From contig JASHNR010000042.1 in NCBI GenBank assembly GCA_030041535.1, positions 1 through 64,000 of the forward strand: DNA of 64,000 bases, in the 5' to 3' direction. Source of the stretch: Nitrosopumilaceae archaeon (lineage in GTDB: Archaea; Thermoproteota; Nitrososphaeria; Nitrososphaerales; Nitrosopumilaceae). Numbering within the stretch: the stretch's first letter is position 1; each line of letters starts with the position of its first letter. The position numbers and the translations under genes are program-made. The notes below the pieces were generated by a model. The model saw only the letters and a program-made list of their open reading frames with translations. It did not search any database and was not told the origin of the DNA. Shown here one piece after another: positions 1-64,000 of this stretch.

Positions 1-85
1 TTTAGCTGGGGGAGATCCCAGCACGCCATTAACACAGGAAGACGTAGAAGAATTGAAACAAAAACTCTTTAAAATGTTGAAATAA
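1..85 (+). CDS. C-terminal end of an unidentified protein (partial)
   Basis: An open frame runs from the left edge to a TAA at 83-85. It encodes about 27 residues, mostly hydrophilic, ending in a Lys/Leu-rich helix (VEELKQKLFKMLK). The start lies outside the window and too little is visible to assign a family. The amino-acid composition looks coding, but function is unknown. Confidence 0.45.
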   Translation, partial: LAGGDPSTPLTQEDVEELKQKLFKMLK

Positions 86-152
86 GTTTTTTCCAATCCT
101 TGTTAGTTATCTTGTTTTTGGCGAGGATTTTGAGAAGTTTCTTTCTATCAAT

Positions 153-177
153 AATCAACCACTTTTTTTGGTTGATT
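153..177. repeat. Short perfect inverted repeat (hairpin)
   Basis: The 8-bp arms AATCAACC (153-160) and GGTTGATT (170-177) are perfect complements around a T-rich loop. The hairpin sits about 70 nt past the partial gene at the left edge and could be its 3' end or terminator. That role is inferred from position alone. Confidence 0.4.
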
Positions 178-227
178 AAATCCGATCTACGGCAACCGCA
201 CTTAACACGCATATTATACTACCGAAG

Positions 228-289
228 AATTAACAGAACCTGTTTGAAGGAACTGTTAGGTTCTAGGTTGTTCCTTTTGACTGTTAATT
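228..289. repeat. 62-bp element with nested inverted repeats
   Basis: The outer arms AATTAACAG (228-236) and CTGTTAATT (281-289) are perfect 9-bp complements. Inside lie a second pair, AGAACCT (235-241) and AGGTTCT (258-264), and a third, AAGGAAC (247-253) and GTTCCTT (270-276). The last two interleave, so they cannot all form at once as simple hairpins. It could be a miniature transposable element, given the transposase remnants nearby, or a structured RNA. No protein-coding gene is convincing across 86-377. Confidence 0.45.
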
Positions 290-377
290 TCGGTTGGTGG
301 AATAGTTTCCTTGAAAATGAGATCGTTCTTGCAAAAAAAAGAATTAAAAAATTAGAGAAGAAAATCGGCATTAATCG

Positions 378-665
378 TTAATCTGATTTTTCTTTAAAAT
401 ACAAGCCATATAGATTAATCAAATCCAAATATGCATTTGCCAAATGTAATTGATTTAATCTCAATGTTTCAAAAACAGTTGCTAAGTCATCATACGTAAC
501 TAATTTTTTAGGATCTGCTAAAAATTTCGGTACTATTAGATTATACTCAGATTCCCAATTCTGTATCTTCTCATATAACGATAATAGATTTTGCCTGTAT
601 GGTTCTTGTATGTAATCTATTAATTTTCTTTCTTCCAACTTGCATTCTGAATTAACGTAATCCAC
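378..665 (-). CDS. Hypothetical protein, probably 5'-disrupted
   Basis: A 95-residue frame starts at GTG 665. It has a protein-like composition with mostly helical, Leu/Tyr-rich sequence and no signal peptide or recognisable motif. Its first ~15 codons overlap, in another frame, the 3' end of a transposase remnant (620-779). The present start may therefore be an artefact of an insertion that removed the original N-terminus. Function is unknown. Confidence 0.45.
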   Translation of the reverse strand: MDYVNSECKLEERKLIDYIQEPYRQNLLSLYEKIQNWESEYNLIVPKFLADPKKLVTYDDLATVFETLRLNQLHLANAYLDLINLYGLYFKEKSD

Positions 666-779
666 TTATTATCGCCTTCTATCTCAATCCCTGCCTTGTC
701 TGCTGGCGTTGCTCCATCTAGTGCCATGTGTGGTCTTACATAATTATGATACAACTGATAGCCTTTCAACAGCGGAGAA
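620..779 (-). pseudogene. Transposase C-terminal remnant A (DDE/IS6-like)
   Basis: Read on the minus strand, about 50 codons ending at TAA 620-622 encode the typical end of an IS6/IS240-type DDE transposase: YHNYVRPHMALDG, then TPADKAG and GDNKW. The N-terminal domain and the first catalytic Asp residues are absent, so this is a dead fragment. It begins right after the stop codon of the gene at 780-1154. A second, more decayed copy of the same segment is at 1203-1295. Confidence 0.7.
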
Positions 780-1154
780 TCATCTTTTTGATTCATCCCT
801 TAACTGCATTATACTCACATAGTATTTGACATCAATATTTTCAAGCAATGCTCGCATCTTTGGAAAATAGTATTTTCCATGTTCAGACTTTTGATGACGC
901 TGTAAGGCATCTTTATCCTCATATTGTTCCATAACAAGATAAGTTCTCGGTTCTTCTAATTTATACAAGTCATAATAATTACAACCTTTATCATTCTCTA
1001 GAACTTTTGATGCAAGTTCTCTGAATAGATATTCAAATTCTTTTTCATTTCCCTCTTTTACAATGATATGCTTCAGACCTCCTATTGTCACGTTTGGCGG
1101 CATGGATTCTCCCAAGTCTATTACTTTTTTAATACCATCTGAAATTTTTGTCAT
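780..1154 (-). CDS. Antibiotic biosynthesis monooxygenase (ABM) domain protein
   Basis: This 124-residue protein matches the ferredoxin-like ABM/YgiN fold in size and pattern. An opening strand (about 28-33) is followed by a helix with FEYLFRELASK, then YDLYKLEEPRTYLVMEQYED, and a QRHQKSEHGKYYF segment that lines the active site in the family. Such proteins act as quinol or heme-type monooxygenases or as stress proteins; the substrate cannot be read here. A ~25-residue N-terminal extension precedes the domain. The stop at 780 abuts transposase remnant A, so the last residues may have been altered by the insertion. Confidence 0.72.
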   Translation of the reverse strand: MTKISDGIKKVIDLGESMPPNVTIGGLKHIIVKEGNEKEFEYLFRELASKVLENDKGCNYYDLYKLEEPRTYLVMEQYEDKDALQRHQKSEHGKYYFPKMRALLENIDVKYYVSIMQLRDESKR

Positions 1155-1202
1155 GTCTTAACTTTCCATCACTGATTTACTCGCATTTTATATTAAAACT
1201 AA

Positions 1203-1295
1203 CTACTTGTTATCTCCCTCGATCTTTATACCGCATGTTTCGCTTGGTGTCTTGCCATCCAATCCCCTGGTGGTCTAAACATAATTGTGGTATAT
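1203..1295 (-). pseudogene. Transposase C-terminal remnant B (DDE/IS6-like)
   Basis: The minus strand reads YHNYV, an in-frame TAG, then LDGKTPSETCGIKIEGDNK and TAG. This aligns with the same ~30 residues as remnant A (YHNYV, LDG.TP, GI.IEGDNK). The internal stop shows it is dead. It starts directly after the stop codon of the gene at 1296-1847, the same arrangement as remnant A behind the ABM gene. The + strand frame covering 1148-1510 is not believable as a gene. Confidence 0.65.
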
Positions 1296-1847
1296 CTACA
1301 ACCCTTGTAATCTTCTTTTCTTTCTTTCTTTTAGGATTACCCACCCAAATCCAATACTTGCTATTCCGCAGACAATTGTTTCCATACCAATTCTTAGCAG
1401 CGTACTTTCTCCAGGTTGATGAAGAACTGACAGGTTATAGCTTACAACTTCGTTCTGATTATCTGAAATATCTAGAGTATAGCTACCTGGGCTCACTATC
1501 CATACAGTAGCGTTTGTCGTATCAACTCCTTTCAGATCTACCGGATCAGTGTCAGTCTGCGCACAGTCATTAGTGTCACTATCTCCCGCGGGACATAATG
1601 TAACACTTGGATTTCCCTGAGTAACTTGGAATTTTACAAACTTGTCATTTTGTGCAACATCTACTGTCAAAAGAGAATCTTGTGGCCCAGAGTCAGCATT
1701 TGTAAAGCTTATCGTATCAGAGACAATGGGGGTTTCATCTAGTTCTGAAATTCTAACAAGTGTAGAGCCAAACCACAAAAGAAGACATATGCTGGCTATT
1801 TCTGCCATAACGTAGATTTTAAAATTCAAAGCAAACTCCTTTACCAC
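1296..1847 (-). CDS. Membrane-anchored extracytoplasmic protein, unknown function
   Basis: The 183-residue protein has a hydrophobic segment at about 10-30, a ~110-residue outside domain rich in Asp/Thr/Val (a beta-sandwich-like pattern with two Cys near 84 and 94), a second membrane segment at about 155-173 and a basic tail (KERKKRR). This is a double-anchored surface protein topology. No family is recognised. The C-terminus ends where transposase remnant B begins. Confidence 0.6.
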   Translation of the reverse strand: MVKEFALNFKIYVMAEIASICLLLWFGSTLVRISELDETPIVSDTISFTNADSGPQDSLLTVDVAQNDKFVKFQVTQGNPSVTLCPAGDSDTNDCAQTDTDPVDLKGVDTTNATVWIVSPGSYTLDISDNQNEVVSYNLSVLHQPGESTLLRIGMETIVCGIASIGFGWVILKERKKRRLQGL

Positions 1848-1936
1848 ATACCTTGTTATATACTATAATAGCTCCTTTGTATTTAAAATCCTTCAATGCC
1901 AAATATTTACAAAATCTATATTTATGAATTGATTAT

Positions 1937-2191
1937 CTATGTTATACTAGCTGGTTTTATTTCCACATCATCACGATTATAGAATATCTTTTCATGCGAT
2001 ATGGTAATAGTACAGTTTCGCTTAAACTTCATTTCTCTTCCATTTCCTATAGTATCCTTGAAGAGCACTCTTGGATCATTATTGATATTGATCGAATATT
2101 GCTTTCCTTGCTTGGTTGTGCTTGGTTCTTTACAGCCTCGCACATCTATCAATTTGGAACAGCCCACAGAATTTGATTCATTTATAGACAT
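1937..2191 (-). CDS. Small hypothetical protein
   Basis: This 84-residue frame is rich in Asn, Lys and Ser, with no motif I recognise. I chose ATG 2191 (MSINES) over the ATG at 2206 because an A/T-rich TATA-like box at 2214-2223 on the minus strand lies about 26 nt upstream of it. That is the usual spacing for a leaderless archaeal transcript. It sits in the accessory patch next to the transposase remnants, and function is unknown. Confidence 0.4.
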   Translation of the reverse strand: MSINESNSVGCSKLIDVRGCKEPSTTKQGKQYSININNDPRVLFKDTIGNGREMKFKRNCTITISHEKIFYNRDDVEIKPASIT

Positions 2192-2288
2192 GCAAAGATT
2201 CCCCATTCATGACTATAAAAAAAGATTCTGTTATCGCCAAGTTATGAGATATCATTTGTAAAATATAGCAAAATGATGAATATTGTGA

Positions 2289-2468
2289 CTATTTTCTTCT
2301 TCTTTGACCTGGTTTATTTTGTCCAGGAACTCGTTTTAGGATGAATCTTTTTCTAAAATTATCTCGATTTCTTGTAATTCCAATTTCTCCATGTCTTTCT
2401 CTTGATGTGACCTTTGGAGTTTGGCCTCTAACTTTACCTGCTTTAGTAAGCGATCCGTGAGTTGGCAC
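2289..2468 (-). CDS. rps30e: Ribosomal protein S30e (eS30)
   Basis: A 59-residue, very basic protein starting at GTG 2468. It opens with THGSLTKAGKVRGQTPKV, the conserved S30e N-terminus, and ends in a run of Arg/Lys (QRRRK). S30e is a small-subunit protein shared by archaea and eukaryotes. It is short and easily missed by gene callers. It lies between the small hypothetical gene and the radical SAM gene, all on the minus strand. Confidence 0.9.
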   Translation of the reverse strand: MPTHGSLTKAGKVRGQTPKVTSRERHGEIGITRNRDNFRKRFILKRVPGQNKPGQRRRK

Positions 2469-2511
2469 GAACTAGTTCATCTGTTGATGCAATTTATGTA
2501 TTTGGTTTCTC

Positions 2512-4236
2512 TTACCAATACTTTGTCTTGATTGTATCAATTACTCTTTGGTGTTCTGCACCTTTCTTTCTGGCATATTTTTCCATTGCATTCAATGGAA
2601 CTCCTCCCAAGGTTTTTGCAATAGTAGTGAACACTCTTCGTCTGAGTGGGCCATTCTGTCCTGTTTTATCCATAAACTTCTGAATACCATACTTGAAGTT
2701 GTGCTGCCATGTCTTGTACATGACACCTAGTTGAGCTGCAGTCATCTCATTACCAATATCGAAGAACTCTGATTTTTCAAGCAATCCAATTGGAACAAAA
2801 GTCAGTGGCGTTGTTGTAAACATGGATTCGGGTTGTTCTTTTTCCAGCTCATTTATGAGACGTATTGTGTCCCATGCATCTTCTTCAGTCTCTGCATTAT
2901 CCAATCCCATGATGAGTGTAAATGCTGGTATCCAATGGTGCTCATTTAATGTCTTGACTCCTTCCTTTACAACCCAATGCCATTCTTCTGGCTTGTATGG
3001 CGATAATTTTCTGTCTGCATATTTTCCAATCAATCGTAAGCTTCCTGTCTCAAAACCGCACTGTACTCCAATCTTGTTAGTCGGGCTTGATCGGATGATT
3101 TTTGAAATATTTGGAATTAATTTTTCATCAGCTATTGCACCTGCAAGTGTGCCGTGAGTTGGATTAGTGTGGACTATACCAGTTGACATTACTGCCGTAA
3201 ATAGATCTTCGAGTGCTTCTCTGTTTGGTGCCATATTCTTTGTCTTTCTTGGGTCAAGACCATACACAAAGATGTCGTCACTGTGCAGCCAAGCATTTCT
3301 TTGTCCACTTTTTTTTATGTTGACTTCGATCTCTTGTTTTACTTTCTCAGGAGGATAGTATCTAAGAGGTCTCAGAGTAACATCACAGAATTTGCATCCT
3401 CTTCCACATCCTCGCATGACCTCAACCATTCCGTGCATGCTAGGCTCTACAATATTGGGTATGTCATCAATTTCAGGCTCGTCCCAATAATGGATGAATC
3501 TTCCGTAGAATTTTTCAGCATCTCTTCCAAATTCTTTTACCTCAACTTTGAAATCGCTTTTAACAAAAGGATTCATGTTTTCAAATTCTCCGCCAATTAA
3601 TTTGTTAAAGAATTCTCCTGCATGACCATCTAGCTCAGGAGCAATGCCGCCAAGCTCTCCTTCCAATACGGCATACAAACCGTATTCTTGGATTTTCTTT
3701 GGATCGTAATTATATTGCCAAGTTCCTGACGCACCAACAATTACTTTGGCATTGCTTCCATTCTTTTTCTTTGCCTCATTAATTTTCTTGTGTAAGTATG
3801 CATTGTAATATTCATCATATGATGTCTGTTTGCGACCATAAGTGAATGTCATTGTAACTGGACCCATTCCTAACGGGTCCATTTCATATGTGCCAACAAC
3901 TTCTGTCTCAGGACCTATGAATTTATCAATGTAATCTGGATGAGCCACCACAACGTCTTCTCGTTTGTAACCATCTCTCAATAGTGCCGCTTCTAGCTTT
4001 CGTAGTCCATATGGTGCATAGTTAGCAACTCCATTAGTATGAGTTATAGGATTACAAATGAAATCAAAGAGTATCTTAGGAGTTACTTGATCTTTTAAAA
4101 GGAAATACCACATGCTGTTTTTTGGTCTGTGCGGATCAATTGCAGGAGCACACCCAAAGAATGTAGCTAAGGATATCCCACGATAAGGTGACATGAGTGT
4201 ACGATCAGCACTTAAGACAACTTTTGGGTGACCCAA
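2512..4236 (-). CDS. Radical SAM protein (B12-binding-like N-terminus)
   Basis: The 574-residue protein carries the radical SAM cluster motif as CGRGCKFCD (C-x3-C-x2-C, near residue 277). A ~250-residue N-terminal region resembles the B12-binding/UPF0313 type found ahead of such domains. Downstream are GFETGSLR and a conserved TPLTFVPIG stretch near the C-terminus, with a basic helical tail. The family does radical methylations or methylthiolations; this member's substrate is not known to me. It starts at TTG 4236 and is followed by S30e on the same strand. Confidence 0.8.
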   Translation of the reverse strand: MGHPKVVLSADRTLMSPYRGISLATFFGCAPAIDPHRPKNSMWYFLLKDQVTPKILFDFICNPITHTNGVANYAPYGLRKLEAALLRDGYKREDVVVAHPDYIDKFIGPETEVVGTYEMDPLGMGPVTMTFTYGRKQTSYDEYYNAYLHKKINEAKKKNGSNAKVIVGASGTWQYNYDPKKIQEYGLYAVLEGELGGIAPELDGHAGEFFNKLIGGEFENMNPFVKSDFKVEVKEFGRDAEKFYGRFIHYWDEPEIDDIPNIVEPSMHGMVEVMRGCGRGCKFCDVTLRPLRYYPPEKVKQEIEVNIKKSGQRNAWLHSDDIFVYGLDPRKTKNMAPNREALEDLFTAVMSTGIVHTNPTHGTLAGAIADEKLIPNISKIIRSSPTNKIGVQCGFETGSLRLIGKYADRKLSPYKPEEWHWVVKEGVKTLNEHHWIPAFTLIMGLDNAETEEDAWDTIRLINELEKEQPESMFTTTPLTFVPIGLLEKSEFFDIGNEMTAAQLGVMYKTWQHNFKYGIQKFMDKTGQNGPLRRRVFTTIAKTLGGVPLNAMEKYARKKGAEHQRVIDTIKTKYW

Positions 4237-4292
4237 TTTTCAATCTCAATGAATTCCTATAGCATTTTAAGGTTTCTTGTATTTCCAAGAGT

Positions 4293-5111
4293 CTAATAGT
4301 TCTCTAATATGCCTGACTTGCTTCTGTGAGTGTACCCAAATTCCTTGTTTGTAAGCAGATATTGACTATTGAATACCGTACCATCTTTGCATGCCAGTAC
4401 ATCTCCAAAGCAGCAACTTCCACAAAGTCCCATCCCACATTTCATCATTCTCTCAATACTGGCTTCAGCATAGATCTTGTTTTGAGAAGCAAGTTGCACC
4501 ACCTTGTGCATCATTTTTTCAGGTCCACAGGTATAAACTGCATCAAATGCGTTTTCTTTGAGCAGTCTTTGCATTGCATCAGTTACAAGTCCTGGCTCTC
4601 CATATGTACCATCTTCAGTTACTACAATGACTTTGTGTAGGTTTTGCTCTAGAAGTTTATTTGCAAGCCCTTCAAAGAAAACCTCTTGTTTTGTTTTAGC
4701 ACCCATTATTACGGTCACATTATCAGTCTTTTTCAAAAATGTTGCAAGCCTCATGAGAGGAACAAGTCCTGTTCCTCCACCTACAAGCAATAATCTTCCC
4801 TGCCTTATGGTAAAGGAGTTTCCATATGGACCTCTAACTCCAATTTGGTCACCTGGTTTCACAGAGTAAAGGGCTGTGGATGCTAGACCATGTTTTCTAA
4901 CCGTAAAAGCAGCTTTTCCTTTTTCTTGAGATATCATTATGCTCATTGGTAACTCGTTTACTCCTGGAATCCAAACCATTGCAAATTGTCCGGGCAATAC
5001 TTTTGACAGAAGATCATCGGAAAAAATCAGAGTACGCACGGTTGGAGTCTCGTCAATTATCTTTTCAATTGTCACTATTGTCGAGGAATCAGTATTTCTT
5101 TGCAATTCCAA
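4293..5111 (-). CDS. pyrK: Dihydroorotate dehydrogenase electron-transfer subunit
   Basis: This is an FAD/NAD reductase-fold protein. It has an FAD-binding region (PGQFAMVWIPGVNE), a nucleotide-binding GGGTGLVPLMRL segment and a C-terminal 2Fe-2S site CGMGLCGSCCFGDVLAC. PyrK passes electrons from PyrD flavin to NAD in pyrimidine synthesis. The frame stays open up to 5165, but that would overlap pyrD by 77 nt. The TTG codons at 5111 or 5105 give a normal N-terminus just ahead of the first beta strand. The exact start is uncertain. It is translationally coupled to pyrD. Confidence 0.88.
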   Translation of the reverse strand: MELQRNTDSSTIVTIEKIIDETPTVRTLIFSDDLLSKVLPGQFAMVWIPGVNELPMSIMISQEKGKAAFTVRKHGLASTALYSVKPGDQIGVRGPYGNSFTIRQGRLLLVGGGTGLVPLMRLATFLKKTDNVTVIMGAKTKQEVFFEGLANKLLEQNLHKVIVVTEDGTYGEPGLVTDAMQRLLKENAFDAVYTCGPEKMMHKVVQLASQNKIYAEASIERMMKCGMGLCGSCCFGDVLACKDGTVFNSQYLLTNKEFGYTHRSKSGILENY

Positions 5112-5997
5112 CCATGTCACCAATTTTCTGAAAATTTTTCTTTTCCATGTATTTTGATATTCCACTATTTACTTCAGAGAATGTTCCGCCCAATTTTTCC
5201 GCTACAGCACTGCCAATCTGAACTGCGCTGGCACCTCCAAGTATGAATTCAACTGCGTCTTCCCAACTTGACACCCCGCCGCAACCAATTATTGGAATGT
5301 CAAATTTTGACGATATTTCATAAACACATCGTACTGCAATGGGTTTTATCGGGGTACCCGATAGCCCACCTATCTTGTGACTTAGAACCGGTCGTGTAGT
5401 TTCAACATCAATTGCCATTGCCCTTACTGTATTTATTGCAGTTATAGCATCGATTCCTGCATCACAAGACGCTCTCACTGTTTCAAGATAGTCAGACGAG
5501 CCAAGACCAACTTTAGATATTACTGGAACCTTTGATGCCTTTTTTACCTCTTTGACTATTTTTTGTACTAGGCTAGGATCATCGCCAACTTCAAGTCCTA
5601 CTTTTTCCACATGAGGGCATGACAAGTTCAGCTCATATGCCAGAACTTTGACGTTCTCAAATTGTTTTATCATAAAAGTAAAGTCCTCTGGAACAGATCC
5701 GACCAAGCTAACAACAATTGGAATTGTTGTATTAGATGAGATCATTTTTGCAAAGTAGGAAGCACCCGGGTTTGAAAGTCCGACAGCGTTTAGGTATCCG
5801 CTTTTTACTCCAACTACAGTAGGATTTGGATATCCCTCCCACGGCTCTTTGCTAAGCGACTTTGTTACAAGAGCACCTGCCCCTTCCTTATATAAGCGAG
5901 CAAAAACTTCAAGCGATATACCAAGAATACCGGAGGCAAGCATTGTGGGTCGTTCAAGTGATATTGGCCCCACATTTGTAGAGATGTCGGGATTCAC
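5089..5997 (-). CDS. pyrD: Dihydroorotate dehydrogenase, class 1B catalytic subunit
   Basis: The 302-residue TIM-barrel flavoprotein has family landmarks in order: NAVGLSNPG, VSLVGS, ELNLSCPHV (active-site Cys), ISKVGLG, TAINTVRAM, and the FMN-phosphate region IGCGGVSSWEDAVEFILGGA. It oxidises dihydroorotate to orotate, and pairing with PyrK makes it the NAD-linked 1B type. It starts at GTG 5997, with a 73-nt divergent promoter region shared with nop5. pyrF lies elsewhere in the window (28.5 kb). Confidence 0.92.
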   Translation of the reverse strand: MNPDISTNVGPISLERPTMLASGILGISLEVFARLYKEGAGALVTKSLSKEPWEGYPNPTVVGVKSGYLNAVGLSNPGASYFAKMISSNTTIPIVVSLVGSVPEDFTFMIKQFENVKVLAYELNLSCPHVEKVGLEVGDDPSLVQKIVKEVKKASKVPVISKVGLGSSDYLETVRASCDAGIDAITAINTVRAMAIDVETTRPVLSHKIGGLSGTPIKPIAVRCVYEISSKFDIPIIGCGGVSSWEDAVEFILGGASAVQIGSAVAEKLGGTFSEVNSGISKYMEKKNFQKIGDMVGIAKKY

Positions 5998-6070
5998 TTC
6001 TAATTATAAAAAATGTTTGTCTTATAACAGTTGATGCAGGGCAGTCCAATGTTACCTTTTTTAGTAAGAC

Positions 6071-7342
6071 ATGAAAATGCTCTGTATGCATTCTGTGATT
6101 CTAACAGAGCTGGGTGTTGCAATTTTTGATAACAACAAATGTGTAAAATCAATCCCGTTTAGAAATCCTGCAAAGGAGTACATCGAACTAAAAAAGGAAA
6201 TGTCCAACACCAATGAACTAGAACAGTTCCTTTCCAAGATAGGAACAAGCGTAGCGGTTAATGATACAAGCCTTCTCAAAATTCTAAAGAAAAGATCAAT
6301 AGATGCTGAACTTATGGAGGAGAACAAGATCGAAACAATACAATCTTCCAAACTTAGAGTACTTGTAGACTCTGGCTTTGCAACAAATGAAGGCGATGCA
6401 AGAGGAAAACTAAGAGAGTTTGCAATGCAACTTTCTTCTTCAAAGGTTACAGAGATCTCCGAGAGCCCAGATCTTCATATTATTCAAGCTATTGGCGCAT
6501 TAGATGAGACTGACAAAATAATCAATCTGTTAAGCTCAAGACTCAGAGAGTGGTATGGTCTTCACTTTCCAGAGCTAGACAATCTAATTGATACAATCAT
6601 AGGTTATTCTAAAATAGTTGTGGCAGGCAGCAGGGACAATCTAGATCAACAGGTGTATATCGATGCAGGATTTCCCGACGAAAAGGTAGAGATGCTATCA
6701 CTCTTGCAAGCAAAAAGCAGAGGAGGACAGATTTCCAATGAAAATCTTGCCATAGCACAAAGTCTTGCAAAACAAATCTTGGAACTATCTGAATTAAGAT
6801 CCAATTTAGAAAAACACATAGAGACTCAGATGCAAGTAATAGCTCCTAACCTTTCTGGGATTTTAGGAACTTCAGTAGGAGCCAGAATACTTGGAAGAGC
6901 AGGCAGTCTTAAAAGATTAGCTAGCATGCCTGCAAGTACAATTCAGGTCTTGGGTGCAGAAAAAGCGCTTTTCCGTGCCCTGAAGACTGGCGCTCAGCCT
7001 CCAAAACACGGTCTATTGTTTCAACATACTCTAGTTCATGCAGCGCCAAAATGGCAGCGGGGTAAAATTGCAAGGGCAATAGCAGCCAAGGCAGCACTTG
7101 CTGCAAGAGTAGATGTTTTTGGAGCAGGAAGAAACGATACACTCTTTGAAAAATTAAATATAAGAATTACCGAGATTGGAGAAAAATACAAAGACCCTCC
7201 GCCTGAGAGACCAGCACAGCCCATGCAACAGCGTAGATCATTTGACCAAAGAGGAGGAAGACACGGTGACTTTAGACAAAGAGACAAAAAGAACGACTGG
7301 CAACAGTCAAAACGAAGGAAATTTGGAAAACGAAGAAGATAA
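6071..7342 (+). CDS. nop5: C/D-box RNP scaffold protein Nop5
   Basis: The 423-residue Nop56/58-family protein has an N-terminal domain that contacts fibrillarin (about 1-110), a coiled-coil middle and the NOP domain. The signature region runs GTSVGARILGRAGSL, then GAEKALFRAL and PPKHGLLFQH. The C-terminal tail is Arg/Gln/Lys-rich (RRSFDQRGGR... KRRKFGKRRR), as in many homologues. It binds L7Ae-bound C/D guide RNAs and places fibrillarin for 2'-O-methylation of rRNA and tRNA. The fibrillarin gene overlaps its 3' end. Confidence 0.95.
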   Translation: MKMLCMHSVILTELGVAIFDNNKCVKSIPFRNPAKEYIELKKEMSNTNELEQFLSKIGTSVAVNDTSLLKILKKRSIDAELMEENKIETIQSSKLRVLVDSGFATNEGDARGKLREFAMQLSSSKVTEISESPDLHIIQAIGALDETDKIINLLSSRLREWYGLHFPELDNLIDTIIGYSKIVVAGSRDNLDQQVYIDAGFPDEKVEMLSLLQAKSRGGQISNENLAIAQSLAKQILELSELRSNLEKHIETQMQVIAPNLSGILGTSVGARILGRAGSLKRLASMPASTIQVLGAEKALFRALKTGAQPPKHGLLFQHTLVHAAPKWQRGKIARAIAAKAALAARVDVFGAGRNDTLFEKLNIRITEIGEKYKDPPPERPAQPMQQRRSFDQRGGRHGDFRQRDKKNDWQQSKRRKFGKRRR

Positions 7343-7997
7343 TATTTTCTGGGTTAAAATAGACGGAGAAAAAAGACTTGCAACTTTAAATCTCGTTCCA
7401 GGAAATCAAGTCTACAAAGAAAAGCTAGTCAAAATCAAGGATGAGGAGTTCAGGGCATGGGATCCGTACAGAAGCAAGCTCGGCTCAGCTATAATGAACA
7501 ATCTCAATGTTCTTCCAATAGTTAGAAAGTCACGGGTTCTTTACCTTGGGGTTTCCACGGGAACAACTGCAAGCCACGTTTCAGATATTGTAGGTCCAGG
7601 CGGAATTGTATTTTGTGTAGAGCATACAAGTAGAGTTGCACGAGAGTTTCTTGATAGAGTTGCATCTTACAGATCAAATATAGTACCTATTCTTCAAGAT
7701 GCAAGAAATCCCAAAGAATATTTTTCAGTTTATGGAACCGTCGATGTTATCTATGTGGACATTGCCCAACCAGATCAAACCGAGATTGCCATTTTGAATT
7801 GTAAAACCTACCTAAAAAAAGATGGCTTTCTAATGCTTGTAATAAAGACACGAAGCATAGATGTTACAAAAGATCCTGCGGAAATAACTCGCAATGAGGC
7901 TAAGAAATTAAAAGACAATTTTGAGATAGTCCAAGAGATTAACTTGGCTCCATATGAGAAGGATCACAGTATGATCATTGCCAGATATCTCGGATAA
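7323..7997 (+). CDS. flpA: Fibrillarin-like rRNA/tRNA 2'-O-methyltransferase
   Basis: An SAM-dependent methyltransferase, about 224 residues from TTG 7323. Visible motifs are AWDPYRSKLGSAI, the SAM-binding VLYLGVSTGTTASHVSD, VEHTSRVAREFL, DVIYVDIAQPDQ and the C-terminal LAPYEKDHSMIIARY. Upstream in-frame codons back to 7176 lie inside nop5 and encode low-complexity sequence, so I place the start at TTG 7323, overlapping nop5 by 20 nt. It is the catalytic partner of Nop5 in C/D RNPs. Confidence 0.94.
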   Translation: MENEEDNIFWVKIDGEKRLATLNLVPGNQVYKEKLVKIKDEEFRAWDPYRSKLGSAIMNNLNVLPIVRKSRVLYLGVSTGTTASHVSDIVGPGGIVFCVEHTSRVAREFLDRVASYRSNIVPILQDARNPKEYFSVYGTVDVIYVDIAQPDQTEIAILNCKTYLKKDGFLMLVIKTRSIDVTKDPAEITRNEAKKLKDNFEIVQEINLAPYEKDHSMIIARYLG

Positions 7998-7998
7998 T

Positions 7999-8619
7999 TC
8001 AGCTTATACCAAGCAGAATCTTGACTGGTTTCCAGCTCTTTCTTACAAATTTTGATGGGGTTCCATTCAAGTTAATTTCACCTTTGATAAAATTCATGGT
8101 CTTGGAATCTGACGGATATCCGCTTCCCACATTGAAGTCCTTTCTTATCTTCTCAATGGCCCTGTCTCTATTTACCTTGGCTATGATAGAAGCTGCAGAA
8201 ACTACTGGGAATTTTGCATCGGCATGATGGCTAGAATGCACTTTTTTAGCGTGAGCAAGTTTTGAAATTAGCAACCCAAATCTTTTTGGATTTACGTCAC
8301 ATGAATCAACATACGAAGAATCAGGCTTTAGTTTAGCAATTACTCTGGCCATGTATTTTCCCTCCAGTTGATTCAGTTCGTTCTTTTTTACACTTTGATC
8401 TATCACATGTGGCGGAATTCTTGTCACATAGTAGTCATCCACTATAGCAAGTATTTTTTTGTATAAATTTTCTCGTGCACTAGGGCTAAGCTGCTTTGAG
8501 TCTTTGACTCCAATGTCAGAGAGCTGTTTTATTTTGTTGCGCTCAATGCATATACCTGCAATAACAAGCGGGCCTATGACCGATCCTCTTCCAGCGTCAT
8601 CAACACCACATACTAACAT
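7999..8619 (-). CDS. rnhB: Ribonuclease HII
   Basis: The 206-residue protein begins with the RNase HII signature MLVCGVDDAGRGSVIGPLV, whose Asp and Glu/Arg-region residues bind metal. It also has YVDSCDVNPKRF (third acidic position), then FPVVSAASIIAKVNRDRAIE and GSGYPSDSKT. It removes RNA from RNA/DNA hybrids and single ribonucleotides. The second acidic position of the usual DEAGRG motif reads DDAGRG here, a conservative change. It converges on fibrillarin with one base between stops, and is divergent from trm1. Confidence 0.93.
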   Translation of the reverse strand: MLVCGVDDAGRGSVIGPLVIAGICIERNKIKQLSDIGVKDSKQLSPSARENLYKKILAIVDDYYVTRIPPHVIDQSVKKNELNQLEGKYMARVIAKLKPDSSYVDSCDVNPKRFGLLISKLAHAKKVHSSHHADAKFPVVSAASIIAKVNRDRAIEKIRKDFNVGSGYPSDSKTMNFIKGEINLNGTPSKFVRKSWKPVKILLGIS

Positions 8620-8672
8620 TTGAGTTGTTCTTGCGTTAGATGTATTAAATCATTTTAGACTACATCATGTAG

Positions 8673-9803
8673 TTGGAATCAGATCTTACTGAAATAGTTG
8701 AGGGCACAACCAAGCTTCTAGTGCCTAAAGGGTCACTAGTAGAAAAAGTCCCTCCAATGGAGCCGGCTTTCTTCAATCCAAGAGCGAAAATAAACAGGGA
8801 TTTTTCGATAATAGCATATGCCGCGTTTCTGAAAACTTTCAAGGGGCCCAAAGTCTTTCTTGATTCGCTTGCAGGCATAGGTGCAAGAAGTGTCAGAGTT
8901 GCAAATGAATTAGACACAATAGAGAAAGTCTTCATAAATGATGTAAATCCAAAAGCACTAGAGATTGCAGAAAACATTGCCAAATTAAATAATGTCACAA
9001 ATTGTAGTTTCTCAGAAAATGAAGCTTGCAGATTTCTTAGTTTGCATTCTAAAAGAGAGCAGAGAGGAGCAATTGTTGACATTGATCCATTTGGATCTCC
9101 ATCAAAATACCTTGATTGTGGGATAAGGGCTACATTTCACGGTGGTCTTCTTTCTGTTACGGCTACAGATCTTACAGTGTTACATGGCCTATTTCCTGCT
9201 GCGTGTAAACGAAAGTACTACGGCGTACCAGTCAGGGTGGAGTACGGAGACGAAATCGCACTTAGATTAATTCTTGGATGCATAAATATAGTTGCGGGAA
9301 GACTGGATGTGAAAATAATGCCTCTGTTTGTGCAAAATAACATGCATTACTACAAGGCATACGTGAAAGTGCTTGTTAAAACAAATGATAAGGATGAAAT
9401 GGGTTTCATATTGCATTGTAAAAATTGTGGCAACAGGCACATTACAAGCGAAGTCAGATACAAATGTGAGGTTTGCAATTTGAAAGCAGAACTTGCAGGT
9501 CCACTCTGGATTGGGAGTCTCTACAACAAGGATTTTGTAAATGAGATGATTATTGAAGAAAAACAATTTCAGGTAGATAAATCATGCAAGAAGATATTAG
9601 AAAAATGCAAAGACGAAATAGATATGCCTCCCACGTACTTTACAATTGACGAGCTAGCTCACATGAAACATTCTGCGCCAATTTCATTGGCAAAAACAAT
9701 AGAAAAGATCCAGAATGCTGGCTTTAGTGCAAGTGCAACAAGCCTCAATCCTGCAGCTTTTAAGACAGATGCACGTGTAGATGAAATCCTGTCTATAATC
9801 TAA
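8673..9803 (+). CDS. trm1: tRNA (guanine26-N2)-dimethyltransferase
   Basis: The 376-residue protein has the Trm1 SAM domain (LDSLAGIGARSVRVANE, FINDVNPKALEIAENI) and the catalytic IVDIDPFGSP motif. A C-terminal zinc site, CKNCGNRH...YKCEVC, is visible. It makes m2,2G26 in tRNA. The TTG at 8673 directly follows an in-frame stop and lies about 27 nt after the TATA-like box ATTAAAT (8644-8650), so a leaderless TTG start is well supported. The 3' end overlaps convergent rlmE by 4 nt. Confidence 0.94.
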   Translation: MESDLTEIVEGTTKLLVPKGSLVEKVPPMEPAFFNPRAKINRDFSIIAYAAFLKTFKGPKVFLDSLAGIGARSVRVANELDTIEKVFINDVNPKALEIAENIAKLNNVTNCSFSENEACRFLSLHSKREQRGAIVDIDPFGSPSKYLDCGIRATFHGGLLSVTATDLTVLHGLFPAACKRKYYGVPVRVEYGDEIALRLILGCINIVAGRLDVKIMPLFVQNNMHYYKAYVKVLVKTNDKDEMGFILHCKNCGNRHITSEVRYKCEVCNLKAELAGPLWIGSLYNKDFVNEMIIEEKQFQVDKSCKKILEKCKDEIDMPPTYFTIDELAHMKHSAPISLAKTIEKIQNAGFSASATSLNPAAFKTDARVDEILSII

Positions 9804-10396
9804 TTTCCAAGATATCCCAAGCAGATATGATACAATTCACTGCTTGTTCTTCTGCTGGCTTTTGGTTTTTTTAGTTGTACTTTGACAAACTTTTTCTTCA
9901 TATAGTCTCGAAATTCATTTGAATATTCACCATCAAAGACCTTGAACAATGCATTGCCTTTTCGTGCAAGAACGTGATCCATTATTTTACTTGCAGCGTA
10001 ATTCAAAGAGATTTGACGACCATGATCCATAGACCATGTACCGGTAATTTGTGGAGAAATGTCACATATTACAGCATTTACCTTTGTACCAAAATAGTCA
10101 AAGATTGATTCCACAATTGATTCATCTTCAATATCACCGCGTATTATGTGAGCATTTGAAATTTCTTCAACAAATGCTTTGTCAATTCCCATAACTTTTC
10201 CCCTATTACCTGCTAATTCAAGAGCTACCTGAGTCCATCCTCCTGGCGAGCATCCCAAATCCAAAACATAAAATCCCGGTCCAATAATTCTGTAAGAGAG
10301 GTTTAACTCTTTGAGCTTGTATGCGGCTCTGCTCCTATATCCCTCTTGATGAGCTAATCGCCTATACAAGTCACGCCGTGCGTCTATTAGTTTCAT
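9800..10396 (-). CDS. rlmE: RlmE/FtsJ-type 2'-O-ribose methyltransferase
   Basis: This compact 198-residue RrmJ-fold enzyme has RSRAAYKLKEL (catalytic Lys), VLDLGCSPGGWTQVAL (SAM site), the acidic ICDISPQITGTW motif and LFKVFDGEYSNEF, giving the K-D-K-E tetrad. It methylates a ribose in the large rRNA or a tRNA. Its start overlaps the stop of the TFE-beta-like gene by 4 nt, so the two are probably cotranscribed. Confidence 0.92.
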   Translation of the reverse strand: MKLIDARRDLYRRLAHQEGYRSRAAYKLKELNLSYRIIGPGFYVLDLGCSPGGWTQVALELAGNRGKVMGIDKAFVEEISNAHIIRGDIEDESIVESIFDYFGTKVNAVICDISPQITGTWSMDHGRQISLNYAASKIMDHVLARKGNALFKVFDGEYSNEFRDYMKKKFVKVQLKKPKASRRTSSELYHICLGYLGN

Positions 10397-10977
10397 TTCT
10401 TTGTCTTTTTAGAATTTCCAAACTCAGTTAATACCCATTGTTCTATAAGAGGACAGGTTCGTGGGCTTACTTCACCTTCTAGCGTACACTTGGATTCAAC
10501 AGGACAGATGAGACATGGTGCAGATTCTATTGATAGAGTGCTGACAGGAGCATGAGCAATCTTGAGTTTGTATGTCCATCTTCCATCTTCCAAAATCTTT
10601 TCTCTTTTGATCAGATGTTGTCTTTCAAGTTTTAGAGCAAGTCTTGAGCCATCCCGGATTGAAAGTTTGAGTTTCTTCCACAATTCGCTTTGAAACATAC
10701 CGTCATCACCACGTTTTGCAACATGGGCAAGTACTGTCGTTTTGAGTTTTTCCATATCCAGTCCTTCAATCTCAAAGTTTTCAATCTCTTTTTCATCAAT
10801 TTCCTCAAGCTCCTCTTCAGTAGGCTCTACTTGTTTCTTCTTTGACTCAGAGATCTTTTTGTCTGCCTTTGGAGATATTTTCTTTACTTCTACTTTCTTT
10901 TCTTCTGACTTTTTTATCTCTACTACTTTCTTTGCTTCATTTTTCTTTGATGATTTTTTCTCTTTCTTTTTAGCCAT
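10393..10977 (-). CDS. TFE-beta/Rpc34-like winged-helix Fe-S protein
   Basis: Residues 1-55 are almost all Lys/Glu/Ser, a disordered basic tail. Residues 75-145 read as a winged helix (HVAKRGDDGMFQSELWKKL... LERQHLIKREK). The C-terminus carries four cysteines, C155, C158, C164 and C175 (CLICPVESKC and RTCPLIEQW), the arrangement of the 4Fe-4S domain in archaeal TFE-beta and RNA polymerase III subunit RPC39. The likely role is to help open promoter complexes. The long basic tail is unusual. The assignment rests on domain order and cysteine spacing. Confidence 0.62.
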   Translation of the reverse strand: MAKKKEKKSSKKNEAKKVVEIKKSEEKKVEVKKISPKADKKISESKKKQVEPTEEELEEIDEKEIENFEIEGLDMEKLKTTVLAHVAKRGDDGMFQSELWKKLKLSIRDGSRLALKLERQHLIKREKILEDGRWTYKLKIAHAPVSTLSIESAPCLICPVESKCTLEGEVSPRTCPLIEQWVLTEFGNSKKTKK

Positions 10978-11052
10978 AATTATATCTCAATAACAACAAC
11001 GTTACTCCTCACTGATACTTGGTTGATTGCAATATAATAACATATGATTCAA

Positions 11053-11532
11053 TTATTGAACGTTAAATGTGGCAGTCACGTTTATGTCATTCTGATATGA
11101 TTTATCCTTCATATCTGCCACAATCTGATAGGTTCCAGTACTATTGATAACTGGAGAAAACATCTCATGAAGTGGAAGTGTAGAATTTGTTTGGGCAAAG
11201 CACTGTGAAAAATAGGCATTCTGATCTATGGCTTGTTTTGGAGAGGTCTGCAGATTATAGATTGTCATGTACAAGTCACCACAGTCAAAAGAAGTATTGT
11301 TCACTCTTACAGTGAAGTTTAACGGTACAGATACGGGATATGAATTCAAAAGATTCACTATTTTGATATCTTTGCTACCCTCCTGAGCAGACTGGGCTAC
11401 AAAGTTAAGCTGCCACATGTTTAGTTGTCTATCAGGTTGTGCCAAAACGTTTGACAAAACAAATCCACCAAGAATTACTGAAATTACTACAGGCAGTACG
11501 AAAACAACATAAACTATTTTCCTTGCAGCCAT
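11053..11532 (-). CDS. Secreted or membrane-anchored protein, unknown function
   Basis: The 159-residue protein starts with a signal-anchor (KIVYVVFVLPVVISVILGGFV, about residues 5-25). An outside domain with regularly spaced beta-strand-like segments and two Cys (D/C near 83 and 106) follows. It ends in a beta-strand repeat common in archaeal surface proteins (GTYQIVADMKD). No family is recognised; localisation is the only safe statement. It is divergent from the OLD-like gene. Confidence 0.6.
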   Translation of the reverse strand: MAARKIVYVVFVLPVVISVILGGFVLSNVLAQPDRQLNMWQLNFVAQSAQEGSKDIKIVNLLNSYPVSVPLNFTVRVNNTSFDCGDLYMTIYNLQTSPKQAIDQNAYFSQCFAQTNSTLPLHEMFSPVINSTGTYQIVADMKDKSYQNDINVTATFNVQ

Positions 11533-11640
11533 TTTGTAATCTAACCGCTTGAATTCCCTTATATCTATTTGGTCAGAAAATGAATTCTCATGATAATTTT
11601 GACGAATAAGTTAAATCACAGACTGGGCAATAGCCGCTAG

Positions 11641-13728
11641 ATGCGACTTAGGAAATTTAGAGTTAGATCTTATCGTTGCATTCATGATTCGGGGGAGATT
11701 AAAGTTGGAGACTTGGCTGCATTCATAGGAAGAAATGAAAGTGGCAAGACAACAATACTTGAAGCTCTTACTCTACTAAATAAAGATCAAAAGGTTTCAG
11801 AGTTAGATCTCTGTGACGAAATGTCTGAGGAATTAAAATCCGAAATCAGACTTGCTGAAGGAGACTTTGATCTAAATGAAAAAGAGATTGCACTAATTAG
11901 AGAAAAATTTCCAAATCTCCAGGATATAAGAAAAGTTAAGATTTACAGGACAAACAAGAATCCCCGCATTCAGTATGACTTTGGAGATGTTAAGATAAGT
12001 GGAGAGGCAAGCAAGCGGCTCAATTCATGGGAAAATTTTGCAGATAGGATACAGGATTTTGTCAACTCCATGCCAAACCCCGTTAGAATACGTGTTGATA
12101 CAAAATTTCTATCAGGGTCTCCCCCAAGGACAAGAGATGTTTTCATGAACATGATGTCAGAATTTAACAATAATATCTACTTGCTTGCCTCAGAGGATCC
12201 ACGGATAGTATCAGAGTGGAGAAAGATCTACCAAGATTTGGACTACATATTTGATAATATGCTGATAGGAACAACTGAAAAGTCTGCCTTGGAAAACTTT
12301 GTTGAGGATAAATTGCATCCAAGATTTGTTTACTTTTCTGATTACAAGAAGATACTTGGAAATATTGACCTTGAAGAGTTCGTGAGAGAAACAAAGGGGA
12401 TTAGAGCCAAAGGATTGGAGTATGTTGAAGAGTTTGACAAGGTTGAGACTGTTATGAATTTGTTTTACTTGGCAGAACTGGACACAGAAAAGCTCGAAGA
12501 GGCTCAAGACAGCCCTTCAAAATTGATAAAGCTGCTTCACACCTCAAGCAGAAAGCTTAGTGATAGACTCAATCCCGCATGGAAGGGCGATCCTATTCAT
12601 GTAGAGCTAAGATGGAATCCGGGAAACATTTTGAGTGTTGTAATATCTGACGTTCATAAGGATGGAACTGTCACCAATACAGGTCTTTTGAATAGGAGAG
12701 CCGAAGGATTCAAGTGGACATTTTCTTTCATAGTAAACTTTGCAGCAGAAACTCAAAAAGCCGAACTAAAAGAAGCAATATTATTGCTTGACGAGCCAGC
12801 AAGAAACCTACATCCTGCACAACAAAGAGGCATATCTGATCTTCTCAAAGGTCTTGCCGGATCCAATCAAATACTATATGCCACGCATTCACCGTTTATG
12901 ATATTTGATTACACTCCTGGAAATCTTTTGGTAGTGGAACTTGATAAGAGAAAACACCTAAGTCATATTTACTATGATTACTGGAATGCAGATGATCAGA
13001 CATTAATTCCCATATTATACGGTCTTACAAGAGGACTAACAGAATCCATCGTTGACAGACAAATTGGATTTAATTCAAGACCAGTCATTATTGTTGAAAC
13101 AATGTCAGATTCCACATATCTAAACGCATTTGACAAATTTCTCAAAGATCCAAATCTGTCCATGAATCCATTGAATGTAGTACCAGCTTATAGTAAAAAC
13201 TCTGTTATGGCGTTAGCCATATTTTACAGAAATCACGGATATGATACGTTTGTGCTGCTTGACAATACAGATGAATCTAGCCAGATCTCCACGCAGCTTG
13301 AATCAAATCAATTCAAAAAGGTGCAAATGATATTCTTTGAGCTTGGCGGACAAACAAAGCAGTTTTTGGAAGATTTGATAATGGATGAGGATTATTTGTA
13401 TGCCGTGAATCAAACATATGAAGTAAAACTAAGAAAAGAAGGGTACAAAGCTCTAACTAAAGAAGCAGTATCGTCCAAGGGAAAAAGAAGTATGATAGAT
13501 AATCTAAATGAGATTTGGAAGGAGAACCAGCATCTAGGGTGGGAGAAATTTGATAGAGAGGAGATATGCAGATACATCTGTGAAAAAATCGCCATAGGCG
13601 AAACTGACTTTTTGACAGATAAAACGAAAGACCAGTTTAGGACGCTATATAGGCTAATAGCTGAGCGTATAAGACAGAATCAAAATCTAGGCTCGCCGGC
13701 AAGCCTCACCTACTCACGACGAGAGTAA
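11641..13728 (+). CDS. OLD-family-like ATPase with Toprim-type nuclease domain
   Basis: The 695-residue protein has a RecF/SMC-type ATPase. Walker A is GRNESGKTT (residues 30-38), Walker B is AILLLDEP with D384 E385, and the H-loop is YATHSPFM near 413. The C-terminal part looks like the Toprim domain of OLD nucleases: VIIVETMSDSTYL (E486, D490) and FVLLDNTDES (D540, D543). OLD proteins cut DNA and often act in phage defence. No UvrD-like helicase is next to it, so it is not a Gabija pair. Flanking genes encode surface proteins, so it appears to stand alone. Confidence 0.75.
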   Translation: MRLRKFRVRSYRCIHDSGEIKVGDLAAFIGRNESGKTTILEALTLLNKDQKVSELDLCDEMSEELKSEIRLAEGDFDLNEKEIALIREKFPNLQDIRKVKIYRTNKNPRIQYDFGDVKISGEASKRLNSWENFADRIQDFVNSMPNPVRIRVDTKFLSGSPPRTRDVFMNMMSEFNNNIYLLASEDPRIVSEWRKIYQDLDYIFDNMLIGTTEKSALENFVEDKLHPRFVYFSDYKKILGNIDLEEFVRETKGIRAKGLEYVEEFDKVETVMNLFYLAELDTEKLEEAQDSPSKLIKLLHTSSRKLSDRLNPAWKGDPIHVELRWNPGNILSVVISDVHKDGTVTNTGLLNRRAEGFKWTFSFIVNFAAETQKAELKEAILLLDEPARNLHPAQQRGISDLLKGLAGSNQILYATHSPFMIFDYTPGNLLVVELDKRKHLSHIYYDYWNADDQTLIPILYGLTRGLTESIVDRQIGFNSRPVIIVETMSDSTYLNAFDKFLKDPNLSMNPLNVVPAYSKNSVMALAIFYRNHGYDTFVLLDNTDESSQISTQLESNQFKKVQMIFFELGGQTKQFLEDLIMDEDYLYAVNQTYEVKLRKEGYKALTKEAVSSKGKRSMIDNLNEIWKENQHLGWEKFDREEICRYICEKIAIGETDFLTDKTKDQFRTLYRLIAERIRQNQNLGSPASLTYSRRE

Positions 13729-13842
13729 CTTGCGCTATTTTTTAGAATATCTACTTTACTCATAAATCACACTAAGCAGAAACGACAATGAATGATTTAT
13801 CATTAAGATTTAATTAGAGACTGGTTGCTCTTTTGTTGAGAA

Positions 13843-16026
13843 ATGTTATTAAAATCTATCATGCTTGCTGCATTGATAATTGGTAGCGTGTTTACCGGTC
13901 TTACACCTACGGTACATGCTTCTACGGCACAAACTTCATCTAATTTGGTGACAGTAACATCAACAAATACACCAGGTGGTACAACCCAACTACAAATTGC
14001 CAACAGTCCTTCAAACACTGTTGGTATTTCATCTCTTACTTTACAGATTAAAAATGGAAATTTCAACTCTTTTACATTAGCAAACGGATGGATAGGAAAG
14101 AAAACATCATCTGCCACCATAGCGTTTTTTGCTTCAAATCTACTAGAGCCTGGTAACTCAACAACGATTACAATCAACACCAATCAGCAGGCCCCAGATC
14201 TTGTATGGAGTGCATTTAATTTAAATAATAATCAGATAGGTACTGGTGAAATTGGAGCTCCAATAACACCTCCAACTACAAAAAATCCAAACCAGCCACA
14301 AAATCCAAATCAACCAAAAAATCCAAACCAACCACCGCCCTCACCTACCATAAATCCCGGAATACTAGGAACGTCTACTTTCAGAATCATACCTTCAACA
14401 CCAGCTCCAGGTTTTGATGTTCGTGTTGTAGGACAGAGCTTTGCATCATCAACATCCCTTGATTTGTATTTGGGAAGTCAAGAGATAGATACCTTTTCGT
14501 CAGACAGTAATGGGAACTTTGTCGTCACCACAACAATTCCTCAGAGCCAACAGCCAGGAAATGCAGACTTTGTTCTAAAAGACCAAGCAAATAATCAGAA
14601 AACGTTTACTACAACCATAGAATCAGCACCGTCTTCTAATGCAACAACTCAACAAGTAATTCCATTAACTGTAAATGTTGCTCCTATTTTACATCTAGGT
14701 GATACCGAAATAATTAATGGAACAGCAGATCCTGGCAGCACCGTGACAATTTCGCTATTGAATTCAACCGGAACAAGCATAACAACACTTACAGCATCTG
14801 CTAACACAGATGGATACTATGCAATATCACAAACAATTCCTAATGACAGACCATTTGGCAAGTACACAGTTGTAGTTTCAGATGGGCAAAGTCAAGCCAG
14901 TAAAGACTATACCGTAGCATCTATTCATCAAATCTCAATATCAACACCACAGCAGGAGTACAACGCTGGACAGGTCATGACAATAAATGGCACCTCAACA
15001 TCTAATCAACCTGTATCTATAATAATAACAGATCCAACCGGAAATCAGATATATGCAAAAGATGTCAATGTTACAGCGAATGGGGATATATCGCTAGAAT
15101 ATCAGATAGATCCTGCTGCCATCACAGGCACCTACGTTATCACTGCATCACAGGGAAGTGATTCAGTTCCTCTCTATGTTGGAGTAGGTACAGAACCAGT
15201 AGCAGGCATAACGGCTACTTTGGATAAATTAAATTACCAAAATACTGATAACCCAGTTGTCAGCATTTCAGCACCGCCTACTTCGACATTAAATCTTGTG
15301 ATAGTAGATCCTTCCGATCAAGAAAAATTTTCTGATGCGGTTTTGGTGGGGGCAGACGGTTTTGCCACATATTCATTTAATTTGACATCTTATAGCCCCG
15401 GCATCTACTCTTTAGTGTTGACCAGAGGAGATGACAAGGTAGTAGATAGCTTTTCAGTAGGGCTTCAAACGGGCTGTGGACAGATATCCATTAGGACTGT
15501 AGCATCCACATACTCACCAGGAGATGGCATGCTCATTTTCGGAAATGCCAACGCAGACTGTATCATACAGCTTGCTTTAACAGATCCAAATGGCGAGCTG
15601 ATAAAAACTGAACAATTATTTGTAAACAAAGAAGGTGTTTTTTCGGCATTTGACTTTAGGATACCTGATGATGGGGTACCTGGTACTTGGAGATTGGATG
15701 CCACAAGCGGTATAGATCATATAAGTTTGAACGTTAACGTACAATCTCAATCTCTGATGACTGTGCAATTAGATAAAAGCCCCCCGATCTATAATACAGG
15801 AAGTCTTGTCAAGATTTCAGGAACTGGCATAGGCCAGGACGTGAGTGTTTACATTAACATAATTGGAGCAAACAACACAAACATTGATACTTTATCCATT
15901 CACTCAACAGAAACTGGAGACTATAGTACAGAATGGGAGGTTCCAACATCCCTAAGTGCCGGAGTCTATACGATACAAGTAGAATCTACCGTTGGCAAAG
16001 TGACCACACCTATAACAATTCAATAA
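13843..16026 (+). CDS. Large secreted surface protein with repeated Ig-like domains
   Basis: The 727-residue protein has a signal peptide (about 1-26, ending near VHAS) and an N-terminal domain to about 140. A Pro/Asn/Gln linker with repeated NPNQP units (about 147-168) follows, then roughly six ~85-residue beta domains. These domains share motifs such as PTGNQIYAKDV / PSDQEKFSDAV and G.Y.I..S / G.YSLVLTRG, resembling MG2/Ig-like repeats of archaeal S-layer-associated proteins. It lacks an obvious C-terminal anchor. It probably works in the cell envelope or in adhesion. Confidence 0.72.
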   Translation: MLLKSIMLAALIIGSVFTGLTPTVHASTAQTSSNLVTVTSTNTPGGTTQLQIANSPSNTVGISSLTLQIKNGNFNSFTLANGWIGKKTSSATIAFFASNLLEPGNSTTITINTNQQAPDLVWSAFNLNNNQIGTGEIGAPITPPTTKNPNQPQNPNQPKNPNQPPPSPTINPGILGTSTFRIIPSTPAPGFDVRVVGQSFASSTSLDLYLGSQEIDTFSSDSNGNFVVTTTIPQSQQPGNADFVLKDQANNQKTFTTTIESAPSSNATTQQVIPLTVNVAPILHLGDTEIINGTADPGSTVTISLLNSTGTSITTLTASANTDGYYAISQTIPNDRPFGKYTVVVSDGQSQASKDYTVASIHQISISTPQQEYNAGQVMTINGTSTSNQPVSIIITDPTGNQIYAKDVNVTANGDISLEYQIDPAAITGTYVITASQGSDSVPLYVGVGTEPVAGITATLDKLNYQNTDNPVVSISAPPTSTLNLVIVDPSDQEKFSDAVLVGADGFATYSFNLTSYSPGIYSLVLTRGDDKVVDSFSVGLQTGCGQISIRTVASTYSPGDGMLIFGNANADCIIQLALTDPNGELIKTEQLFVNKEGVFSAFDFRIPDDGVPGTWRLDATSGIDHISLNVNVQSQSLMTVQLDKSPPIYNTGSLVKISGTGIGQDVSVYINIIGANNTNIDTLSIHSTETGDYSTEWEVPTSLSAGVYTIQVESTVGKVTTPITIQ

Positions 16027-16074
16027 AATCCAAATTAAGAAATATTTTTTACATCCACAGTTTGTGAAGCATTT

Positions 16075-16587
16075 GTGAATCTAAAAGAAAGAATCGCAGA
16101 GATACCCGATTTTCCAAAAAAGGGTATCTTGTTTAGGGATATTAGTCCTCTTTTAAGAGATCCGGCAGCACTTTCACTGATAGTAGAAGAATTCTCAAAA
16201 CGCATACACCCTAAAGAGGTAGACGTTTTTGTAGGTATAGAATCAAGAGGTTTCCCGCTAGCCTGTGCACTGGCTCTCAAATACAACAAGGGCATGATAA
16301 TGGTAAGAAAACAAGGAAAATTACCAGGCCCCACGCATAAACTGACATACAACATAGAGTACGGCACGGCTACAATGGAAATTCAAAGTGCTGCAATTAA
16401 AAAAGGCGAGAGGGTTCTCATATGTGACGATCTGCTTGCAACGGGTGGCACAGCAAAGGCTGCAGCCAAGCTGGTTGAAAAGTTGGGTGGAATTGTGACA
16501 GGTTTTGCTTTCATCATAGAATTAACGGAGCTGAGAGGATCTAAAGCAATTAAGAATTACCGACACGAATCGCTGGTGAAATATTGA
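16075..16587 (+). CDS. apt: Adenine phosphoribosyltransferase
   Basis: The 170-residue protein starts at GTG 16075 and has the APT N-terminus ([18 protein letters not shown]) and the PRPP-binding motif [17 protein letters not shown] near residues 118-134. It joins adenine to PRPP to give AMP. It overlaps mtnP by 4 nt, so adenine released by methylthioadenosine cleavage can be recovered by the same operon. Confidence 0.92.
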
Positions 16588-17378
16588 CAGAACAAGCTGA
16601 AGTTGGGATATTTGGCGGTACTGGAATTTATGACCCAGGATTACTAAGTGAGAGCAAAGAGATTACAATAGAAACTCCGTTTGGAAAGACTTCGGACTCG
16701 ATAACTGTTGGAATTTACAAAGGTACCAGAGTTGCTTTTATGCCCAGACACGGGAGAAAGCACACAATTCCTCCGCACCTGATAAACTTTAGAGCAAATA
16801 TTTGGGCCTTCAAAGAGATGGGCATCAAGCGAATAATAGCACCGTCAGCTGTTGGCAGTCTACAAGAAAAATTAAAACCAGGAGATGTAGTAATTCCTAC
16901 CCAGTTTATTGATTTTACAAAATCAAGAAAGTATACTTTATTTGAAGACGGTAAGGTAGTACACATATCAGTAGCTGACCCCTTTTGCCCCGAACTTCAA
17001 GCCTCGGTATATAATGCTGCAAAAAAGATGGATTTGCACTTGCACAAGGATGCAACCTATGTCTGCATAGAAGGACCTAGATTCTCTACAAGAGCAGAAT
17101 CCAAATTCTACAAGAATGTCATAGGAGCTGACATAATAGGAATGACCCTAGTTCCAGAATGCCAACTTGCAAGAGAGGCCCAAATATGCTATGTCTCAGT
17201 TTCTACTGTTACAGACTATGATGTATGGGCAGACAAACCAGTAACTGCCAAAGAGGTTTTAGAAACATTGTCAAAAAATGTCAAGACCACAAAGAATCTT
17301 CTTGGAATTCTTCTTGACTTGATTCCAAAACAAAGAAATTGTGCTTGTGCAAAAGCGCTGGAAGAAGCAGGATTTTAA
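16584..17378 (+). CDS. mtnP: S-methyl-5'-thioadenosine phosphorylase
   Basis: The 264-residue nucleoside phosphorylase has [12 protein letters not shown] at its N-terminus, [20 protein letters not shown] (phosphate and substrate binding), [13 protein letters not shown], and [13 protein letters not shown] with [10 protein letters not shown] (base recognition). It splits methylthioadenosine from polyamine or related pathways into adenine and methylthioribose-1-phosphate. It starts with TTG within the apt stop region (4-nt overlap). Confidence 0.92.
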
Positions 17379-17659
17379 CCGTCTGCAAAGGACTCTTTTT
17401 TGAGGCCTTCAGGTAGAGAGATATCCCCACGAACTAGCTTTTGTTGTAGTTCGCCTATTATTTCATCCACGTCATAACCAAGTTTTACCAGTTCCTTTTG
17501 AACAGCTTTTGAAATTTTAGCGCCAATATTATGGCCTCCTATCCTTCCAAATGCAATGGCACTAAACTTGAAGGAATTATCGTCAATGATAAAAATACCT
17601 GTTATCTTGGCTGCCATTTGAGTGCCACGCACGTTTTTGATATGAACCTCAAAATTCAT
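17375..17659 (-). CDS. Conserved hypothetical protein (94 aa)
   Basis: A small alpha/beta protein with no cysteines. The N-terminal half forms strands ([20 protein letters not shown]). The middle has [32 protein letters not shown], a possible nucleotide- or RNA-contacting helix. No family is recognised. It converges on mtnP (4-nt overlap of stops) and is followed upstream by two other small minus-strand genes, probably one short operon. Confidence 0.6.
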
Positions 17660-17668
17660 GGTATGATT

Positions 17669-18067
17669 CTATATCTCAATGGCCTTATTTACGGAGTTTT
17701 CAATTAAAAAATTCCAGTGTTTGTCATCTTCTATTTTAAAGTCCTTGACTTTGAGTGTTATGATTTTATCTTCCAAGCATTCATGTTGAATTTCATCATC
17801 TTTCTTAATCTTAACAAGCTTCCATTTCTCCTTGTGTTTTTTCAGATTACATAGAAGAACAGCCCATTTCTGATCTGGAGATATTTTTGGCATTCCAACA
17901 TAATCGACGATATTTTCAATTCCAAGTTGTTTTTCTTCACAAAAGATTTTTTTGCACTTTACACAGCGCCAAATGTCTACAGAACCAATCGTTCGCTTTT
18001 CATAGTTTATGTTTGTGACTCCAAAGTAAACTATCTCATGTTTACAAGAATCCTGTTCTTCAGACAT
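17669..18067 (-). CDS. Hypothetical zinc-ribbon-like protein
   Basis: The 132-residue protein begins with an acidic Cys-containing stretch and CVKCKKIFCEE (near 35-45), a C-x2-C-x4-C pattern that suggests a metal-bound knuckle with the earlier CKH. The rest is charged and helical/beta-like without a recognisable domain. No function can be assigned. Confidence 0.5.
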   Translation of the reverse strand: MSEEQDSCKHEIVYFGVTNINYEKRTIGSVDIWRCVKCKKIFCEEKQLGIENIVDYVGMPKISPDQKWAVLLCNLKKHKEKWKLVKIKKDDEIQHECLEDKIITLKVKDFKIEDDKHWNFLIENSVNKAIEI

Positions 18068-18088
18068 TATTCCTTTTCAATATGGGTT

Positions 18089-18472
18089 CTATTTAGTTCT
18101 TGCATAGTCATACGGTTTTTCTAAAACAATTGATATGTTGTCAACCAGTAAATTCTTTTTAAAAGGAATATTTTCTCTCAAACACATTCTTCTATACATG
18201 TTAACTACAGCAAATCTTGGATGCATGGATTCAAACTCTGTCTTTGTAATATCAATAAATCCTCCCAAGTCAACAAGACTTTTTGTCACTTCAAATGCTT
18301 GCGAGTCTGATATGCTAAGACTTTGTGCAATATCTTTTGCTGATTTTTTTCCTTCCTTTACAACCAAGACGAAAACTTTTGCTTGTATTGGAGATAGTCT
18401 AAGTTCTGAAACAAGTTTTTCTTCAACGTCATCAATGTTTACACTCACAAGTGCTGAGACAAATTTTGCCAT
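18089..18472 (-). CDS. TrmB-like winged-helix regulator
   Basis: The 127-residue protein carries a winged helix typical of TrmB/archaeal regulators: LRLSPIQAKVFVLVVKEGKKSAKDIAQSLSISDSQAFEVTKSLVDLGGF (about 25-75). A short C-terminal extension contains MYRRMCLREN. It faces ubiX across a ~40-bp promoter region, so ubiX is one candidate target. That link is inferred only from position. Confidence 0.65.
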   Translation of the reverse strand: MAKFVSALVSVNIDDVEEKLVSELRLSPIQAKVFVLVVKEGKKSAKDIAQSLSISDSQAFEVTKSLVDLGGFIDITKTEFESMHPRFAVVNMYRRMCLRENIPFKKNLLVDNISIVLEKPYDYARTK

Positions 18473-18511
18473 AATTAAAGATGCTCAAAGCTATGAAATT
18501 AAATAACGAAG

Positions 18512-19102
18512 ATGAGCAGTTCTGACATGAGACTAGTAGTAGGCATGACAGGCAGTTCTGGTATTGTTTATGGAATAAGAATGCTCGAAGTCCTGAAACG
18601 TTGCAATATTGATGTTCATCTCGTAATGACTGAATGGGCTAAAAAATGCTTGACGTTAGAAACGGATTTTGATTTAAACTATGTAAAATCGTTAGCAGGT
18701 AGTTATTCTGAGGATTCTAACATGGCTGCAAGTGTTTCAAGCGGTACGTACAAAACAGATGGAATGATCATAATACCATGTAGTATGAAGACACTTTCAA
18801 GCATAGCTAATGGTTATGAAGAAACTCTTGTCGCACGTGCTGCAGGTGTTACTATAAAAGAATCCCGCAAGATGGTAATTGTTCCAAGAGAAACACCGCT
18901 AACAGGTATCCATCTTGAGAACATGCTAAAGCTTGCAAGAATAGGTATAATCATCTTACCTGCAATGCCTGGATTCTATAACAGACCAAAAAATGTAGAT
19001 GACATGATAAATCATGTGGTTGGAAAGTGCCTTGACCAATTTAACATCGAGCATGATCTTTTCAAGAGATGGGGAACCTCAAAACCCTCAGTTGACAATT
19101 AA
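18512..19102 (+). CDS. ubiX: UbiX-type flavin prenyltransferase
   Basis: The 196-residue flavoprotein opens with RLVVGMTGSSGIVYGIRMLE (FMN-binding) and has MIIIPCSMKTLSSIANGYEETLVARAA, the core UbiX signature, and VPRETPLTGIHLENMLKLARIG. It makes prenylated FMN, the cofactor of UbiD-type decarboxylases; no ubiD is in this window. ATG 18512 is used here; ATG 18527 (MRLVVG) would fit the family N-terminus equally well. Confidence 0.9.
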   Translation: MSSSDMRLVVGMTGSSGIVYGIRMLEVLKRCNIDVHLVMTEWAKKCLTLETDFDLNYVKSLAGSYSEDSNMAASVSSGTYKTDGMIIIPCSMKTLSSIANGYEETLVARAAGVTIKESRKMVIVPRETPLTGIHLENMLKLARIGIIILPAMPGFYNRPKNVDDMINHVVGKCLDQFNIEHDLFKRWGTSKPSVDN

Positions 19103-19144
19103 GAACATATCAGCGCAGAGCATAAACTAGAATTAGATTGCAAA

Positions 19145-19663
19145 ATGGACGAGTGTTTATATTTGGATAGATGGTTGTTGATACAGAACAGATTGACTAG
19201 CTACAAGAGCCGATATTCTAATGACAAGTCGTTTGATTTCATAATACCGCTTATGGTTTTGCTATTTTTAGGAATTGTATACGTATTATCGTTAAGAGAT
19301 GATGCAGGATATGTTAGCTTCATTTTAATTGGAATAACTGCTGCAATCATGATTTATTGGGTAAGAGTACTCAAGAAAATGACAAAAGACAGTCAGCCGC
19401 AATATGTTCCTAAAGAATCAGAGACAAAGAATTGGGTATATGATCTGATTAAAGGAGATAATGAAATTGTATTTGTAGCAGAGGTGCCAGGCCCAGAAGA
19501 ACAGGTAACTGTGAGATTAATTAACGGAGTATTATATGTACGAGGTTCAGGTCACTTTTCAAAGGAAGTACCAATCGAGACAACACCAGACATGGGCATA
19601 TATGATTTCAAATACAGAAACGGTGTTCTTACACTAAGAATAAAGAAACTAGAAGCTCTTTGA
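19145..19663 (+). CDS. Membrane protein with C-terminal Hsp20/alpha-crystallin-like domain
   Basis: Residues 31-50 and 56-74 are two membrane segments. The cytoplasmic or external tail from about 104 to 170 reads like an alpha-crystallin domain: IVFVAEVPGPEEQVTVRLINGVLYVRG, then KEVPIETTPDMGIYDFKYRNGVLTLRIKK. The last stretch matches the conserved Hsp20 end (A.y.nGvL.i). Soluble Hsp20 proteins prevent aggregation, so a tethered version may guard membrane or envelope proteins. Its 3' end overlaps top6A by 15 nt. Confidence 0.6.
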   Translation: MDECLYLDRWLLIQNRLTSYKSRYSNDKSFDFIIPLMVLLFLGIVYVLSLRDDAGYVSFILIGITAAIMIYWVRVLKKMTKDSQPQYVPKESETKNWVYDLIKGDNEIVFVAEVPGPEEQVTVRLINGVLYVRGSGHFSKEVPIETTPDMGIYDFKYRNGVLTLRIKKLEAL

Positions 19664-20752
19664 TTCTTCTAGTTTTGCTGGAAGATATTTATCGGTAATA
19701 TTTGTCAGGCCGTATTTTGAGAATGCCTCTAATTCTGCTTTTCTCTTAAGTTTTAGAAAGACTTCTAATTGTTTCTTCCAGTTTCCTTCTTGATATCTTG
19801 GGTCCTTTTGTAGATCATAGATTCTTTTAATATCAGACTCGGTCATTGGAATTGTAGGAAGTTTATATTTTTCAATGTCAGTAGCCCATACTCCAAGCCA
19901 TTTTGCATCTGGTACAGTCAATTCACGTAAATGAGCAGCATTAGCTGATCCAGATTTTATAACCATGGCAATGTGTTCTCCATATACGTCTCCATCAGCC
20001 AGAATTACTACCGGAAGTCCCATTTCTTGATTCAATCTTCTCAAAAGGTTTCTTGTAGAACGTGGTGCCTGACCTGCAGTATCCACTATAATTGATTTGA
20101 ATTTTTTGTGTACTTTTTCTTCTACAAATCTTGTGAAAAGACCACCCTTCTCAATTGCTATGACTAGTTCGGCACTGGTATCGACCAACTCTGCACTACT
20201 AAGACTTGGACCTATTAGATACCCATCAGGATGATCAGAAAGATTCATTCTTTTGCCTTCATATCCCGGTACTGTATATTCAATAGTCAAATCTCCAAAG
20301 ACGCTGCTTCTCTCCTCAGGGAAGATGTGAAATTCTTCACGAGGGCTCAGGGTGACAGCTTCCAAGTCTACTATGATATTATCTGATTCTGGCTGGTCTT
20401 CAAAATCAATACTAAATGCCTGGGAAGAATAGTAAATGTCTCTCAATGTAGACGATTTGCCCTCTCTTATCAATCTATTAACAAAAAATGCAAGCCATGC
20501 AAGTTGTGTGTAAGAGCGAAGCTGTGACATGTTTCTTGAGCTTCTGACTGCGTTTGCATTACCTAGAATATATTGTCTTAGTTTCTTGTCGTAGACAATG
20601 TTATTTACAGATCTACTTGGAATTACAAACTGGGGAAATTTTCCTTGATCAAGATTATCATATATGTTAAGACCGTGTTTTTGTAACAGAGAAAGAAGCT
20701 TTTCTTTTTTTGCCTCTGCTGTTCTCTGGCTAGACTTGTTCTTCAATTTCAC
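19649..20752 (-). CDS. top6A: DNA topoisomerase VI subunit A (Spo11-like)
   Basis: The 367-residue protein has the catalytic tyrosine in STLRDIYYSSQ (Y107/Y108), the Toprim acidic motif VVILADGDVYGEHIAMVIKSG, and the C-terminal PKDPRY-like segment LQKDPRYQEGNWKKQLEVFLKLKRKAE. It cuts both DNA strands to relax and decatenate DNA. It starts at GTG 20752, overlapping top6B by 23 nt, and is the last gene of the operon. Confidence 0.95.
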   Translation of the reverse strand: MKLKNKSSQRTAEAKKEKLLSLLQKHGLNIYDNLDQGKFPQFVIPSRSVNNIVYDKKLRQYILGNANAVRSSRNMSQLRSYTQLAWLAFFVNRLIREGKSSTLRDIYYSSQAFSIDFEDQPESDNIIVDLEAVTLSPREEFHIFPEERSSVFGDLTIEYTVPGYEGKRMNLSDHPDGYLIGPSLSSAELVDTSAELVIAIEKGGLFTRFVEEKVHKKFKSIIVDTAGQAPRSTRNLLRRLNQEMGLPVVILADGDVYGEHIAMVIKSGSANAAHLRELTVPDAKWLGVWATDIEKYKLPTIPMTESDIKRIYDLQKDPRYQEGNWKKQLEVFLKLKRKAELEAFSKYGLTNITDKYLPAKLEESKSF

Positions 20753-22565
20753 TTCCTATCTTTATTAGTTGTTTATAATTTGGCTCTTTTTTCTTTCCAG
20801 ATAGTTCTGTCGCAAATTGAGATATTAATGGAACATATTTTGCATAAAGATTTGCTCTTTTCTTCTCCATGTCTGCAGCTCCTTTCCTTGACATGTGAAC
20901 GGCAAGCTTCCTTGCCAAATATTGTAGTGCGTTTTTTAGTTCACGCTCAAGTTCTGGCCTATCAGCAACGTTCTCTTTTCCCACAGTCTTGTACGGAATT
21001 CTAGTGGAACAGATATGAGAGACTATTACAAGAGGTGGATCTCCTTTTACTTTGTACCTGCTCCAATCCATCTCGTTGACGATCTTTAGTACAACATCGC
21101 TTCCTTCATCATAGAGTAAAGGAATTCTGTTAGCAAACCGGTATACCTTAAGCCCAGCTGTTGGAATATCTCCACCATATGCAATACCCAGCTCCACTAC
21201 AAATGGAAATCCAGAATATGCTGATGCGCTGCGCTGCATCACAGAAGCAAATTCAGGGTTGAAGAACTTCATAATTCCTTTAGAAAGAGGCTCTTCTCCC
21301 AATGGTGCCAGACAGCTTGGATCAGGTGCAAGAAAATCATCAAATTTTTGTAGTGCGTCAGCTAATCTGACCAATTCCTCATTTGTCATACTACCTATCC
21401 TTCTTTCAGGTTTTAGTTTTGCAAATTCACAAAACTTTTCCGCAGTAGTTGGACCTACTCTTTGGAATCTTTTAGTTAAAAAGGTAAGCAAAGTATCGCC
21501 CTGAATTGTGTTTGCAAGTTGTTTGTAGTATGGACTTTCTGAATCAAGTTCTACTGCGTGAGATTGCGACTCACCAAAGTCCCAGTAAGTAATTTTTTTG
21601 TTAGCGACATCAATATCATCGATTCTTATTTTTTGTAACCCATCAAAATCTACATTTAGAAATGACATGACAGCAAGTATTGTTCTTACTGGTCTTGATA
21701 GATCTGTCCAGCGTTTCTGAGCTCTTTCAAGTATGTCTTTAGTTGTAAGAGTTTTCTTTTGCAGACCCAATTCCTTCTTTGCTTTGTCTATCATTTTATT
21801 GTCAACTGCTGGAATCTGATAGTGAGTATCCACTATCATCCTTCTTATGGTTTCAACGTCTACACCGTGTGGATGCGGTTTTATTATTGTGGGTGGGGGC
21901 GGCATTTCCTTTACAATTCTTGGATAATGGAATTTTTCACCAGACGGGTCTTCAAATGTCATTGAAGCGTAAGGTGTGATAAGCGATGTTTGAGAAACAT
22001 AATCACGTATTTTGGATCCTGCCTTTGAATAATCCCCTTCAAGCACTATACTAACAGAGAGTCCTGTCTTTGACGCTTCCTTTGTGTTATGTTTTAAAAT
22101 TACAGGCTTGTTTTTCTGAATATCAAGCAACATCACAAATTCATCAATCGTTTTTTCATCAGCACAACTTTTCACGGTAACTGGTTTGTTAGTAGTTATT
22201 TGACCATACAATATAGCCATAGTAGCACCAAGTCCAAACATTCCCCTTGCCTGTTTGAGTCCAAATTTTGAACCATAAAGAACAGTACCAAATGCATGCG
22301 GCACATGTTTGGGCTCAATGCCAGGACCATTGTCTTTGACTGTTAAGACATAGTGCTTTGGATCGGATTGTTCAGGATCTACTGCTTTTATTGACATATG
22401 GATATCAGGTAAGATCTTCTTTTGATCACATGCATCAAGCGCATTCTCTACAAATTCCCTTACTGAGGTGTACAATGATCTGGTAGGATTACTAAAACCT
22501 GCAAGATCCCTATTTCTGTAGAAAAATTCGCTAGGAGATATTTGGCTGAAGGTTTCCTTACTCAA
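20730..22565 (-). CDS. top6B: DNA topoisomerase VI subunit B
   Basis: The GHKL ATPase subunit has FVENALDACDQ, VKDNGPGI and GMFGLGATMAILYGQ (ATP-binding N, G1 and G2 boxes), an H2TH-containing linker and a transducer domain. The open frame reaches 22661, but TTG 22565 gives the normal N-terminus (SKETFSQISPSEFFYRNRD) and only 8 nt of overlap with the KH gene. That start is preferred, giving about 611 residues. It forms an A2B2 enzyme with Top6A. Confidence 0.94.
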   Translation of the reverse strand: MSKETFSQISPSEFFYRNRDLAGFSNPTRSLYTSVREFVENALDACDQKKILPDIHMSIKAVDPEQSDPKHYVLTVKDNGPGIEPKHVPHAFGTVLYGSKFGLKQARGMFGLGATMAILYGQITTNKPVTVKSCADEKTIDEFVMLLDIQKNKPVILKHNTKEASKTGLSVSIVLEGDYSKAGSKIRDYVSQTSLITPYASMTFEDPSGEKFHYPRIVKEMPPPPTIIKPHPHGVDVETIRRMIVDTHYQIPAVDNKMIDKAKKELGLQKKTLTTKDILERAQKRWTDLSRPVRTILAVMSFLNVDFDGLQKIRIDDIDVANKKITYWDFGESQSHAVELDSESPYYKQLANTIQGDTLLTFLTKRFQRVGPTTAEKFCEFAKLKPERRIGSMTNEELVRLADALQKFDDFLAPDPSCLAPLGEEPLSKGIMKFFNPEFASVMQRSASAYSGFPFVVELGIAYGGDIPTAGLKVYRFANRIPLLYDEGSDVVLKIVNEMDWSRYKVKGDPPLVIVSHICSTRIPYKTVGKENVADRPELERELKNALQYLARKLAVHMSRKGAADMEKKRANLYAKYVPLISQFATELSGKKKEPNYKQLIKIGSEIEEQV

Positions 22566-23130
22566 AGATATTTTCACCCTCCCAGAGTTGTAATTTTTCC
22601 ATCTTTTGTCTTCTCCTTGAATCTTGAAGATCATTGTAAACCTTCCCATGAGTGCTACCATTTGAAAGAGCTGTAATGGCTTGGACTGCAGATCTTAACT
22701 GGTTGCCCTCTCCTATTATCGCAACCGTACGGCCATAGACTGAGATGGTAGCTCCACTTAGATCTTCAACATTTTTTCTAACTCTTCCGCCTTCACCTAT
22801 TATTCTGCCTTTTACTCGTTCGATCTGTGCTGTTGATTTACCCACAAATTCTCGTAAATCAATTATATGTAATGAATTTTCGCCTTCAAGAAGTCTCATG
22901 GCTTTGTCAGGAGAAAATCCTCGACCTATTGCCAATACAATCTCTTCGGCTTTAAATGGCATTACATTTTCGACATCGCCAGATCCTCTAATAATTATCT
23001 CTCCTGTTTGGCCATCAACGGATAAAGAAACAGAACATATTTTTTCTATCTTGGCCTTTACCCTCCCAGATTTACCTATTAAAGCACCTACCCTTTCAAG
23101 AGGAACCAGAATAGTTTTTTCAAAGATCAT
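22558..23130 (-). CDS. KH-domain RNA-binding protein (Dim2/Pno1-like)
   Basis: The 190-residue protein has two KH domains: VPLERVGALIGKSGRVKAKIE (about 9-30) and VGKSTAQIERVKGRIIGEGGRVRKNVEDLSG (about 93-123). GxxG loops are visible as IGKSG and IGEGG. This two-KH layout is that of archaeal Dim2/Pno1, which works in small-subunit rRNA maturation with Rio kinases. Rio1 is immediately upstream with a 4-nt overlap. Confidence 0.88.
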   Translation of the reverse strand: MIFEKTILVPLERVGALIGKSGRVKAKIEKICSVSLSVDGQTGEIIIRGSGDVENVMPFKAEEIVLAIGRGFSPDKAMRLLEGENSLHIIDLREFVGKSTAQIERVKGRIIGEGGRVRKNVEDLSGATISVYGRTVAIIGEGNQLRSAVQAITALSNGSTHGKVYNDLQDSRRRQKMEKLQLWEGENIFE

Positions 23131-23912
23131 TTCATTACCCTCTTTAGTATATCAGATGGATTTGCAACCGTCAATCCCCTTTTAACAAAGAATTTAGTTA
23201 TATTTTTAATGTCTCTTTCAAGAAATTTGATCGCATTTGGATGTTTGATATCCACAGCAGAGCCAAGATCAAAAACCAATAGTCCTTTTTCTGTCTTAAA
23301 GATATTATATTCTGACAGGTCAGCATGCACTATCTTTGCTTTATTATACAAGTCATCAATGATGGACATGACTCTTTCATAATCGTTGTAATCAACTTCT
23401 GTCTCAACCAAGGTTGGCTCTGGCACACCATTCTTGCCTGCAAATTCCATTACAAGCACATTTTTTATCACAGTTATAGGCTTCACACATGGTAACCCCT
23501 TCTTGAAGCATTGATTTAGATTCCCAAACTCTTTTTGTGCCCAAAGCTCCACCAAATGTCTTGTGCCTTTTCTTATTTTTGTAAATCTAGGATCTCCCAA
23601 CAAGTATGGATATCTTTTTTTGAAGTTCGAAGTTGTTACAAGATATATCTTCAATGCTAGATCCTTTCCAGACGGTCCAACAGCCCAATATGTTTTAGAT
23701 TCTTTGCCTGAGCCTACAGAACCATTCACATAAGAAATTATTCCAGAGTTTTTTAACCCTGAAAGAGTCATCGTTGTTGATTTATCAAAAACCTCGTCTA
23801 GGACTTTGTTCTTGTCAAATCCGTCTTTCTCTGATTTTCGTCCTCTTTCTTTTTCTAAAAGTCTATCATCAATTCTTTTTGCTAATTTTTTTTCAAGTTC
23901 TTCGGTCAACAT
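23127..23912 (-). CDS. rio1: RIO1-type serine protein kinase
   Basis: The 261-residue atypical kinase has a glycine-poor nucleotide loop (GSVGSGKESKTYWAV), LALKIYLV (catalytic Lys), IVHADLSEYNIF (catalytic Asp and Asn) and LVFDLGSAVDIKHP (metal-binding Asp). The charged N-terminal helix is usual for RIO1. RIO kinases act in late 40S/30S maturation; the neighbouring Dim2-like KH gene supports that role here. Confidence 0.94.
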   Translation of the reverse strand: MLTEELEKKLAKRIDDRLLEKERGRKSEKDGFDKNKVLDEVFDKSTTMTLSGLKNSGIISYVNGSVGSGKESKTYWAVGPSGKDLALKIYLVTTSNFKKRYPYLLGDPRFTKIRKGTRHLVELWAQKEFGNLNQCFKKGLPCVKPITVIKNVLVMEFAGKNGVPEPTLVETEVDYNDYERVMSIIDDLYNKAKIVHADLSEYNIFKTEKGLLVFDLGSAVDIKHPNAIKFLERDIKNITKFFVKRGLTVANPSDILKRVMK

Positions 23913-23949
23913 TTTGAAATAAACAGACTTGGTAAAATTGATTGTGTTG

Positions 23950-24261
23950 TCAGAAATCTTTTGCCAAGTGGCCGTGTTCCTTTAACCAATCTACCTGCGA
24001 TAACGTGTATCTCCACGTGATATCCCCTCTATCATCTGCCTTGAAGTCCCAAGGTGCTATAACAACAATATCATTATCACGAATCCATATTTTTCGTTTC
24101 AATTTGCCACGAATCCTTCCCATTCTTGTTTTATCATCAGTACATCTTACCAAGACATGATCACTGCCTAATAGTTTGATAACTCTGCCAAGCATTTCTC
24201 CCTCTTCAGGGATTTTCATCTCCTTTAATTCACTTTCGTTTAGCACCTTGCGTTTTCCCAA
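23950..24261 (-). CDS. eif1a: Translation initiation factor aIF1A
   Basis: The 103-residue OB-fold protein shows the conserved eIF1A pattern: EGEMLGRVIKLLGSDHVLVRCTDDKTRMGRIRGKLKRKIWIRDNDIVVIAPWDF. It fills the ribosomal A site during initiation. It lies between DUF424 and rio1 on the minus strand with short gaps, in line with one operon. Confidence 0.95.
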   Translation of the reverse strand: MGKRKVLNESELKEMKIPEEGEMLGRVIKLLGSDHVLVRCTDDKTRMGRIRGKLKRKIWIRDNDIVVIAPWDFKADDRGDITWRYTLSQVDWLKEHGHLAKDF

Positions 24262-24308
24262 AATTATCAGTCTTCGATCTGCTCAGTACGTATATAACTG
24301 TTGTATTA

Positions 24309-24605
24309 TCAAAATTTAAAAACTAAAAGTAATGGTACACCATCAATCTTTTTGACTCCTTTCAATGATCCTACACCAATTTTTACAGATAACGCAATTG
24401 TTTTTTCTCCAGCCATGTTAATGATAGAAGAATTTTGCAATAGTTGTTCTGCCTCTTTTTCCTCAACAATTCTTTCAGCAAAATAGCTCTGACTTATATT
24501 CATTGTAATATCTGACCCAACTAGCGTTCTTCCAACCAAATCAACATCACATATGTTTAACATTCTGTTACGTTGATAATTGACAACTTTTACTGCAAAC
24601 GCCAT
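24309..24605 (-). CDS. DUF424 family protein
   Basis: The 98-residue protein matches the DUF424 pattern: a conserved MLNICDVDLVGRTLVGSDITMNIS opening and a C-terminal ALSVKIGVGSL region. DUF424 genes are archaeal and usually sit beside translation factors, as here: the start shares one base with the aIF2-beta stop. Molecular function is unknown; the context points to translation. Confidence 0.75.
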   Translation of the reverse strand: MAFAVKVVNYQRNRMLNICDVDLVGRTLVGSDITMNISQSYFAERIVEEKEAEQLLQNSSIINMAGEKTIALSVKIGVGSLKGVKKIDGVPLLLVFKF

Positions 24606-25033
24606 TATGCATATTGGCCCTTTAGAGACGATTTAGCACCGCAGGCCTCACATACAAGAAAATGGACTCTGTTAGATTTCTCTACTCGTGTATCAGGACT
24701 CTTACATGTTGGACACTCCACATATTCCTTGACGTATATGGTCAGAAGAGATGTAAATTCCTGTGGTTCCTTTTTACCTACAAACACAGCTTTGTCGCCT
24801 GCAAATTGAGCTGGAGTAGCAAATTCTTTAGATAGATACTGGAGTATTTTTTCAGGTTCCCTACGCAAGACTTTTGGAAATTCTGAAAAGTTACGAAAGA
24901 ATGTCCTATTTCCTTGCCACATGATATCTACTTTTGGAAGTTCGAATCTAGATGTAGAATCCTTCCTACTCTCAGATACCTTATCCTGCACTTTCTTGAG
25001 CAGTTTTTCATACTCGCTTTTTGGCAACTGCAT
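24605..25033 (-). CDS. eif2b: Translation initiation factor aIF2 subunit beta
   Basis: The 142-residue protein has the aIF2-beta/eIF5 core (RTFFRNFSEFPKVLRREPEKILQYLSKEF) and the C-terminal zinc domain ECPTCKSPDTRVEKSN...CEACG (two C-x2-C pairs). It is the beta subunit of the ternary complex that brings initiator tRNA. It is near the front of the operon that continues to DUF424 and aIF1A. Confidence 0.95.
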   Translation of the reverse strand: MQLPKSEYEKLLKKVQDKVSESRKDSTSRFELPKVDIMWQGNRTFFRNFSEFPKVLRREPEKILQYLSKEFATPAQFAGDKAVFVGKKEPQEFTSLLTIYVKEYVECPTCKSPDTRVEKSNRVHFLVCEACGAKSSLKGQYA

Positions 25034-25088
25034 TATGCAAGATGGTGCTACCTATATGGATTTACTTCAAAAAAGAAAAAAGTGGTCC

Positions 25089-25232
25089 CTAAGGCTTTCC
25101 TATTCGAAAGACGTTAGTGCCACATTTTGGGCAGGTTCCCTTTACCGCAGGTCGTCCATTCTTTAGCTTAACTTCTTTTGGATTTGCGATCTCGACTTTC
25201 TTCCTGCATTTTACGCAATACGCTTGAGTCAT
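25089..25232 (-). CDS. DUF5679-like zinc-ribbon protein
   Basis: A 47-residue protein from ATG 25232 with two C-x2-C knuckles, YCVKCRKKVEI and TCPKCGTNVFRIG, linked by a NPKEVKLKNGRPAVKG loop. This is the layout of the DUF5679 zinc ribbon found in many archaea and some bacteria. It is the first gene before aIF2-beta on the minus strand and is below normal gene-caller size. Function is unknown. Confidence 0.8.
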   Translation of the reverse strand: MTQAYCVKCRKKVEIANPKEVKLKNGRPAVKGTCPKCGTNVFRIGKP

Positions 25233-25485
25233 TTCACGTTCTTACGAAAGAAGTTGTATATAGCAAGGCGCTGTAAAAATTATTTCACTATACGCTAGAG
25301 GCTGTTAAATTTTTACAATGTCTTTCTCAGGCCATACATAAAGAATTTATACAAATAGTTGCACTTTTTTGATATTTCTTAGATTGAAATGATCCAACTT
25401 GAAGAAATTAACAGATTGGCCAATTGAATCATCAAATTGTTTTACCCGAGTTATACTTTTAAACGTCATAAAGAGAGTCAGCTAA
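25233..25485. other. Divergent intergenic region, promoters only
   Basis: This is an AT-rich 253-bp gap between the DUF5679 gene (minus) and the gene at 25486 (plus). A TATA-like tract near 25450-25459 lies about 30 nt ahead of ATG 25486. I find no tRNA, no convincing open frame and no strong repeat in it. Confidence 0.5.
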
Positions 25486-25983
25486 ATGGTAACCAGAAAA
25501 GGCATTATCATTACGATCATAGTATTTGGTGCCATAACAGCTGCAAGTTCTGTCATATGGATATTACCGCAAAATAGAGGGCCAACTTTTGTTATATCAG
25601 ATTATGGAAGTGAGATTGAAAGTGTAAAAGAGCGACATTTGTTGATAATGAGTGAGATGGATTCAGACCTGACTGGCTTGTTAAACAATACTATTACGCC
25701 AGACGACTTTATAGCCAGTGCACAGGCATCGTCATCTCAAACCACTTCTCTCATAACTGAGGTTATAGAAAGTAACCCTCCTCCAGAGTGGGAAGAGAGC
25801 TATCTCAACTATGATGAGGCATTAAAAAAGTATAATGACTATCTCACAGAAACCATTGCTCTGGCCAATAAGATAAAGGATAACGCTTCATCTAGCGACG
25901 TGTCTGACGAGATGTCAAAGATAGATTCATTGAGAAATGACACCGACGCATTTATTGCAAAGTCTAATGAGACGGGTCCATGA
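25486..25983 (+). CDS. Membrane-anchored helical protein, unknown function
   Basis: The 165-residue protein has an N-terminal membrane anchor (GIIITIIVFGAITAASSVIW, about 5-24) and a mostly helical, acidic outside domain with coiled-coil-like heptads (EIESVKERHLLIMSEM; LNYDEALKKYNDYLTETIALANKI). It resembles small extracytoplasmic helical-bundle proteins, but I cannot place it in a family. It stands alone between promoters. Confidence 0.6.
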   Translation: MVTRKGIIITIIVFGAITAASSVIWILPQNRGPTFVISDYGSEIESVKERHLLIMSEMDSDLTGLLNNTITPDDFIASAQASSSQTTSLITEVIESNPPPEWEESYLNYDEALKKYNDYLTETIALANKIKDNASSSDVSDEMSKIDSLRNDTDAFIAKSNETGP

Positions 25984-26088
25984 TATTATCAAAATCACCC
26001 CTTGAGAGGGTCAAAACTTTCTTCAATTTTTGTAATATCTGGTAGAAATTAGATTAATTAATAGGAAATACAATTTTTATCCTGTATC

Positions 26089-27237
26089 ATGTCAACCAAG
26101 GAAACCAGTTTACGAAAGGGTAGTACAGAGACAAAGACTAGTAGATTATTGGTAATTTGCGTTGACAGAGATGATGACATAGGAAGCAAGGCAGGAGTCA
26201 ATACCCCCATAGTAGGACGAAACGCTTGTCTTGAAGCAGCACAACGACTTGCACTTGAAGATCCGGAAGATGCAGATTCTAATTCCATCTTTGCCGCTGT
26301 TAAAACTTTTGAAGATTTGGTAAGCAAAGGATACCAAGCAGAAGTAGCGATCGTTTCTGGAACAGAAGATAAAGGGGTACAAGGTGACGAAAAAATTGTT
26401 TCGCAGGTAAGAACCATAGTAGAAGTATTTTCAGCTAATGGTGCAGTAATTGTATCAGATGGAGAAGATGATGAAAGTGTGATTCCAATAATTCAAAATG
26501 TTTTGCCTGTAGTATCAGTCAAACGAGTTGTTATGAGAGCCAGTAGAAGTGTAGAATATTCTTATGCAGTATTTGGAAGATATTTGAAAGCTATTGCTTT
26601 TGATTCAAAGTATTCAAAATTCTTTCTAGGAGTTCCTGGAATTTTATTAGTGATTGGCGGAATTGCAACAGTACTTGGACTTACAAAAGAAATTTTTGCA
26701 GTAATGGTAAGCATTCTTGGAGGAGCATTTCTTATCAGAGCATTTGATGTTGACAGGGCATGGTCACATTGGACAAAACCAACTCCTGCCGGATTCATAA
26801 GGGTATTTACACTTGTGGCTGGAATTCTTTTTGTTCTAGCATCCATAGCAGCTGGAGTCACCGCGATTAGCCCACAGATATCAACTGCAAAACCAGACGA
26901 GATACTCAAGATAGTAATGGACAAACAAAATATTGGTCTGTTTGTTTCAGGGATGTTGCCATTTCTCTGGATGGGGATTGGCTGCATACTCGGTGGATCG
27001 TTGCTGAGCAGTTGGTTTAGGGGAAGTATCAGATCAATTACAGACATACTAAGAATAATTGTACTTCTCACGCTCTATCCAATAATTGCGCAGTTCAATG
27101 TAGTCATAACAAGAGATGAGAGCCCTTTCACATTGATTCCTCCGTTGCTCTTGGGTTTGGCAGTAATACTGATATCAGCGTCACTGCTCTTCCATAAATA
27201 TAGAAGGAAGAAGGGTGGCGAGGTCCTATCGGAATAA
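26089..27237 (+). CDS. DUF373 family membrane protein
   Basis: The 382-residue protein begins with ~25 polar residues and then the DUF373 signature: LVICVDRDDDIGSKAGVNTP, GRNACLEAAQRLALEDPEDADSNSIFAAVKTFEDL. A soluble alpha/beta domain (to about 175) is followed by about six membrane helices. DUF373 is archaeal and uncharacterised. The cis-prenyltransferase frame overlaps its last codons, so they may be cotranscribed. Confidence 0.88.
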   Translation: MSTKETSLRKGSTETKTSRLLVICVDRDDDIGSKAGVNTPIVGRNACLEAAQRLALEDPEDADSNSIFAAVKTFEDLVSKGYQAEVAIVSGTEDKGVQGDEKIVSQVRTIVEVFSANGAVIVSDGEDDESVIPIIQNVLPVVSVKRVVMRASRSVEYSYAVFGRYLKAIAFDSKYSKFFLGVPGILLVIGGIATVLGLTKEIFAVMVSILGGAFLIRAFDVDRAWSHWTKPTPAGFIRVFTLVAGILFVLASIAAGVTAISPQISTAKPDEILKIVMDKQNIGLFVSGMLPFLWMGIGCILGGSLLSSWFRGSIRSITDILRIIVLLTLYPIIAQFNVVITRDESPFTLIPPLLLGLAVILISASLLFHKYRRKKGGEVLSE

Positions 27238-28016
27238 AAGACATAACTTTTCAATTAGGGGGTTTTTACACCCTTTACTCTAAAAAGCTTGAAAAGGAAA
27301 TACGAACAGGGGAGATCCCAAAACACATAGCAATAATACTTGATGGCAATAGAAGATGGGCTAAAAGAAACCTAATCATGAATGCAGATGGCCATTTTAG
27401 AGGAGCAGACGCTGTTGAAAAACTGTTAGACTGGTGTGAGGAACTAAACATCAAGATAATTACCCTTTATGTCCTGTCGGCAGAAAATCTAACCCGAAAC
27501 GATGAGGAATTAGAGTATCTTTATGAGTTGATTAACCAGAGATTAGAGAAACTGTACAATGACCCGCGAATTCATAAAAACCGCATGCGGGTAAAGGCAA
27601 TTGGTCGTATTGAACTACTGCCAGATTTCCTAAGAGAGATCCTAAACAAGCTTGAAACAGTGACAAAGGATTACGATAATCATTATCTCAATATAGCGGT
27701 GGCTTATGGAGGACAGAACGAAATGGTTGATGCCATAAAGAAGATTGCTTCTAGGATCAAGGATGGTTCTCTTGATGTAAACCAGATAGACAAGGATGTG
27801 ATAGAATCGTGCCTTTACACATCACATCTGCCACAATCATCTCCTGACATGATATTGAGGACGTCGGGGGAAAAACGACTGAGTGGATTTCTAATGTGGC
27901 AAAGTGCCTACAGCGAGCTTGTTTTCATGGATGTTTATTGGCCGGAATTTAGAAAAATCGATCTTATGCGAGCCATTAGAACATTTCAGAAGAGGGGTCG
28001 TAGACTTGGCAAATAG
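27228..28016 (+). CDS. uppS: cis-Prenyltransferase (undecaprenyl diphosphate synthase family)
   Basis: The protein has HIAIILDGNRRWAK (catalytic Asp loop), FRGADAVEKLLDW, LYVLSAENLTR, NIAVAYGGQNEM and DMILRTSGEKRLSGFLMWQSAYSELVF, all cis-prenyltransferase motifs. It makes long-chain polyprenyl phosphate for glycan and lipid carriers. The first ATG (27378) lies after the essential DGNRRW motif, and from the last upstream stop (27201) to it there is no ATG, GTG or TTG in frame. A start at ATC 27228 or ATA 27234 would give the N-terminus GIKDITFQLGG. The start is therefore abnormal or the sequence has an error. Confidence 0.85.
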   Translation: MGIKDITFQLGGFYTLYSKKLEKEIRTGEIPKHIAIILDGNRRWAKRNLIMNADGHFRGADAVEKLLDWCEELNIKIITLYVLSAENLTRNDEELEYLYELINQRLEKLYNDPRIHKNRMRVKAIGRIELLPDFLREILNKLETVTKDYDNHYLNIAVAYGGQNEMVDAIKKIASRIKDGSLDVNQIDKDVIESCLYTSHLPQSSPDMILRTSGEKRLSGFLMWQSAYSELVFMDVYWPEFRKIDLMRAIRTFQKRGRRLGK

Positions 28017-28052
28017 AAAAGAGAAATACTAGTTTTATAAAATTACAACATA

Positions 28053-28469
28053 ATGCTTGAGGAGAGATCAGCTGGGGCAATCTTATACCGTGAATCACCT
28101 TCAGGTAAATTTTACTTGCTTTTGAACTATCCTTCCGGACATTGGGATTTTGTCAAGGGAAATATTGAGAAAGGAGAGACTTTCAAACAGACAACCTTAC
28201 GAGAGATCAGAGAGGAAACCGGCATAACGGACGTGAGTTTTGTAGAAGGTTTCCAGAACAAGGTGGAATATCATTATCAGCGTGATGGTGAACTTGTGCA
28301 CAAGGAAGTTGTTTTCTTTCTAGCAAAGACAACAACAGAACATGTAGAAATATCATACGAACACCTTGGATTCATTTGGCTCAAATTCAATGACGCATTG
28401 AAGAAATTAACATACAAAACAGCTCAGAGCATGCTGAAAAAAGTAAATGAACTAGGGTTTGAGACTTAG
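28053..28469 (+). CDS. Nudix hydrolase (Ap4A-hydrolase-like)
   Basis: The 138-residue protein carries the Nudix box GNIEKGETFKQTTLREIREETGI, complete with all catalytic Glu residues. It sits in an Ap4A-hydrolase-like context (SAGAILYRES, WDFVKGNIE, ...VVFFLAKT). It probably clears dinucleoside polyphosphates or similar compounds. Its 3' end overlaps convergent pyrF by 18 nt. Confidence 0.85.
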   Translation: MLEERSAGAILYRESPSGKFYLLLNYPSGHWDFVKGNIEKGETFKQTTLREIREETGITDVSFVEGFQNKVEYHYQRDGELVHKEVVFFLAKTTTEHVEISYEHLGFIWLKFNDALKKLTYKTAQSMLKKVNELGFET

Positions 28470-29204
28470 TTGTTGAAGCTTTATTGCTTCTGAAATTTGA
28501 TTTTGAGAATTGAGAATTGTTCTTCCAACTATTAGGTAACTAGAGCCTGCTTGCAGAGTTTTTCTTGCATCTCCACCTTGTGTGCCTACCCCTGGCGAAT
28601 AAATTTCACAGCGACCTCTGATAGATTTAGCTGTGGAAGATATGATGTTAGGTACTGTAGCACCCACTACTATCCCATCAACATTTGAAGAATATGACCA
28701 TTTTAAGAACAGGTCATGAAGTTTTTGCATTTTACCTGTTCTGGGATCCTTTACACCAAGTCCATATCCCAACTTTGCGCCTGGGTGACTCATGTGTACA
28801 AGCGTTATCACTCCATGTCCACCACTGTGAGCTGTCTTGACTAGTTCTTTGAGATTTTCAAGTCCCATTATTGGGTTTGCGATGACTGCGTCAAATCCAC
28901 ATCTCCAAAGTCTCTGTATAGCAATCATGTTTGTATTTCCGATATCGTTTAGTTTGATGTCAGCAATTGTTTGCAGTCCTTTGCTGTGAGCAAGTCGATT
29001 TATTTTTGTTAGACTTTTATCACCCAAAGGCAGTATCACGTGAAAATTGAATTTAATCGCGCAGAGATATTTACTCAGTCGATTTATGTTAGCAATTGTT
29101 TTTTTTTCTAATGTATTAGCACTTGTATCATCTAAATCATTGGCAAGTATTATTCTGCTCTTTCCTAATGAGGCTTTTTCTATTCTTCTTCTAAAATCCA
29201 TCAT
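28452..29204 (-). CDS. pyrF: Orotidine 5'-phosphate decarboxylase
   Basis: The 250-residue TIM-barrel enzyme has LANDLDDTS, AIKFNFHVILP, the catalytic array TIADIKLNDIGNT (D-x-K-x2-D), ITLVHMSHPGA, GIVVGAT, and the phosphate-binding SPGVGTQGGDARKTLQAGSSYLIVGR. It converts OMP to UMP. It overlaps the upstream gene at 29201 by 4 nt. Confidence 0.93.
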   Translation of the reverse strand: MMDFRRRIEKASLGKSRIILANDLDDTSANTLEKKTIANINRLSKYLCAIKFNFHVILPLGDKSLTKINRLAHSKGLQTIADIKLNDIGNTNMIAIQRLWRCGFDAVIANPIMGLENLKELVKTAHSGGHGVITLVHMSHPGAKLGYGLGVKDPRTGKMQKLHDLFLKWSYSSNVDGIVVGATVPNIISSTAKSIRGRCEIYSPGVGTQGGDARKTLQAGSSYLIVGRTILNSQNQISEAIKLQQLSLKP

Positions 29205-29854
29205 AGCTTAACTAGCGGGTGTTTACCTTTTAGCTTTATTACTTTAAGATATGAATAACCATGTTCGTTTAGACCGCTAACAAATGACGGTTCAATGCCA
29301 TCCTTGCTTGAATATTTTAAGAATGGTTTTATGGGTTCATAATCAATTTTGACATGGCAAAAATATGATGCTTCGTCAGATTCATTAAAGTTCATGAACA
29401 CGCCTACAAGCCATTTTGTACCCTCAGTAAATGCAAATAGTGGGAATGGAGACTCTTCAAATCCATAGCTTAGTTTTATCAAGCTTGTAAGATCCTCAAG
29501 CTCAAGCGACTCGTACATTACTTCAGATTCAGCAGTTTCAGGTTTGAGAGATTCGGGTAGCGTCTTTATTCTTATAATTGGAGAGTAGAGATAAGTTGGA
29601 TTTGTTATTGTGTTGACAATATTGCAATCTTCTTTGTTTGTTTTGAAACCATATGAAAGATAGTGGCCAGCATTTGTATTTTGGACATAATAACTCACGG
29701 GCCTTTCTTTTAAGAGATCCATTTGGACCGAAATTATGTCCTTTCCATCCAACGCAAAAGAGAAGCATGTACGAGGAATTCTTTCCAGAGCGCAAACAAG
29801 TCGTGAAAATTCATTCATGTCAGAAACTTCGACATAGCACGGATGTTTAACCAT
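29201..29854 (-). CDS. Conserved hypothetical protein upstream of pyrF
   Basis: A 217-residue soluble alpha/beta protein with regular strands and acidic helices and no cysteine cluster or membrane segment. It has short motifs such as VSYYVQNTNAGHYLSYGFKTNKEDCN and TEGTKWLVGVFMNF, but nothing I can tie to a family. The 4-nt overlap with pyrF suggests cotranscription. Function is unknown. Confidence 0.6.
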   Translation of the reverse strand: MVKHPCYVEVSDMNEFSRLVCALERIPRTCFSFALDGKDIISVQMDLLKERPVSYYVQNTNAGHYLSYGFKTNKEDCNIVNTITNPTYLYSPIIRIKTLPESLKPETAESEVMYESLELEDLTSLIKLSYGFEESPFPLFAFTEGTKWLVGVFMNFNESDEASYFCHVKIDYEPIKPFLKYSSKDGIEPSFVSGLNEHGYSYLKVIKLKGKHPLVKL

Positions 29855-29900
29855 AGGATCACTCCTAAAATCACCACATTAAAAGTAGTCGTTTGTTATT

Positions 29901-30905
29901 TTACTGGTTTCTTCTATCAATGGTGTCATTGACTTCAGGGCCAGTACCAATCAAGGTTACAGGTACCTTCAGTTTATCTTCAATAGTTTTTATGAAATAT
30001 TTGGCAGGTGAACTGAGGTCAGAAAATGATTGCATGTGAGTACATTCAGGATATACCACGTCAAGCTTTGTGATTGCAATCTGCGTAGCACTGTTTAGCA
30101 TTATAGCTCGTTTTGCAAGTTCAAAATCAAATTCTGCTGCTCTTCTTTGTCTACCTGTGACAGTACCAATCTCTTGCCATCCTTTTGCGGCAGCTTCTTC
30201 TGGACTTATTTCATTTTTTAGTGGACCTTCTCCCACCCTAGTTACAAATGATTTGAAGACAATTACTACCTCGCCGACACTTTTTGGACCTATCCCTACA
30301 TCGGCACATATTCCAGATGCCGTGACATCCTTTGAAGTAACATAGGGATATGTTCCATGCCACAGTGAGAGAAAAGTTCCTTGGGTTCCTTCTACCAGAA
30401 CTTGTTCTTTCCTTTCGAGCGCAAAATTAACTGCATTAGGAATATCATCAAGGTATAGTGCAAGTGAATCAATCTCTTTTGCAAGCTTGAGCGTTCTCAT
30501 GGCCCTGTCTGCATTGGCAGGTCCAGTTCCTGTTCCCGTGCTACCAATAGATTCTTTCAGTCTTCCTTGAGAATCAGCTGCCCTGTGAGAATCCTCAATG
30601 ATTCCACATTGATAGTCAATAAAAGATCTATCTTGAGTGCCAAATTCAGATATTTCTTTTAGTAATACATCCAAGCCTAGTACAACACCTGGTCCCACTA
30701 GTAATCTTGTATTAGGATTTAGAAATGCACTTGGGAGCATTCTTACTTTGTATTTTTTACCATTATGTTCTATAGTGTGACCCGCATTAGGTCCCACACC
30801 TCCTCTAACAGCTATTACAGGATTATCTTTCATAGCAAGATACGAAACGATTTTGCCCTTACCTTCGTCTCCAAAGAATCCACCAACAATAACTGTAGAA
30901 GGCAT
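29901..30905 (-). CDS. purA: Adenylosuccinate synthetase (short archaeal form)
   Basis: At 334 residues it is about 100 shorter than bacterial PurA, as in some other archaea. It has GGFFGDEGKGKIVSYLA (P-loop), GGVGPNAGHTIEHNGK, GVVLGLDVL, STGTGTGPANADRAMR, LVEGTQGTFLSLWHGTYPYVTS and the C-terminal KLDVVYPE. It makes adenylosuccinate from IMP, Asp and GTP. PurB, which uses the product, is at 46.5 kb. It is divergent from 30986. Confidence 0.94.
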   Translation of the reverse strand: MPSTVIVGGFFGDEGKGKIVSYLAMKDNPVIAVRGGVGPNAGHTIEHNGKKYKVRMLPSAFLNPNTRLLVGPGVVLGLDVLLKEISEFGTQDRSFIDYQCGIIEDSHRAADSQGRLKESIGSTGTGTGPANADRAMRTLKLAKEIDSLALYLDDIPNAVNFALERKEQVLVEGTQGTFLSLWHGTYPYVTSKDVTASGICADVGIGPKSVGEVVIVFKSFVTRVGEGPLKNEISPEEAAAKGWQEIGTVTGRQRRAAEFDFELAKRAIMLNSATQIAITKLDVVYPECTHMQSFSDLSSPAKYFIKTIEDKLKVPVTLIGTGPEVNDTIDRRNQ

Positions 30906-30985
30906 AAAGGAGGAGCGTATGTGGAGATATTTAAGCCAAATCTTAGCAATACAATTTTAGCAAAGAAGATGAATTGCAACTTTGC

Positions 30986-31447
30986 ATGTCAGAGCCAAAT
31001 TATGCTGGAAACATTATCGTCTCCTTGGCAAATCTTCCAGAATTTCTCCGCAAGCCCATACTACAAAAAAGGTTATCAGAGTTTTTTTCAATGTCAAAGG
31101 AAGACAAGATGGAGATCATAAATAATGCATTACAAGCAGGACCCACTATCAGGTTTGACAAGTTTTCAACCTTGTTTAAGACATGGCTTGAAGCGTTATG
31201 CAATCTATCAGAAGAACAGAGACGTGTAATGTTTAGTGTGTACATTATTGAGATTACAAGTCATCCCGAAAAAATAATCGCATTTAACCTAGACGGAATT
31301 TTTGAGGTGTATCTTTCATTAACAGAGGAACAGAAGAACAAGATATCAAATGCCATAGGAGAGATTGTGAATTCTCTTGATAGTGATTCAAGAAAAAGAC
31401 TTTACCTTATAATTCCTGAAAGGGCCAAAAAAGAAATAAGAATTTAA
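30986..31447 (+). CDS. Conserved hypothetical helical protein
   Basis: About 153 residues from ATG 30986 (MSEPNYAGN); an in-frame ATG at 30974 adds only four. The protein is almost all helical with repeated short motifs: LSEFFSMSKEDKMEIINNAL, LCNLSEEQRRVMFSVYI, LSLTEEQKNKISNAIGEIV, DSRKRLYLIIPE. These look like tandem helical-pair repeats. No enzyme motif is present, and the family is unknown to me. Confidence 0.6.
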   Translation: MSEPNYAGNIIVSLANLPEFLRKPILQKRLSEFFSMSKEDKMEIINNALQAGPTIRFDKFSTLFKTWLEALCNLSEEQRRVMFSVYIIEITSHPEKIIAFNLDGIFEVYLSLTEEQKNKISNAIGEIVNSLDSDSRKRLYLIIPERAKKEIRI

Positions 31448-31719
31448 AGCGGCTTGTCAGGTTTTCGCTGGTTCTCATCAGCAAAATTTACGATCTCGCC
31501 TTCAGGCGTCATTACTCCAACAAAGACCTTTTCGTACTTTTTTACCACTTTTCTGTGGTCTGGCATTGACATGTCTAGTCGCATTTCATTCATAACCATG
31601 ACCCTGTATTGCTTCCATTCCTCCCAACATTCATTACAACAGGGATATGTAGACGCTATAGGATCTAACTCTACGTTATCAGGAATTTCCTTTTTACATT
31701 TAGTGCAGTTTCTTGCCAT
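31444..31719 (-). CDS. YggX/Fe(2+)-trafficking-like zinc-knuckle protein
   Basis: The 91-residue protein from ATG 31719 has CTKCKKEIPDN and YPCCNECWEEW, giving two C-x2-C type knuckles. A segment NECWEEWKQYRVMVMNEMRLDMSMPDHRKVVKK follows, strongly recalling the W.EW.....INE.RL..P..R pattern of YggX proteins that protect Fe-S clusters from oxidation. The link to YggX is by pattern only. Its stop overlaps the convergent gene at 30986 by 4 nt. Confidence 0.55.
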   Translation of the reverse strand: MARNCTKCKKEIPDNVELDPIASTYPCCNECWEEWKQYRVMVMNEMRLDMSMPDHRKVVKKYEKVFVGVMTPEGEIVNFADENQRKPDKPL

Positions 31720-31791
31720 AGAAAACCCATCAAAATTTAGCAATTTATTTCTTTAAGAAGAGATATTAGGGAAAATCTACTATAATATGAC

Positions 31792-31998
31792 ATGAAGGTC
31801 AAGTGCCCCAAATGTGACGACATTGCTGAATTAGGGGACGACTTTTCCTATGTAAAATGTTCAAAATGTTTCTTGGACATGACGTACGGAGAATATGTCA
31901 AATTCATAGCATACAAGGATGCCACATATTCTGACATATTGGGAGATTATGCCAAAGATACAAACGGTTCGGCAGCAGGAACTCTTGATGAGTGGTAG
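31792..31998 (+). CDS. Small zinc-ribbon protein
   Basis: The 68-residue protein has CPKCDDIAELGDDFSYVKCSKCFLDMTYGEY (two C-x2-C pairs, residues 5-29) and a polar tail. Such ribbons often bind nucleic acid or partner proteins, but no function can be read from sequence. Confidence 0.65.
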   Translation: MKVKCPKCDDIAELGDDFSYVKCSKCFLDMTYGEYVKFIAYKDATYSDILGDYAKDTNGSAAGTLDEW

Positions 31999-32050
31999 AA
32001 AAAAAGCTACTACAAGGCTTTAATTAATTTCAAAATGCTAATGCGCTTAG

Positions 32051-32689
32051 TTGGCATTTGTATTTGAGACAGCTCTTAACTTGCTGGGGTTTGTTGTCGG
32101 TCTTGCATTAGGAATCTTTTCCTATATTGGATTCAAGAATACTGGAAGCCCGACATTATTCAGGCTAAACATTGCCTTTTTTTCAATAGGCATAGGTTTT
32201 GGAGTTGTCGGATTTGGGTACATGGTAGAGTCATTCATACTAAACTATGCACAACTTGACAGTTGGATTCAGACACTTGGAATAGGAATTCAGACTATAG
32301 GATACTTTTTCATTGCGTTTTCACATGGCATCAAATCATTTTTCCCAAAATCTCGGTACTTCAAATCCATCATATTCCCACTTTTCATCATACCAGGAAA
32401 TTCAATTGAGCACATTATAAGGTCAATTTCTTTTATCCTATTGGTATATGGGACGATTGAGACCATTATGTCGTATATGGAAAATAGGAAACGAAGTACT
32501 ATCTTCGTTGCTGCCGGACTTGGATTACTTGCTTTGGGCGAATTCCTAGGTTGGTATTCAATAATATTTCCAAAATCAATACTCTACTTCGTCTCACTTT
32601 CTACAAAGATAATAGGGCTTGGCGCTCTGTTCATCCCAATATCTCAGGTTCCTTTAAGAGGAGGTCTAAAGCTTGGCGGCAATATATAG
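32051..32689 (+). CDS. Seven-helix-type integral membrane protein
   Basis: The 212-residue protein starts at TTG 32051 and has about seven hydrophobic segments with little outside sequence. Only short loops (SHGIKSFFPKSRYFK; NRKRST) carry charge. No transporter signature is seen. The downstream winged-helix gene overlaps by 17 nt, which suggests that regulator and membrane protein act together. That is inference from the overlap. Confidence 0.6.
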   Translation: MAFVFETALNLLGFVVGLALGIFSYIGFKNTGSPTLFRLNIAFFSIGIGFGVVGFGYMVESFILNYAQLDSWIQTLGIGIQTIGYFFIAFSHGIKSFFPKSRYFKSIIFPLFIIPGNSIEHIIRSISFILLVYGTIETIMSYMENRKRSTIFVAAGLGLLALGEFLGWYSIIFPKSILYFVSLSTKIIGLGALFIPISQVPLRGGLKLGGNI

Positions 32690-32963
32690 AACTCACATGA
32701 GCATCATAGGAGATATTCTTTCTACTACCAGAGATGAGGCTCCAGACGAATCTGGCGCAAGCGTAACTTACCTAATAAGAAAAGCCAATGTCTCATACGG
32801 AAGACTGGCAAAAATATTGGAAACTCTGGTTCAACAAGGCCTTCTTGAACAGACCACATCAGATAGAGCTTGCAAATACAGAATTAGCTCAAGGGGCAGA
32901 GATTTCCTACAGGCATATCGTGGTTTTAGAGAATTTGCCGATTCCTTTGGATTAAGAATTTAA
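32673..32963 (+). CDS. Winged-helix DNA-binding protein (SSO10a-like)
   Basis: The 96-residue protein from TTG 32673 has IIGDILSTTRDEAPDESGASVTYLIRKANVSYGRLAKILETLVQQGLLEQ followed by YRISSRGRDFLQAYR, the SSO10a-like wing-and-helix pattern. It is a paralogue of the protein at 39614, sharing DFLQ/QYLETY, FADSFGL and the ANxSxxRLxK helix. The TTG start is supported by alignment with that paralogue's N-terminus. Confidence 0.72.
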   Translation: MAAIYRTHMSIIGDILSTTRDEAPDESGASVTYLIRKANVSYGRLAKILETLVQQGLLEQTTSDRACKYRISSRGRDFLQAYRGFREFADSFGLRI

Positions 32964-33049
32964 TCAGATTCATTTTCAACGTCTTCATATTCATCTTCTA
33001 TATCGTCATCAAATTCATCTTCAAACTCATTCTCGAACTCGTCAGACAT
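32960..33049 (-). CDS. Very small acidic protein (29 aa)
   Basis: From ATG 33049 the frame reads MSDEFENEFEDEFDDDIEDEYEDV and ends ESD, TAA. About two thirds of residues are acidic and none is basic. The stop overlaps the stop region of the SSO10a-like gene. Codon use looks protein-like, but at this length the call rests on a clean start, the strong composition and the neighbouring small genes. Confidence 0.42.
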   Translation of the reverse strand: MSDEFENEFEDEFDDDIEDEYEDVENESD

Positions 33050-33116
33050 CAAGGATTAGAGAAAATATTTTACTATAAAAGACTTACACAGATGCATTAG
33101 TTATTTGCAAATGCCA

Positions 33117-33230
33117 TCACATGGTAGGTTGTACCCAACCACCGCATGAGACACAAATATTCATACCATCGTCATTTACGTATGTTTCTCCGCCGGGTGG
33201 ACAATGACATTGCGATACTTCTTCATCCAT
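33117..33230 (-). CDS. Small zinc-ribbon protein (37 aa)
   Basis: The frame from ATG 33230 to TGA 33117 encodes 37 residues with CHCPPGG and ICVSCGGW, two C-x-C/C-x2-C knuckles typical of a zinc ribbon. The spacing and the conserved Gly/Trp make this more than chance. Function is unknown. It is divergent from sua5 and could share its promoter region. Confidence 0.6.
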   Translation of the reverse strand: MDEEVSQCHCPPGGETYVNDDGMNICVSCGGWVQPTM

Positions 33231-33304
33231 GTTAAGACTACGTGATTCAACCTTATATCGTTTTTAGAACAAGAGATAATTTACTACTATTTATCAGAGT
33301 AGTC

Positions 33305-33904
33305 ATGATCGTGCCCTGCAACCATGATGGAATCATCATAGCGTCTGATATAGTTAAGAAGGGAGGTACTGTCGTATTTCCGACAGATACGGTATACGGA
33401 ATAGGATGCGATCCATTCAATAGCAAGGCAGTTAGGACGATTTACAGAATAAAGGGACGCGAAGAATCAAAGCATTTACCTGTTCTTGGTTTCTCCATTT
33501 CTGAAGTATCAAAGATTGCCATTTTTGATGAATTATCAAAGAGATTTGCTGCCAAGTTCTGGCCAGGGCCATTAACACTAATTCTTGGCATAAAAGAAGA
33601 AAAGATTGCAAAATCTCTTGGTCTTGATGGAAAGATAGCTGTGCGCGTACCAAGCCATCCATGTGCATTAAAACTTCTCAAAGAATGCAAGCTGCTTGTT
33701 GGAACAAGTGCAAATATAGCGGGCCATCCATCCTCTGCAGATTCACATGAGATAATAAAAGAATTAGAAGGATATGACATATTGCTAGACGGTGGAAAAA
33801 TACTAAATTCTGTAGAATCAACCATTATAGAAGTTGTCGGAAGCAAATTTCGCATAATACGTGAAGGAAAAGTTAGTGAAAAGGAGTTACTTACGCTAGT
33901 TTGA
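33305..33904 (+). CDS. sua5: L-threonylcarbamoyladenylate synthase (Sua5/YrdC)
   Basis: 199 residues from ATG 33305; the upstream frame to 33242 adds unlikely sequence. It has GGTVVFPTDTVYGIGCDPFNS, IKGREESKHLPVL, WPGPLTLIL and LVGTSANIAGHPSSA, the Sua5/YrdC landmarks. It makes threonylcarbamoyl-AMP, the substrate that KEOPS puts on A37 of tRNA. The Cgi121-containing gene at 34411 belongs to the same pathway. It overlaps the THUMP gene by 4 nt. Confidence 0.93.
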   Translation: MIVPCNHDGIIIASDIVKKGGTVVFPTDTVYGIGCDPFNSKAVRTIYRIKGREESKHLPVLGFSISEVSKIAIFDELSKRFAAKFWPGPLTLILGIKEEKIAKSLGLDGKIAVRVPSHPCALKLLKECKLLVGTSANIAGHPSSADSHEIIKELEGYDILLDGGKILNSVESTIIEVVGSKFRIIREGKVSEKELLTLV

Positions 33905-34422
33905 ATCTAATTGTAACATGTAGCCGCAATTTTGAGGAAGAATCATCTGACGAGATTTCAAATGTGCTTGAGACACTGGGCGATGACGAGGCAGTGATAA
34001 GAAATAGTGATTTTTCTGGCATAGTGATAGTGAATACATCGCTAGATCCCTTTGAAGTTGTAGATAAAATCAGGGCAAAAATTCTCGACGAGCCCTGGAG
34101 TATCAGGTATTGTCATAGATTCATACCAATTCAAGAATCCATCAAGACAGATCTTGATGCAATAGTAAAGGCAGTACAAGAACATGTCAGCAATATGCAA
34201 CCAGACGATTCCTATCGGATCACAATTGAAAAGCGCGGCTCAGAGTTATCCACTAAAGAGATAATCGATTCTGTCGCAGATATTATTAAAAATAAAGTAT
34301 CGCTTGAAGAATACGATTGGAATGTTATAATAGAGATTCTTGGAAATCTAACTGGCGTTGCGGTGCTAAAGGACCAAAATATGGTAAGCACTCTAAAATT
34401 AAAACGAGATTCAATGGAGTAA
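33901..34422 (+). CDS. THUMP-domain tRNA-binding protein
   Basis: The 173-residue protein starts with TTG overlapping the sua5 stop (TTGA). The middle (about 55-140) reads as a THUMP domain: KIRAKILDEPWSIRYCHRFIPIQESIKTDLDAIVKAV, then YRITIEKRGSELSTKEIIDSVADIIK. THUMP proteins of this stand-alone kind (Tan1/Tan1-like) present tRNA to partner enzymes such as acetyltransferases. The partner is not evident here. The 3' end overlaps the convergent MoaD-Cgi121 gene by 12 nt. Confidence 0.75.
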   Translation: MNLIVTCSRNFEEESSDEISNVLETLGDDEAVIRNSDFSGIVIVNTSLDPFEVVDKIRAKILDEPWSIRYCHRFIPIQESIKTDLDAIVKAVQEHVSNMQPDDSYRITIEKRGSELSTKEIIDSVADIIKNKVSLEEYDWNVIIEILGNLTGVAVLKDQNMVSTLKLKRDSME

Positions 34423-35190
34423 AACTGCAGATCTCTCAACTATGAGATCCTCAAGCGGTGTCTTTGACATTATGCAGTCAAGTCCTTTCTTTGTTATGTT
34501 AAATTCCTTCTTTATGAAATTAGTATTGTTGGGAAATGGCAAAATTGATTCTGTTATGTGACTGATCTCGATAAGAAGTTTTTTGATCAAAGGTTTTTTG
34601 CCAATCATAATTAACATAGAATCTCTATTCTCTTGCAATCCTATTTTATTGATTGCCTCGCTAATCTGCCTTGTACATGCAAATCTCATAAGTATGTCAG
34701 TTTCAATTTTGTTAGAAAGCAGTGTGTTTGACTTGCTTGCTGCTAACGAGATTTCAATGACTCTCTTTGCGTGGTTTGTACTTAGAACATATTGTAACCT
34801 AATACCTTGAACAATTACATCAGGAAACCTGATTCGTAGATTTTCGAGGAGTTTTATAGGATCAGTACCAGTTTTCTTCAACCTAGCTAATTCCACATTA
34901 TGATTTGAAATTCTAAAGTTGATGCTTATTTTACCGCCACCATGCACCACAGGAATTATACTAACAACATCCCCATCCCTAAGAGACGTTTCTGCTCCCT
35001 GCAAAGCGGAGGAATCTATTCCATTTATAGCGACAAGAACATTTTTGGCATCAAATGCAGGCATATTTTTTGAAACCAAATCCTGAAGAAAAACAAGCAG
35101 ATCAGATACGGTCATGGAACTTTTTTCAATTGATATCTTATCAGAAGAAAAAGAACGCTTTGCACCACCAAGAAGTTTTACTGTTATCAT
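34411..35190 (-). CDS. Fusion of MoaD/ThiS-like ubiquitin fold and Cgi121 (KEOPS subunit)
   Basis: Residues 1-86 form a beta-grasp MoaD/ThiS-like domain: ITVKLLGGAKRSF, VLVAINGIDSS, LRDGDVVSIIPVVHGGG. The Gly-Gly that normally is the C-terminus is here followed by KISINFRISNHN. Residues ~92-240 match the KEOPS subunit Cgi121: KLLENLRIRFPDVIVQGIRLQYVL, HAKRVIEISLAASKSNTLLS, DILMRFACTRQISEAINKIGL. Cgi121 helps position tRNA for t6A formation. Both halves are full length in one 259-residue frame. Sua5 is a near neighbour. The function of the fusion is not known to me. Confidence 0.8.
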   Translation of the reverse strand: MITVKLLGGAKRSFSSDKISIEKSSMTVSDLLVFLQDLVSKNMPAFDAKNVLVAINGIDSSALQGAETSLRDGDVVSIIPVVHGGGKISINFRISNHNVELARLKKTGTDPIKLLENLRIRFPDVIVQGIRLQYVLSTNHAKRVIEISLAASKSNTLLSNKIETDILMRFACTRQISEAINKIGLQENRDSMLIMIGKKPLIKKLLIEISHITESILPFPNNTNFIKKEFNITKKGLDCIMSKTPLEDLIVERSAVLLH

Positions 35191-35248
35191 GATTTAGAAA
35201 AGTAGTTGGTTCAATATGGAATTTTTGGTTATGAAATATTTGACAGGT

Positions 35249-35506
35249 TTAGCTAATCAGTTGTTCTTCCATCTCTTCTTCATGATGGACGGTTTCTGCC
35301 TGATCTGCTAGTGATTCTTTTTCCTTTTGTTCTTCAAGTTCCCTTTTCAAATGAGTTGTTATATAACCTGCAATCTCATTTTTTAGCCCCTTGGATCTTA
35401 CTATTGCAACTTCGTTGAGTAGTATCTTATTTTTTTTAAAATCAGTGCCGAATTCTCCTTTATAAGTAGCCATTAGTTCCGTGGAAATTCGTCTGACTCT
35501 ATTCAC
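35249..35506 (-). CDS. rps17e: Ribosomal protein S17e (eS17)
   Basis: The 85-residue protein starts at GTG 35506 and has NRVRRISTELMATYKGEFGTDFKKNKILLNEVAIVRSKGLKNEIAGYITTHLKRE, the eS17 core, followed by an acidic tail. A TATA-like box around 35528-35536 lies about 27 nt upstream of the GTG. That gives a leaderless start and a promoter that overlaps the 3' end of tatD. Confidence 0.92.
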   Translation of the reverse strand: MNRVRRISTELMATYKGEFGTDFKKNKILLNEVAIVRSKGLKNEIAGYITTHLKRELEEQKEKESLADQAETVHHEEEMEEQLIS

Positions 35507-35536
35507 GTTATCGATTGGCAGAGGGGTATTTTATAC

Positions 35537-36292
35537 CTATATACCAAGATATGAGTTTGTATTTTTTTCTATGATTTCAAGCATCTCGTCGTATCGTTTA
35601 CCTAGAATTTGCGATGCACAAAAAAGAACACTGGGCATGAAAGTTATTTGTGCAGTCTTGTATCCAAAACATTTTGAGAACTTTACTGGTCCATCTGTTT
35701 CCAGCAAGATCTTGCTAGATTCTGTTTGAGAAAGAAGAATCTGTTTGTCTTGTGAGTATATCATTGCAGGTCCATACGAAACATAGCTGCCTATATCCAT
35801 GGCTTTTTGTAGTTGTTTTTTATTCCCTGCAAACCAATGTAGCAGAACGCCTTTGAGATGATACGATGGTAAAATTGAAAATATCTCCTCTAACGTTCTT
35901 CTTGAATGAACCGATATTGGTTTTTCAAGTTTTTCTGCAAGGGACAGCATCTTCTCAAAAACACTAACCTGTCTGTTAAAACCAGCATCATCGGAAACAT
36001 ATGTCTTGTCAAGGCCAATCTCACCTATGCCTGATATTTTATTTGAGTTCTCCGTGATCAAATTCACTACAGATTCCAGATCACCATCAGCCTTCTCTGG
36101 ATGTATGCCAAGAAAAGGCAGAACTAGCGAGCTTTGTTCGCTCAGATTCAGAGTTGCAATTGAGCTAGAGTAATCCATAGATACACAACACGCCTTTAGT
36201 CCTATTTTTTCCATGGCTGTAAGCATGAACGGCAATTCGGGTTTGAATTCGTCATCTGACAGATGGATGTGAGCATCAGTCAACCAGTTCAT
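35537..36292 (-). CDS. tatD: TatD-related metal-dependent hydrolase
   Basis: The 251-residue amidohydrolase-fold protein has DAHIHLSD (metal His pair), ISGIGEIGLDKTYV (metal Glu), PISVHSRRTLEEI (His), GVLLHWFAGN (His) and ILLETDGPV (catalytic Asp). TatD enzymes are DNases, and some work in D-Tyr-tRNA or DNA quality control. It ends 30 nt before the rps17e start on the same strand. Confidence 0.9.
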   Translation of the reverse strand: MNWLTDAHIHLSDDEFKPELPFMLTAMEKIGLKACCVSMDYSSSIATLNLSEQSSLVLPFLGIHPEKADGDLESVVNLITENSNKISGIGEIGLDKTYVSDDAGFNRQVSVFEKMLSLAEKLEKPISVHSRRTLEEIFSILPSYHLKGVLLHWFAGNKKQLQKAMDIGSYVSYGPAMIYSQDKQILLSQTESSKILLETDGPVKFSKCFGYKTAQITFMPSVLFCASQILGKRYDEMLEIIEKNTNSYLGI

Positions 36293-36485
36293 AGTGTACT
36301 ATAACCACCAAATAGTGTGTATAAATCGATCCCCAGATTTTTCCAGTCTTTCCTTTATCGAGTATTCATTTGCGTATCATCTAATAAATCAGAAGGGCAT
36401 CTCAATGACTGCGATCTATTTTATAATCCACGAGTCGAAAACTTTACAGAATCAATCTTTTATCACAGGTACTTGGAGTTAAAAT

Positions 36486-36707
36486 ATGACAACATCTGAA
36501 TTTGGCCTTTCTGCAATATACAGGATCCTAAAAAAGGCCGGAGCCGATAGAGTAAGCGACGAATCGGCAAACGAACTAAGAAGGATATTGGAAGAGGTCG
36601 GAACATCTATTGCCAAGAGTGCAGTTGAGATGTCTACACATGCAGGTAGAAAAACAATCAAGGCAGAAGATGTTAGACTAGCTGCAAAACAGTTTTCAAA
36701 ATTCTGA
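36486..36707 (+). CDS. Archaeal histone
   Basis: The 73-residue histone-fold protein has LSAIYRILKKAGADRVSDESANELRRILEEVGTSIAKSAVEMSTHAGRKTIKAEDVRLAAKQF, the three-helix pattern of HMf-type histones. The Lys/Arg-rich helix 3 region (GRKTIK) contacts DNA. It has no extension. A TATA-like tract sits about 25-30 nt upstream. It is followed by tRNA-Cys. Confidence 0.93.
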   Translation: MTTSEFGLSAIYRILKKAGADRVSDESANELRRILEEVGTSIAKSAVEMSTHAGRKTIKAEDVRLAAKQFSKF

Positions 36708-36748
36708 TCTAAAAGATTTAATTGTTCATAGGAAACCTTTTTGATTGC

Positions 36749-36819
36749 GGTGAGGTGGCAGAGCGGCTATGCGTTCGCCTGCAAAGCGAATCTATAGGGG
36801 TTCGAATCCCTTCCTCACC
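36749..36819 (+). tRNA. tRNA-Cys (anticodon GCA)
   Basis: 71 nt fold as a complete cloverleaf. The acceptor GGTGAGG pairs with CCTCACC, the anticodon arm is TTCGC-CTGCAAA-GCGAA with anticodon GCA, the variable loop is TCTAT, and the T arm is AGGGG-TTCGAAT-CCCTT. CCA is not encoded (CC is followed by TTT). A promoter tract GATTTAATT lies about 27-35 nt upstream, overlapping the histone 3' end. No intron. Confidence 0.93.
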
Positions 36820-36878
36820 TTTTATGATATCATAATAACCTACTTTACTAAATACACCAAGTTCTACCAGATTTAGAT

Positions 36879-38633
36879 TTGGCCGATAGAAGTAATGGAT
36901 TATTAGAATACATACCAGGAGCAAGACCGCTTTTACAGCAGTCATCCAATGGACAACCGTTAGAAGGATTTGCCCAGAACATACGGGATAGTGTAAGAGA
37001 ATACGCTGAAGATGCACAAAATGAAGTTGAAAAAGGTCATAATTTTCTTCAATGGGTGCTCACAAGAGTATTTGAGGCAACAGAAGATGACGCAACCGAT
37101 GCAATCATCGATGGCCCAAACGATCTGGGCATAGATGCATATCTCCCAGTAGACTTTTCCGAAGACAAGATCTATCTCTTCCAGTCAAAATATGGAACTT
37201 CACATTCCATAGAAGCCATTGCCAAGTTTAGGCAAGATGTGCAAAGTTTACGCACAAGAGACATTACAAAGATGCGACCCGAAATTGCACGCTTGGTAAC
37301 GCAGATCCAGGAAAAAAATCTGAAAATTGAGTGCATCTATGTTACTGATCAAAAAGTGGATGAAGAAAGTTACGAGTCAGTTGAGATACACGATATAGAT
37401 ACGATAATCCAGAAACTTTGGGACAGGATAAAAAAACCTGCAGTGGGGAAGAAGGCAGCAATAAGGCTAGAGAGCAAGCTGAGATACCAAAATACCCTGC
37501 TTGGAATATTGAAGTTAAGAGAACTAACTAACTTTGTGACAAAAAATAGGGATTATGTCTTTGAATCAAACATAAGACAGTGGATGCAGTTTAAAACGAC
37601 TGTAAACAAGGGCCTTCGCGAGACCTTACAGGAATCTCCTAACAAATTCTTTTACTACAACAACGGGATTACCATAGTTGTAAATGATTTTGAGGAACTT
37701 GAGGACAATTCAATACTTTTACATGCGCCGCAGATAGTCAATGGTGCACAAACGTCTAATTCAGTGTTAGATCATGCAAAGCGAACTCACAACTTGGATG
37801 GAAGCATTACAGTGACCATAATCAAAGCTGCAGATGAGTTGGACCAGAATAACATTACAAAGTACAGAAATTCACAGAATGCAGTAAGAGGAAAAGATCT
37901 GGTTTCTTTGATGGACTTTCACAAGTCGATAAAATCCCAGACGGAGAATTTTGGATATTTTTATGAAATACAGGCAGGCTCGTTTGACAGTAAAGCAAAA
38001 TCACAACAATCAGAATTCATTGGTGATCCCACATACAACAAATATCTTCCCGATAATCATAAAAAAGTTATTGTTGCCAAAGATGCAATACAGGCATTTG
38101 TGGCAGGAATTGAACAGAGACCTACTGAATCATACAGCTCACCTGCACAATTCTTACCAAGGGGAAGCAAATATGACGAAGTATTCAATGAAAAACTAAA
38201 AGACGATTGTAGACTATTGTTGTATCCTTACATTGTAAAAGAATATGCAAAAAAGACGCTAAATTATGGAAAGAAGGGAGGCCACAAAACAAAAAGATAT
38301 GCGACCCTCTTTTTTGTTGCAGTTTATTTTAAAATTCTTCATGAGAAAATAATACTTACCAAGGGGGACTTTAAGGAAGATATTGCAAAACTAGAACCGA
38401 TTTTCAAGAGTGTCAAGCTAAACCAGAGAATTTTAAAACTTACAGATACCGTTGCAACAAAATTTCTAGAAGATACTGTTGTTGACGATGAGATGACGGC
38501 TGCAAATACATACCATAATTTCTTCTCACACCACGTATGGCTAGATTCCATGATACGTGTTATTGAGAAGAAGATAAAACAAGAAGAAGATGAGATCATC
38601 AGCATCCGAAAAATAGTTCAAGATCTTTTCTAA
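36879..38633 (+). CDS. AIPR-family putative antiphage nuclease
   Basis: The 584-residue protein starts at TTG 36879. The N-terminal domain carries a PD-(D/E)XK-like pattern: GPNDLGIDAYL (D86) and IYLFQSKYG (Q102-x-K104), as in Mrr-type nucleases. The C-terminal two thirds match the AIPR (abortive infection phage resistance) domain: FFYYNNGITIVVND (257-270) and PQIVNGAQTSNSV (284-296). Related proteins are linked to phage exclusion and restriction. It is 60 bp after tRNA-Cys, a common entry point for mobile DNA, but I see no attachment-site repeat. A structured element lies directly downstream. Confidence 0.82.
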   Translation: MADRSNGLLEYIPGARPLLQQSSNGQPLEGFAQNIRDSVREYAEDAQNEVEKGHNFLQWVLTRVFEATEDDATDAIIDGPNDLGIDAYLPVDFSEDKIYLFQSKYGTSHSIEAIAKFRQDVQSLRTRDITKMRPEIARLVTQIQEKNLKIECIYVTDQKVDEESYESVEIHDIDTIIQKLWDRIKKPAVGKKAAIRLESKLRYQNTLLGILKLRELTNFVTKNRDYVFESNIRQWMQFKTTVNKGLRETLQESPNKFFYYNNGITIVVNDFEELEDNSILLHAPQIVNGAQTSNSVLDHAKRTHNLDGSITVTIIKAADELDQNNITKYRNSQNAVRGKDLVSLMDFHKSIKSQTENFGYFYEIQAGSFDSKAKSQQSEFIGDPTYNKYLPDNHKKVIVAKDAIQAFVAGIEQRPTESYSSPAQFLPRGSKYDEVFNEKLKDDCRLLLYPYIVKEYAKKTLNYGKKGGHKTKRYATLFFVAVYFKILHEKIILTKGDFKEDIAKLEPIFKSVKLNQRILKLTDTVATKFLEDTVVDDEMTAANTYHNFFSHHVWLDSMIRVIEKKIKQEEDEIISIRKIVQDLF

Positions 38634-38649
38634 AATTTTTATGAAAAGT

Positions 38650-38713
38650 AGCGGCAGATGGGTGACCGATAGGTCTCTTGCAGGAGGTCCACATTAGCCA
38701 TCCGTCTACCGCT
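38650..38713 (+). ncRNA. Structured RNA candidate or strong terminator after the AIPR gene
   Basis: The 64 nt can fold with outer arms AGCGGCAGATGG (38650-38661) and CCATCCGTCTACCGCT (38698-38713). That gives AGCGG/CCGCT, AGA/TCT and TGG/CCA pairs with one C/A mismatch and a 4-nt bulge, enclosing a smaller hairpin (GGTCTC/GAGG-TCC). It is much richer in G+C than the flanks. It lies 16 nt after the AIPR stop and ends before TTTT. I see no box C/D or tRNA features. Strand is assumed. Confidence 0.35.
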
Positions 38714-38765
38714 GTTTTACCGTATGAAATCGGTAGTATTTAACATGATTTTTATAACGAAAAAA

Positions 38766-38945
38766 ATGAATTTCAGCAACTTGGAAGAAACAAAAAAGTG
38801 TACTGTGTGCAATGACTCTTTGGATCATGAATACCATCCCATGGATACATGGAACATCAAGGGATTTTTATGCAGCAAGTGTTATTCTAAGAAACTCGGC
38901 GAACATTATCCAGGTACTCATGAAAGAGTTAACAAGTCAAACTAA
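38766..38945 (+). CDS. Small zinc-knuckle protein
   Basis: About 59 residues from ATG 38766 (MNFSNLEETKKC); an ATG at 38724 would add 14. It has CTVCNDSLDHEYHP and LCSKCYSKK, two C-x2-C knuckles with His/Tyr between them. A TTTTATA tract at 38749-38756 lies only 10-17 nt upstream. The 3' end overlaps the convergent YkgJ gene by 9 nt. Function is unknown. Confidence 0.55.
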   Translation: MNFSNLEETKKCTVCNDSLDHEYHPMDTWNIKGFLCSKCYSKKLGEHYPGTHERVNKSN

Positions 38946-39494
38946 AAACCACCCAGTTTTTATCTGAGATTTATCTGACGCATTTCCTATTCCGGTAGCA
39001 TACCTCCATATGTATCTGGCCTTGGTTTCCATCTTGCTCTTTATTTGTGCAAGCGATTCAAGTTCAAACTGGATATTTCCAGTTGGACTAGAGCAACTTT
39101 CACAAAATTTGCATTTTGGATCCAGAGACGGAGGATTGGATTCCATCAATGGATAGGCCCTGCAGGCAAGCGGCCTATCTTTGTATATTTTGCACTTGTA
39201 TCCACCATGGGGCGATCTGTCGTTGCTTTCAGTATCAAGAAAAGGACATGTGTTTCCATCTGGTTCTTTTCCCATCAGTTGGTATGCAAGAACTTGGTCA
39301 GGCTTGTCATTTTTTTCTGAAACCCCTATTCTTGGAAGAATTTCTGCTGTAATACAGTGCTTTTTTGCCAAAAATTCTATTTTTTGTTTCTCATCAGGCA
39401 AGATGAACACTCCTATTTTGCCAAATTGTACATATGGATAGTATTCTCTTTCTATACAACATTTAGAACACCCCTCTACACAGGAAAAATCCAA
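38937..39494 (-). CDS. YkgJ-type cysteine-cluster protein
   Basis: The 185-residue protein starts at TTG 39494 with CVEGCSKCC and has CKIYKDRPLACRAYP and CKFCESC, the CxxCC...CxxY..RP..CR.YP pattern of the YkgJ (UPF0153) family. These are thought to bind a metal or Fe-S cluster; function is poorly known. It is convergent with 38766. Confidence 0.82.
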   Translation of the reverse strand: MDFSCVEGCSKCCIEREYYPYVQFGKIGVFILPDEKQKIEFLAKKHCITAEILPRIGVSEKNDKPDQVLAYQLMGKEPDGNTCPFLDTESNDRSPHGGYKCKIYKDRPLACRAYPLMESNPPSLDPKCKFCESCSSPTGNIQFELESLAQIKSKMETKARYIWRYATGIGNASDKSQIKTGWFLV

Positions 39495-39613
39495 TATAGT
39501 CTAGATGTTGAAAAGGGATAAAACCTATTTCATAACAGAATTATTTTGGACCAACAAGTATTTTGAAAGTAAGCGTAATACCCTTATATCACCTCACCTT
39601 ATAAGTACCGAAC

Positions 39614-39895
39614 ATGGTAGCGTATAGATCTAGTATGCAGATAGTGCGAGATCTGCTTTCTGTCACAGAAGAAAGTGGCGTAGGCGGCATCAATGTAACA
39701 GCACTTCTAACAAAGGCTAACTTATCACATTCAAGACTCTCCAAGTTTATCGATAACCTAACTGGAGCAGGTCTAATAAACAAGATAGAGTTTGATGGCA
39801 AAAACACATTTGTCATAACCTCAAAGGGCAAACAGTACCTAGAAACCTATGTACAGTTCCAAAGCTTGGCTGATTCTTTCGGCCTAGAACTCTAA
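39614..39895 (+). CDS. Winged-helix DNA-binding protein (SSO10a-like)
   Basis: The 93-residue protein has IVRDLLSVTEESGVGGINVTALLTKANLSHSRLSKFIDNLTGAGLINK and FVITSKGKQYLETY, the SSO10a-like pattern. It is a paralogue of the 32673 protein with the same layout and ending (ADSFGLEL/ADSFGLRI). A TATA-like CTTATATC lies about 27 nt upstream of ATG 39614. It could be a small regulator or a chromatin protein. Confidence 0.72.
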   Translation: MVAYRSSMQIVRDLLSVTEESGVGGINVTALLTKANLSHSRLSKFIDNLTGAGLINKIEFDGKNTFVITSKGKQYLETYVQFQSLADSFGLEL

Positions 39896-39913
39896 GTAGC
39901 CTTCTAAACTTTT

Positions 39914-39941
39914 AATTTTAAAAACTTTCAGTTTTTAAATT
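39914..39941. terminator. AT-rich inverted repeat after the winged-helix gene
   Basis: The arms AATTTTAAAAACT (39914-39926) and AGTTTTTAAATT (39930-39941) are complementary except for one extra T, around a TTC loop. The repeat starts 18 nt after the stop of the 39614 gene. Archaeal termination mainly uses T-runs, which the arms provide, so it may mark the transcript end. Confidence 0.45.
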
Positions 39942-40148
39942 ATTTATAATTTTCAAGATATCCATTTTAGATCCATGGCATAATTTCAAAAATATCATGT
40001 TACAGAGTATATTTACAAAAAGATACAATGGATCATTTTTCTATTTTTTAACAATTTTTTTAGATCAGAATTAGATCTATAGGTCAAGTATAAGACAAGC
40101 GACAGATCTATAAGGATGTAGTCTGGCTTATGTTTGGGGAGTATAGAC
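39942..40148. other. AT-rich intergenic stretch
   Basis: No tRNA or frame longer than a few codons is convincing here. It contains two TATA-like tracts (AGTATAAG near 40087-40094 and CTATAAGG near 40109-40115) that could drive the small gene at 40149. Confidence 0.4.
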
Positions 40149-40247
40149 GTGACAGAAGTAATAAGATGGTGGAAAGGACTTGCAAAAGAATTAGAGCTAG
40201 ATATCGAGACTCTCAATGACGGACAAGAAAGAAAGAAACAATTTTGA
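40149..40247 (+). CDS. Small protein (about 32 aa), tentative
   Basis: From GTG 40149 the frame reads TEVIRWWKGLAKELELDI and continues ETLNDGQERKKQF to TGA 40247. An in-frame TTG at 40134 sits about 25 nt after a CTATAAGG box, the usual leaderless spacing, and would give 37 residues. The amphipathic Trp/Leu helix and charged tail look like a real peptide. Without comparison, the call stays tentative. Confidence 0.4.
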   Translation: MTEVIRWWKGLAKELELDIETLNDGQERKKQF

Positions 40248-40304
40248 TTTTTTTGCCAGTTCAGCACAGTAAGTATTTGATAATTTTTTGAAAATTTAAT
40301 TTAA

Positions 40305-40377
40305 GCCTCGAGTGGGATTCGATCCCACGGCCTAACGCTTACGAGGCGTTCGCTCTACCAGGCTGAGCTATCGAGGC
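40305..40377 (-). tRNA. tRNA-Thr (anticodon CGT)
   Basis: On the minus strand, 73 nt fold as a cloverleaf. The acceptor GCCTCGA pairs with TCGAGGC, the D arm is GCTCAGCCTGGTAGAGC, the anticodon arm is AACGC-CTCGTAA-GCGTT (anticodon CGT), and the T arm is GTGGG-ATCGAAT-CCCAC. No intron and no encoded CCA. A TATA box at 40401-40410 lies about 28 nt upstream. Confidence 0.93.
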
Positions 40378-40400
40378 ATTGGTTCGCAATGCCATCAGAG

Positions 40401-40410
40401 TTTATAAAAA
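40401..40410. promoter_or_regulatory. Symmetric TATA box shared by tRNA-Thr and glmM
   Basis: TTTATAAAAA reads as a good TATA box on both strands. Its centre is about 26 nt from the glmM TTG start (40431, plus strand) and about 28 nt from the first base of tRNA-Thr (40377, minus strand). Archaeal TBP binds an almost symmetric site, so one box could serve both, with TFB/BRE contacts setting direction. Confidence 0.55.
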
Positions 40411-40430
40411 GCCTTTGTGCTTTGGATTCA

Positions 40431-41744
40431 TTGAAGGTAACAATTTCGGGAGTACGCGGAATTTTTGCTGATGATCTTAATATCAAAGACATAATACATT
40501 TTTGTCGGAATTTTTCACATCTCGTAAAATCAAAAAGATGCGTTCTGGCACGAGATACCAGACCGTCAAGTGAAATTCTTTCTCATGTTGCGTCTGCTTC
40601 GCTCATGGAAAGAGGTATTTCAGTGTGCAATTTAGGAGTGGCACCCACCCCAGTTGCATTCAGAGAGTCAAGAAAGTACGGTGGTGGACTGATAGTAACA
40701 TCTTCCCACAACCCACTAGAATGGAATGGGCTAAAGTTCATCATAGATGGTAGAGGGATTAATGAATCAGAACTAGGATACATGCTAAAAGAAAAATTAT
40801 ACTCAAAAGAAAAAATAGGTTCAGAATCAGAAATTGATTCTAGCTATGTCAAAGAAGCTGCAAAGTTGATTGGCGATGTGAGCGGTAAACCAAATGTTGT
40901 CGTTGATGTAGGAGGAGGGGCGGCCTTTGAAGTGGCTCCATTACTTTTGGATAAACTTGGATGTAAAGTAAAAAAAATAAATCACGTTCCGGGCAAGTCC
41001 TCGCGTGGACCTGACCCGACTTCTGACAGATTGTCAGACCTGGTAAAATTATCTAAAAAGGCAGATATTGGATTTGCGTTTGATTTGGATGGAGACCGAC
41101 TCGTAGTAGTAAAAGACGGTAAGAAACAAACACCTGATGTTACCCTAGGACTAGGAGTTGCTAAAGCGCTTGAAATTGGATACAAAAAATTTGTTTTAAG
41201 CATAGACACAAGTGTAGCAATTGAGAAATTCATCAATAATGAAGGAGGTCAAGTTAAGAGATCTAAAGTTGGAGAAGCAAATGTCGTAGATTTGATGTTA
41301 AAGACAAATTCCCAAGCAGGTGGAGAAGGTAGCAGTGCTGGTTTTATCTTGCCTGAGTTTAACATGTGTAGAGATGGATTGCTCACAAGTGGACTGATTG
41401 CATCAATGGTTGGAACTGATGAATTTTCAGACATTTCTAAATCCATGGAAGGATATTTTCAAAGAAGAATCAAGGTAAGTGTAGACTCGAAATTTCATAA
41501 AAAAACAATGGAGATACTAACCAAAAAGATGAAAGGAAAATTTAGCCACATAATAACAATGGATGGAGTCAAGTCAATCATAGATGAAGACAGCTGGGTT
41601 CTTGTACGACAATCAAATACAGAACACAGTATTAGAATTTCTACTGAATCAAACAATTTGAAAAAGGCAAAATCTATAGAAAAAGAGGTTACTAACCTAG
41701 TCAGTAAAAGCTATGAAGAATCCAGACGAAATAGAAATCATTAG
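40431..41744 (+). CDS. glmM: Phosphoglucosamine/phosphomannomutase
   Basis: 437 residues from TTG 40431. Landmarks are KVTISGVRGIFADDL, the active-site serine loop LIVTSSHNPLEWNG, the metal loop FAFDLDGDRLVVV and the phosphate-binding RQSNTEHSIRI. The protein interconverts hexose 6- and 1-phosphates for glycan precursors. An ATG at 40389 is in frame but lies upstream of the TATA box (40401-40410), so the TTG is the likely leaderless start. It overlaps thiL by 32 nt. Confidence 0.92.
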   Translation: MKVTISGVRGIFADDLNIKDIIHFCRNFSHLVKSKRCVLARDTRPSSEILSHVASASLMERGISVCNLGVAPTPVAFRESRKYGGGLIVTSSHNPLEWNGLKFIIDGRGINESELGYMLKEKLYSKEKIGSESEIDSSYVKEAAKLIGDVSGKPNVVVDVGGGAAFEVAPLLLDKLGCKVKKINHVPGKSSRGPDPTSDRLSDLVKLSKKADIGFAFDLDGDRLVVVKDGKKQTPDVTLGLGVAKALEIGYKKFVLSIDTSVAIEKFINNEGGQVKRSKVGEANVVDLMLKTNSQAGGEGSSAGFILPEFNMCRDGLLTSGLIASMVGTDEFSDISKSMEGYFQRRIKVSVDSKFHKKTMEILTKKMKGKFSHIITMDGVKSIIDEDSWVLVRQSNTEHSIRISTESNNLKKAKSIEKEVTNLVSKSYEESRRNRNH

Positions 41745-42672
41745 AATATTTCAGCACAGATTTGGACAAAAATCAAGTTTTGTCCCGGAAGACTTGGAGA
41801 TCCTAGCAATGGCCAATAGAAATTTTGTTGTAAAGTCAGACATGCTAGTTCAAAGTACAGATGTTCCAATTGGCATGAAGTGGTATCAAGCAGCAAGAAA
41901 GAGCATGGTTTCATGTGTGAGTGATTTTGCATGCAAGGGAATCAAGCCAAGATATGCCACTATCTCACTTGCCATCCCTCAAGGATTTACTAGAAAAATG
42001 ATAAGTGATCTGGCAGATGGCTTTGCCAGAGCATCAAAAGAATTTGATGTAAAGATAGTGGGAGGAGATGTGAATCAAGGAAAAGAAATTGTCATTGATG
42101 TATCCATGTTTGGTGTAGGTGCAAGTAAAATAATACCAAGAGGAGGAGCAAAAAATGGCGATGCAATAATTACGTCTGGGCCCTTTGGATACTCTTCATC
42201 AGGATGGAAAATCATATTTGGAAATCTAAAAGCAGAACCAAAATTTGTTAAAAAATGTAAAAAAAGTGTCTTTTTGCCCACACCTAGACTAGAGTTTGGA
42301 TTAAGGGCGGCGAGATATTTTTCTTCTTCCATGGATTCAAGTGACGGCCTATCTATCACTCTAAATGACATGAGCAGGTTGAGCAAAAAGAGGTTTGTCA
42401 TAACTAAAATTCCAACTGAAAATGACGTAGAAGTATTTGCAACGAAGCAAAGAATGAGTCTAGCAAATCTTGTCTTTTGCGGAGGCGAAGAATATGAAAT
42501 AGTTGCTACGGTTCCTGCAAAGAAGATGCGAGCTGTCAAGAGACTTGCAAAGAGGCTTGGTGTACCTCTTTTTGAGATAGGTCATGTAGCCAACGGTAAA
42601 AATGTATGCCTCAGAGATGGAAAACGAGAAACACCTCTCAAACGGTGCGGATGGGTTCATCTTAGATCCTAG
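41713..42672 (+). CDS. thiL: Thiamine-monophosphate kinase
   Basis: The 319-residue protein of the AIR synthase/ThiL fold has VKSDMLVQSTDVP (metal-binding Asp), SDFACKGIKPRYATISLAIP, KIVGGDVNQGKEIVIDVSMFG, SSMDSSDGLSITLNDMSR and FCGGEEYEIVATV, all ThiL landmarks. It phosphorylates thiamine monophosphate to the active diphosphate. It overlaps glmM and is probably cotranscribed with it. Confidence 0.9.
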   Translation: MKNPDEIEIIRIFQHRFGQKSSFVPEDLEILAMANRNFVVKSDMLVQSTDVPIGMKWYQAARKSMVSCVSDFACKGIKPRYATISLAIPQGFTRKMISDLADGFARASKEFDVKIVGGDVNQGKEIVIDVSMFGVGASKIIPRGGAKNGDAIITSGPFGYSSSGWKIIFGNLKAEPKFVKKCKKSVFLPTPRLEFGLRAARYFSSSMDSSDGLSITLNDMSRLSKKRFVITKIPTENDVEVFATKQRMSLANLVFCGGEEYEIVATVPAKKMRAVKRLAKRLGVPLFEIGHVANGKNVCLRDGKRETPLKRCGWVHLRS

Positions 42673-42889
42673 TGTTTTAGTCAGCTACAATACGGTGGTC
42701 TAGATCCAACCCTTCAGCCTTTAATTTTCTACCTTATCACAAATCAACCACTCTAACATTATCTTAGACTTCGAAACCCTAGTGTCTGCGAAGCAAACGG
42801 AGTGAATTGAGATGGAGCGTCTTCAATAGTTACGCATAGTTATACATAGTTTTAATTATTCTACTATGCTATAACATAGGGAAGATAAC
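42673..42889. other. Intergenic region ahead of the toxin-antitoxin pair
   Basis: No gene is seen in the first ~155 nt. From 42835 to 42879 there is a cluster of related short repeats, described separately as a likely operator. A GCGAAGCAAACGGAGTGAA stretch (about 42788-42806) stands out from the AT-rich surroundings; I see no second copy in the window. Confidence 0.4.
42835..42879. promoter_or_regulatory. Putative autoregulatory operator of the toxin-antitoxin pair
   Basis: Two direct copies of CATAGTT (42835-42852) are followed by the complementary ACTATG and then a further CATAG (42862-42879), giving dyad symmetry around an AT core. It ends 11 nt before the antitoxin ATG. Such palindromes are the normal binding site for the antitoxin in RelBE-type pairs. 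Confidence 0.45.
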
Positions 42890-43036
42890 ATGCAACGAGC
42901 CACAAAGAAACCCAAACAAGTAGACGATCTCACTCCAGAAGAGATAGCAGACATCAAAGAATATGAATCCGATAAATCCAAAGGCAAGATAAAACGAAGC
43001 ACTTTGGAAGAACTGCTCAAAGAACTACACGAATAA
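42890..43036 (+). CDS. Small antitoxin-like protein
   Basis: The frame from ATG 42890 to TAA 43036 gives 48 residues. A basic start (RATKKPKQ) is followed by VDDLTPEEIADIKEYESDKSKGKIKRSTLEELLKELHE, with a flexible middle and a toxin-wrapping-like C-terminal helix. It is followed after 65 nt by a RelE-like toxin, which makes the antitoxin call plausible. It is below the usual gene-caller length. Confidence 0.6.
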   Translation: MQRATKKPKQVDDLTPEEIADIKEYESDKSKGKIKRSTLEELLKELHE

Positions 43037-43101
43037 GTTGTGAATATTACCTGCATCATCACAGCGTCTCATAAATAAGACCAGAATAAAGAATTACATG
43101 A

Positions 43102-43365
43102 ATGTGGATACTTGCACCAAACAAGAAGTTTATCAAACAATACAAGTTATTGAGTTCTGATTTACAAAAAAGGGTAGACTCGACACTTGCCGAATTAGTC
43201 AAGTCTGAAAACCCTACAAAATTAGGCGACTACAAACCAAGTCTAAAAGTATACGCCTACAACCTTGATAAGAGTAATAGAATTATCTATACCGTTGATT
43301 TTTCCAATAACATAATAGAGCTCCGCAGAGTTGGCACTCATAAACAAGCATATGGTAAGGATTAG
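43102..43365 (+). CDS. RelE/ParE-family toxin
   Basis: The 87-residue protein has FIKQYKLLSSDLQKRVDSTLAELVKSENPTKLGDYK, then YNLDKSNRIIYTVDFSNNIIELRRVGTHKQAYGK, the RelE fold with its RRVGTHxxAY C-terminus. RelE toxins cut mRNA on the ribosome; ParE forms act on gyrase. The conserved Arg/His/Tyr at the end favour the mRNA interferase type. Confidence 0.8.
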   Translation: MWILAPNKKFIKQYKLLSSDLQKRVDSTLAELVKSENPTKLGDYKPSLKVYAYNLDKSNRIIYTVDFSNNIIELRRVGTHKQAYGKD

Positions 43366-43463
43366 AAATCAAGTACGTTTTCACAATAACATTCTTCTAC
43401 TATTTCCAAGCCTGAACCTAGTCTTTTAACAAATGTTTTTTAAACCCGTTATAGAGCTCTGAA

Positions 43464-43868
43464 ATGTTGTCAGAGCAAGAAACTAAGGAGAAATGGGGCG
43501 TTGCCCACATATACAGTAGTTATAACAATACTATTGTCCATATCACCGATGTTTCTGGTGCCGAGACAGTAGCCATCAGTTCTGGTGGAAGACACGTAAA
43601 TGCAGACAGGTATGAGTCATCTCCTTATGCTGCAATGAAATCTACTGCAGCAGTTGTAGGATCTGCTCACGACAAAGGCTTCACAGGACTTCACATCAGG
43701 GTAAGAGCTGTTGGCGGAGTTGGATCGAGAGTCCCAGGACCGGGAGCACAGGCAGCAATCAGAGCACTGGCAAGAGGTGGATTTAAGATCGGCAGAATTG
43801 ATGACGTAACACCTATTCCTCATGATACGACACGCAAGAAGGGCGGTAAAAGAGGAAGAAGAGTCTAG
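43464..43868 (+). CDS. rps11: Ribosomal protein S11 (uS11)
   Basis: The 134-residue protein has [39 protein letters not shown], then [58 protein letters not shown], uS11 throughout. A TTTTTAAAC box at about 43436-43444 lies ~25 nt before the ATG. It stands alone, outside a large ribosomal operon. Confidence 0.96.
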
Positions 43869-44191
43869 GTTTCTGTTAGTTTTACCTTTACTTTTGCATT
43901 TTTGCTTTCAAAGAAGTTTGTCATAAAACTGGCAAATTTTTCTTCATACGTTTTTCCTTTAGACGCTTGAATTTTGTCATCAAGTTTTAATTGCATTGCA
44001 GACAAGAGGTCGTCTTTTATCAATATCTTGAAAAATGCCCAGCCAAATCGATTCATGGGCTCGCTAATAAGAAATCCATCATGTACTTCACAAAGCATTT
44101 GCAAGTTATCCATTGCAGAAGAAATTAGCTCAATGTCTGTTTCATATTTTGTACTTGCAATTTCTAAGATGGTTGGTCTGTTATTCATCAA
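43865..44191 (-). CDS. Conserved hypothetical protein (108 aa)
   Basis: A small soluble protein with a helical N-terminal half ([26 protein letters not shown]), a central F/W-containing strand region ([18 protein letters not shown]) and a basic helical C-terminus. It has no cysteine cluster or known motif. It converges on rps11 with 4 nt of stop overlap. Function is unknown. Confidence 0.55.
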
Positions 44192-44280
44192 ATTCTCCAG
44201 CCAGAATCTGCAGAAAAAGCCATCTTACATTTCCAGATTGATTACACAATTATAAAATTTAGTTTATTGGCATAAATAAA

Positions 44281-44739
44281 CTAAGGATTTTCATGCAGAG
44301 TATCCAGATTATCTATCTTAGATTCTTCTTTTAATTCGTCAGATTCTCCCCTTAATTTGTCTGACCATGATACCAACTTGCCATCCTGCTCGACTTTGAT
44401 TGTGGTTTGCACCTTAACTCGGATTCCAACAGACCTAAAAAGTGTAAGCAGTTTTCCCCCGTCAATAATTTCAGTAACTTCACCAGACTGCAGTAACTCT
44501 GCAAGTTTTTCTACCACCATCCTAGTCTCTCCTGGAAATTGTGCCTCTGCATTTTCAAGAACTTCAAGTCCTCTATAACCAAGATTCTTGACAACGATCT
44601 CTCGCGGTGATACAGTAGACTTGGTAGCAGGCTGGTTTGTCTTTAATTCCTCAGTCTTCTGTTTTTGTGAGATGTTTTTTTGCATCTCAAGTAATCGTTT
44701 TGCCTTCAAAAGTTCTAGTTCTTTGTCTTCCTCTGTCAT
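44281..44739 (-). CDS. PDCD5-like nucleic-acid-binding protein
   Basis: The 152-residue protein opens with a charged helix, EEDKELELLKAKRLLEMQKN, like the start of PDCD5/TFAR19 proteins. The later region VVEKLAELLQSGEVTEIIDGGKLLTLFRSVGIRV resembles the PDCD5 helical bundle. Archaeal PDCD5 proteins bind double-stranded DNA or nascent chains. The match is by pattern and is not certain. It overlaps rtcB by 4 nt, so it may be cotranscribed and connected with RNA repair or splicing. Confidence 0.5.
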   Translation of the reverse strand: MTEEDKELELLKAKRLLEMQKNISQKQKTEELKTNQPATKSTVSPREIVVKNLGYRGLEVLENAEAQFPGETRMVVEKLAELLQSGEVTEIIDGGKLLTLFRSVGIRVKVQTTIKVEQDGKLVSWSDKLRGESDELKEESKIDNLDTLHENP

Positions 44740-46217
44740 CCCTTGATTACCCCTACAGGAACAAGTTTAGCTACTTTTGTTGCTATACCCATTTCATGAG
44801 ATACATTTGCCACAGTGTCCACGTCCTTGTATGCCTCCGGCGTTTCCTCAACAACACCTTCTCTTGTAAGAGCTTTTATGAAAATTCCTTTGTCACCAAG
44901 AGACTTTTGAACTTGGCCCTCAGTGAAACTGCGTCTTGCAGCTGATCTTGACATCATTCTTCCTGCACCATGAGCAGTAGAACCAAAGCTCAAATCCATA
45001 GAACCTGGTTTTCCCAAAAGAATCCAGCTGCCAGTACCCATAGATCCTGGAATAAAGACGGGTTGCCCCAAGTCTCTATATTTTAGTGGGATTTCATCTC
45101 TGCCTTTTGGAAATGCTCTTGTTGCGCCTTTTCTATGAACCACTACAGAACGTAGCTCGCCATCAATTTTGTGTTTTTCAACCTTTGCGATGTTATGAGC
45201 CACATCATAGATGAGTTTCATATCCAAATCTTCTTCTGTTTGCCCAAAGACTCGCTCAAATGCTTTTCTTGTCCAGTGTGTAATCATCTGCCTATTGCTC
45301 CAAGCAAAGTTCAATGCCGCAAACATTGCTTTTCTGTAAGATTCACCCTCCTCAGAAGAATTTGGTACGCAGGCAAGTTCTCTATCGACTAGATTAATTT
45401 TATATTTTTGAAGTGCCTGTTCAGATGTCCTAAGATAATCACTGCAGACCTGATGTCCAAATCCTCGCGAACCGCAGTGGATTAGCACCATAATTTGTCC
45501 TTCATTGTAAATTCCCATCCTGTTTGCAGCCTCTTTATCATGAATCTGATCAACACGTTGAACCTCAAGAAAGTGATTTCCTGAACCCAAGCTGCCAAGT
45601 TGTGGAGAGCCTCGCTTGCGTGCGGTTTGTGACACTCTGCTTGGGTCTGCATTTTTTATTTGACCGTTTTCTTCGCATACGTCAGCGTCATCTTTTGAGC
45701 CATATCCATGATCCACTGCCCATTGCACCCCACGTACAAGAACCTCATCAAGTTCCGAGGGGCTCAGCTTTACTGCTCCTTTTGAGCCAACCCCTGAAGG
45801 TATTGATTTGAAGAGTTCAAGTACGAGTTCCTTTAGTTTTGGCCTTACATCTTTTTCAGTAAGATTTGTCCTCACCAGCCTCACACCACAGTTTATGTCA
45901 TAACCTACGCCCCCAGGACTTATCATTCCCTCTTTGGCATCCATGGCAGCCACTCCACCGACTGGAAAGCCATATCCTTCATGGCCATCAGGTAGCACCA
46001 CTACGTGTTTTACAACTCCAGGTATCGTAGAAACATTTACGGCTTGAGTGATAGTCCTATCAGTTAGCATTTTTTGTAATAATTCTTCATTTGCATAGAT
46101 TGTGACTGGAACCTTCATGCCTCGGGAAGCATCTGCCTCTATGCGATATTCCATATTTCCTATTTTTTTTGGAATTAACGAAGTCATTTCTTTCTGCGAA
46201 AAAGGATATTTGGACAC
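44736..46217 (-). CDS. rtcB: RNA-splicing ligase RtcB
   Basis: The 493-residue protein has the RtcB signatures GYGFPVGGVAAMDAKEGMISPGGVGYDINCGVRL (metal-binding Asp/Cys), HCGSRGFGHQVCSDY, VHRKGATRAFPKG, GSMGTGSWILLG and SFGSTAHGAGRMMSR. It joins exon ends after the tRNA endonuclease removes introns, which the tRNA-Trp at 58257 would need. The first 8 nt upstream contain no better start than ATG 46217. Confidence 0.96.
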   Translation of the reverse strand: MSKYPFSQKEMTSLIPKKIGNMEYRIEADASRGMKVPVTIYANEELLQKMLTDRTITQAVNVSTIPGVVKHVVVLPDGHEGYGFPVGGVAAMDAKEGMISPGGVGYDINCGVRLVRTNLTEKDVRPKLKELVLELFKSIPSGVGSKGAVKLSPSELDEVLVRGVQWAVDHGYGSKDDADVCEENGQIKNADPSRVSQTARKRGSPQLGSLGSGNHFLEVQRVDQIHDKEAANRMGIYNEGQIMVLIHCGSRGFGHQVCSDYLRTSEQALQKYKINLVDRELACVPNSSEEGESYRKAMFAALNFAWSNRQMITHWTRKAFERVFGQTEEDLDMKLIYDVAHNIAKVEKHKIDGELRSVVVHRKGATRAFPKGRDEIPLKYRDLGQPVFIPGSMGTGSWILLGKPGSMDLSFGSTAHGAGRMMSRSAARRSFTEGQVQKSLGDKGIFIKALTREGVVEETPEAYKDVDTVANVSHEMGIATKVAKLVPVGVIKG

Positions 46218-46252
46218 AATTTAAATCATGAGTAAGACGCGGTTTCTAATTT

Positions 46253-46390
46253 CTATTTTATCAGCTTGGTGGTATGTCTATAAAGATCATGTAATTTTTT
46301 GCCATCAAGGGAGGAGCCCTTGTCCTCAGCAGGATCGTCCATGGCACTTGTGTTATCTTCATCTTTTTTCTCTTTTTTGATGTCATTCAT
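46253..46390 (-). CDS. Small charged protein (45 aa), tentative
   Basis: From ATG 46390 to TAG 46253 the frame encodes NDIKKEKKDEDNTSAMDD, then PAEDKGSSLDGKKLHDLYRHTTKLIK. The first half is acidic/basic disordered sequence and the second half an amphipathic helix. It could be a real small gene between rtcB and purB. Without comparison it is not proven. Confidence 0.38.
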   Translation of the reverse strand: MNDIKKEKKDEDNTSAMDDPAEDKGSSLDGKKLHDLYRHTTKLIK

Positions 46391-46498
46391 ACACTCATGT
46401 TTGGATATCAGTATAAAAGATTGGTGATGAGAGGAAAGAGAGTTTGATTTGCATCTTCTTCAAGTAGATTTATTTTGCTAGTATGGTTTACTTCAGAC

Positions 46499-47860
46499 AT
46501 GCCAATTCTGCCAATTGATGCAGGCCGTTATGGAACAGACGCCATGAAGGAAGTTTTCGACGACCAAAAAAAGATTTCATACCAGCTAGAAATTGAGGCT
46601 GCGGTAGCTCAGTCACAATCAGAGATAGGAATGATTCCAAAAAGTGCGGCACAAAATATTGCACAGATGGCAAGATCTGGAAAAATAACTACAAAAAGAG
46701 TAAAACAGCTAGAGGCAAAAAGCGATCATGACACTGCAGCTCTAGTAGAGGCCCTCAGTAAGATATGCAAATCTTCTGCAAGGCCTTGGATTCACTATGG
46801 TTTGACTAGCAATGATCTTGTTGATACCAGCAATTCTTTGCAGATGAGAGACACAATTCGCATAATAGAGCCCAAGATAGCAAGACTTGCAATTACTTTA
46901 GCTGAATTGGCAGTAAAATACAAGAAGATACCAGCGGTAGGAAGAACTCATGGCCAACACGCAAGCATAATTTCATTTGGTTTAAAATTTGCAAATCCCG
47001 CACTTGAGATGGCAAAACACATTGAAAGAATTGAAGAAATCAAGAAGCGAATCTTAATTTGCAAGACTTTGGGGGTTGTTGGAACAGGTTCCCTCATGGG
47101 AGCAAAGGCACTTGAAGTTCAAAAAAGAGTTGCAAGAAAACTTGCCTTGTTTCCTGCAGATGTCACAACTCAAGTGGTACCACGTGAAAGATATGCAGAA
47201 TATGTTTTTGCTCTGGCATTGATTGGCTCTACGCTTGAAAAATTGGCAGTGGAGATACGAAATCTTCAAAGAACAGAGATAGGTGAAGTGGCAGAACCAT
47301 TCAAGAAAGGACAGATGGGAAGCAGTGCAGTTCCAGTCAAGAGAAACCCAGTGAAAAGCGAGCGTGTGACATCGCTTTCAAAGATATTGCGAAGCCAGAT
47401 TTCTGTAACATTTGAAAACATTCCTCTTTGGCATGAACGAGACCTTTCAAATTCTGCAAATGAGCGATTCATTCTTCCCACAAGTGCTATTCTGCTCGAC
47501 GAGATGCTAGAGGCTATGACAAAAATTCTAAAAGAATTGCACGTCAACGAAGAGCAAATCAAGAAAAACTTGGAATTCACGCAGGGTCAAATCTTTGCAG
47601 AATTTGTGCTCGAGGCTCTCATAAAGAAAGGAATTCCAAGATTTGAAGCATATCGAGATATACAACGTGTTGCGTTTGCAGCATTAAAGAGTGGGACGGG
47701 TTTCAGGGATGCAGTAAAAGATGACGGTTCCATATCATCACATCTCACAGAAGAAGAGGTAGACAGCATTTTTGTTCCAGAAAATCATCTTGGTGCATCT
47801 GACCAGATAATCAAGAACGTCTACAATACAGTCAAAAAGTCCTGTGTCAAGTTTTCTTGA
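46499..47860 (+). CDS. purB: Adenylosuccinate lyase
   Basis: 453 residues from ATG 46499 (MPILPIDAGRYGTDAMKEVF); the in-frame start at 46475 adds unlike residues. Superfamily signatures are KSDHDTAALVEAL, GLTSNDLVDTSNS, VGRTHGQHASIISFGLKFA and the lyase signature loop GSSAVPVKRNPVKSERV. It acts twice in purine synthesis, on SAICAR and on adenylosuccinate. It pairs functionally with purA. Confidence 0.95.
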   Translation: MPILPIDAGRYGTDAMKEVFDDQKKISYQLEIEAAVAQSQSEIGMIPKSAAQNIAQMARSGKITTKRVKQLEAKSDHDTAALVEALSKICKSSARPWIHYGLTSNDLVDTSNSLQMRDTIRIIEPKIARLAITLAELAVKYKKIPAVGRTHGQHASIISFGLKFANPALEMAKHIERIEEIKKRILICKTLGVVGTGSLMGAKALEVQKRVARKLALFPADVTTQVVPRERYAEYVFALALIGSTLEKLAVEIRNLQRTEIGEVAEPFKKGQMGSSAVPVKRNPVKSERVTSLSKILRSQISVTFENIPLWHERDLSNSANERFILPTSAILLDEMLEAMTKILKELHVNEEQIKKNLEFTQGQIFAEFVLEALIKKGIPRFEAYRDIQRVAFAALKSGTGFRDAVKDDGSISSHLTEEEVDSIFVPENHLGASDQIIKNVYNTVKKSCVKFS

Positions 47861-48608
47861 ATTTTATCAAATTTTTATGAATAAGCGAGCCGTATTGTAG
47901 TGCTTTTTTTCTTTTCAGTGCAGAGTCACTTGGAACTCCAACTGATAGGGCAAGTTTCCGAATTATGTGTTTTCGAACCAAGTCATCCTTATTTTTTATC
48001 TTTTCTTCAATCGGGATGGTTTTTGCAAAGGCAATAAATTCCTCAGAGAGTAATGGCTGCAATATTTTTACACCAAACCCTGAGGATACATCATCTACTG
48101 CCTTCATCATTTTAATTTCATTCTCAAGTTTTGACTCCATTAGAACCATGACAGCTTTTTTGCCATTTTCTATAACTTCTCTATAAGCATTATACCCACA
48201 AAAGAGTTCATCAATACCATTTGCTGTAAGAATTTTTTTAATTCCATGTGTTTTTGCAAGTTTTGATACATAGTGAAAAGCTATACAATTCTCGTTCCAA
48301 GAAAGGTTGTCTGTCTTGATTTTGAGTTTAGTTTCTTTTGCAACACCTAAGAAAGATTCTTTTGGTATAATGTAAGTGAAATGTTTGAATCCAAGCAAAG
48401 CTGCAATTTTCTTTGAAAATTCAATATCATGTGAGCCTTCAAATCCAATAGTAAGTAAAGTTACATCAAATCCAATGTCAGAGCAAATTTTTGCCAGTAA
48501 CGAACTATCAACACCTCCAGAAAAGGCTATTGCAATTTTTTTTGTTATCAATGTGTTTTGTATTGCATGAATTATTTGCTCACGTATTTGCGTGACGGGA
48601 TTTTCCAT
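47847..48608 (-). CDS. Asparagine-synthetase-like ATP pyrophosphatase
   Basis: The 253-residue protein has the ATP-binding PP-loop IAIAFSGGVDSSLLAKICSD (residues 26-45), then NGIDELFCGYNAYREV and a helical C-terminus with KNKDDLVRKHIIRKLALSVGVP. This matches the C-terminal domain of asparagine synthetase B without its glutaminase half. The substrate is unclear, and it may be a stand-alone ATP-dependent amidation or thiolation enzyme. Its 3' end overlaps purB by 14 nt. Confidence 0.78.
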   Translation of the reverse strand: MENPVTQIREQIIHAIQNTLITKKIAIAFSGGVDSSLLAKICSDIGFDVTLLTIGFEGSHDIEFSKKIAALLGFKHFTYIIPKESFLGVAKETKLKIKTDNLSWNENCIAFHYVSKLAKTHGIKKILTANGIDELFCGYNAYREVIENGKKAVMVLMESKLENEIKMMKAVDDVSSGFGVKILQPLLSEEFIAFAKTIPIEEKIKNKDDLVRKHIIRKLALSVGVPSDSALKRKKALQYGSLIHKNLIKFKKT

Positions 48609-48668
48609 TTGCTTACGATCTAGTACTTTTTCTATGAGAGTTAAATATAGGATTCGCTAGAAAAAATC

Positions 48669-48956
48669 ATGGCGCTTGCCAAACTGACCGAGGAGCAAAT
48701 CCAAAAAGAACTGGCAAATTTGCAAGGATGGAGTGTTGTAAATGGCAAATTGCACAAAGATTTTGTTTTTGCTGACTTTATAGAGGCCTTTGGATTTATG
48801 AGTAGGGCAGCCATTCACATAGAAAAGATGAACCATCACCCAGAGTGGTTTAATGTGTACAACAAGATCAAGGTGGAACTGGTAACTCATGATGCAGGTG
48901 GAATAACGCAAAATGACGTCAACCTTGCAAAGACGCTCAACTCTTTAACAAAATAG
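48669..48956 (+). CDS. Pterin-4a-carbinolamine dehydratase
   Basis: The 95-residue protein has [75 protein letters not shown], the full DCoH/PCD pattern with catalytic MNHHPEW. It recycles 4a-hydroxy-pterins or helps pterin cofactor metabolism. The next gene is also pterin-related. Confidence 0.93.
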
Positions 48957-49017
48957 CATTCGTATTAACACGGCAGCCTGTACAGAATTTATATACGGAC
49001 AGTCTAAAATTTTTCAA

Positions 49018-49839
49018 ATGCCAAGCGGTTCGGCAATTCTTGACTCGGATTTTCGCTATATCGACAAAAAAGGAAATCTCCTAAGGAGCAGGACAGAGCT
49101 TTCCATAGCTGAGATGCTGGCATTTCTCGGAGTAGAATATGAATACAATTACAGCCTTACGTTGAAAAATGGAAATAAAGTTAACGTGGACTTTAAGACT
49201 GAAAAAGGACTCATAGAGGTAATAGATGATGAAAAAGACATAATAAAATACAAGGAATTAAAACAAGAAAATACAGATGCAAAAATAATTGCCATTGGTC
49301 ATCCAAAACTTGCTGCCAAGCTAAAAGAGCTTGAAGACATTGTACTTTACAAAACAAAAGATGTGCAGACAGGTTCTATATTCATCGAGGATCCTTCGTT
49401 TGCATTTGATTATGCACATATCTTGCCGCTGGTAGAAAAATGCTCTATTCTTCATGGCCATACATCATCAGTTATGGTAGAACTTGTAGGAGAAATGAAA
49501 AATAACCTACTTGTTGATTTTGGAGAAGCAAAAAAGATCATCAAGGAAGTTATTTCAATTCTAGACCATAAATTCTTCATCAACAGAAGATACCTTACAA
49601 AAGAAGATGATCTTCATTATAATATTGCATTTGATGGTCCCAAGGGAAAATTCGATCTCCGGGTTCCAAAAAACACAACATACTTACTAGAAGGAGAAGC
49701 CACAGTTGAAAACCTGTCAACTGAAATAATAAAACTTCTAGTTCCCAAGATGCCAAAGAACATAGAAGCAGTTGGTGTATACGTCTACGAGGGCTATAAC
49801 AAAGGGGCCCACATTATTTCACAGATCTCAAGATCATAG
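49018..49839 (+). CDS. Fusion of PD-(D/E)XK-like domain and PTPS/QueD-family enzyme
   Basis: Residues ~120-273 match 6-pyruvoyltetrahydropterin synthase/QueD: FAFDYAHILPLVEKCSILHGHTSSVMVELVGE (His134, C142, H146-G-H148) and LVDFGEAKKIIKEVISILDHKFF. Residues ~20-100 do not belong to that fold and read like a small restriction-endonuclease-type domain: RSRTELSIAEMLAFLGVEYEY (E27), VNVDFKTEKGLIEVID (D58, E67), KIIAIGHPKL. The usual final Lys is not obvious, so nuclease activity is uncertain. It sits between the pterin dehydratase and valS. Confidence 0.75.
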   Translation: MPSGSAILDSDFRYIDKKGNLLRSRTELSIAEMLAFLGVEYEYNYSLTLKNGNKVNVDFKTEKGLIEVIDDEKDIIKYKELKQENTDAKIIAIGHPKLAAKLKELEDIVLYKTKDVQTGSIFIEDPSFAFDYAHILPLVEKCSILHGHTSSVMVELVGEMKNNLLVDFGEAKKIIKEVISILDHKFFINRRYLTKEDDLHYNIAFDGPKGKFDLRVPKNTTYLLEGEATVENLSTEIIKLLVPKMPKNIEAVGVYVYEGYNKGAHIISQISRS

Positions 49840-49843
49840 TGAC

Positions 49844-52165
49844 ATGGAACCAAAGATAAAGGAAACAGCATGGAATCCTGAGATTGAAAAGCAGATTTTA
49901 AAACAATGGGAAGACTCTAGAGCCTACGAGTTCAAGCCCCAAGGAGAGGTTTTCGTAATTGATACTCCTCCACCATACCCATCTGGAAGACCTTGGCACA
50001 TAGGCGCAGCTGCTCATTATGCACAGATAGACATGATAGCAAGAACTGCAAGGATGTCGGGAAAGAGCGTACTCTTTCCAATAGGAATTGACAGAAATGG
50101 TCTGCCTGTAGAGATGTACACAGAGAAAAAACACAACATAAGGATGCATGAGACAGACAGAGCAGAATTTCTGAAATTGTGTGCTACTGCGCTCGATGAC
50201 CTTGAGGCAGAGATGATCCAGATAATGAAAAATCTTGGGCTTAGCGGTAACTTTTCAGAATATTATAGAACCGATTCTGAACAATATCGAGCCCTTACGC
50301 AGACCACGTTTATAGAATTATGGAAAAAGGGTCTGATATACATCGCAAATAGGCCAAATAACTATGATTGGATTACTGGAACCACTATTGCTGATGCAGA
50401 GATAACCTATGAAGAAATTCCAACCAAACTAGTTTACATGAAATTTAAGATAAAAGATTCTGATAAAGTTCTCATCATAGCCAGTACGAGACCTGAGCTT
50501 TTGTGTGCATGTCAGGCAATAATTGTAAACCCAGAGGATGAAAGACATGTTGATTCCATAGGTAAAAGTGCAATAATTCCCGTCATTAATAGAGAAGTTC
50601 AGATTAAAACTCATCCTTCAGCAGAAAAGGAATTTGGTTCAGGAGCTGTGATGGTTTGCAGTTATGGCGATCAAAATGATGTTGCGCTGTTTAGAGAACT
50701 CAAACTACAAGAAATTGTAGCTATTGGCAAAAATGGCAGAATGACCGAAGTTGCAGGACCATATGCAGGACTCAAAGTAAAACAGGCAAGAGAAAAAATA
50801 ATCGAGGATCTTCAAAACCAAGGCTTGGTCGAGAAGGTAGAAAGCATCAATCACAGAACCCCCATTTCTGAGAGGAGCAAGGCACCAATTGAAATAATCC
50901 CGATGGAAGAATACTATCTAAAGCAAAAAGAGTCCGTGGAAAAAATCAAGGAATTAGGCTCCAAGATTGTCTTTCATCCTCCCATGCACAAACAGATCCT
51001 CATGAATTGGCTAGAATCAATAACAATTGATTGGCCTATTTCAAGAAGGAGATTTTACGGAACAGAAATTCCAATATGGTACTGCAAAAAATGTTCAGAG
51101 CCGCACATACCAGAACCTGGCAAATATTACAAACCATGGAAAGATCCAAGCCCCATCTCAAAATGTACAAAATGTGGTGCAACTGAGTTTGTCGGAGAGG
51201 AAAGAACGTTTGATACTTGGATGGATTCAAGTGTTTCACCGCTATATGTCTCAAAATATGGCCATGACGAGGAATTTTTCAAAAAGACTTATCCTGCAAC
51301 AATTAGGCCACAGTCCAAAGACATCGTGAGAACGTGGCTCTATTACACAATCTTGAGGTGTGAGCAACTTACTAGACAGACACCATGGAGTGAGGCATGG
51401 ATTATGGGCTATGGTGTTGATGAGCACGGGGCAAAAATGAGCAAAAGTAAGGGAAATGTCATAGATCCTCTTCCAGTAATTCAAAAATTTGGTGCAGATA
51501 CATTTCGATTCTGGAGTGCAAGCGAGATAAATCTTGGTTACGACTTTAGATGTTCTGAGCAAAAAATTGAAACCACAAAGAAATTTCTAAGCAAACTCTG
51601 GAACATATCGAGGTTCCTATCAGGATTTCAGATTGTCAAGTCAGACAAAGTCTTTCCGGCAGATAAATGGATATTATCAGAATTGGATAAAGTTGTATCA
51701 GAATGCAAAAAGGGATTTGACGATTACAACTTTTTTGTTCCTTCAACTAGCATTCGTGAATTTACATGGAACTTATTTGCAGCACACTATATTGAAATGG
51801 TAAAGGGCCGTGCATATAGCGACAGTTTTAGCAAAGAAGAAAGAGATGCGGCAATTTTCACATTACACAAAGTTCTTTCCACGCTGCTTCTTCTTCTTGC
51901 ACCAATAACACCATTTATCACAGATTATCTTTGGCAGACTTTATACTCCGACAAGACAATTCATAAGGAAAAATTCCCACAGCAAGAAAATCATGAAGAC
52001 TGGACAGGGTTCACAAAGCCAATTACAGAGTTTAACTCTAACGTATGGAATAAGAAAAAGGAACAGAACCTATCTTTGAAGGATTCAATCGAGATGGCAA
52101 TCCCCGACGAGTTGCAACAGTTTGCAAAGGACTTACAAGCCATGCACAATCTAAAGTCTGGATAG
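49844..52165 (+). CDS. valS: Valyl-tRNA synthetase
   Basis: 773 residues from ATG 49844, 4 nt after the PTPS-fusion stop. It has the class I HIGH variant PSGRPWHIGAAAHY, an editing domain (ASTRPELLCACQAIIVNPEDERH), DWPISRRRFYGTEIPIWYCKKC, the zinc region CTKCGATEF, and the KMSKS loop GAKMSKSKGNVIDP. The combined pattern is ValS. An open frame continues upstream to 49772 inside the neighbouring gene and is not used. Confidence 0.93.
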   Translation: MEPKIKETAWNPEIEKQILKQWEDSRAYEFKPQGEVFVIDTPPPYPSGRPWHIGAAAHYAQIDMIARTARMSGKSVLFPIGIDRNGLPVEMYTEKKHNIRMHETDRAEFLKLCATALDDLEAEMIQIMKNLGLSGNFSEYYRTDSEQYRALTQTTFIELWKKGLIYIANRPNNYDWITGTTIADAEITYEEIPTKLVYMKFKIKDSDKVLIIASTRPELLCACQAIIVNPEDERHVDSIGKSAIIPVINREVQIKTHPSAEKEFGSGAVMVCSYGDQNDVALFRELKLQEIVAIGKNGRMTEVAGPYAGLKVKQAREKIIEDLQNQGLVEKVESINHRTPISERSKAPIEIIPMEEYYLKQKESVEKIKELGSKIVFHPPMHKQILMNWLESITIDWPISRRRFYGTEIPIWYCKKCSEPHIPEPGKYYKPWKDPSPISKCTKCGATEFVGEERTFDTWMDSSVSPLYVSKYGHDEEFFKKTYPATIRPQSKDIVRTWLYYTILRCEQLTRQTPWSEAWIMGYGVDEHGAKMSKSKGNVIDPLPVIQKFGADTFRFWSASEINLGYDFRCSEQKIETTKKFLSKLWNISRFLSGFQIVKSDKVFPADKWILSELDKVVSECKKGFDDYNFFVPSTSIREFTWNLFAAHYIEMVKGRAYSDSFSKEERDAAIFTLHKVLSTLLLLLAPITPFITDYLWQTLYSDKTIHKEKFPQQENHEDWTGFTKPITEFNSNVWNKKKEQNLSLKDSIEMAIPDELQQFAKDLQAMHNLKSG

Positions 52166-52232
52166 ATTCCTTTTTTCAGAGTTTTAAAAATTAAATTTTC
52201 TTTAAATAGTGATTTTTGACTATGCTATGTAA

Positions 52233-53231
52233 TTGAAGGCAGTAGTAATTAGAAAACACGGTGGACCAGATGTTTTGTCGTATGAAGAAATCGATGGGCC
52301 GCAGACAACCAAGGATCATGCAATAGTTAAAGTAGACTACTGTGCGGTAAACCACCTTGACATATGGGTTAGAAACGGTTTGCCTGGCAGGCAAGTTTTA
52401 TTTCCTCATATTTTAGGCTGCGATATTTCTGGCACTCTTGTAGAGGGATTTGGAAAATTCAAGAAAGGAGACAATGTCATAGTGTACCCGGCCATACACA
52501 GCGATGTACCAAGAATATCATTTTCCATCATAGGAGGTTTTGGCAAGTATCATGGAGGCTATGCAGAATTGATTCTAATTCCACAAAAAAATATTGTAAA
52601 AAAGCCAAGTTGGTTTACCGACATGGAAGCATGTGCATTGAATGTATCATATCTTACTGCATGGAATATGCTTGAAAGATCCAGATGCAAAAAAGGTGAC
52701 ACGGTATTCATTTGGGGCGCAAACAGCGGTGTTGGTTCTGCTGCCATACTGCTTGCCAAGGCAAGAGGTTTTAGAATTATAACTGTTGTATCAAATGAAA
52801 ACAAGGCAGGTCTTGCAAGAAAACTTGGCGCGCATCTAGTCATAGATAGAAGCGAGTCGGACGTGACGACTGAGACGCTAAAGTATACCAACAACCAAGG
52901 TGTCAATGCGGTAATTGATCATGTTGGAGCAAAAACATGGCCAACAAGTATCGATATACTCAAAGTGGGCGGAAAAATGATTACCTGCGGTACCACCACC
53001 GGAGGAGAAGCTAATGTGAACATTAGAGCTTTATACAGCAAGGAGGCAAGCATAATTGGTGCATATCTTGGTACAAAGTTACAGTTAATTGCACTGCATA
53101 AATTCATGAAATCAAATAAAATAAAGCCAATAATTGACAGCGTATTTTCTCTCAAAGACGCGCAGCTAGCGCATCAAAAGATGGAAGAGAGTTCTCAGTT
53201 TGGAAAGATAATCCTAAAGGTTTCTAGCTAA
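52233..53231 (+). CDS. Medium-chain dehydrogenase/reductase (quinone-oxidoreductase-like)
   Basis: 332 residues from TTG 52233 with a TATA-like TTTAAATAG about 25-30 nt upstream. It has VDYCAVNHLDIWVRNG, HILGCDISGTLVEGFGKFKKGDNV, YHGGYAELILIP and the NAD(P)-binding IWGANSGVGSAAILLAKARG. The four-cysteine structural zinc cluster of classical alcohol dehydrogenases is missing, as in quinone-oxidoreductase-like members. The substrate is unknown. Confidence 0.82.
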   Translation: MKAVVIRKHGGPDVLSYEEIDGPQTTKDHAIVKVDYCAVNHLDIWVRNGLPGRQVLFPHILGCDISGTLVEGFGKFKKGDNVIVYPAIHSDVPRISFSIIGGFGKYHGGYAELILIPQKNIVKKPSWFTDMEACALNVSYLTAWNMLERSRCKKGDTVFIWGANSGVGSAAILLAKARGFRIITVVSNENKAGLARKLGAHLVIDRSESDVTTETLKYTNNQGVNAVIDHVGAKTWPTSIDILKVGGKMITCGTTTGGEANVNIRALYSKEASIIGAYLGTKLQLIALHKFMKSNKIKPIIDSVFSLKDAQLAHQKMEESSQFGKIILKVSS

Positions 53232-53457
53232 TAAATTGCCTGCAATCACAATCTAGTACTAGGCATGTCTCTTTTGTTCTTATATGATCGTCTATTGAAT
53301 GACCACATTTCACATTTTTACATATGCGCCTTGTTTCTTCTCTTTGGACAACTTTTTGTGCTATCTGATTTGCCTGTTCTTTAGAATATCCTTTTTTGTC
53401 AATATAATAGTGCACCACCCTGTTGTACAATTCGCTTGGATCAAACCTACGACTCAT
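53224..53457 (-). CDS. Small Cys/His metal-site protein
   Basis: The 77-residue protein starts SRRFDPSELYNRVVHYYIDKKGYSKEQANQIAQKVVQREETRR and ends with CKNVKCGHSIDDHIRTKETCLVLDCDCRQF. Five Cys and two His in the last 30 residues look like a zinc-binding site. The N-terminal half is a helical pair. The family is unknown. The 3' end overlaps the oxidoreductase by 8 nt. Confidence 0.6.
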   Translation of the reverse strand: MSRRFDPSELYNRVVHYYIDKKGYSKEQANQIAQKVVQREETRRICKNVKCGHSIDDHIRTKETCLVLDCDCRQFIS

Positions 53458-53501
53458 TGTATAGATAATATCACATCAAAACATTTTAAGTTGCTGAGTA
53501 A

Positions 53502-55793
53502 CTAGTGCAGAAGATTTTCTTTTTCGCGCAATATGTTAAGGGCAGATCCTGCCTGGAACCACTTTATCTGGAAATTGTTGTAAGAGTGGTTTAGCAATAT
53601 ACTCTCCTTTGTGCCATCTTCATGATTTATGTATGCTTGGAGTTGTTTGCCTGGCTGCATATCTGAGAGTTCAACTATGCTTATCCTGTCAGTTTCCCTA
53701 ATCTTGTCATAATCATCTGGATTGGCAAATGTTAGTGCAAGTACGCCCTGTTTTTTCAAATTAGTTTCATGAATTCTTGCAAAACTTCTTACTATCACTG
53801 AGGCGCATCCAAGATATCGTGGAGACATGGCAGCATGTTCCCTGCTACTGCCCTCGCCATAGTTGTAGTCGCCTATTACAACCCATCTTAGTCCCTTGCC
53901 CTTGTACTGTCTTGCAATAGTTGGAAAAGTATCCATGGCACCAGTGAGGAGATTTTTTCCTTTTCCTACTTCGTTGTTGTAAGCATTGACTGCACCCAAG
54001 AAAATATTGTTGCTGATTTTATCGAGATGTCCTCTAAATTGCAGCCAAGAACCTGCAGGCGAGATATGATCTGTTGTGCATTTCCCTTTTGCCTTCAATA
54101 GAATGGGCAAGTTTACAAAATCTTTTCCATCCCATTTTGCAAATGGTTCAAGTTTTTGAAGCCTGTTACTATTTCCAGGAATTGTCACTGCAACAAGATC
54201 TGGAATTTCTGAAGGTGGGACGTAGACGTCTTTTACACTTTTGAACCCTAGCAGTGGAACCTCTGGTGCCTTTTTTGGAGGCTCTAATGTGAATTTTTTA
54301 CCATCAGACGCAGTGATTTGGTCTTTCATAGGGTTAAATGACAATCTTCCCCCAAGAGCAAGAGCAACAATCAGTTCTGGGCTTCCTATGAAATTCATTG
54401 TTTCTCTTCTGCCATCGTTTCTTCCTGGAAAATTTCTGTTGTATGAAGTGATGATAGTGTTAGGTTCACCGGGCTTTAGCTCTGGTCTTTGCCATTGTCC
54501 AATGCATGGACCACATGCATTTGCCAATACAGTTGCCCCAACTTCTTGCAGGGTCTCCATCTGTCCATCCCTTTCTATCGTAGCACGTATCTGTTCAGAG
54601 CCTGGAGTTACTAAGAGCGGTATCTTTACCTTCAATCCTTTGACCTTTGCTTGTTCTGCTACATTTGCTGCTCTTGTCATGTCCTCGTAAGAAGAATTTG
54701 TGCAACTACCGATTAGTGCAACAGAGATAGTATCAAGATAGTTGTTTTTCTTGACATCCTCTGCAAGTTGCGAGATTGGTCTTGCAAGGTCTGGCGTATG
54801 TGGACCCACTATATATGGTTCGAGTTTTGAAAGATCAACTTCAATTATTTTATCAAAATATTTTTCTGGATGTTGTTCAACATCTGAGTCTGCAACAAGC
54901 GAATCTTTGTGGATATTTGCAATATCAGCAATTTTTTCACGGCCTGTCATTCTAAGATATGTTTCCATTTTTTCATCATATGGAAACAATGAGCATGTAG
55001 CTCCTATCTCTGCTCCCATGTTAGTTATTGTCGCCTTTCCTGTACAGCTTATTGTTCTAGCACCGGGCCCAAAGTATTCCAAAACGGCGTTTGTTCCTCC
55101 TGAAACCGTAAGCTTTGATGCAACGTATAGTATGATGTCTTTAGGTGCAGTCCAGCCATTTAGTTCCCCTTTTAGATTAATGCCAATTCTTTTTGGATAC
55201 AAAAGCTCCCAAGGAAAACCAGCCATAACTTCGGCTGCATCTAGACCTCCAACTCCCACTGCCACCATCCCAAGCCCTCCTGCGTTTGGAGTATGAGAGT
55301 CAGTTCCTATCATCAATCCGCCTGGGAATGCATAATTTTCTAAAACTACTTGATGTATTATTCCAGCACCTGGCCTCCAAAATCCTAGACCAAATTTTCG
55401 TGAGGCAGATTCAAGAAACTTGTAGACTTCGCTATTCTCATCAAGAGCCATCCTAGTGTCTTCTTTGCTTCCTACTCTTGCTTGTATGAGATGATCACAG
55501 TGTACCGTGCTTGGAAGTGCAACCCGTTTTAGTCCAGATTGCATGAATTGCAATATTACCATCTGACCCGTAACGTCCTGCAGTGCCACTCTATCAGGTT
55601 TGAGAAAGACATAGGACTTGCCAGGCTCAAAGTCCTTGGCAGTATCAATATCTTCCAAGTGACCTGAAAGAATCTTTTCTGCCAGAGTTAATGGTCGGTT
55701 TATTACTTTACGATATTTTGAAATGTTTTCCTCTAGTTTTTTGTAGACGCCGGAAACAAGATCAGGAGTTGTCCCTATATCCATCATAAACAT
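53502..55793 (-). CDS. acnA: Aconitate hydratase
   Basis: The 763-residue aconitase has MIGTDSHTPNAGGLGMVAVGVGG, IGSCTNSSYEDMTRAANV (Fe-S Cys 1), NACGPCIGQW (Cys 2 and 3), YNRNFPGRNDGR and the swivel-domain RYLGCASVIVRSFARIHETNLKKQG. It interconverts citrate and isocitrate in the TCA cycle. It resembles the mitochondrial-type aconitase in layout. Confidence 0.95.
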   Translation of the reverse strand: MFMMDIGTTPDLVSGVYKKLEENISKYRKVINRPLTLAEKILSGHLEDIDTAKDFEPGKSYVFLKPDRVALQDVTGQMVILQFMQSGLKRVALPSTVHCDHLIQARVGSKEDTRMALDENSEVYKFLESASRKFGLGFWRPGAGIIHQVVLENYAFPGGLMIGTDSHTPNAGGLGMVAVGVGGLDAAEVMAGFPWELLYPKRIGINLKGELNGWTAPKDIILYVASKLTVSGGTNAVLEYFGPGARTISCTGKATITNMGAEIGATCSLFPYDEKMETYLRMTGREKIADIANIHKDSLVADSDVEQHPEKYFDKIIEVDLSKLEPYIVGPHTPDLARPISQLAEDVKKNNYLDTISVALIGSCTNSSYEDMTRAANVAEQAKVKGLKVKIPLLVTPGSEQIRATIERDGQMETLQEVGATVLANACGPCIGQWQRPELKPGEPNTIITSYNRNFPGRNDGRRETMNFIGSPELIVALALGGRLSFNPMKDQITASDGKKFTLEPPKKAPEVPLLGFKSVKDVYVPPSEIPDLVAVTIPGNSNRLQKLEPFAKWDGKDFVNLPILLKAKGKCTTDHISPAGSWLQFRGHLDKISNNIFLGAVNAYNNEVGKGKNLLTGAMDTFPTIARQYKGKGLRWVVIGDYNYGEGSSREHAAMSPRYLGCASVIVRSFARIHETNLKKQGVLALTFANPDDYDKIRETDRISIVELSDMQPGKQLQAYINHEDGTKESILLNHSYNNFQIKWFQAGSALNILREKENLLH

Positions 55794-55859
55794 ATTGATA
55801 ATAATCTGAATTTAATATAAATGGTCCCTAGAAGCAGGCTAGGTTAGAAAATACTAGAT

Positions 55860-56477
55860 CTAGTTTTTCTTTTGTACTAGATTAACAAAGTACTTGTGTA
55901 TTGATATGTCTGCTGTAAGTTCGGGATGAAATGAGGTACCAATGATGTTTCCTTGTTTTACTGCAACTATTTTTTCGTTGAATTTTGACAGTATTTCCAC
56001 GTCCTTACCTATATCTATGACTGACGGTGCCCTTATGAAGACGCCGTGAAATTTTGATACGCCAATCTTTTCAAGCGCAATATCTGCCTCAAACGAGTCC
56101 TTCTGCCTTCCAAAAGCATTTCGTTCTATCTTGATATCAAGATAGTCTAACAAGGGCTGTTCCATCTCTCCTACAACCCTATCCTTTGCTTTCTTTGACA
56201 GGAGGATCATTCCTGCACATGTACCTAAGACTGGTATGCCAGAGGCGATCTTTTCTTTTATTTTTTTCAAAGCGCCATTAACTAGTGAAAGTGTTCCAAT
56301 CACAGTGCTTTCTCCTCCAGGAATAATGAGTCCATCAAGATCAGAAATTTGTTCTGGACTTTTTACTTCTGTTACAATTCCTTCAACTCCAAGCTCATCC
56401 ATTGCCATTCTTGTAGCAGACAAGTTCTCTGCAACATCTCCCTGAACAGCAAGTATTCCTATGTTAACACCAGTCAT
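55860..56477 (-). CDS. pdxT: Pyridoxal 5'-phosphate synthase glutaminase subunit
   Basis: The 205-residue class I amidotransferase has [43 protein letters not shown] (nucleophile Cys) and [16 protein letters not shown] (His/Glu). It supplies ammonia to PdxS. It overlaps pdxS by 4 nt. Confidence 0.95.
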
Positions 56478-57442
56478 GCTGTACTGCCTCTTTCCTGCAT
56501 TCTAAGTTCTAGATTCTTTGTATCAAGTCCCAACATGGATTGTCGTTCGTCTACCATCTTTTGGGCTTCCTTTACTTTGTCAGAGTCTTCCCAGAATGTT
56601 GTGGCAAGAACAACAGCTTGTGCACGCTCTTTTGCATCTTCAGACTTGAAGATTCCCGAGCCGACAAAGACTCCGTCACATCCCAGAGTCATCAAGTATG
56701 CAGCATCTGCAGGAGTTGATATGCCACCTGCTGCAAAATTTACTACCGGAAGTCTGCCAAGGCTTGCAGTCTCTTCTACAAGCGAGTATGAGACTTTGAG
56801 CTCCCTTGCGATGCTGATTAGATCTTGTTCATCTCCAGCATCGTAGATTGATTTTATGCGTCTTAGTTCAGTATTTACATTTTTTATATGAATCACAGCT
56901 TCTGCAACATTTCCAGTTCCAGGCTCGCCTTTTGTTCTTATCATTGCAGCTCCCTCCTCAATTCTTCGTAGTGCTTCACCCAGGTTTCTTGCGCCATTAA
57001 CAAAAGGTGTTGTAAAATCCCATTTCCAGATGTGATGAAATTCGTCTGCCGGTGTAAGTACTTCTGATTCGTCAATCATATCAATGTCTGTTTCTCCCAA
57101 AACCCTTGCTTCATAAACATGTCCTATCCTGCATTTTGCCATCACTGGAATTGTTACAGAATCCATTATCTCTTCAATAACTCTAATACTAGCTGTTCTA
57201 GCTACACCTCCAGCTTTTCTTACATCGGCTGGAAGTTTGTCCAATACCATTACTGCCACAGCTCCTGCATCCTCTGCTATCTGGGCCTGTTCTACTGTTG
57301 TAACATCCATAACAACACCATTTTTTAGCATGTGAGCAAAACCGCGCTTCAGAGTTGAGGTACCCCTACGCGTTTCAAATGATCCTATCTTCTCTCGAAC
57401 TATTCCTTTTGCATTACCAAAATCGCCTGAAAGCGGAATCAT
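56474..57442 (-). CDS. pdxS: Pyridoxal 5'-phosphate synthase lyase subunit
   Basis: The 322-residue barrel has [68 protein letters not shown] and [13 protein letters not shown], PdxS throughout. It builds vitamin B6 from ribose-5-phosphate, glyceraldehyde-3-phosphate and ammonia with PdxT. Confidence 0.96.
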
Positions 57443-57562
57443 ATAGTTTGATCACCTCGAGATCTATTTATTTTATGGTTCTAGCAAACGGATGACTCAT
57501 ACCTTCAGATCTAACTTTGATGCATCATCTAGAAGGATTACTGGTCCCCATCTTTTGAGTAC

Positions 57563-58096
57563 CTACTGTGTTATTTCACTGATGATATCATCAAGACTAG
57601 ATTGTACCTGATTTATAATCGGCGGAACAAATTCTTGGCTGGCGTTTTGGTCTTCCCACTGAAGATTGACAGTCTTGCCATCAAGAGTAACTTGAATGCT
57701 GTATTTTTCATAATCTAAAATGTCTGGTTTGGCTTGGTAGACATTATTTGGAATATCTACAAACCCGGTTTCCTTAATGAGTGCCTTCAGTTTTGTCAAT
57801 TCATCTTCAGACAGTTGATATTTTACGTCAGGCTCTGAATAGCCATTTTTTGTCAGGCTGTACACAGCAGAGCCGTCATTTTGTATTGTCAAGACTTCGG
57901 CAGTATCTGCCCCAATGCTTTGCGTTAGCCCAAACGACACTTTTTCCAGATGTTCTTTGGTATACTGGAGAGTCATTACATCTTCAGAGTTTACTGCAGA
58001 GCTTTGAATCTCTGGCCTTGTCAATTGAGGAACAACTATGAATATGGCTGCAAGTATAGGAATAGCTCCTAGTATGAGTACTATTGGTTTGACCAT
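57563..58096 (-). CDS. Membrane-anchored protein, unknown function
   Basis: The 177-residue protein has an N-terminal membrane anchor (about 5-25, PIVLILGAIPILAAIFIVVP) and an outside alpha/beta domain: TIQNDGSAVYSLTKNGYSEPDVKYQLSEDELTKLKALIKETGFVDIP and YSIQVTLDGKTVNLQWEDQN. This pattern recalls DUF6438-type lipoprotein domains, but I cannot confirm it. Function is unknown. Confidence 0.6.
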   Translation of the reverse strand: MVKPIVLILGAIPILAAIFIVVPQLTRPEIQSSAVNSEDVMTLQYTKEHLEKVSFGLTQSIGADTAEVLTIQNDGSAVYSLTKNGYSEPDVKYQLSEDELTKLKALIKETGFVDIPNNVYQAKPDILDYEKYSIQVTLDGKTVNLQWEDQNASQEFVPPIINQVQSSLDDIISEITQ

Positions 58097-58285
58097 GACT
58101 TTTCAACTAATTTTTTTGGAGTTATACAAATGAAAGAGAGTTGTATCAATTTGGCAGAGTTCATGTTTTTTCCCCAGTTGATTAGGTTTTCATGTCTGCA
58201 ATAAATCTTCAGAAACTAAGTAAATTAAAATTCAAGTGCATTTATTGACCAAACGTGGGGTCGTAGCCTAGCCAGGCATGGCGAC

Positions 58286-58310
58286 AGGAAGATCACATGA
58301 TCACCGCTAA
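58286..58310 (+). other. tRNA-Trp intron 1 (25 nt, non-canonical position 28/29)
   Basis: It splits the 5' side of the anticodon stem. The bulge-helix-bulge is clear: GGCG (58280-58283) pairs with CGCT (58305-58308), with a bulge A-C^A on the 5' side (58284-58286) and A-A^G on the 3' side (58309-58311), cut after the second base of each. Inside, GATC (58291-58294) pairs with GATC (58299-58302). Confidence 0.75.
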
Positions 58311-58319
58311 GGGCTCCAG

Positions 58320-58373
58320 TGGTTCAACTAGCTTCACTGACGAAAGGATGATGTACAGTTTGGAGCTGTAGTG
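58320..58373 (+). other. tRNA-Trp intron 2 (54 nt, canonical position 37/38)
   Basis: It lies between G37 (58319) and A38 (58374). A central helix CTCC (58314-58317) with GTAG (58368-58371) has one mismatch, with bulges AG^T and TG^A. A competing pairing CTCC/GGAG (58362-58365) is also possible. The intron contains CTGA (58337-58340) and ATGATGT (58348-58354), close to box D' and box C' of guide RNAs. A similar intron in haloarchaea is a known C/D guide. Confidence 0.65.
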
Positions 58374-58524
58374 ACCCGTGTGTCGCCGGTTCAACTCCGG
58401 TCGGCCCCACCATTTTTTAGATCTGTCATTTTGGAGAACAGTTATAAGGAAAAACCAGCTATCTAAAACTGATCAAGTTGGGGATGATTTGTGGCACTAA
58501 TTATAACAATAGGGGATGTAAAAA

Positions 58525-59157
58525 TTGAGTCGCGGTAATTTTCCTACGTTTGGGACTTCTAAAACCGGAACATATGTTTCCACCCTGAAAAATTACAACC
58601 TGCCTCCTTTCATTCTTGAAAAGGTTGCAATAGACTGCAAATCTGACTTGGTCAGAAAAGGAAGGATCGAGGAACGCCTGCAAAGCATGAACGATGCAGC
58701 TCTTGAGATTCTTCATAGAGTTTTTGTTGATTGTGAGGAAGACTCTGATGGCACTTATGCCAACTATCGCTTTTTTGCATATATTTCCAGCATGTTTCAC
58801 AAGTGTGAAATTCTTCTAAATGAAAAGATTCCTGGCCAGTCTGGCAAGGTTCACAAGATTCCAATTGCAGTAAAAAACAATGGCATGTACATTGCTGTTG
58901 GTTTTAACAAATCAAGTGGCGGTCCAATATCAAAGAGAGAAGCAGTCAAGTTCTATGAGCTTGTAGATGACATCAAGAAAGGAGAACATGGAAACCAACT
59001 CTCAGAAGGGGTGTATGGCTCTTCAGTGGGCTTTGATGGCGAAGCACTTGTTACCTTGGAAAATTTGAGCAAGGCTCGCAAAAAGGACCCACAAAATAAA
59101 ATAGATTTTAAAACAGCAAGCTTTGGAAATAGAATCTATTCTGTTACAAAGTGCTAG
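58525..59157 (+). CDS. Conserved hypothetical protein (210 aa)
   Basis: It starts at TTG 58525, about 24 nt after AATTATAAC. The sequence is a mixed alpha/beta soluble protein with three cysteines and no signal peptide. Stretches such as GKVHKIPIAVKNNGMYIAVGFNKSSGGPISKREAVKFYELVDDI look like a compact enzymatic or binding domain. I recognise no family. The 3' end overlaps the small zinc protein at 59154. Confidence 0.6.
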   Translation: MSRGNFPTFGTSKTGTYVSTLKNYNLPPFILEKVAIDCKSDLVRKGRIEERLQSMNDAALEILHRVFVDCEEDSDGTYANYRFFAYISSMFHKCEILLNEKIPGQSGKVHKIPIAVKNNGMYIAVGFNKSSGGPISKREAVKFYELVDDIKKGEHGNQLSEGVYGSSVGFDGEALVTLENLSKARKKDPQNKIDFKTASFGNRIYSVTKC

Positions 59158-59270
59158 TGCTTCTTTTTAGCAGAACAGAATTTTGTATGAACTTGTTTTT
59201 CTACAGTTAGCGTTGTTTCATTTTCGTGAAACATTTTCTGCCCGCAATCAGGACAAATGAATTCTGGCAT
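59154..59270 (-). CDS. Small zinc-knuckle protein (38 aa)
   Basis: From ATG 59270 to TAG 59154 the frame encodes PEFICPDCGQKMFHENETT and then LTVEKQVHTKFCSAKKKH. The CPDCGQKMFH start with a later H-x4-C makes a plausible C2HC/C2H2 zinc site. It overlaps the convergent 58525 stop. Function is unknown. Confidence 0.58.
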   Translation of the reverse strand: MPEFICPDCGQKMFHENETTLTVEKQVHTKFCSAKKKH

Positions 59271-59679
59271 GAAAAAACTCTGAATTACTTACTTATAGTC
59301 TTTTAGAAGATTTCAAAATCCAAAGCATATGCATTGAGAGACAAATAGTAGAAAAGATATACAATGTATTTCAGTCATGGTGTGGAACTTGCTAAAATAA
59401 TAGCCAATGGAAGATGTCAAAAACCACATGTAAGACATTTGATTGGTTCTACTAGAGAGAAAGATGTTTTGGTGTCGCAAAAAACCATACCTTCTGCCTG
59501 GAAAATGGCAAACATTATGCAATAATCACATGGAGCTGTCAGATATTTGCATATTCGTTTTACTGATATGAATTAACTTTTCAGATATAACTTTGTAAAA
59601 GCTGTTCAGGTTTACTTTGCACCAAATCTTTGTTTGAAACCTAGTCAAAATGTAATAGCCATATTTTAGTTTCAATGGC
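59271..59679. other. Mostly non-coding gap with one tentative small frame
   Basis: Apart from the tentative frame at 59364-59525 nothing clearly coding is present. A minus-strand frame over 59313-59522 has an odd, Phe/Cys-rich composition and is not convincing. The stretch is AT-rich and I see no RNA gene. Confidence 0.35.
59364..59525 (+). CDS. Small basic protein (53 aa), tentative
   Basis: From ATG 59364 to TAA 59525 the frame reads YFSHGVELAKIIANGRCQKPH and continues VRHLIGSTREKDVLVSQKT to a short tail. The composition is protein-like and basic, better than the opposing frame. There is no motif and no clear TATA box. Kept as possible only. Confidence 0.3.
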   Translation: MYFSHGVELAKIIANGRCQKPHVRHLIGSTREKDVLVSQKTIPSAWKMANIMQ

Positions 59680-60246
59680 TTACTGCCTGAGACTTGAGGT
59701 ATCAAGGGTTGCAAAAAGAGGATTTTTTTCAGTATTTTTGTAGTTGACATCATAGTATTCAAATGGTAATGCTGCAAAAAGATGCTTGTCCCATATATCG
59801 TGTACAAGTTCTTTATAGTTCTTGTATCTGGCTTGCCTGAGAAACTCGTGAGAGAGCTCGTGAGAGACCTTTGTACAGTTTTTCTCCATTAGAAAATTGA
59901 GATCATCTTTTTTGGGGCTCTTTTGCCACAACACCATCCCAAAGTTTTCTGCAAAATAACCCTCACAAGTGCAGTCAGTCCACAGGGGCCTAAAATATGT
60001 CAGATAAAAGTGAAAAATGTGTTCACCCCTGTTTATGTGATCTTCCATAATCACAGGCGTGTCAAGTATTCTGAATTTTTCTCCGGATCTTACTATCATC
60101 TCGTCTGATTGAACATCAACTTTCTGTGAAAATGTCTTTTCAATCCATATCTTGTAAAAGTTGGCCATTTTTTCCACATACTGAAATTCCCACTTTCTTT
60201 GCTCAAGTTCTTCTTCCTTTACAAGAAATATGAAGTGTAGTAACAC
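59680..60246 (-). CDS. Hypothetical protein with an HELSH segment
   Basis: The 188-residue protein is rich in aromatic and charged residues. Near residues 127-137 it has CTKVSHELSHEFLRQ, where HELSH fits the HExxH zinc-protease pattern, but no downstream third ligand is obvious. The first ~26 residues may not be translated, since a TTG or GTG start could lie later. Family and function are unknown. Confidence 0.5.
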   Translation of the reverse strand: MLLHFIFLVKEEELEQRKWEFQYVEKMANFYKIWIEKTFSQKVDVQSDEMIVRSGEKFRILDTPVIMEDHINRGEHIFHFYLTYFRPLWTDCTCEGYFAENFGMVLWQKSPKKDDLNFLMEKNCTKVSHELSHEFLRQARYKNYKELVHDIWDKHLFAALPFEYYDVNYKNTEKNPLFATLDTSSLRQ

Positions 60247-60423
60247 ATTTGCTCAAGATATTACACAATTAAAAGGTCTTTTGCAGATTCTGGGCAGTGT
60301 GATATTTCATAAATTTTAGTGGTACCTCAAGTGATCCATTGTTAATTTACTAATGTCTTGTTGCATAAAAAACAAAAATTGAAGATAACACTTGAAAATA
60401 TAGGATGGATAGAAAGTAAGGAA

Positions 60424-60663
60424 CTAACTTTGACCTTCGATTCCCATCAAAGTTAGAGTAGAACGAATCTTCTCTATTTTACGGATCTTCCATGTGATTA
60501 TCTCCCGGAGGGCTTCTACTGTTGGAGATTCAATTTTGGCCAAAATATCGTAGGCTCCAAACGTACCATGAACTTCTTTTACTCCGGCGATTGCTTTCAG
60601 CTGTGAAATGATTGCTTCTTCTGAGCCTAATTCACAATTTATTAGCACATATGCAGTTGCCAT
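60424..60663 (-). CDS. Lrp/AsnC-type RAM (ligand-binding) domain protein
   Basis: 79 residues from ATG 60663 (MATAYVLINCELGSEEAIISQLKAIAGVKEVHGTFGAYDILAKIESP). This is the bare RAM domain of Lrp/AsnC regulators without the DNA-binding helix-turn-helix. It probably binds an amino acid and pairs with full Lrp proteins encoded elsewhere. An upstream frame to 60729 adds unlike residues and is not used. Confidence 0.82.
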   Translation of the reverse strand: MATAYVLINCELGSEEAIISQLKAIAGVKEVHGTFGAYDILAKIESPTVEALREIITWKIRKIEKIRSTLTLMGIEGQS

Positions 60664-60729
60664 AGTATATCTATACAGGGCAAATATATCAATAGATCTG
60701 TTGTTTTCGATCTTGACAATAATTGTCAA

Positions 60730-61189
60730 GTAGCATAATAATCAAGAATAAGACTCATTTTACGTTCAAAAATAGCAAAAATTATTGTGATTACTAACGT
60801 TTTTCAAAAATTAAATGAATGTTCCCCGGTTCTGACTCACAGAAAATCATTGGTAATTTTAGCCTAAACCCTCATCTTGTTTTCATACCGGGGTGCCCTG
60901 TCGCACGGCTGGGTGGACCAAAAATCATATTTTATCATCACAGTCCGTCTGCGTGCATTTGGGGCGTAATGAATTATCTACTGGTCAAATATTAATCCAG
61001 TGAGATTATCCAATGTTGTATAAGAGGCACAATGGAATCCTTATCGACATTTTGAAATTTTATTGGTTTTTCAGTTTGTGTAATTATGCACTCAACAGAC
61101 TTGTTATTATGCAATATTTTGGATTTGATAAAATTGTGTGTGCTACATACTAATACAGAAAAAATAGAAAGAAAAAGTGGTCCTAAAGT
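60730..61189. other. 460-bp intergenic region with a G+C-rich island
   Basis: Most of this is AT-rich. Around 60885-60975 there is a marked G+C-rich patch (CCGGGGTGCCCTGTCGCAC, then GGCTGGGTGGACC, and GTCCGTCTGCGTGCATT). A 58-codon frame (60819-60995) runs through it, but its composition is unconvincing. No tRNA or known riboswitch is recognised. It may be an unannotated structured RNA. Confidence 0.4.
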
Positions 61190-61696
61190 TTACCCTTGGA
61201 ATCCACTTGGGGTTGTTGAAGGTGTGCTACTTGGTGTCTGAGACTGGGATCCGTTTCCTGCATGCATACCCATATGTCCATGCATTCCCATTCCACCACT
61301 CATGCCTCCAATTAAGGAAGCCAATGTCAATGGATGTCCTTGTGATGTCTTGAGAACTTGGCCACTTCCGGCATCTACTATTACAGAGTAGACATCCGTA
61401 CCGTCAGTTACCAGGAATGTATAGACAACAGAGCCTTGAGTTACTTTCAATTCTCCACTGATTATCTGCCCATTGGTTATCTGACTTGCGGCAGTATTTG
61501 CAGCAGTGGTAAAGCTGGTCTTCACGCTAGATAAGATTAACTGCGGAAGATTGATTGAACCCTGTATTGGTGTTTGTCCCTGACCAGAACCTGCAGTCTG
61601 TGCATATGCCAGTGATCCTCCTATGCTGGCAATTACTGCCAGACCTAGAACCATGGCAAGCATTTTCTGATGTGTTTTCAGTTGATGTGTGTTCAT
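61190..61696 (-). CDS. Secreted PepSY-like protein with Met/His-rich tail
   Basis: The 168-residue protein has a signal peptide (to about residue 33, ending SLAYAQ) and a PepSY-like domain (SSVKTSFTTAANTAASQITNGQIISGELKVTQGSVVYTFLVTDGTDVYSVIVDAGSGQVLK). The tail MSGGMGMHGHMGMHAGNGS is dense in Met and His and would bind Cu(I) or similar metals. It ends with a Ser/Thr/Pro-rich stretch. A role in metal handling outside the cell is inferred. Confidence 0.7.
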   Translation of the reverse strand: MNTHQLKTHQKMLAMVLGLAVIASIGGSLAYAQTAGSGQGQTPIQGSINLPQLILSSVKTSFTTAANTAASQITNGQIISGELKVTQGSVVYTFLVTDGTDVYSVIVDAGSGQVLKTSQGHPLTLASLIGGMSGGMGMHGHMGMHAGNGSQSQTPSSTPSTTPSGFQG

Positions 61697-62018
61697 TTTG
61701 TTATCACTAGTTTAAAGAATTTATAATATCATACGTGAATAATATTCACTAGAAAGATCAAAAAATAGCTAGAATTATCAATTTCATCTCATGCAAAGTT
61801 AGAGTAGCTCCAAATCGATACTAGTTAGAAAATCACTATTTATGATTCAATTTCACCTAATACTCTTTGATTACTCATGAAAGGATAAAGGAGTCACAAA
61901 TTAGCTAAACGTTCACGCGCGAAAAATATTATGAAATCTTGCGTAATTATAATAGATTATGTAATGCACATCTTTGCTTGTTATCAAGCAGTGTTTGTTC
62001 TATAAAGGCGTAAAATAG
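61697..62018. other. AT-rich intergenic region
   Basis: It holds the promoter of the PepSY gene (minus strand) and the 3' end of pheT. No open frame, RNA gene or strong inverted repeat is convincing. It contains a short CACGCGCG patch (61913-61920) in otherwise AT-rich DNA. Confidence 0.4.
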
Positions 62019-63653
62019 CTAAAAAATCAGGTCAGTAAGTTTTATCTCAAAGCCAGCTACGGGTATTCTAAGCTTAAAGTTATCAAGTACCTCAGACGCT
62101 ATCTCCCCAACAATTCCAACCTTTTTACTATCAACAAGAATATCTGCAGTTCTTCCTTGAACAAATAATGGATCGCTTGAAATTTTTGTAGTAGGTGTGA
62201 CATCAAATCCTGATTTCAAAAATGATTGCAGGATTGATTTTATCTCAGTATAGCTTACATCGTTATGTGCACTTGCACATGCCAAGTGAATCTCTTCACA
62301 AACTGGATCGCCTCTGTAAAATGCAGTACCTATCTCAAAAATTTTCTGAGGATATGTCTCGTGTATGTTTCTTGATAGGACATCGACCAGTCCGGGAAGG
62401 AGCGCATCACGCAATATTTGGTGTTCTTGGCTCTTAGAGTCAGATACCGACATCATGTCAGACGAGTCTCTTTTTGCAAGATCATACAAAGTATGTTTTC
62501 CTGCCAGTCCAAAGTTCATCACTTCAGAATAACCAAGACCTATCATAGTGGACCTGGCTGCTTCTAGTGATACGGTGACTTTATTTTTTTGACCAGCAGA
62601 CTTGGCTTGCGGTATTGTAGGCTCGAGATTTTGGATTCCATATCCCAGCGCCACTTCTTCTACAAGATCAATTGGTCCAAAGATATCAGTCCTGTATCTT
62701 GGAACCAAACAGAGAATTTGCTTGCCCTTTACCGTAGCATCAAGTCTGCTCTTTCGAAGTGACTTTACCATAACAGACAATGGTACATCAAGTCCGAGCG
62801 TATTTTTCACAAGTATTGGATCAAGTGACACCTTCCTAGATGTCAACAATGGAGTAGAGTTTCGCGGCCCTAATATACGGACAGAAGACAATTTGAATCC
62901 AGCACTTTGCATAGCATATGATACCACAGCAAGTGCGTCTTCGGCGGCATTTTTGTCAGTGGCAGTTACTTCAATCAAGAGACTCTTGCTTGCTGTGGTA
63001 ACTTCGGTCAGCTTTGAATTGATTATAGGAGGAAATGATATTGTGTTTTGCGCAGAATCCACAATGACAGGTACTTTCTTGCTTTCTTCGAGCAAGTGCT
63101 TGTATGCCAAGCCAGTCTCTGTCTTGTCAAGTATTTCAGATACAGTCATGCCATCTTGCAAGTTTAATGGAATGAATATGTGAGTTCTTTCCACCATTTT
63201 GTATACTAGTGGGAATTTTATTTTGCTCAAGTCATGTATTCCAATAGAGACTTTTTTTCTTTTTCTGCCAATGCCGTTATGCAAGTCCTCCTGCATTGTG
63301 ATTATCTGTCTTATTGTTTCATCATCCATCTTTCCATTTAGCGCCTCTATTGCAACAATGTAAGGCCTGATTTTTCCAACGGAAGCATCCGCTTTTATCA
63401 CATGAGTTCCTTTTTTGATTCGAAGTTGTGGTGCCCCAAGCTTTATCCCAAGGAGGCCTTGCAAGCTTGTGACTATACCATAATCTGTAGAAAAATCTGG
63501 TCTGTTTGGACTGTATTCAACATTGATGTGATCTGATGTCTCTTCTTCAATATCAAGGCCCAGAAACGGCAACGTGGAGATGATTTTTTCTTTTGAGACC
63601 TTGCTTCCTAGCAGTTTTGTTATCCTGTTAAAGTATAATGTAACTACTGGCAT
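62019..63653 (-). CDS. pheT: Phenylalanyl-tRNA synthetase beta subunit
   Basis: About 544 residues from ATG 63653 (MPVVTLYFNRITKLLG), which overlaps the pheS stop by 10 nt; an upstream frame to 63674 is unlikely. It shows the B3/B4 editing region (VEYSPNRPDFSTDYGIV; RKRKKVSIGIHDLSKIK) and the catalytic-like class II core (YRTDIFGPIDLVEEVALGYG, HQILRDALLPGLVDVL, FEIGTAFYRGD). With PheS it charges tRNA-Phe. Confidence 0.94.
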   Translation of the reverse strand: MPVVTLYFNRITKLLGSKVSKEKIISTLPFLGLDIEEETSDHINVEYSPNRPDFSTDYGIVTSLQGLLGIKLGAPQLRIKKGTHVIKADASVGKIRPYIVAIEALNGKMDDETIRQIITMQEDLHNGIGRKRKKVSIGIHDLSKIKFPLVYKMVERTHIFIPLNLQDGMTVSEILDKTETGLAYKHLLEESKKVPVIVDSAQNTISFPPIINSKLTEVTTASKSLLIEVTATDKNAAEDALAVVSYAMQSAGFKLSSVRILGPRNSTPLLTSRKVSLDPILVKNTLGLDVPLSVMVKSLRKSRLDATVKGKQILCLVPRYRTDIFGPIDLVEEVALGYGIQNLEPTIPQAKSAGQKNKVTVSLEAARSTMIGLGYSEVMNFGLAGKHTLYDLAKRDSSDMMSVSDSKSQEHQILRDALLPGLVDVLSRNIHETYPQKIFEIGTAFYRGDPVCEEIHLACASAHNDVSYTEIKSILQSFLKSGFDVTPTTKISSDPLFVQGRTADILVDSKKVGIVGEIASEVLDNFKLRIPVAGFEIKLTDLIF

Positions 63654-64000
63654 TTTGGCACGCTCCTCAACCACCCCAATTTGTTGTTATAGAGTTCACG
63701 GACATCATCAAGACCATACCGTAGCATTGCTATTCTTTCAATTCCTCCTCCCCATGCAAGAACTGGATTTTTTATACCAAGCGGTTTTGTAACTTCTGGT
63801 CTGAAGATTCCCATGCCAAATAATTCTACCCACTTGCCAAGCCTTTCATTGTATATCATCGATTGAAGAGAGGGCTCAGTATACGGGAAAAATGTTGGCC
63901 AGAACTTGGCTTTTTTGATTCCCATCTTACGATAAAATTCCATCTGTAGACCCATCAAATCCCGTAGCGTTACATTTTTTCCAACAACTACTCCTTCCAC
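63644..64000 (-). CDS. pheS: Phenylalanyl-tRNA synthetase alpha subunit, C-terminal part
   Basis: The frame runs to the right edge and continues outside the window. The visible ~118 residues contain the class II motifs FWPTFFPYTEPSLQSMIYNERLGKWVELFGMGIFRPEV (motif 2 region) and AWGGGIERIAMLRYGLDDVRELYNN (motif 3). It ends LRSVPKCQ at 63644. It is cotranscribed with pheT. Confidence 0.95.
   Translation of the reverse strand: MEGVVVGKNVTLRDLMGLQMEFYRKMGIKKAKFWPTFFPYTEPSLQSMIYNERLGKWVELFGMGIFRPEVTKPLGIKNPVLAWGGGIERIAMLRYGLDDVRELYNNKLGWLRSVPKCQ

Follow-up and report, generated by a model that had tools for sequence, protein, structure and literature searches.

The window analysed here, a stretch of 64,000 nucleotides in all, comes from an ammonia-oxidising archaeon of the family Nitrosopumilaceae whose genome assembly (1.83 Mb in 66 contigs) is 99.86% complete, and it carries a gene in which a ubiquitin-like (Ubl) domain and the KEOPS subunit Cgi121 are encoded as a single chain. 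The fusion gene, its parts and its neighbours are as follows.

33242..33904, plus strand: Sua5/YrdC threonylcarbamoyl-AMP synthase (PF01300 9.9e-53; TIGR00057 above cut-off)
33901..34422, plus strand: stand-alone THUMP protein of 173 aa, convergent with the fusion gene (PF02926 5e-7)
34411..35190, minus strand: Ubl-Cgi121 fusion gene, 259 aa, ATG start, single frame, with orthologues in the family
34411..34932, minus strand: Cgi121 (KEOPS subunit), residues 87-259 and the stop codon (PF08617 1.8e-9, NF011465 4.4e-32)
34894..34935, minus strand: variable junction and linker, residues 86-99, with low conservation and a dip in pLDDT
34936..34944, minus strand: codons CAT GGT GGC for H83-G84-G85, with the proposed cut after G85 (present in 96/96 fusions)
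34936..35190, minus strand: ThiS/Urm1-type beta-grasp domain, residues 1-85 (PF02597 4.6e-12, PF09138 9e-7)
35249..35506, minus strand: ribosomal protein S17e, the upstream neighbour, on the same strand as the fusion (PF00833 1.8e-15)

A sequence-only reading of this DNA had proposed that one 259-residue frame holds a beta-grasp domain followed by a full Cgi121 domain, and Pfam searches on the two halves separately, NCBIfam, and structure prediction all agree with this. The ThiS and Urm1 matches listed above were obtained with residues 1-86 alone, the CGI-121 match falls within residues 87-259, and all three exceed the curated Pfam cut-offs, as does the match of the whole 259-aa protein to the NCBIfam model for KEOPS subunit Cgi121 its own. 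An AlphaFold2 model calculated from an alignment of 63 family sequences has a mean pLDDT of 91.7, a pTM of 0.66 and a dip in pLDDT to 70 at residues 81-90; as modelled, the fusion is thus two firm domains joined by a loose GG junction, with a relative domain placement that is not confidently predicted. The top Foldseek matches of the model in the PDB are Cgi121 chains (4ww7, 8k20, 7kjt and 8up5, from Bud32-Cgi121 and KEOPS structures), so that the C-terminal half has the Cgi121 fold as well as the family match. For the N-terminal domain the matches are Urm1, SAMP1 and MoaD, with Urm1 of T. brucei ranked first, and the Ubl profile also matches Urm1 of S. solfataricus (4wwm) at 3.8e-7. The observation made in the sequence-only reading is confirmed. 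For this domain, MoaD and Urm1 cannot be told apart cleanly by sequence comparison alone, and it is the His-Gly-Gly tail together with the Foldseek ranking that favours Urm1; Sulfolobus Urm1 ends in His-Gly-Gly (PMC4569737, PMC12625751), the tail of the Saci protein being H82-G83-G84 (PMC4569737). The chain as encoded does not itself end in Gly-Gly, the pair lying internally at residues 84-85 of 259, and it would acquire such an end only by being cut.

The sequence-only reading had pointed to a GGG at residues 84-86, and the position is right, but it is only H83-G84-G85 that is conserved. These three residues are unvarying in all 96 distinct fused proteins of the Nitrosopumilaceae type, while the residue that follows is S in 53 of them, A in 18, R in 8, G in 6, N in 3, K in 3, T in 2 and E, L or I in one each, and is never P, so that an internal GG kept under selection is followed throughout by a residue compatible with cleavage. 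Residues 87-100 are the least conserved part of the chain (mean frequency of the commonest residue 0.44, vs 0.67 in the Ubl and 0.60 in Cgi121), and across 19 Ubls of the order the only invariant columns are G8, H83, G84 and G85.

The surroundings of the gene also recur. Sua5 and the intervening THUMP gene lie where the sequence-only reading placed them, Sua5 being close by in 57/64 family loci, and the 3' end of the THUMP gene shares 12 bases with the fusion gene. The THUMP protein (33901-34422), in which no catalytic domain was detected, is encoded near Sua5 and Cgi121 in 63/64 family loci. S17e is close to the Ubl in 60/64 loci of the family and in 29/33 loci of other families, and the arrangement in which TatD, S17e, Ubl and Cgi121 face THUMP and Sua5 predates the fusion. 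Elsewhere in the window, at 36879-38633, an AIPR-family protein (PF10592 6.5e-55) is encoded directly after a tRNA-Cys gene (36749-36820); placement just after a tRNA gene is frequent for mobile or defence genes.

A survey of related genomes finds the fusion to be general within the Nitrosopumilaceae, single-contig genomes included. At one locus from the same genus as the source genome (in G035) the sequence coincides with a record for Candidatus Nitrosotalea devanaterra (LN890280), and the named relatives that bear the fusion are all Nitrosopumilaceae. In most of the genomes examined from other families of the order, Ubl and Cgi121 are instead consecutive and often overlapping genes, with the Ubl upstream; across the phylum they are mostly apart, being adjacent also in two further families (f24 and f45). 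The majority of the separate Ubls in the other families terminate exactly at HGG and the rest run a few residues beyond, the tails being CI, CL and CLRYDGEVE in f2, MVGV in f3, L in f6, S in genome G081, and A and SSH in f9. In two Nitrososphaera-like genomes of f8 (G067 and G098, loci L060 and L071) the gene for the Ubl, which ends in HGG, adjoins or overlaps the end of S17e, the gene after it encodes a KH-type RNA-binding protein, and Cgi121 lies elsewhere, an arrangement which implies that the job of the Ubl is separable from KEOPS.

A tree of the joined domains places the Nitrosopumilaceae fusions in one clade (99/99). One further fusion, from a small genome that is 82% complete (G074; L058 880-1614), falls outside this clade and beside f12 (89/81, with long branches). 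A single origin for all fusions was ruled out on this basis, and the tree points to two independent fusion events, the fusion being restricted to the Nitrosopumilaceae apart from this one case. The G074 chain reads LHCSAFK at the corresponding place, so that the GG has been lost, and in the same 82% complete genome an E1, a JAMM protein and a further ThiS match were all looked for and none was detected.

The fusion itself has been known since 2010, when Makarova and Koonin reported it in all the thaumarchaeal genomes then available, noted S17 as its neighbour and raised a possible connection between Ubl, KEOPS and t6A (PMC2948915). The suggestion of such a link in the sequence-only reading is for this reason not new. 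Relative to that account, the fusion is now seen to be limited to one family and one independent case, with separate genes elsewhere, and the part of the 2010 paper that deals with the fusion does not argue for a precursor requiring cleavage. No later paper on the Ubl-Cgi121 fusion was found in the literature searched, within which the restriction to one family, the separate gene pair as ancestral state, the lack of a free Ubl and the argument for a precursor appear to be additions.

The case for a precursor turns largely on the other proteins encoded in these genomes. Each closed Nitrosopumilaceae genome gives two ThiS-type matches, and in the five genomes where both sites were located (G006, G035, G037, G039 and G052) one is the Cgi121 fusion and the other is the N-terminal Ubl, with a likewise internal AVAGG end, of a ThiF/MoeB-type E1. 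Searches of closed genomes of the family with PF02597 and profile A1 yielded no free-standing Ubl, a result limited to Ubls within reach of these two models, as others could escape them. Adenylation by an E1 takes place on a free C-terminal glycine, as established for MoeB-MoaD, ThiF-ThiS and Uba4-Urm1; with the E1 retained and no free Ubl found, cleavage after GG is to be expected in one or both of the two fusions. However, the Ubl fused to the E1 could be the only substrate of that enzyme, and may work in cis.

Loss of the E1 was considered as a possible sign of some role independent of it, as about 20 of 121 family genomes seem to have no Ubl-E1 even though HGG is kept, and was ruled out: the adjoining threonine synthase gene (thrC) is also missing or truncated at contig ends in these cases, so that the absences look like assembly gaps, and the E1 is present in every single-contig genome of the family surveyed. 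Absence of the thrC and Ubl-E1 pair, or its breakage at contig ends, occurs in many Nitrosopumilaceae MAGs (e.g. L102 2028-4563), a recurrent gap that mimics loss. One genome (G053) has two full-length copies of Ubl-E1 (C26:7001-8311 and C17:10115-11425), through either duplication or mixing of MAGs. Loss of tRNA thiolation was similarly ruled out, the NcsA/TtuA-type model being matched almost everywhere.

Two JAMM proteins are general in the family. One of them, JAMM-A, has an intact HSHPx7SxxD motif and matches JAMM1 of P. furiosus at 1.6e-15 (entry 5lda, which contains JAMM1 and SAMP2 chains) and the desampylase model at 3.3e-17, the latter under the cut-off. It is encoded in the source genome (on contig C37) and is near-universal in the family, being not found in two MAGs of nominally 95% and 90% completeness (G016 and G055) and a few less complete ones. 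Among the separate Ubls, those with residues past GG are in genomes having JAMM-A in nine cases out of nine, while of 20 that end exactly at HGG, 12 are in genomes without it. This association (Fisher 0.0024 by genome and 0.042 by family, uncorrected for relatedness, so that related genomes are counted as though independent) may be taken as a hint that tail and protease go together.

The sequence-only reading had left it that the internal GG might be cut to release a modifier or that the domain might act only as a docking part of KEOPS, and the comparisons favour cutting: HGG is invariant beside a variable junction, there is an E1 with no free Ubl found for it, almost all genomes of the family encode a JAMM1-like protease, and the Ubls of related families end at GG. 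On balance it is probable that the fusion is a linear precursor, of which the N-terminal half is a Urm1-type modifier or sulfur carrier and the C-terminal half Cgi121, and that it is cut after G85. The protease would most likely be JAMM-A; the freed Ubl, now ending in HGG, would be adenylated by the E1 and then take part either in tRNA thiolation, transferring sulfur together with the NcsA/TtuA-type protein, or in conjugation to proteins, while the released, mature Cgi121 would join KEOPS for t6A synthesis. That it should be the Cgi121 fusion that is processed is suggested by an HGG that stays invariant while the junction next to it drifts, by derivation from a free protein ending in GG, by loss of the GG in the one fused lineage (G074) with no E1 or JAMM detected, and by precedent. 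Eukaryotic ubiquitin-ribosomal protein precursors also carry a Ubl N-terminal to a translation-related protein, although in the present case the partner belongs to KEOPS rather than to the ribosome, and a JAMM-type protease is proposed. The arrangement also resembles MoaX of M. tuberculosis and the MoaD-MoaE fusion of D. radiodurans, each with an N-terminal MoaD/ThiS-type Ubl, an internal GG and a catalytic partner behind it, and in each of which function needs a cut after GG: in MoaX the cut falls between Gly82 and Ser83, and activity depends on it (PMC4326299), and MoaD-MoaE is cleaved by a D. radiodurans JAMM (PMC8832034). The Ser that follows GG in MoaX is also the commonest residue at that place in the Ubl-Cgi121 fusions. 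The partners differ, however: what follows the Ubl in MoaX and MoaD-MoaE is a molybdopterin synthase subunit, by which the Ubl, once released, is used directly, whereas Cgi121 has no known use for one. Archaeal Urm1 (Saci_0669, and that of S. islandicus) is a beta-grasp Ubl with the same His-Gly-Gly end and serves as a protein modifier (PMC4569737, PMC12625751), but these are free proteins with no Cgi121 attached.

If the Ubl were instead never cut, it would stay within KEOPS for good, either to dock a partner or to regulate the complex, and HGG might have been retained for that contact, for folding or for binding to KEOPS. Such an arrangement would account for a fusion that is in a single frame family-wide, for a t6A neighbourhood (Sua5 and Cgi121) older than the fusion, and for the good folding of both domains within one modelled chain; it is nevertheless unlikely, as conservation at HGG exceeds that in the remainder of the Ubl, yet the junction beside it varies, the domain placement is not confidently predicted (given the pTM and the low-confidence linker), an unprocessed Ubl would leave the E1 with no free substrate, and in the Nitrososphaera-like genomes the Ubl occurs apart from Cgi121. 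Cutting might also be partial or regulated, such that the uncut chain is a constitutively Urm1-tagged Cgi121 (e.g. with a degron that couples the level of KEOPS to the proteasome) and the cut chain provides the supply of Urm1. Residual full-length MoaX was present wherever cleavage was seen (PMC4326299) and an N-terminal Urm1-GFP fusion was directed to the Sulfolobus proteasome (PMC4569737), but a degron has no need of an invariant GG, and this reading seems decidedly doubtful. It is very improbable that the Ubl is itself the direct donor of sulfur or some other activated group to a t6A-type nucleotide in a new KEOPS chemistry, for all that the fusion lies beside Sua5 and structures of tRNA-bound Cgi121 exist (7kjt, 8up5): an NcsA/TtuA-type thiolase is present as an ordinary acceptor, and no known step in t6A synthesis requires sulfur. 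Participation of ubiquitin-like or sulfur chemistry in t6A itself finds no support here, and the link suggested by the sequence-only reading may be only that of synthesis together with a KEOPS subunit. The chance that misassembly or a frameshift has artificially joined two genes is negligible, since fused frames recur across the family as 96 distinct proteins, single-contig genomes among them, and in the one genome where the halves lie in different frames (G020, contig C7; L028 1209-2022) the break is a single extra A in an A-run just past HGGGK, giving a product that ends HGGGKNKRKL, through either sequencing error or natural re-splitting.

A stronger form of the precursor proposal, somewhat less likely than not, is that the Nitrosopumilaceae encode no free Ubl at all and make Urm1 solely as the N-terminal part of the Cgi121 chain, to be freed by a JAMM protease, so that its supply would be tied one-to-one to the making of the t6A complex. 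The comparisons have in effect narrowed the meaning of the fusion described in 2010 to one yes/no question, namely whether the chain is cut after G85. If it is, then archaea of a family of abundant ammonia oxidisers would make Urm1 by way of a polyprotein, coupling the supply of a ubiquitin-like modifier or sulfur carrier to a central tRNA-modifying complex; if it is not, then KEOPS would include an uncut Ubl with an invariant GG as a functional component, an even more surprising outcome.
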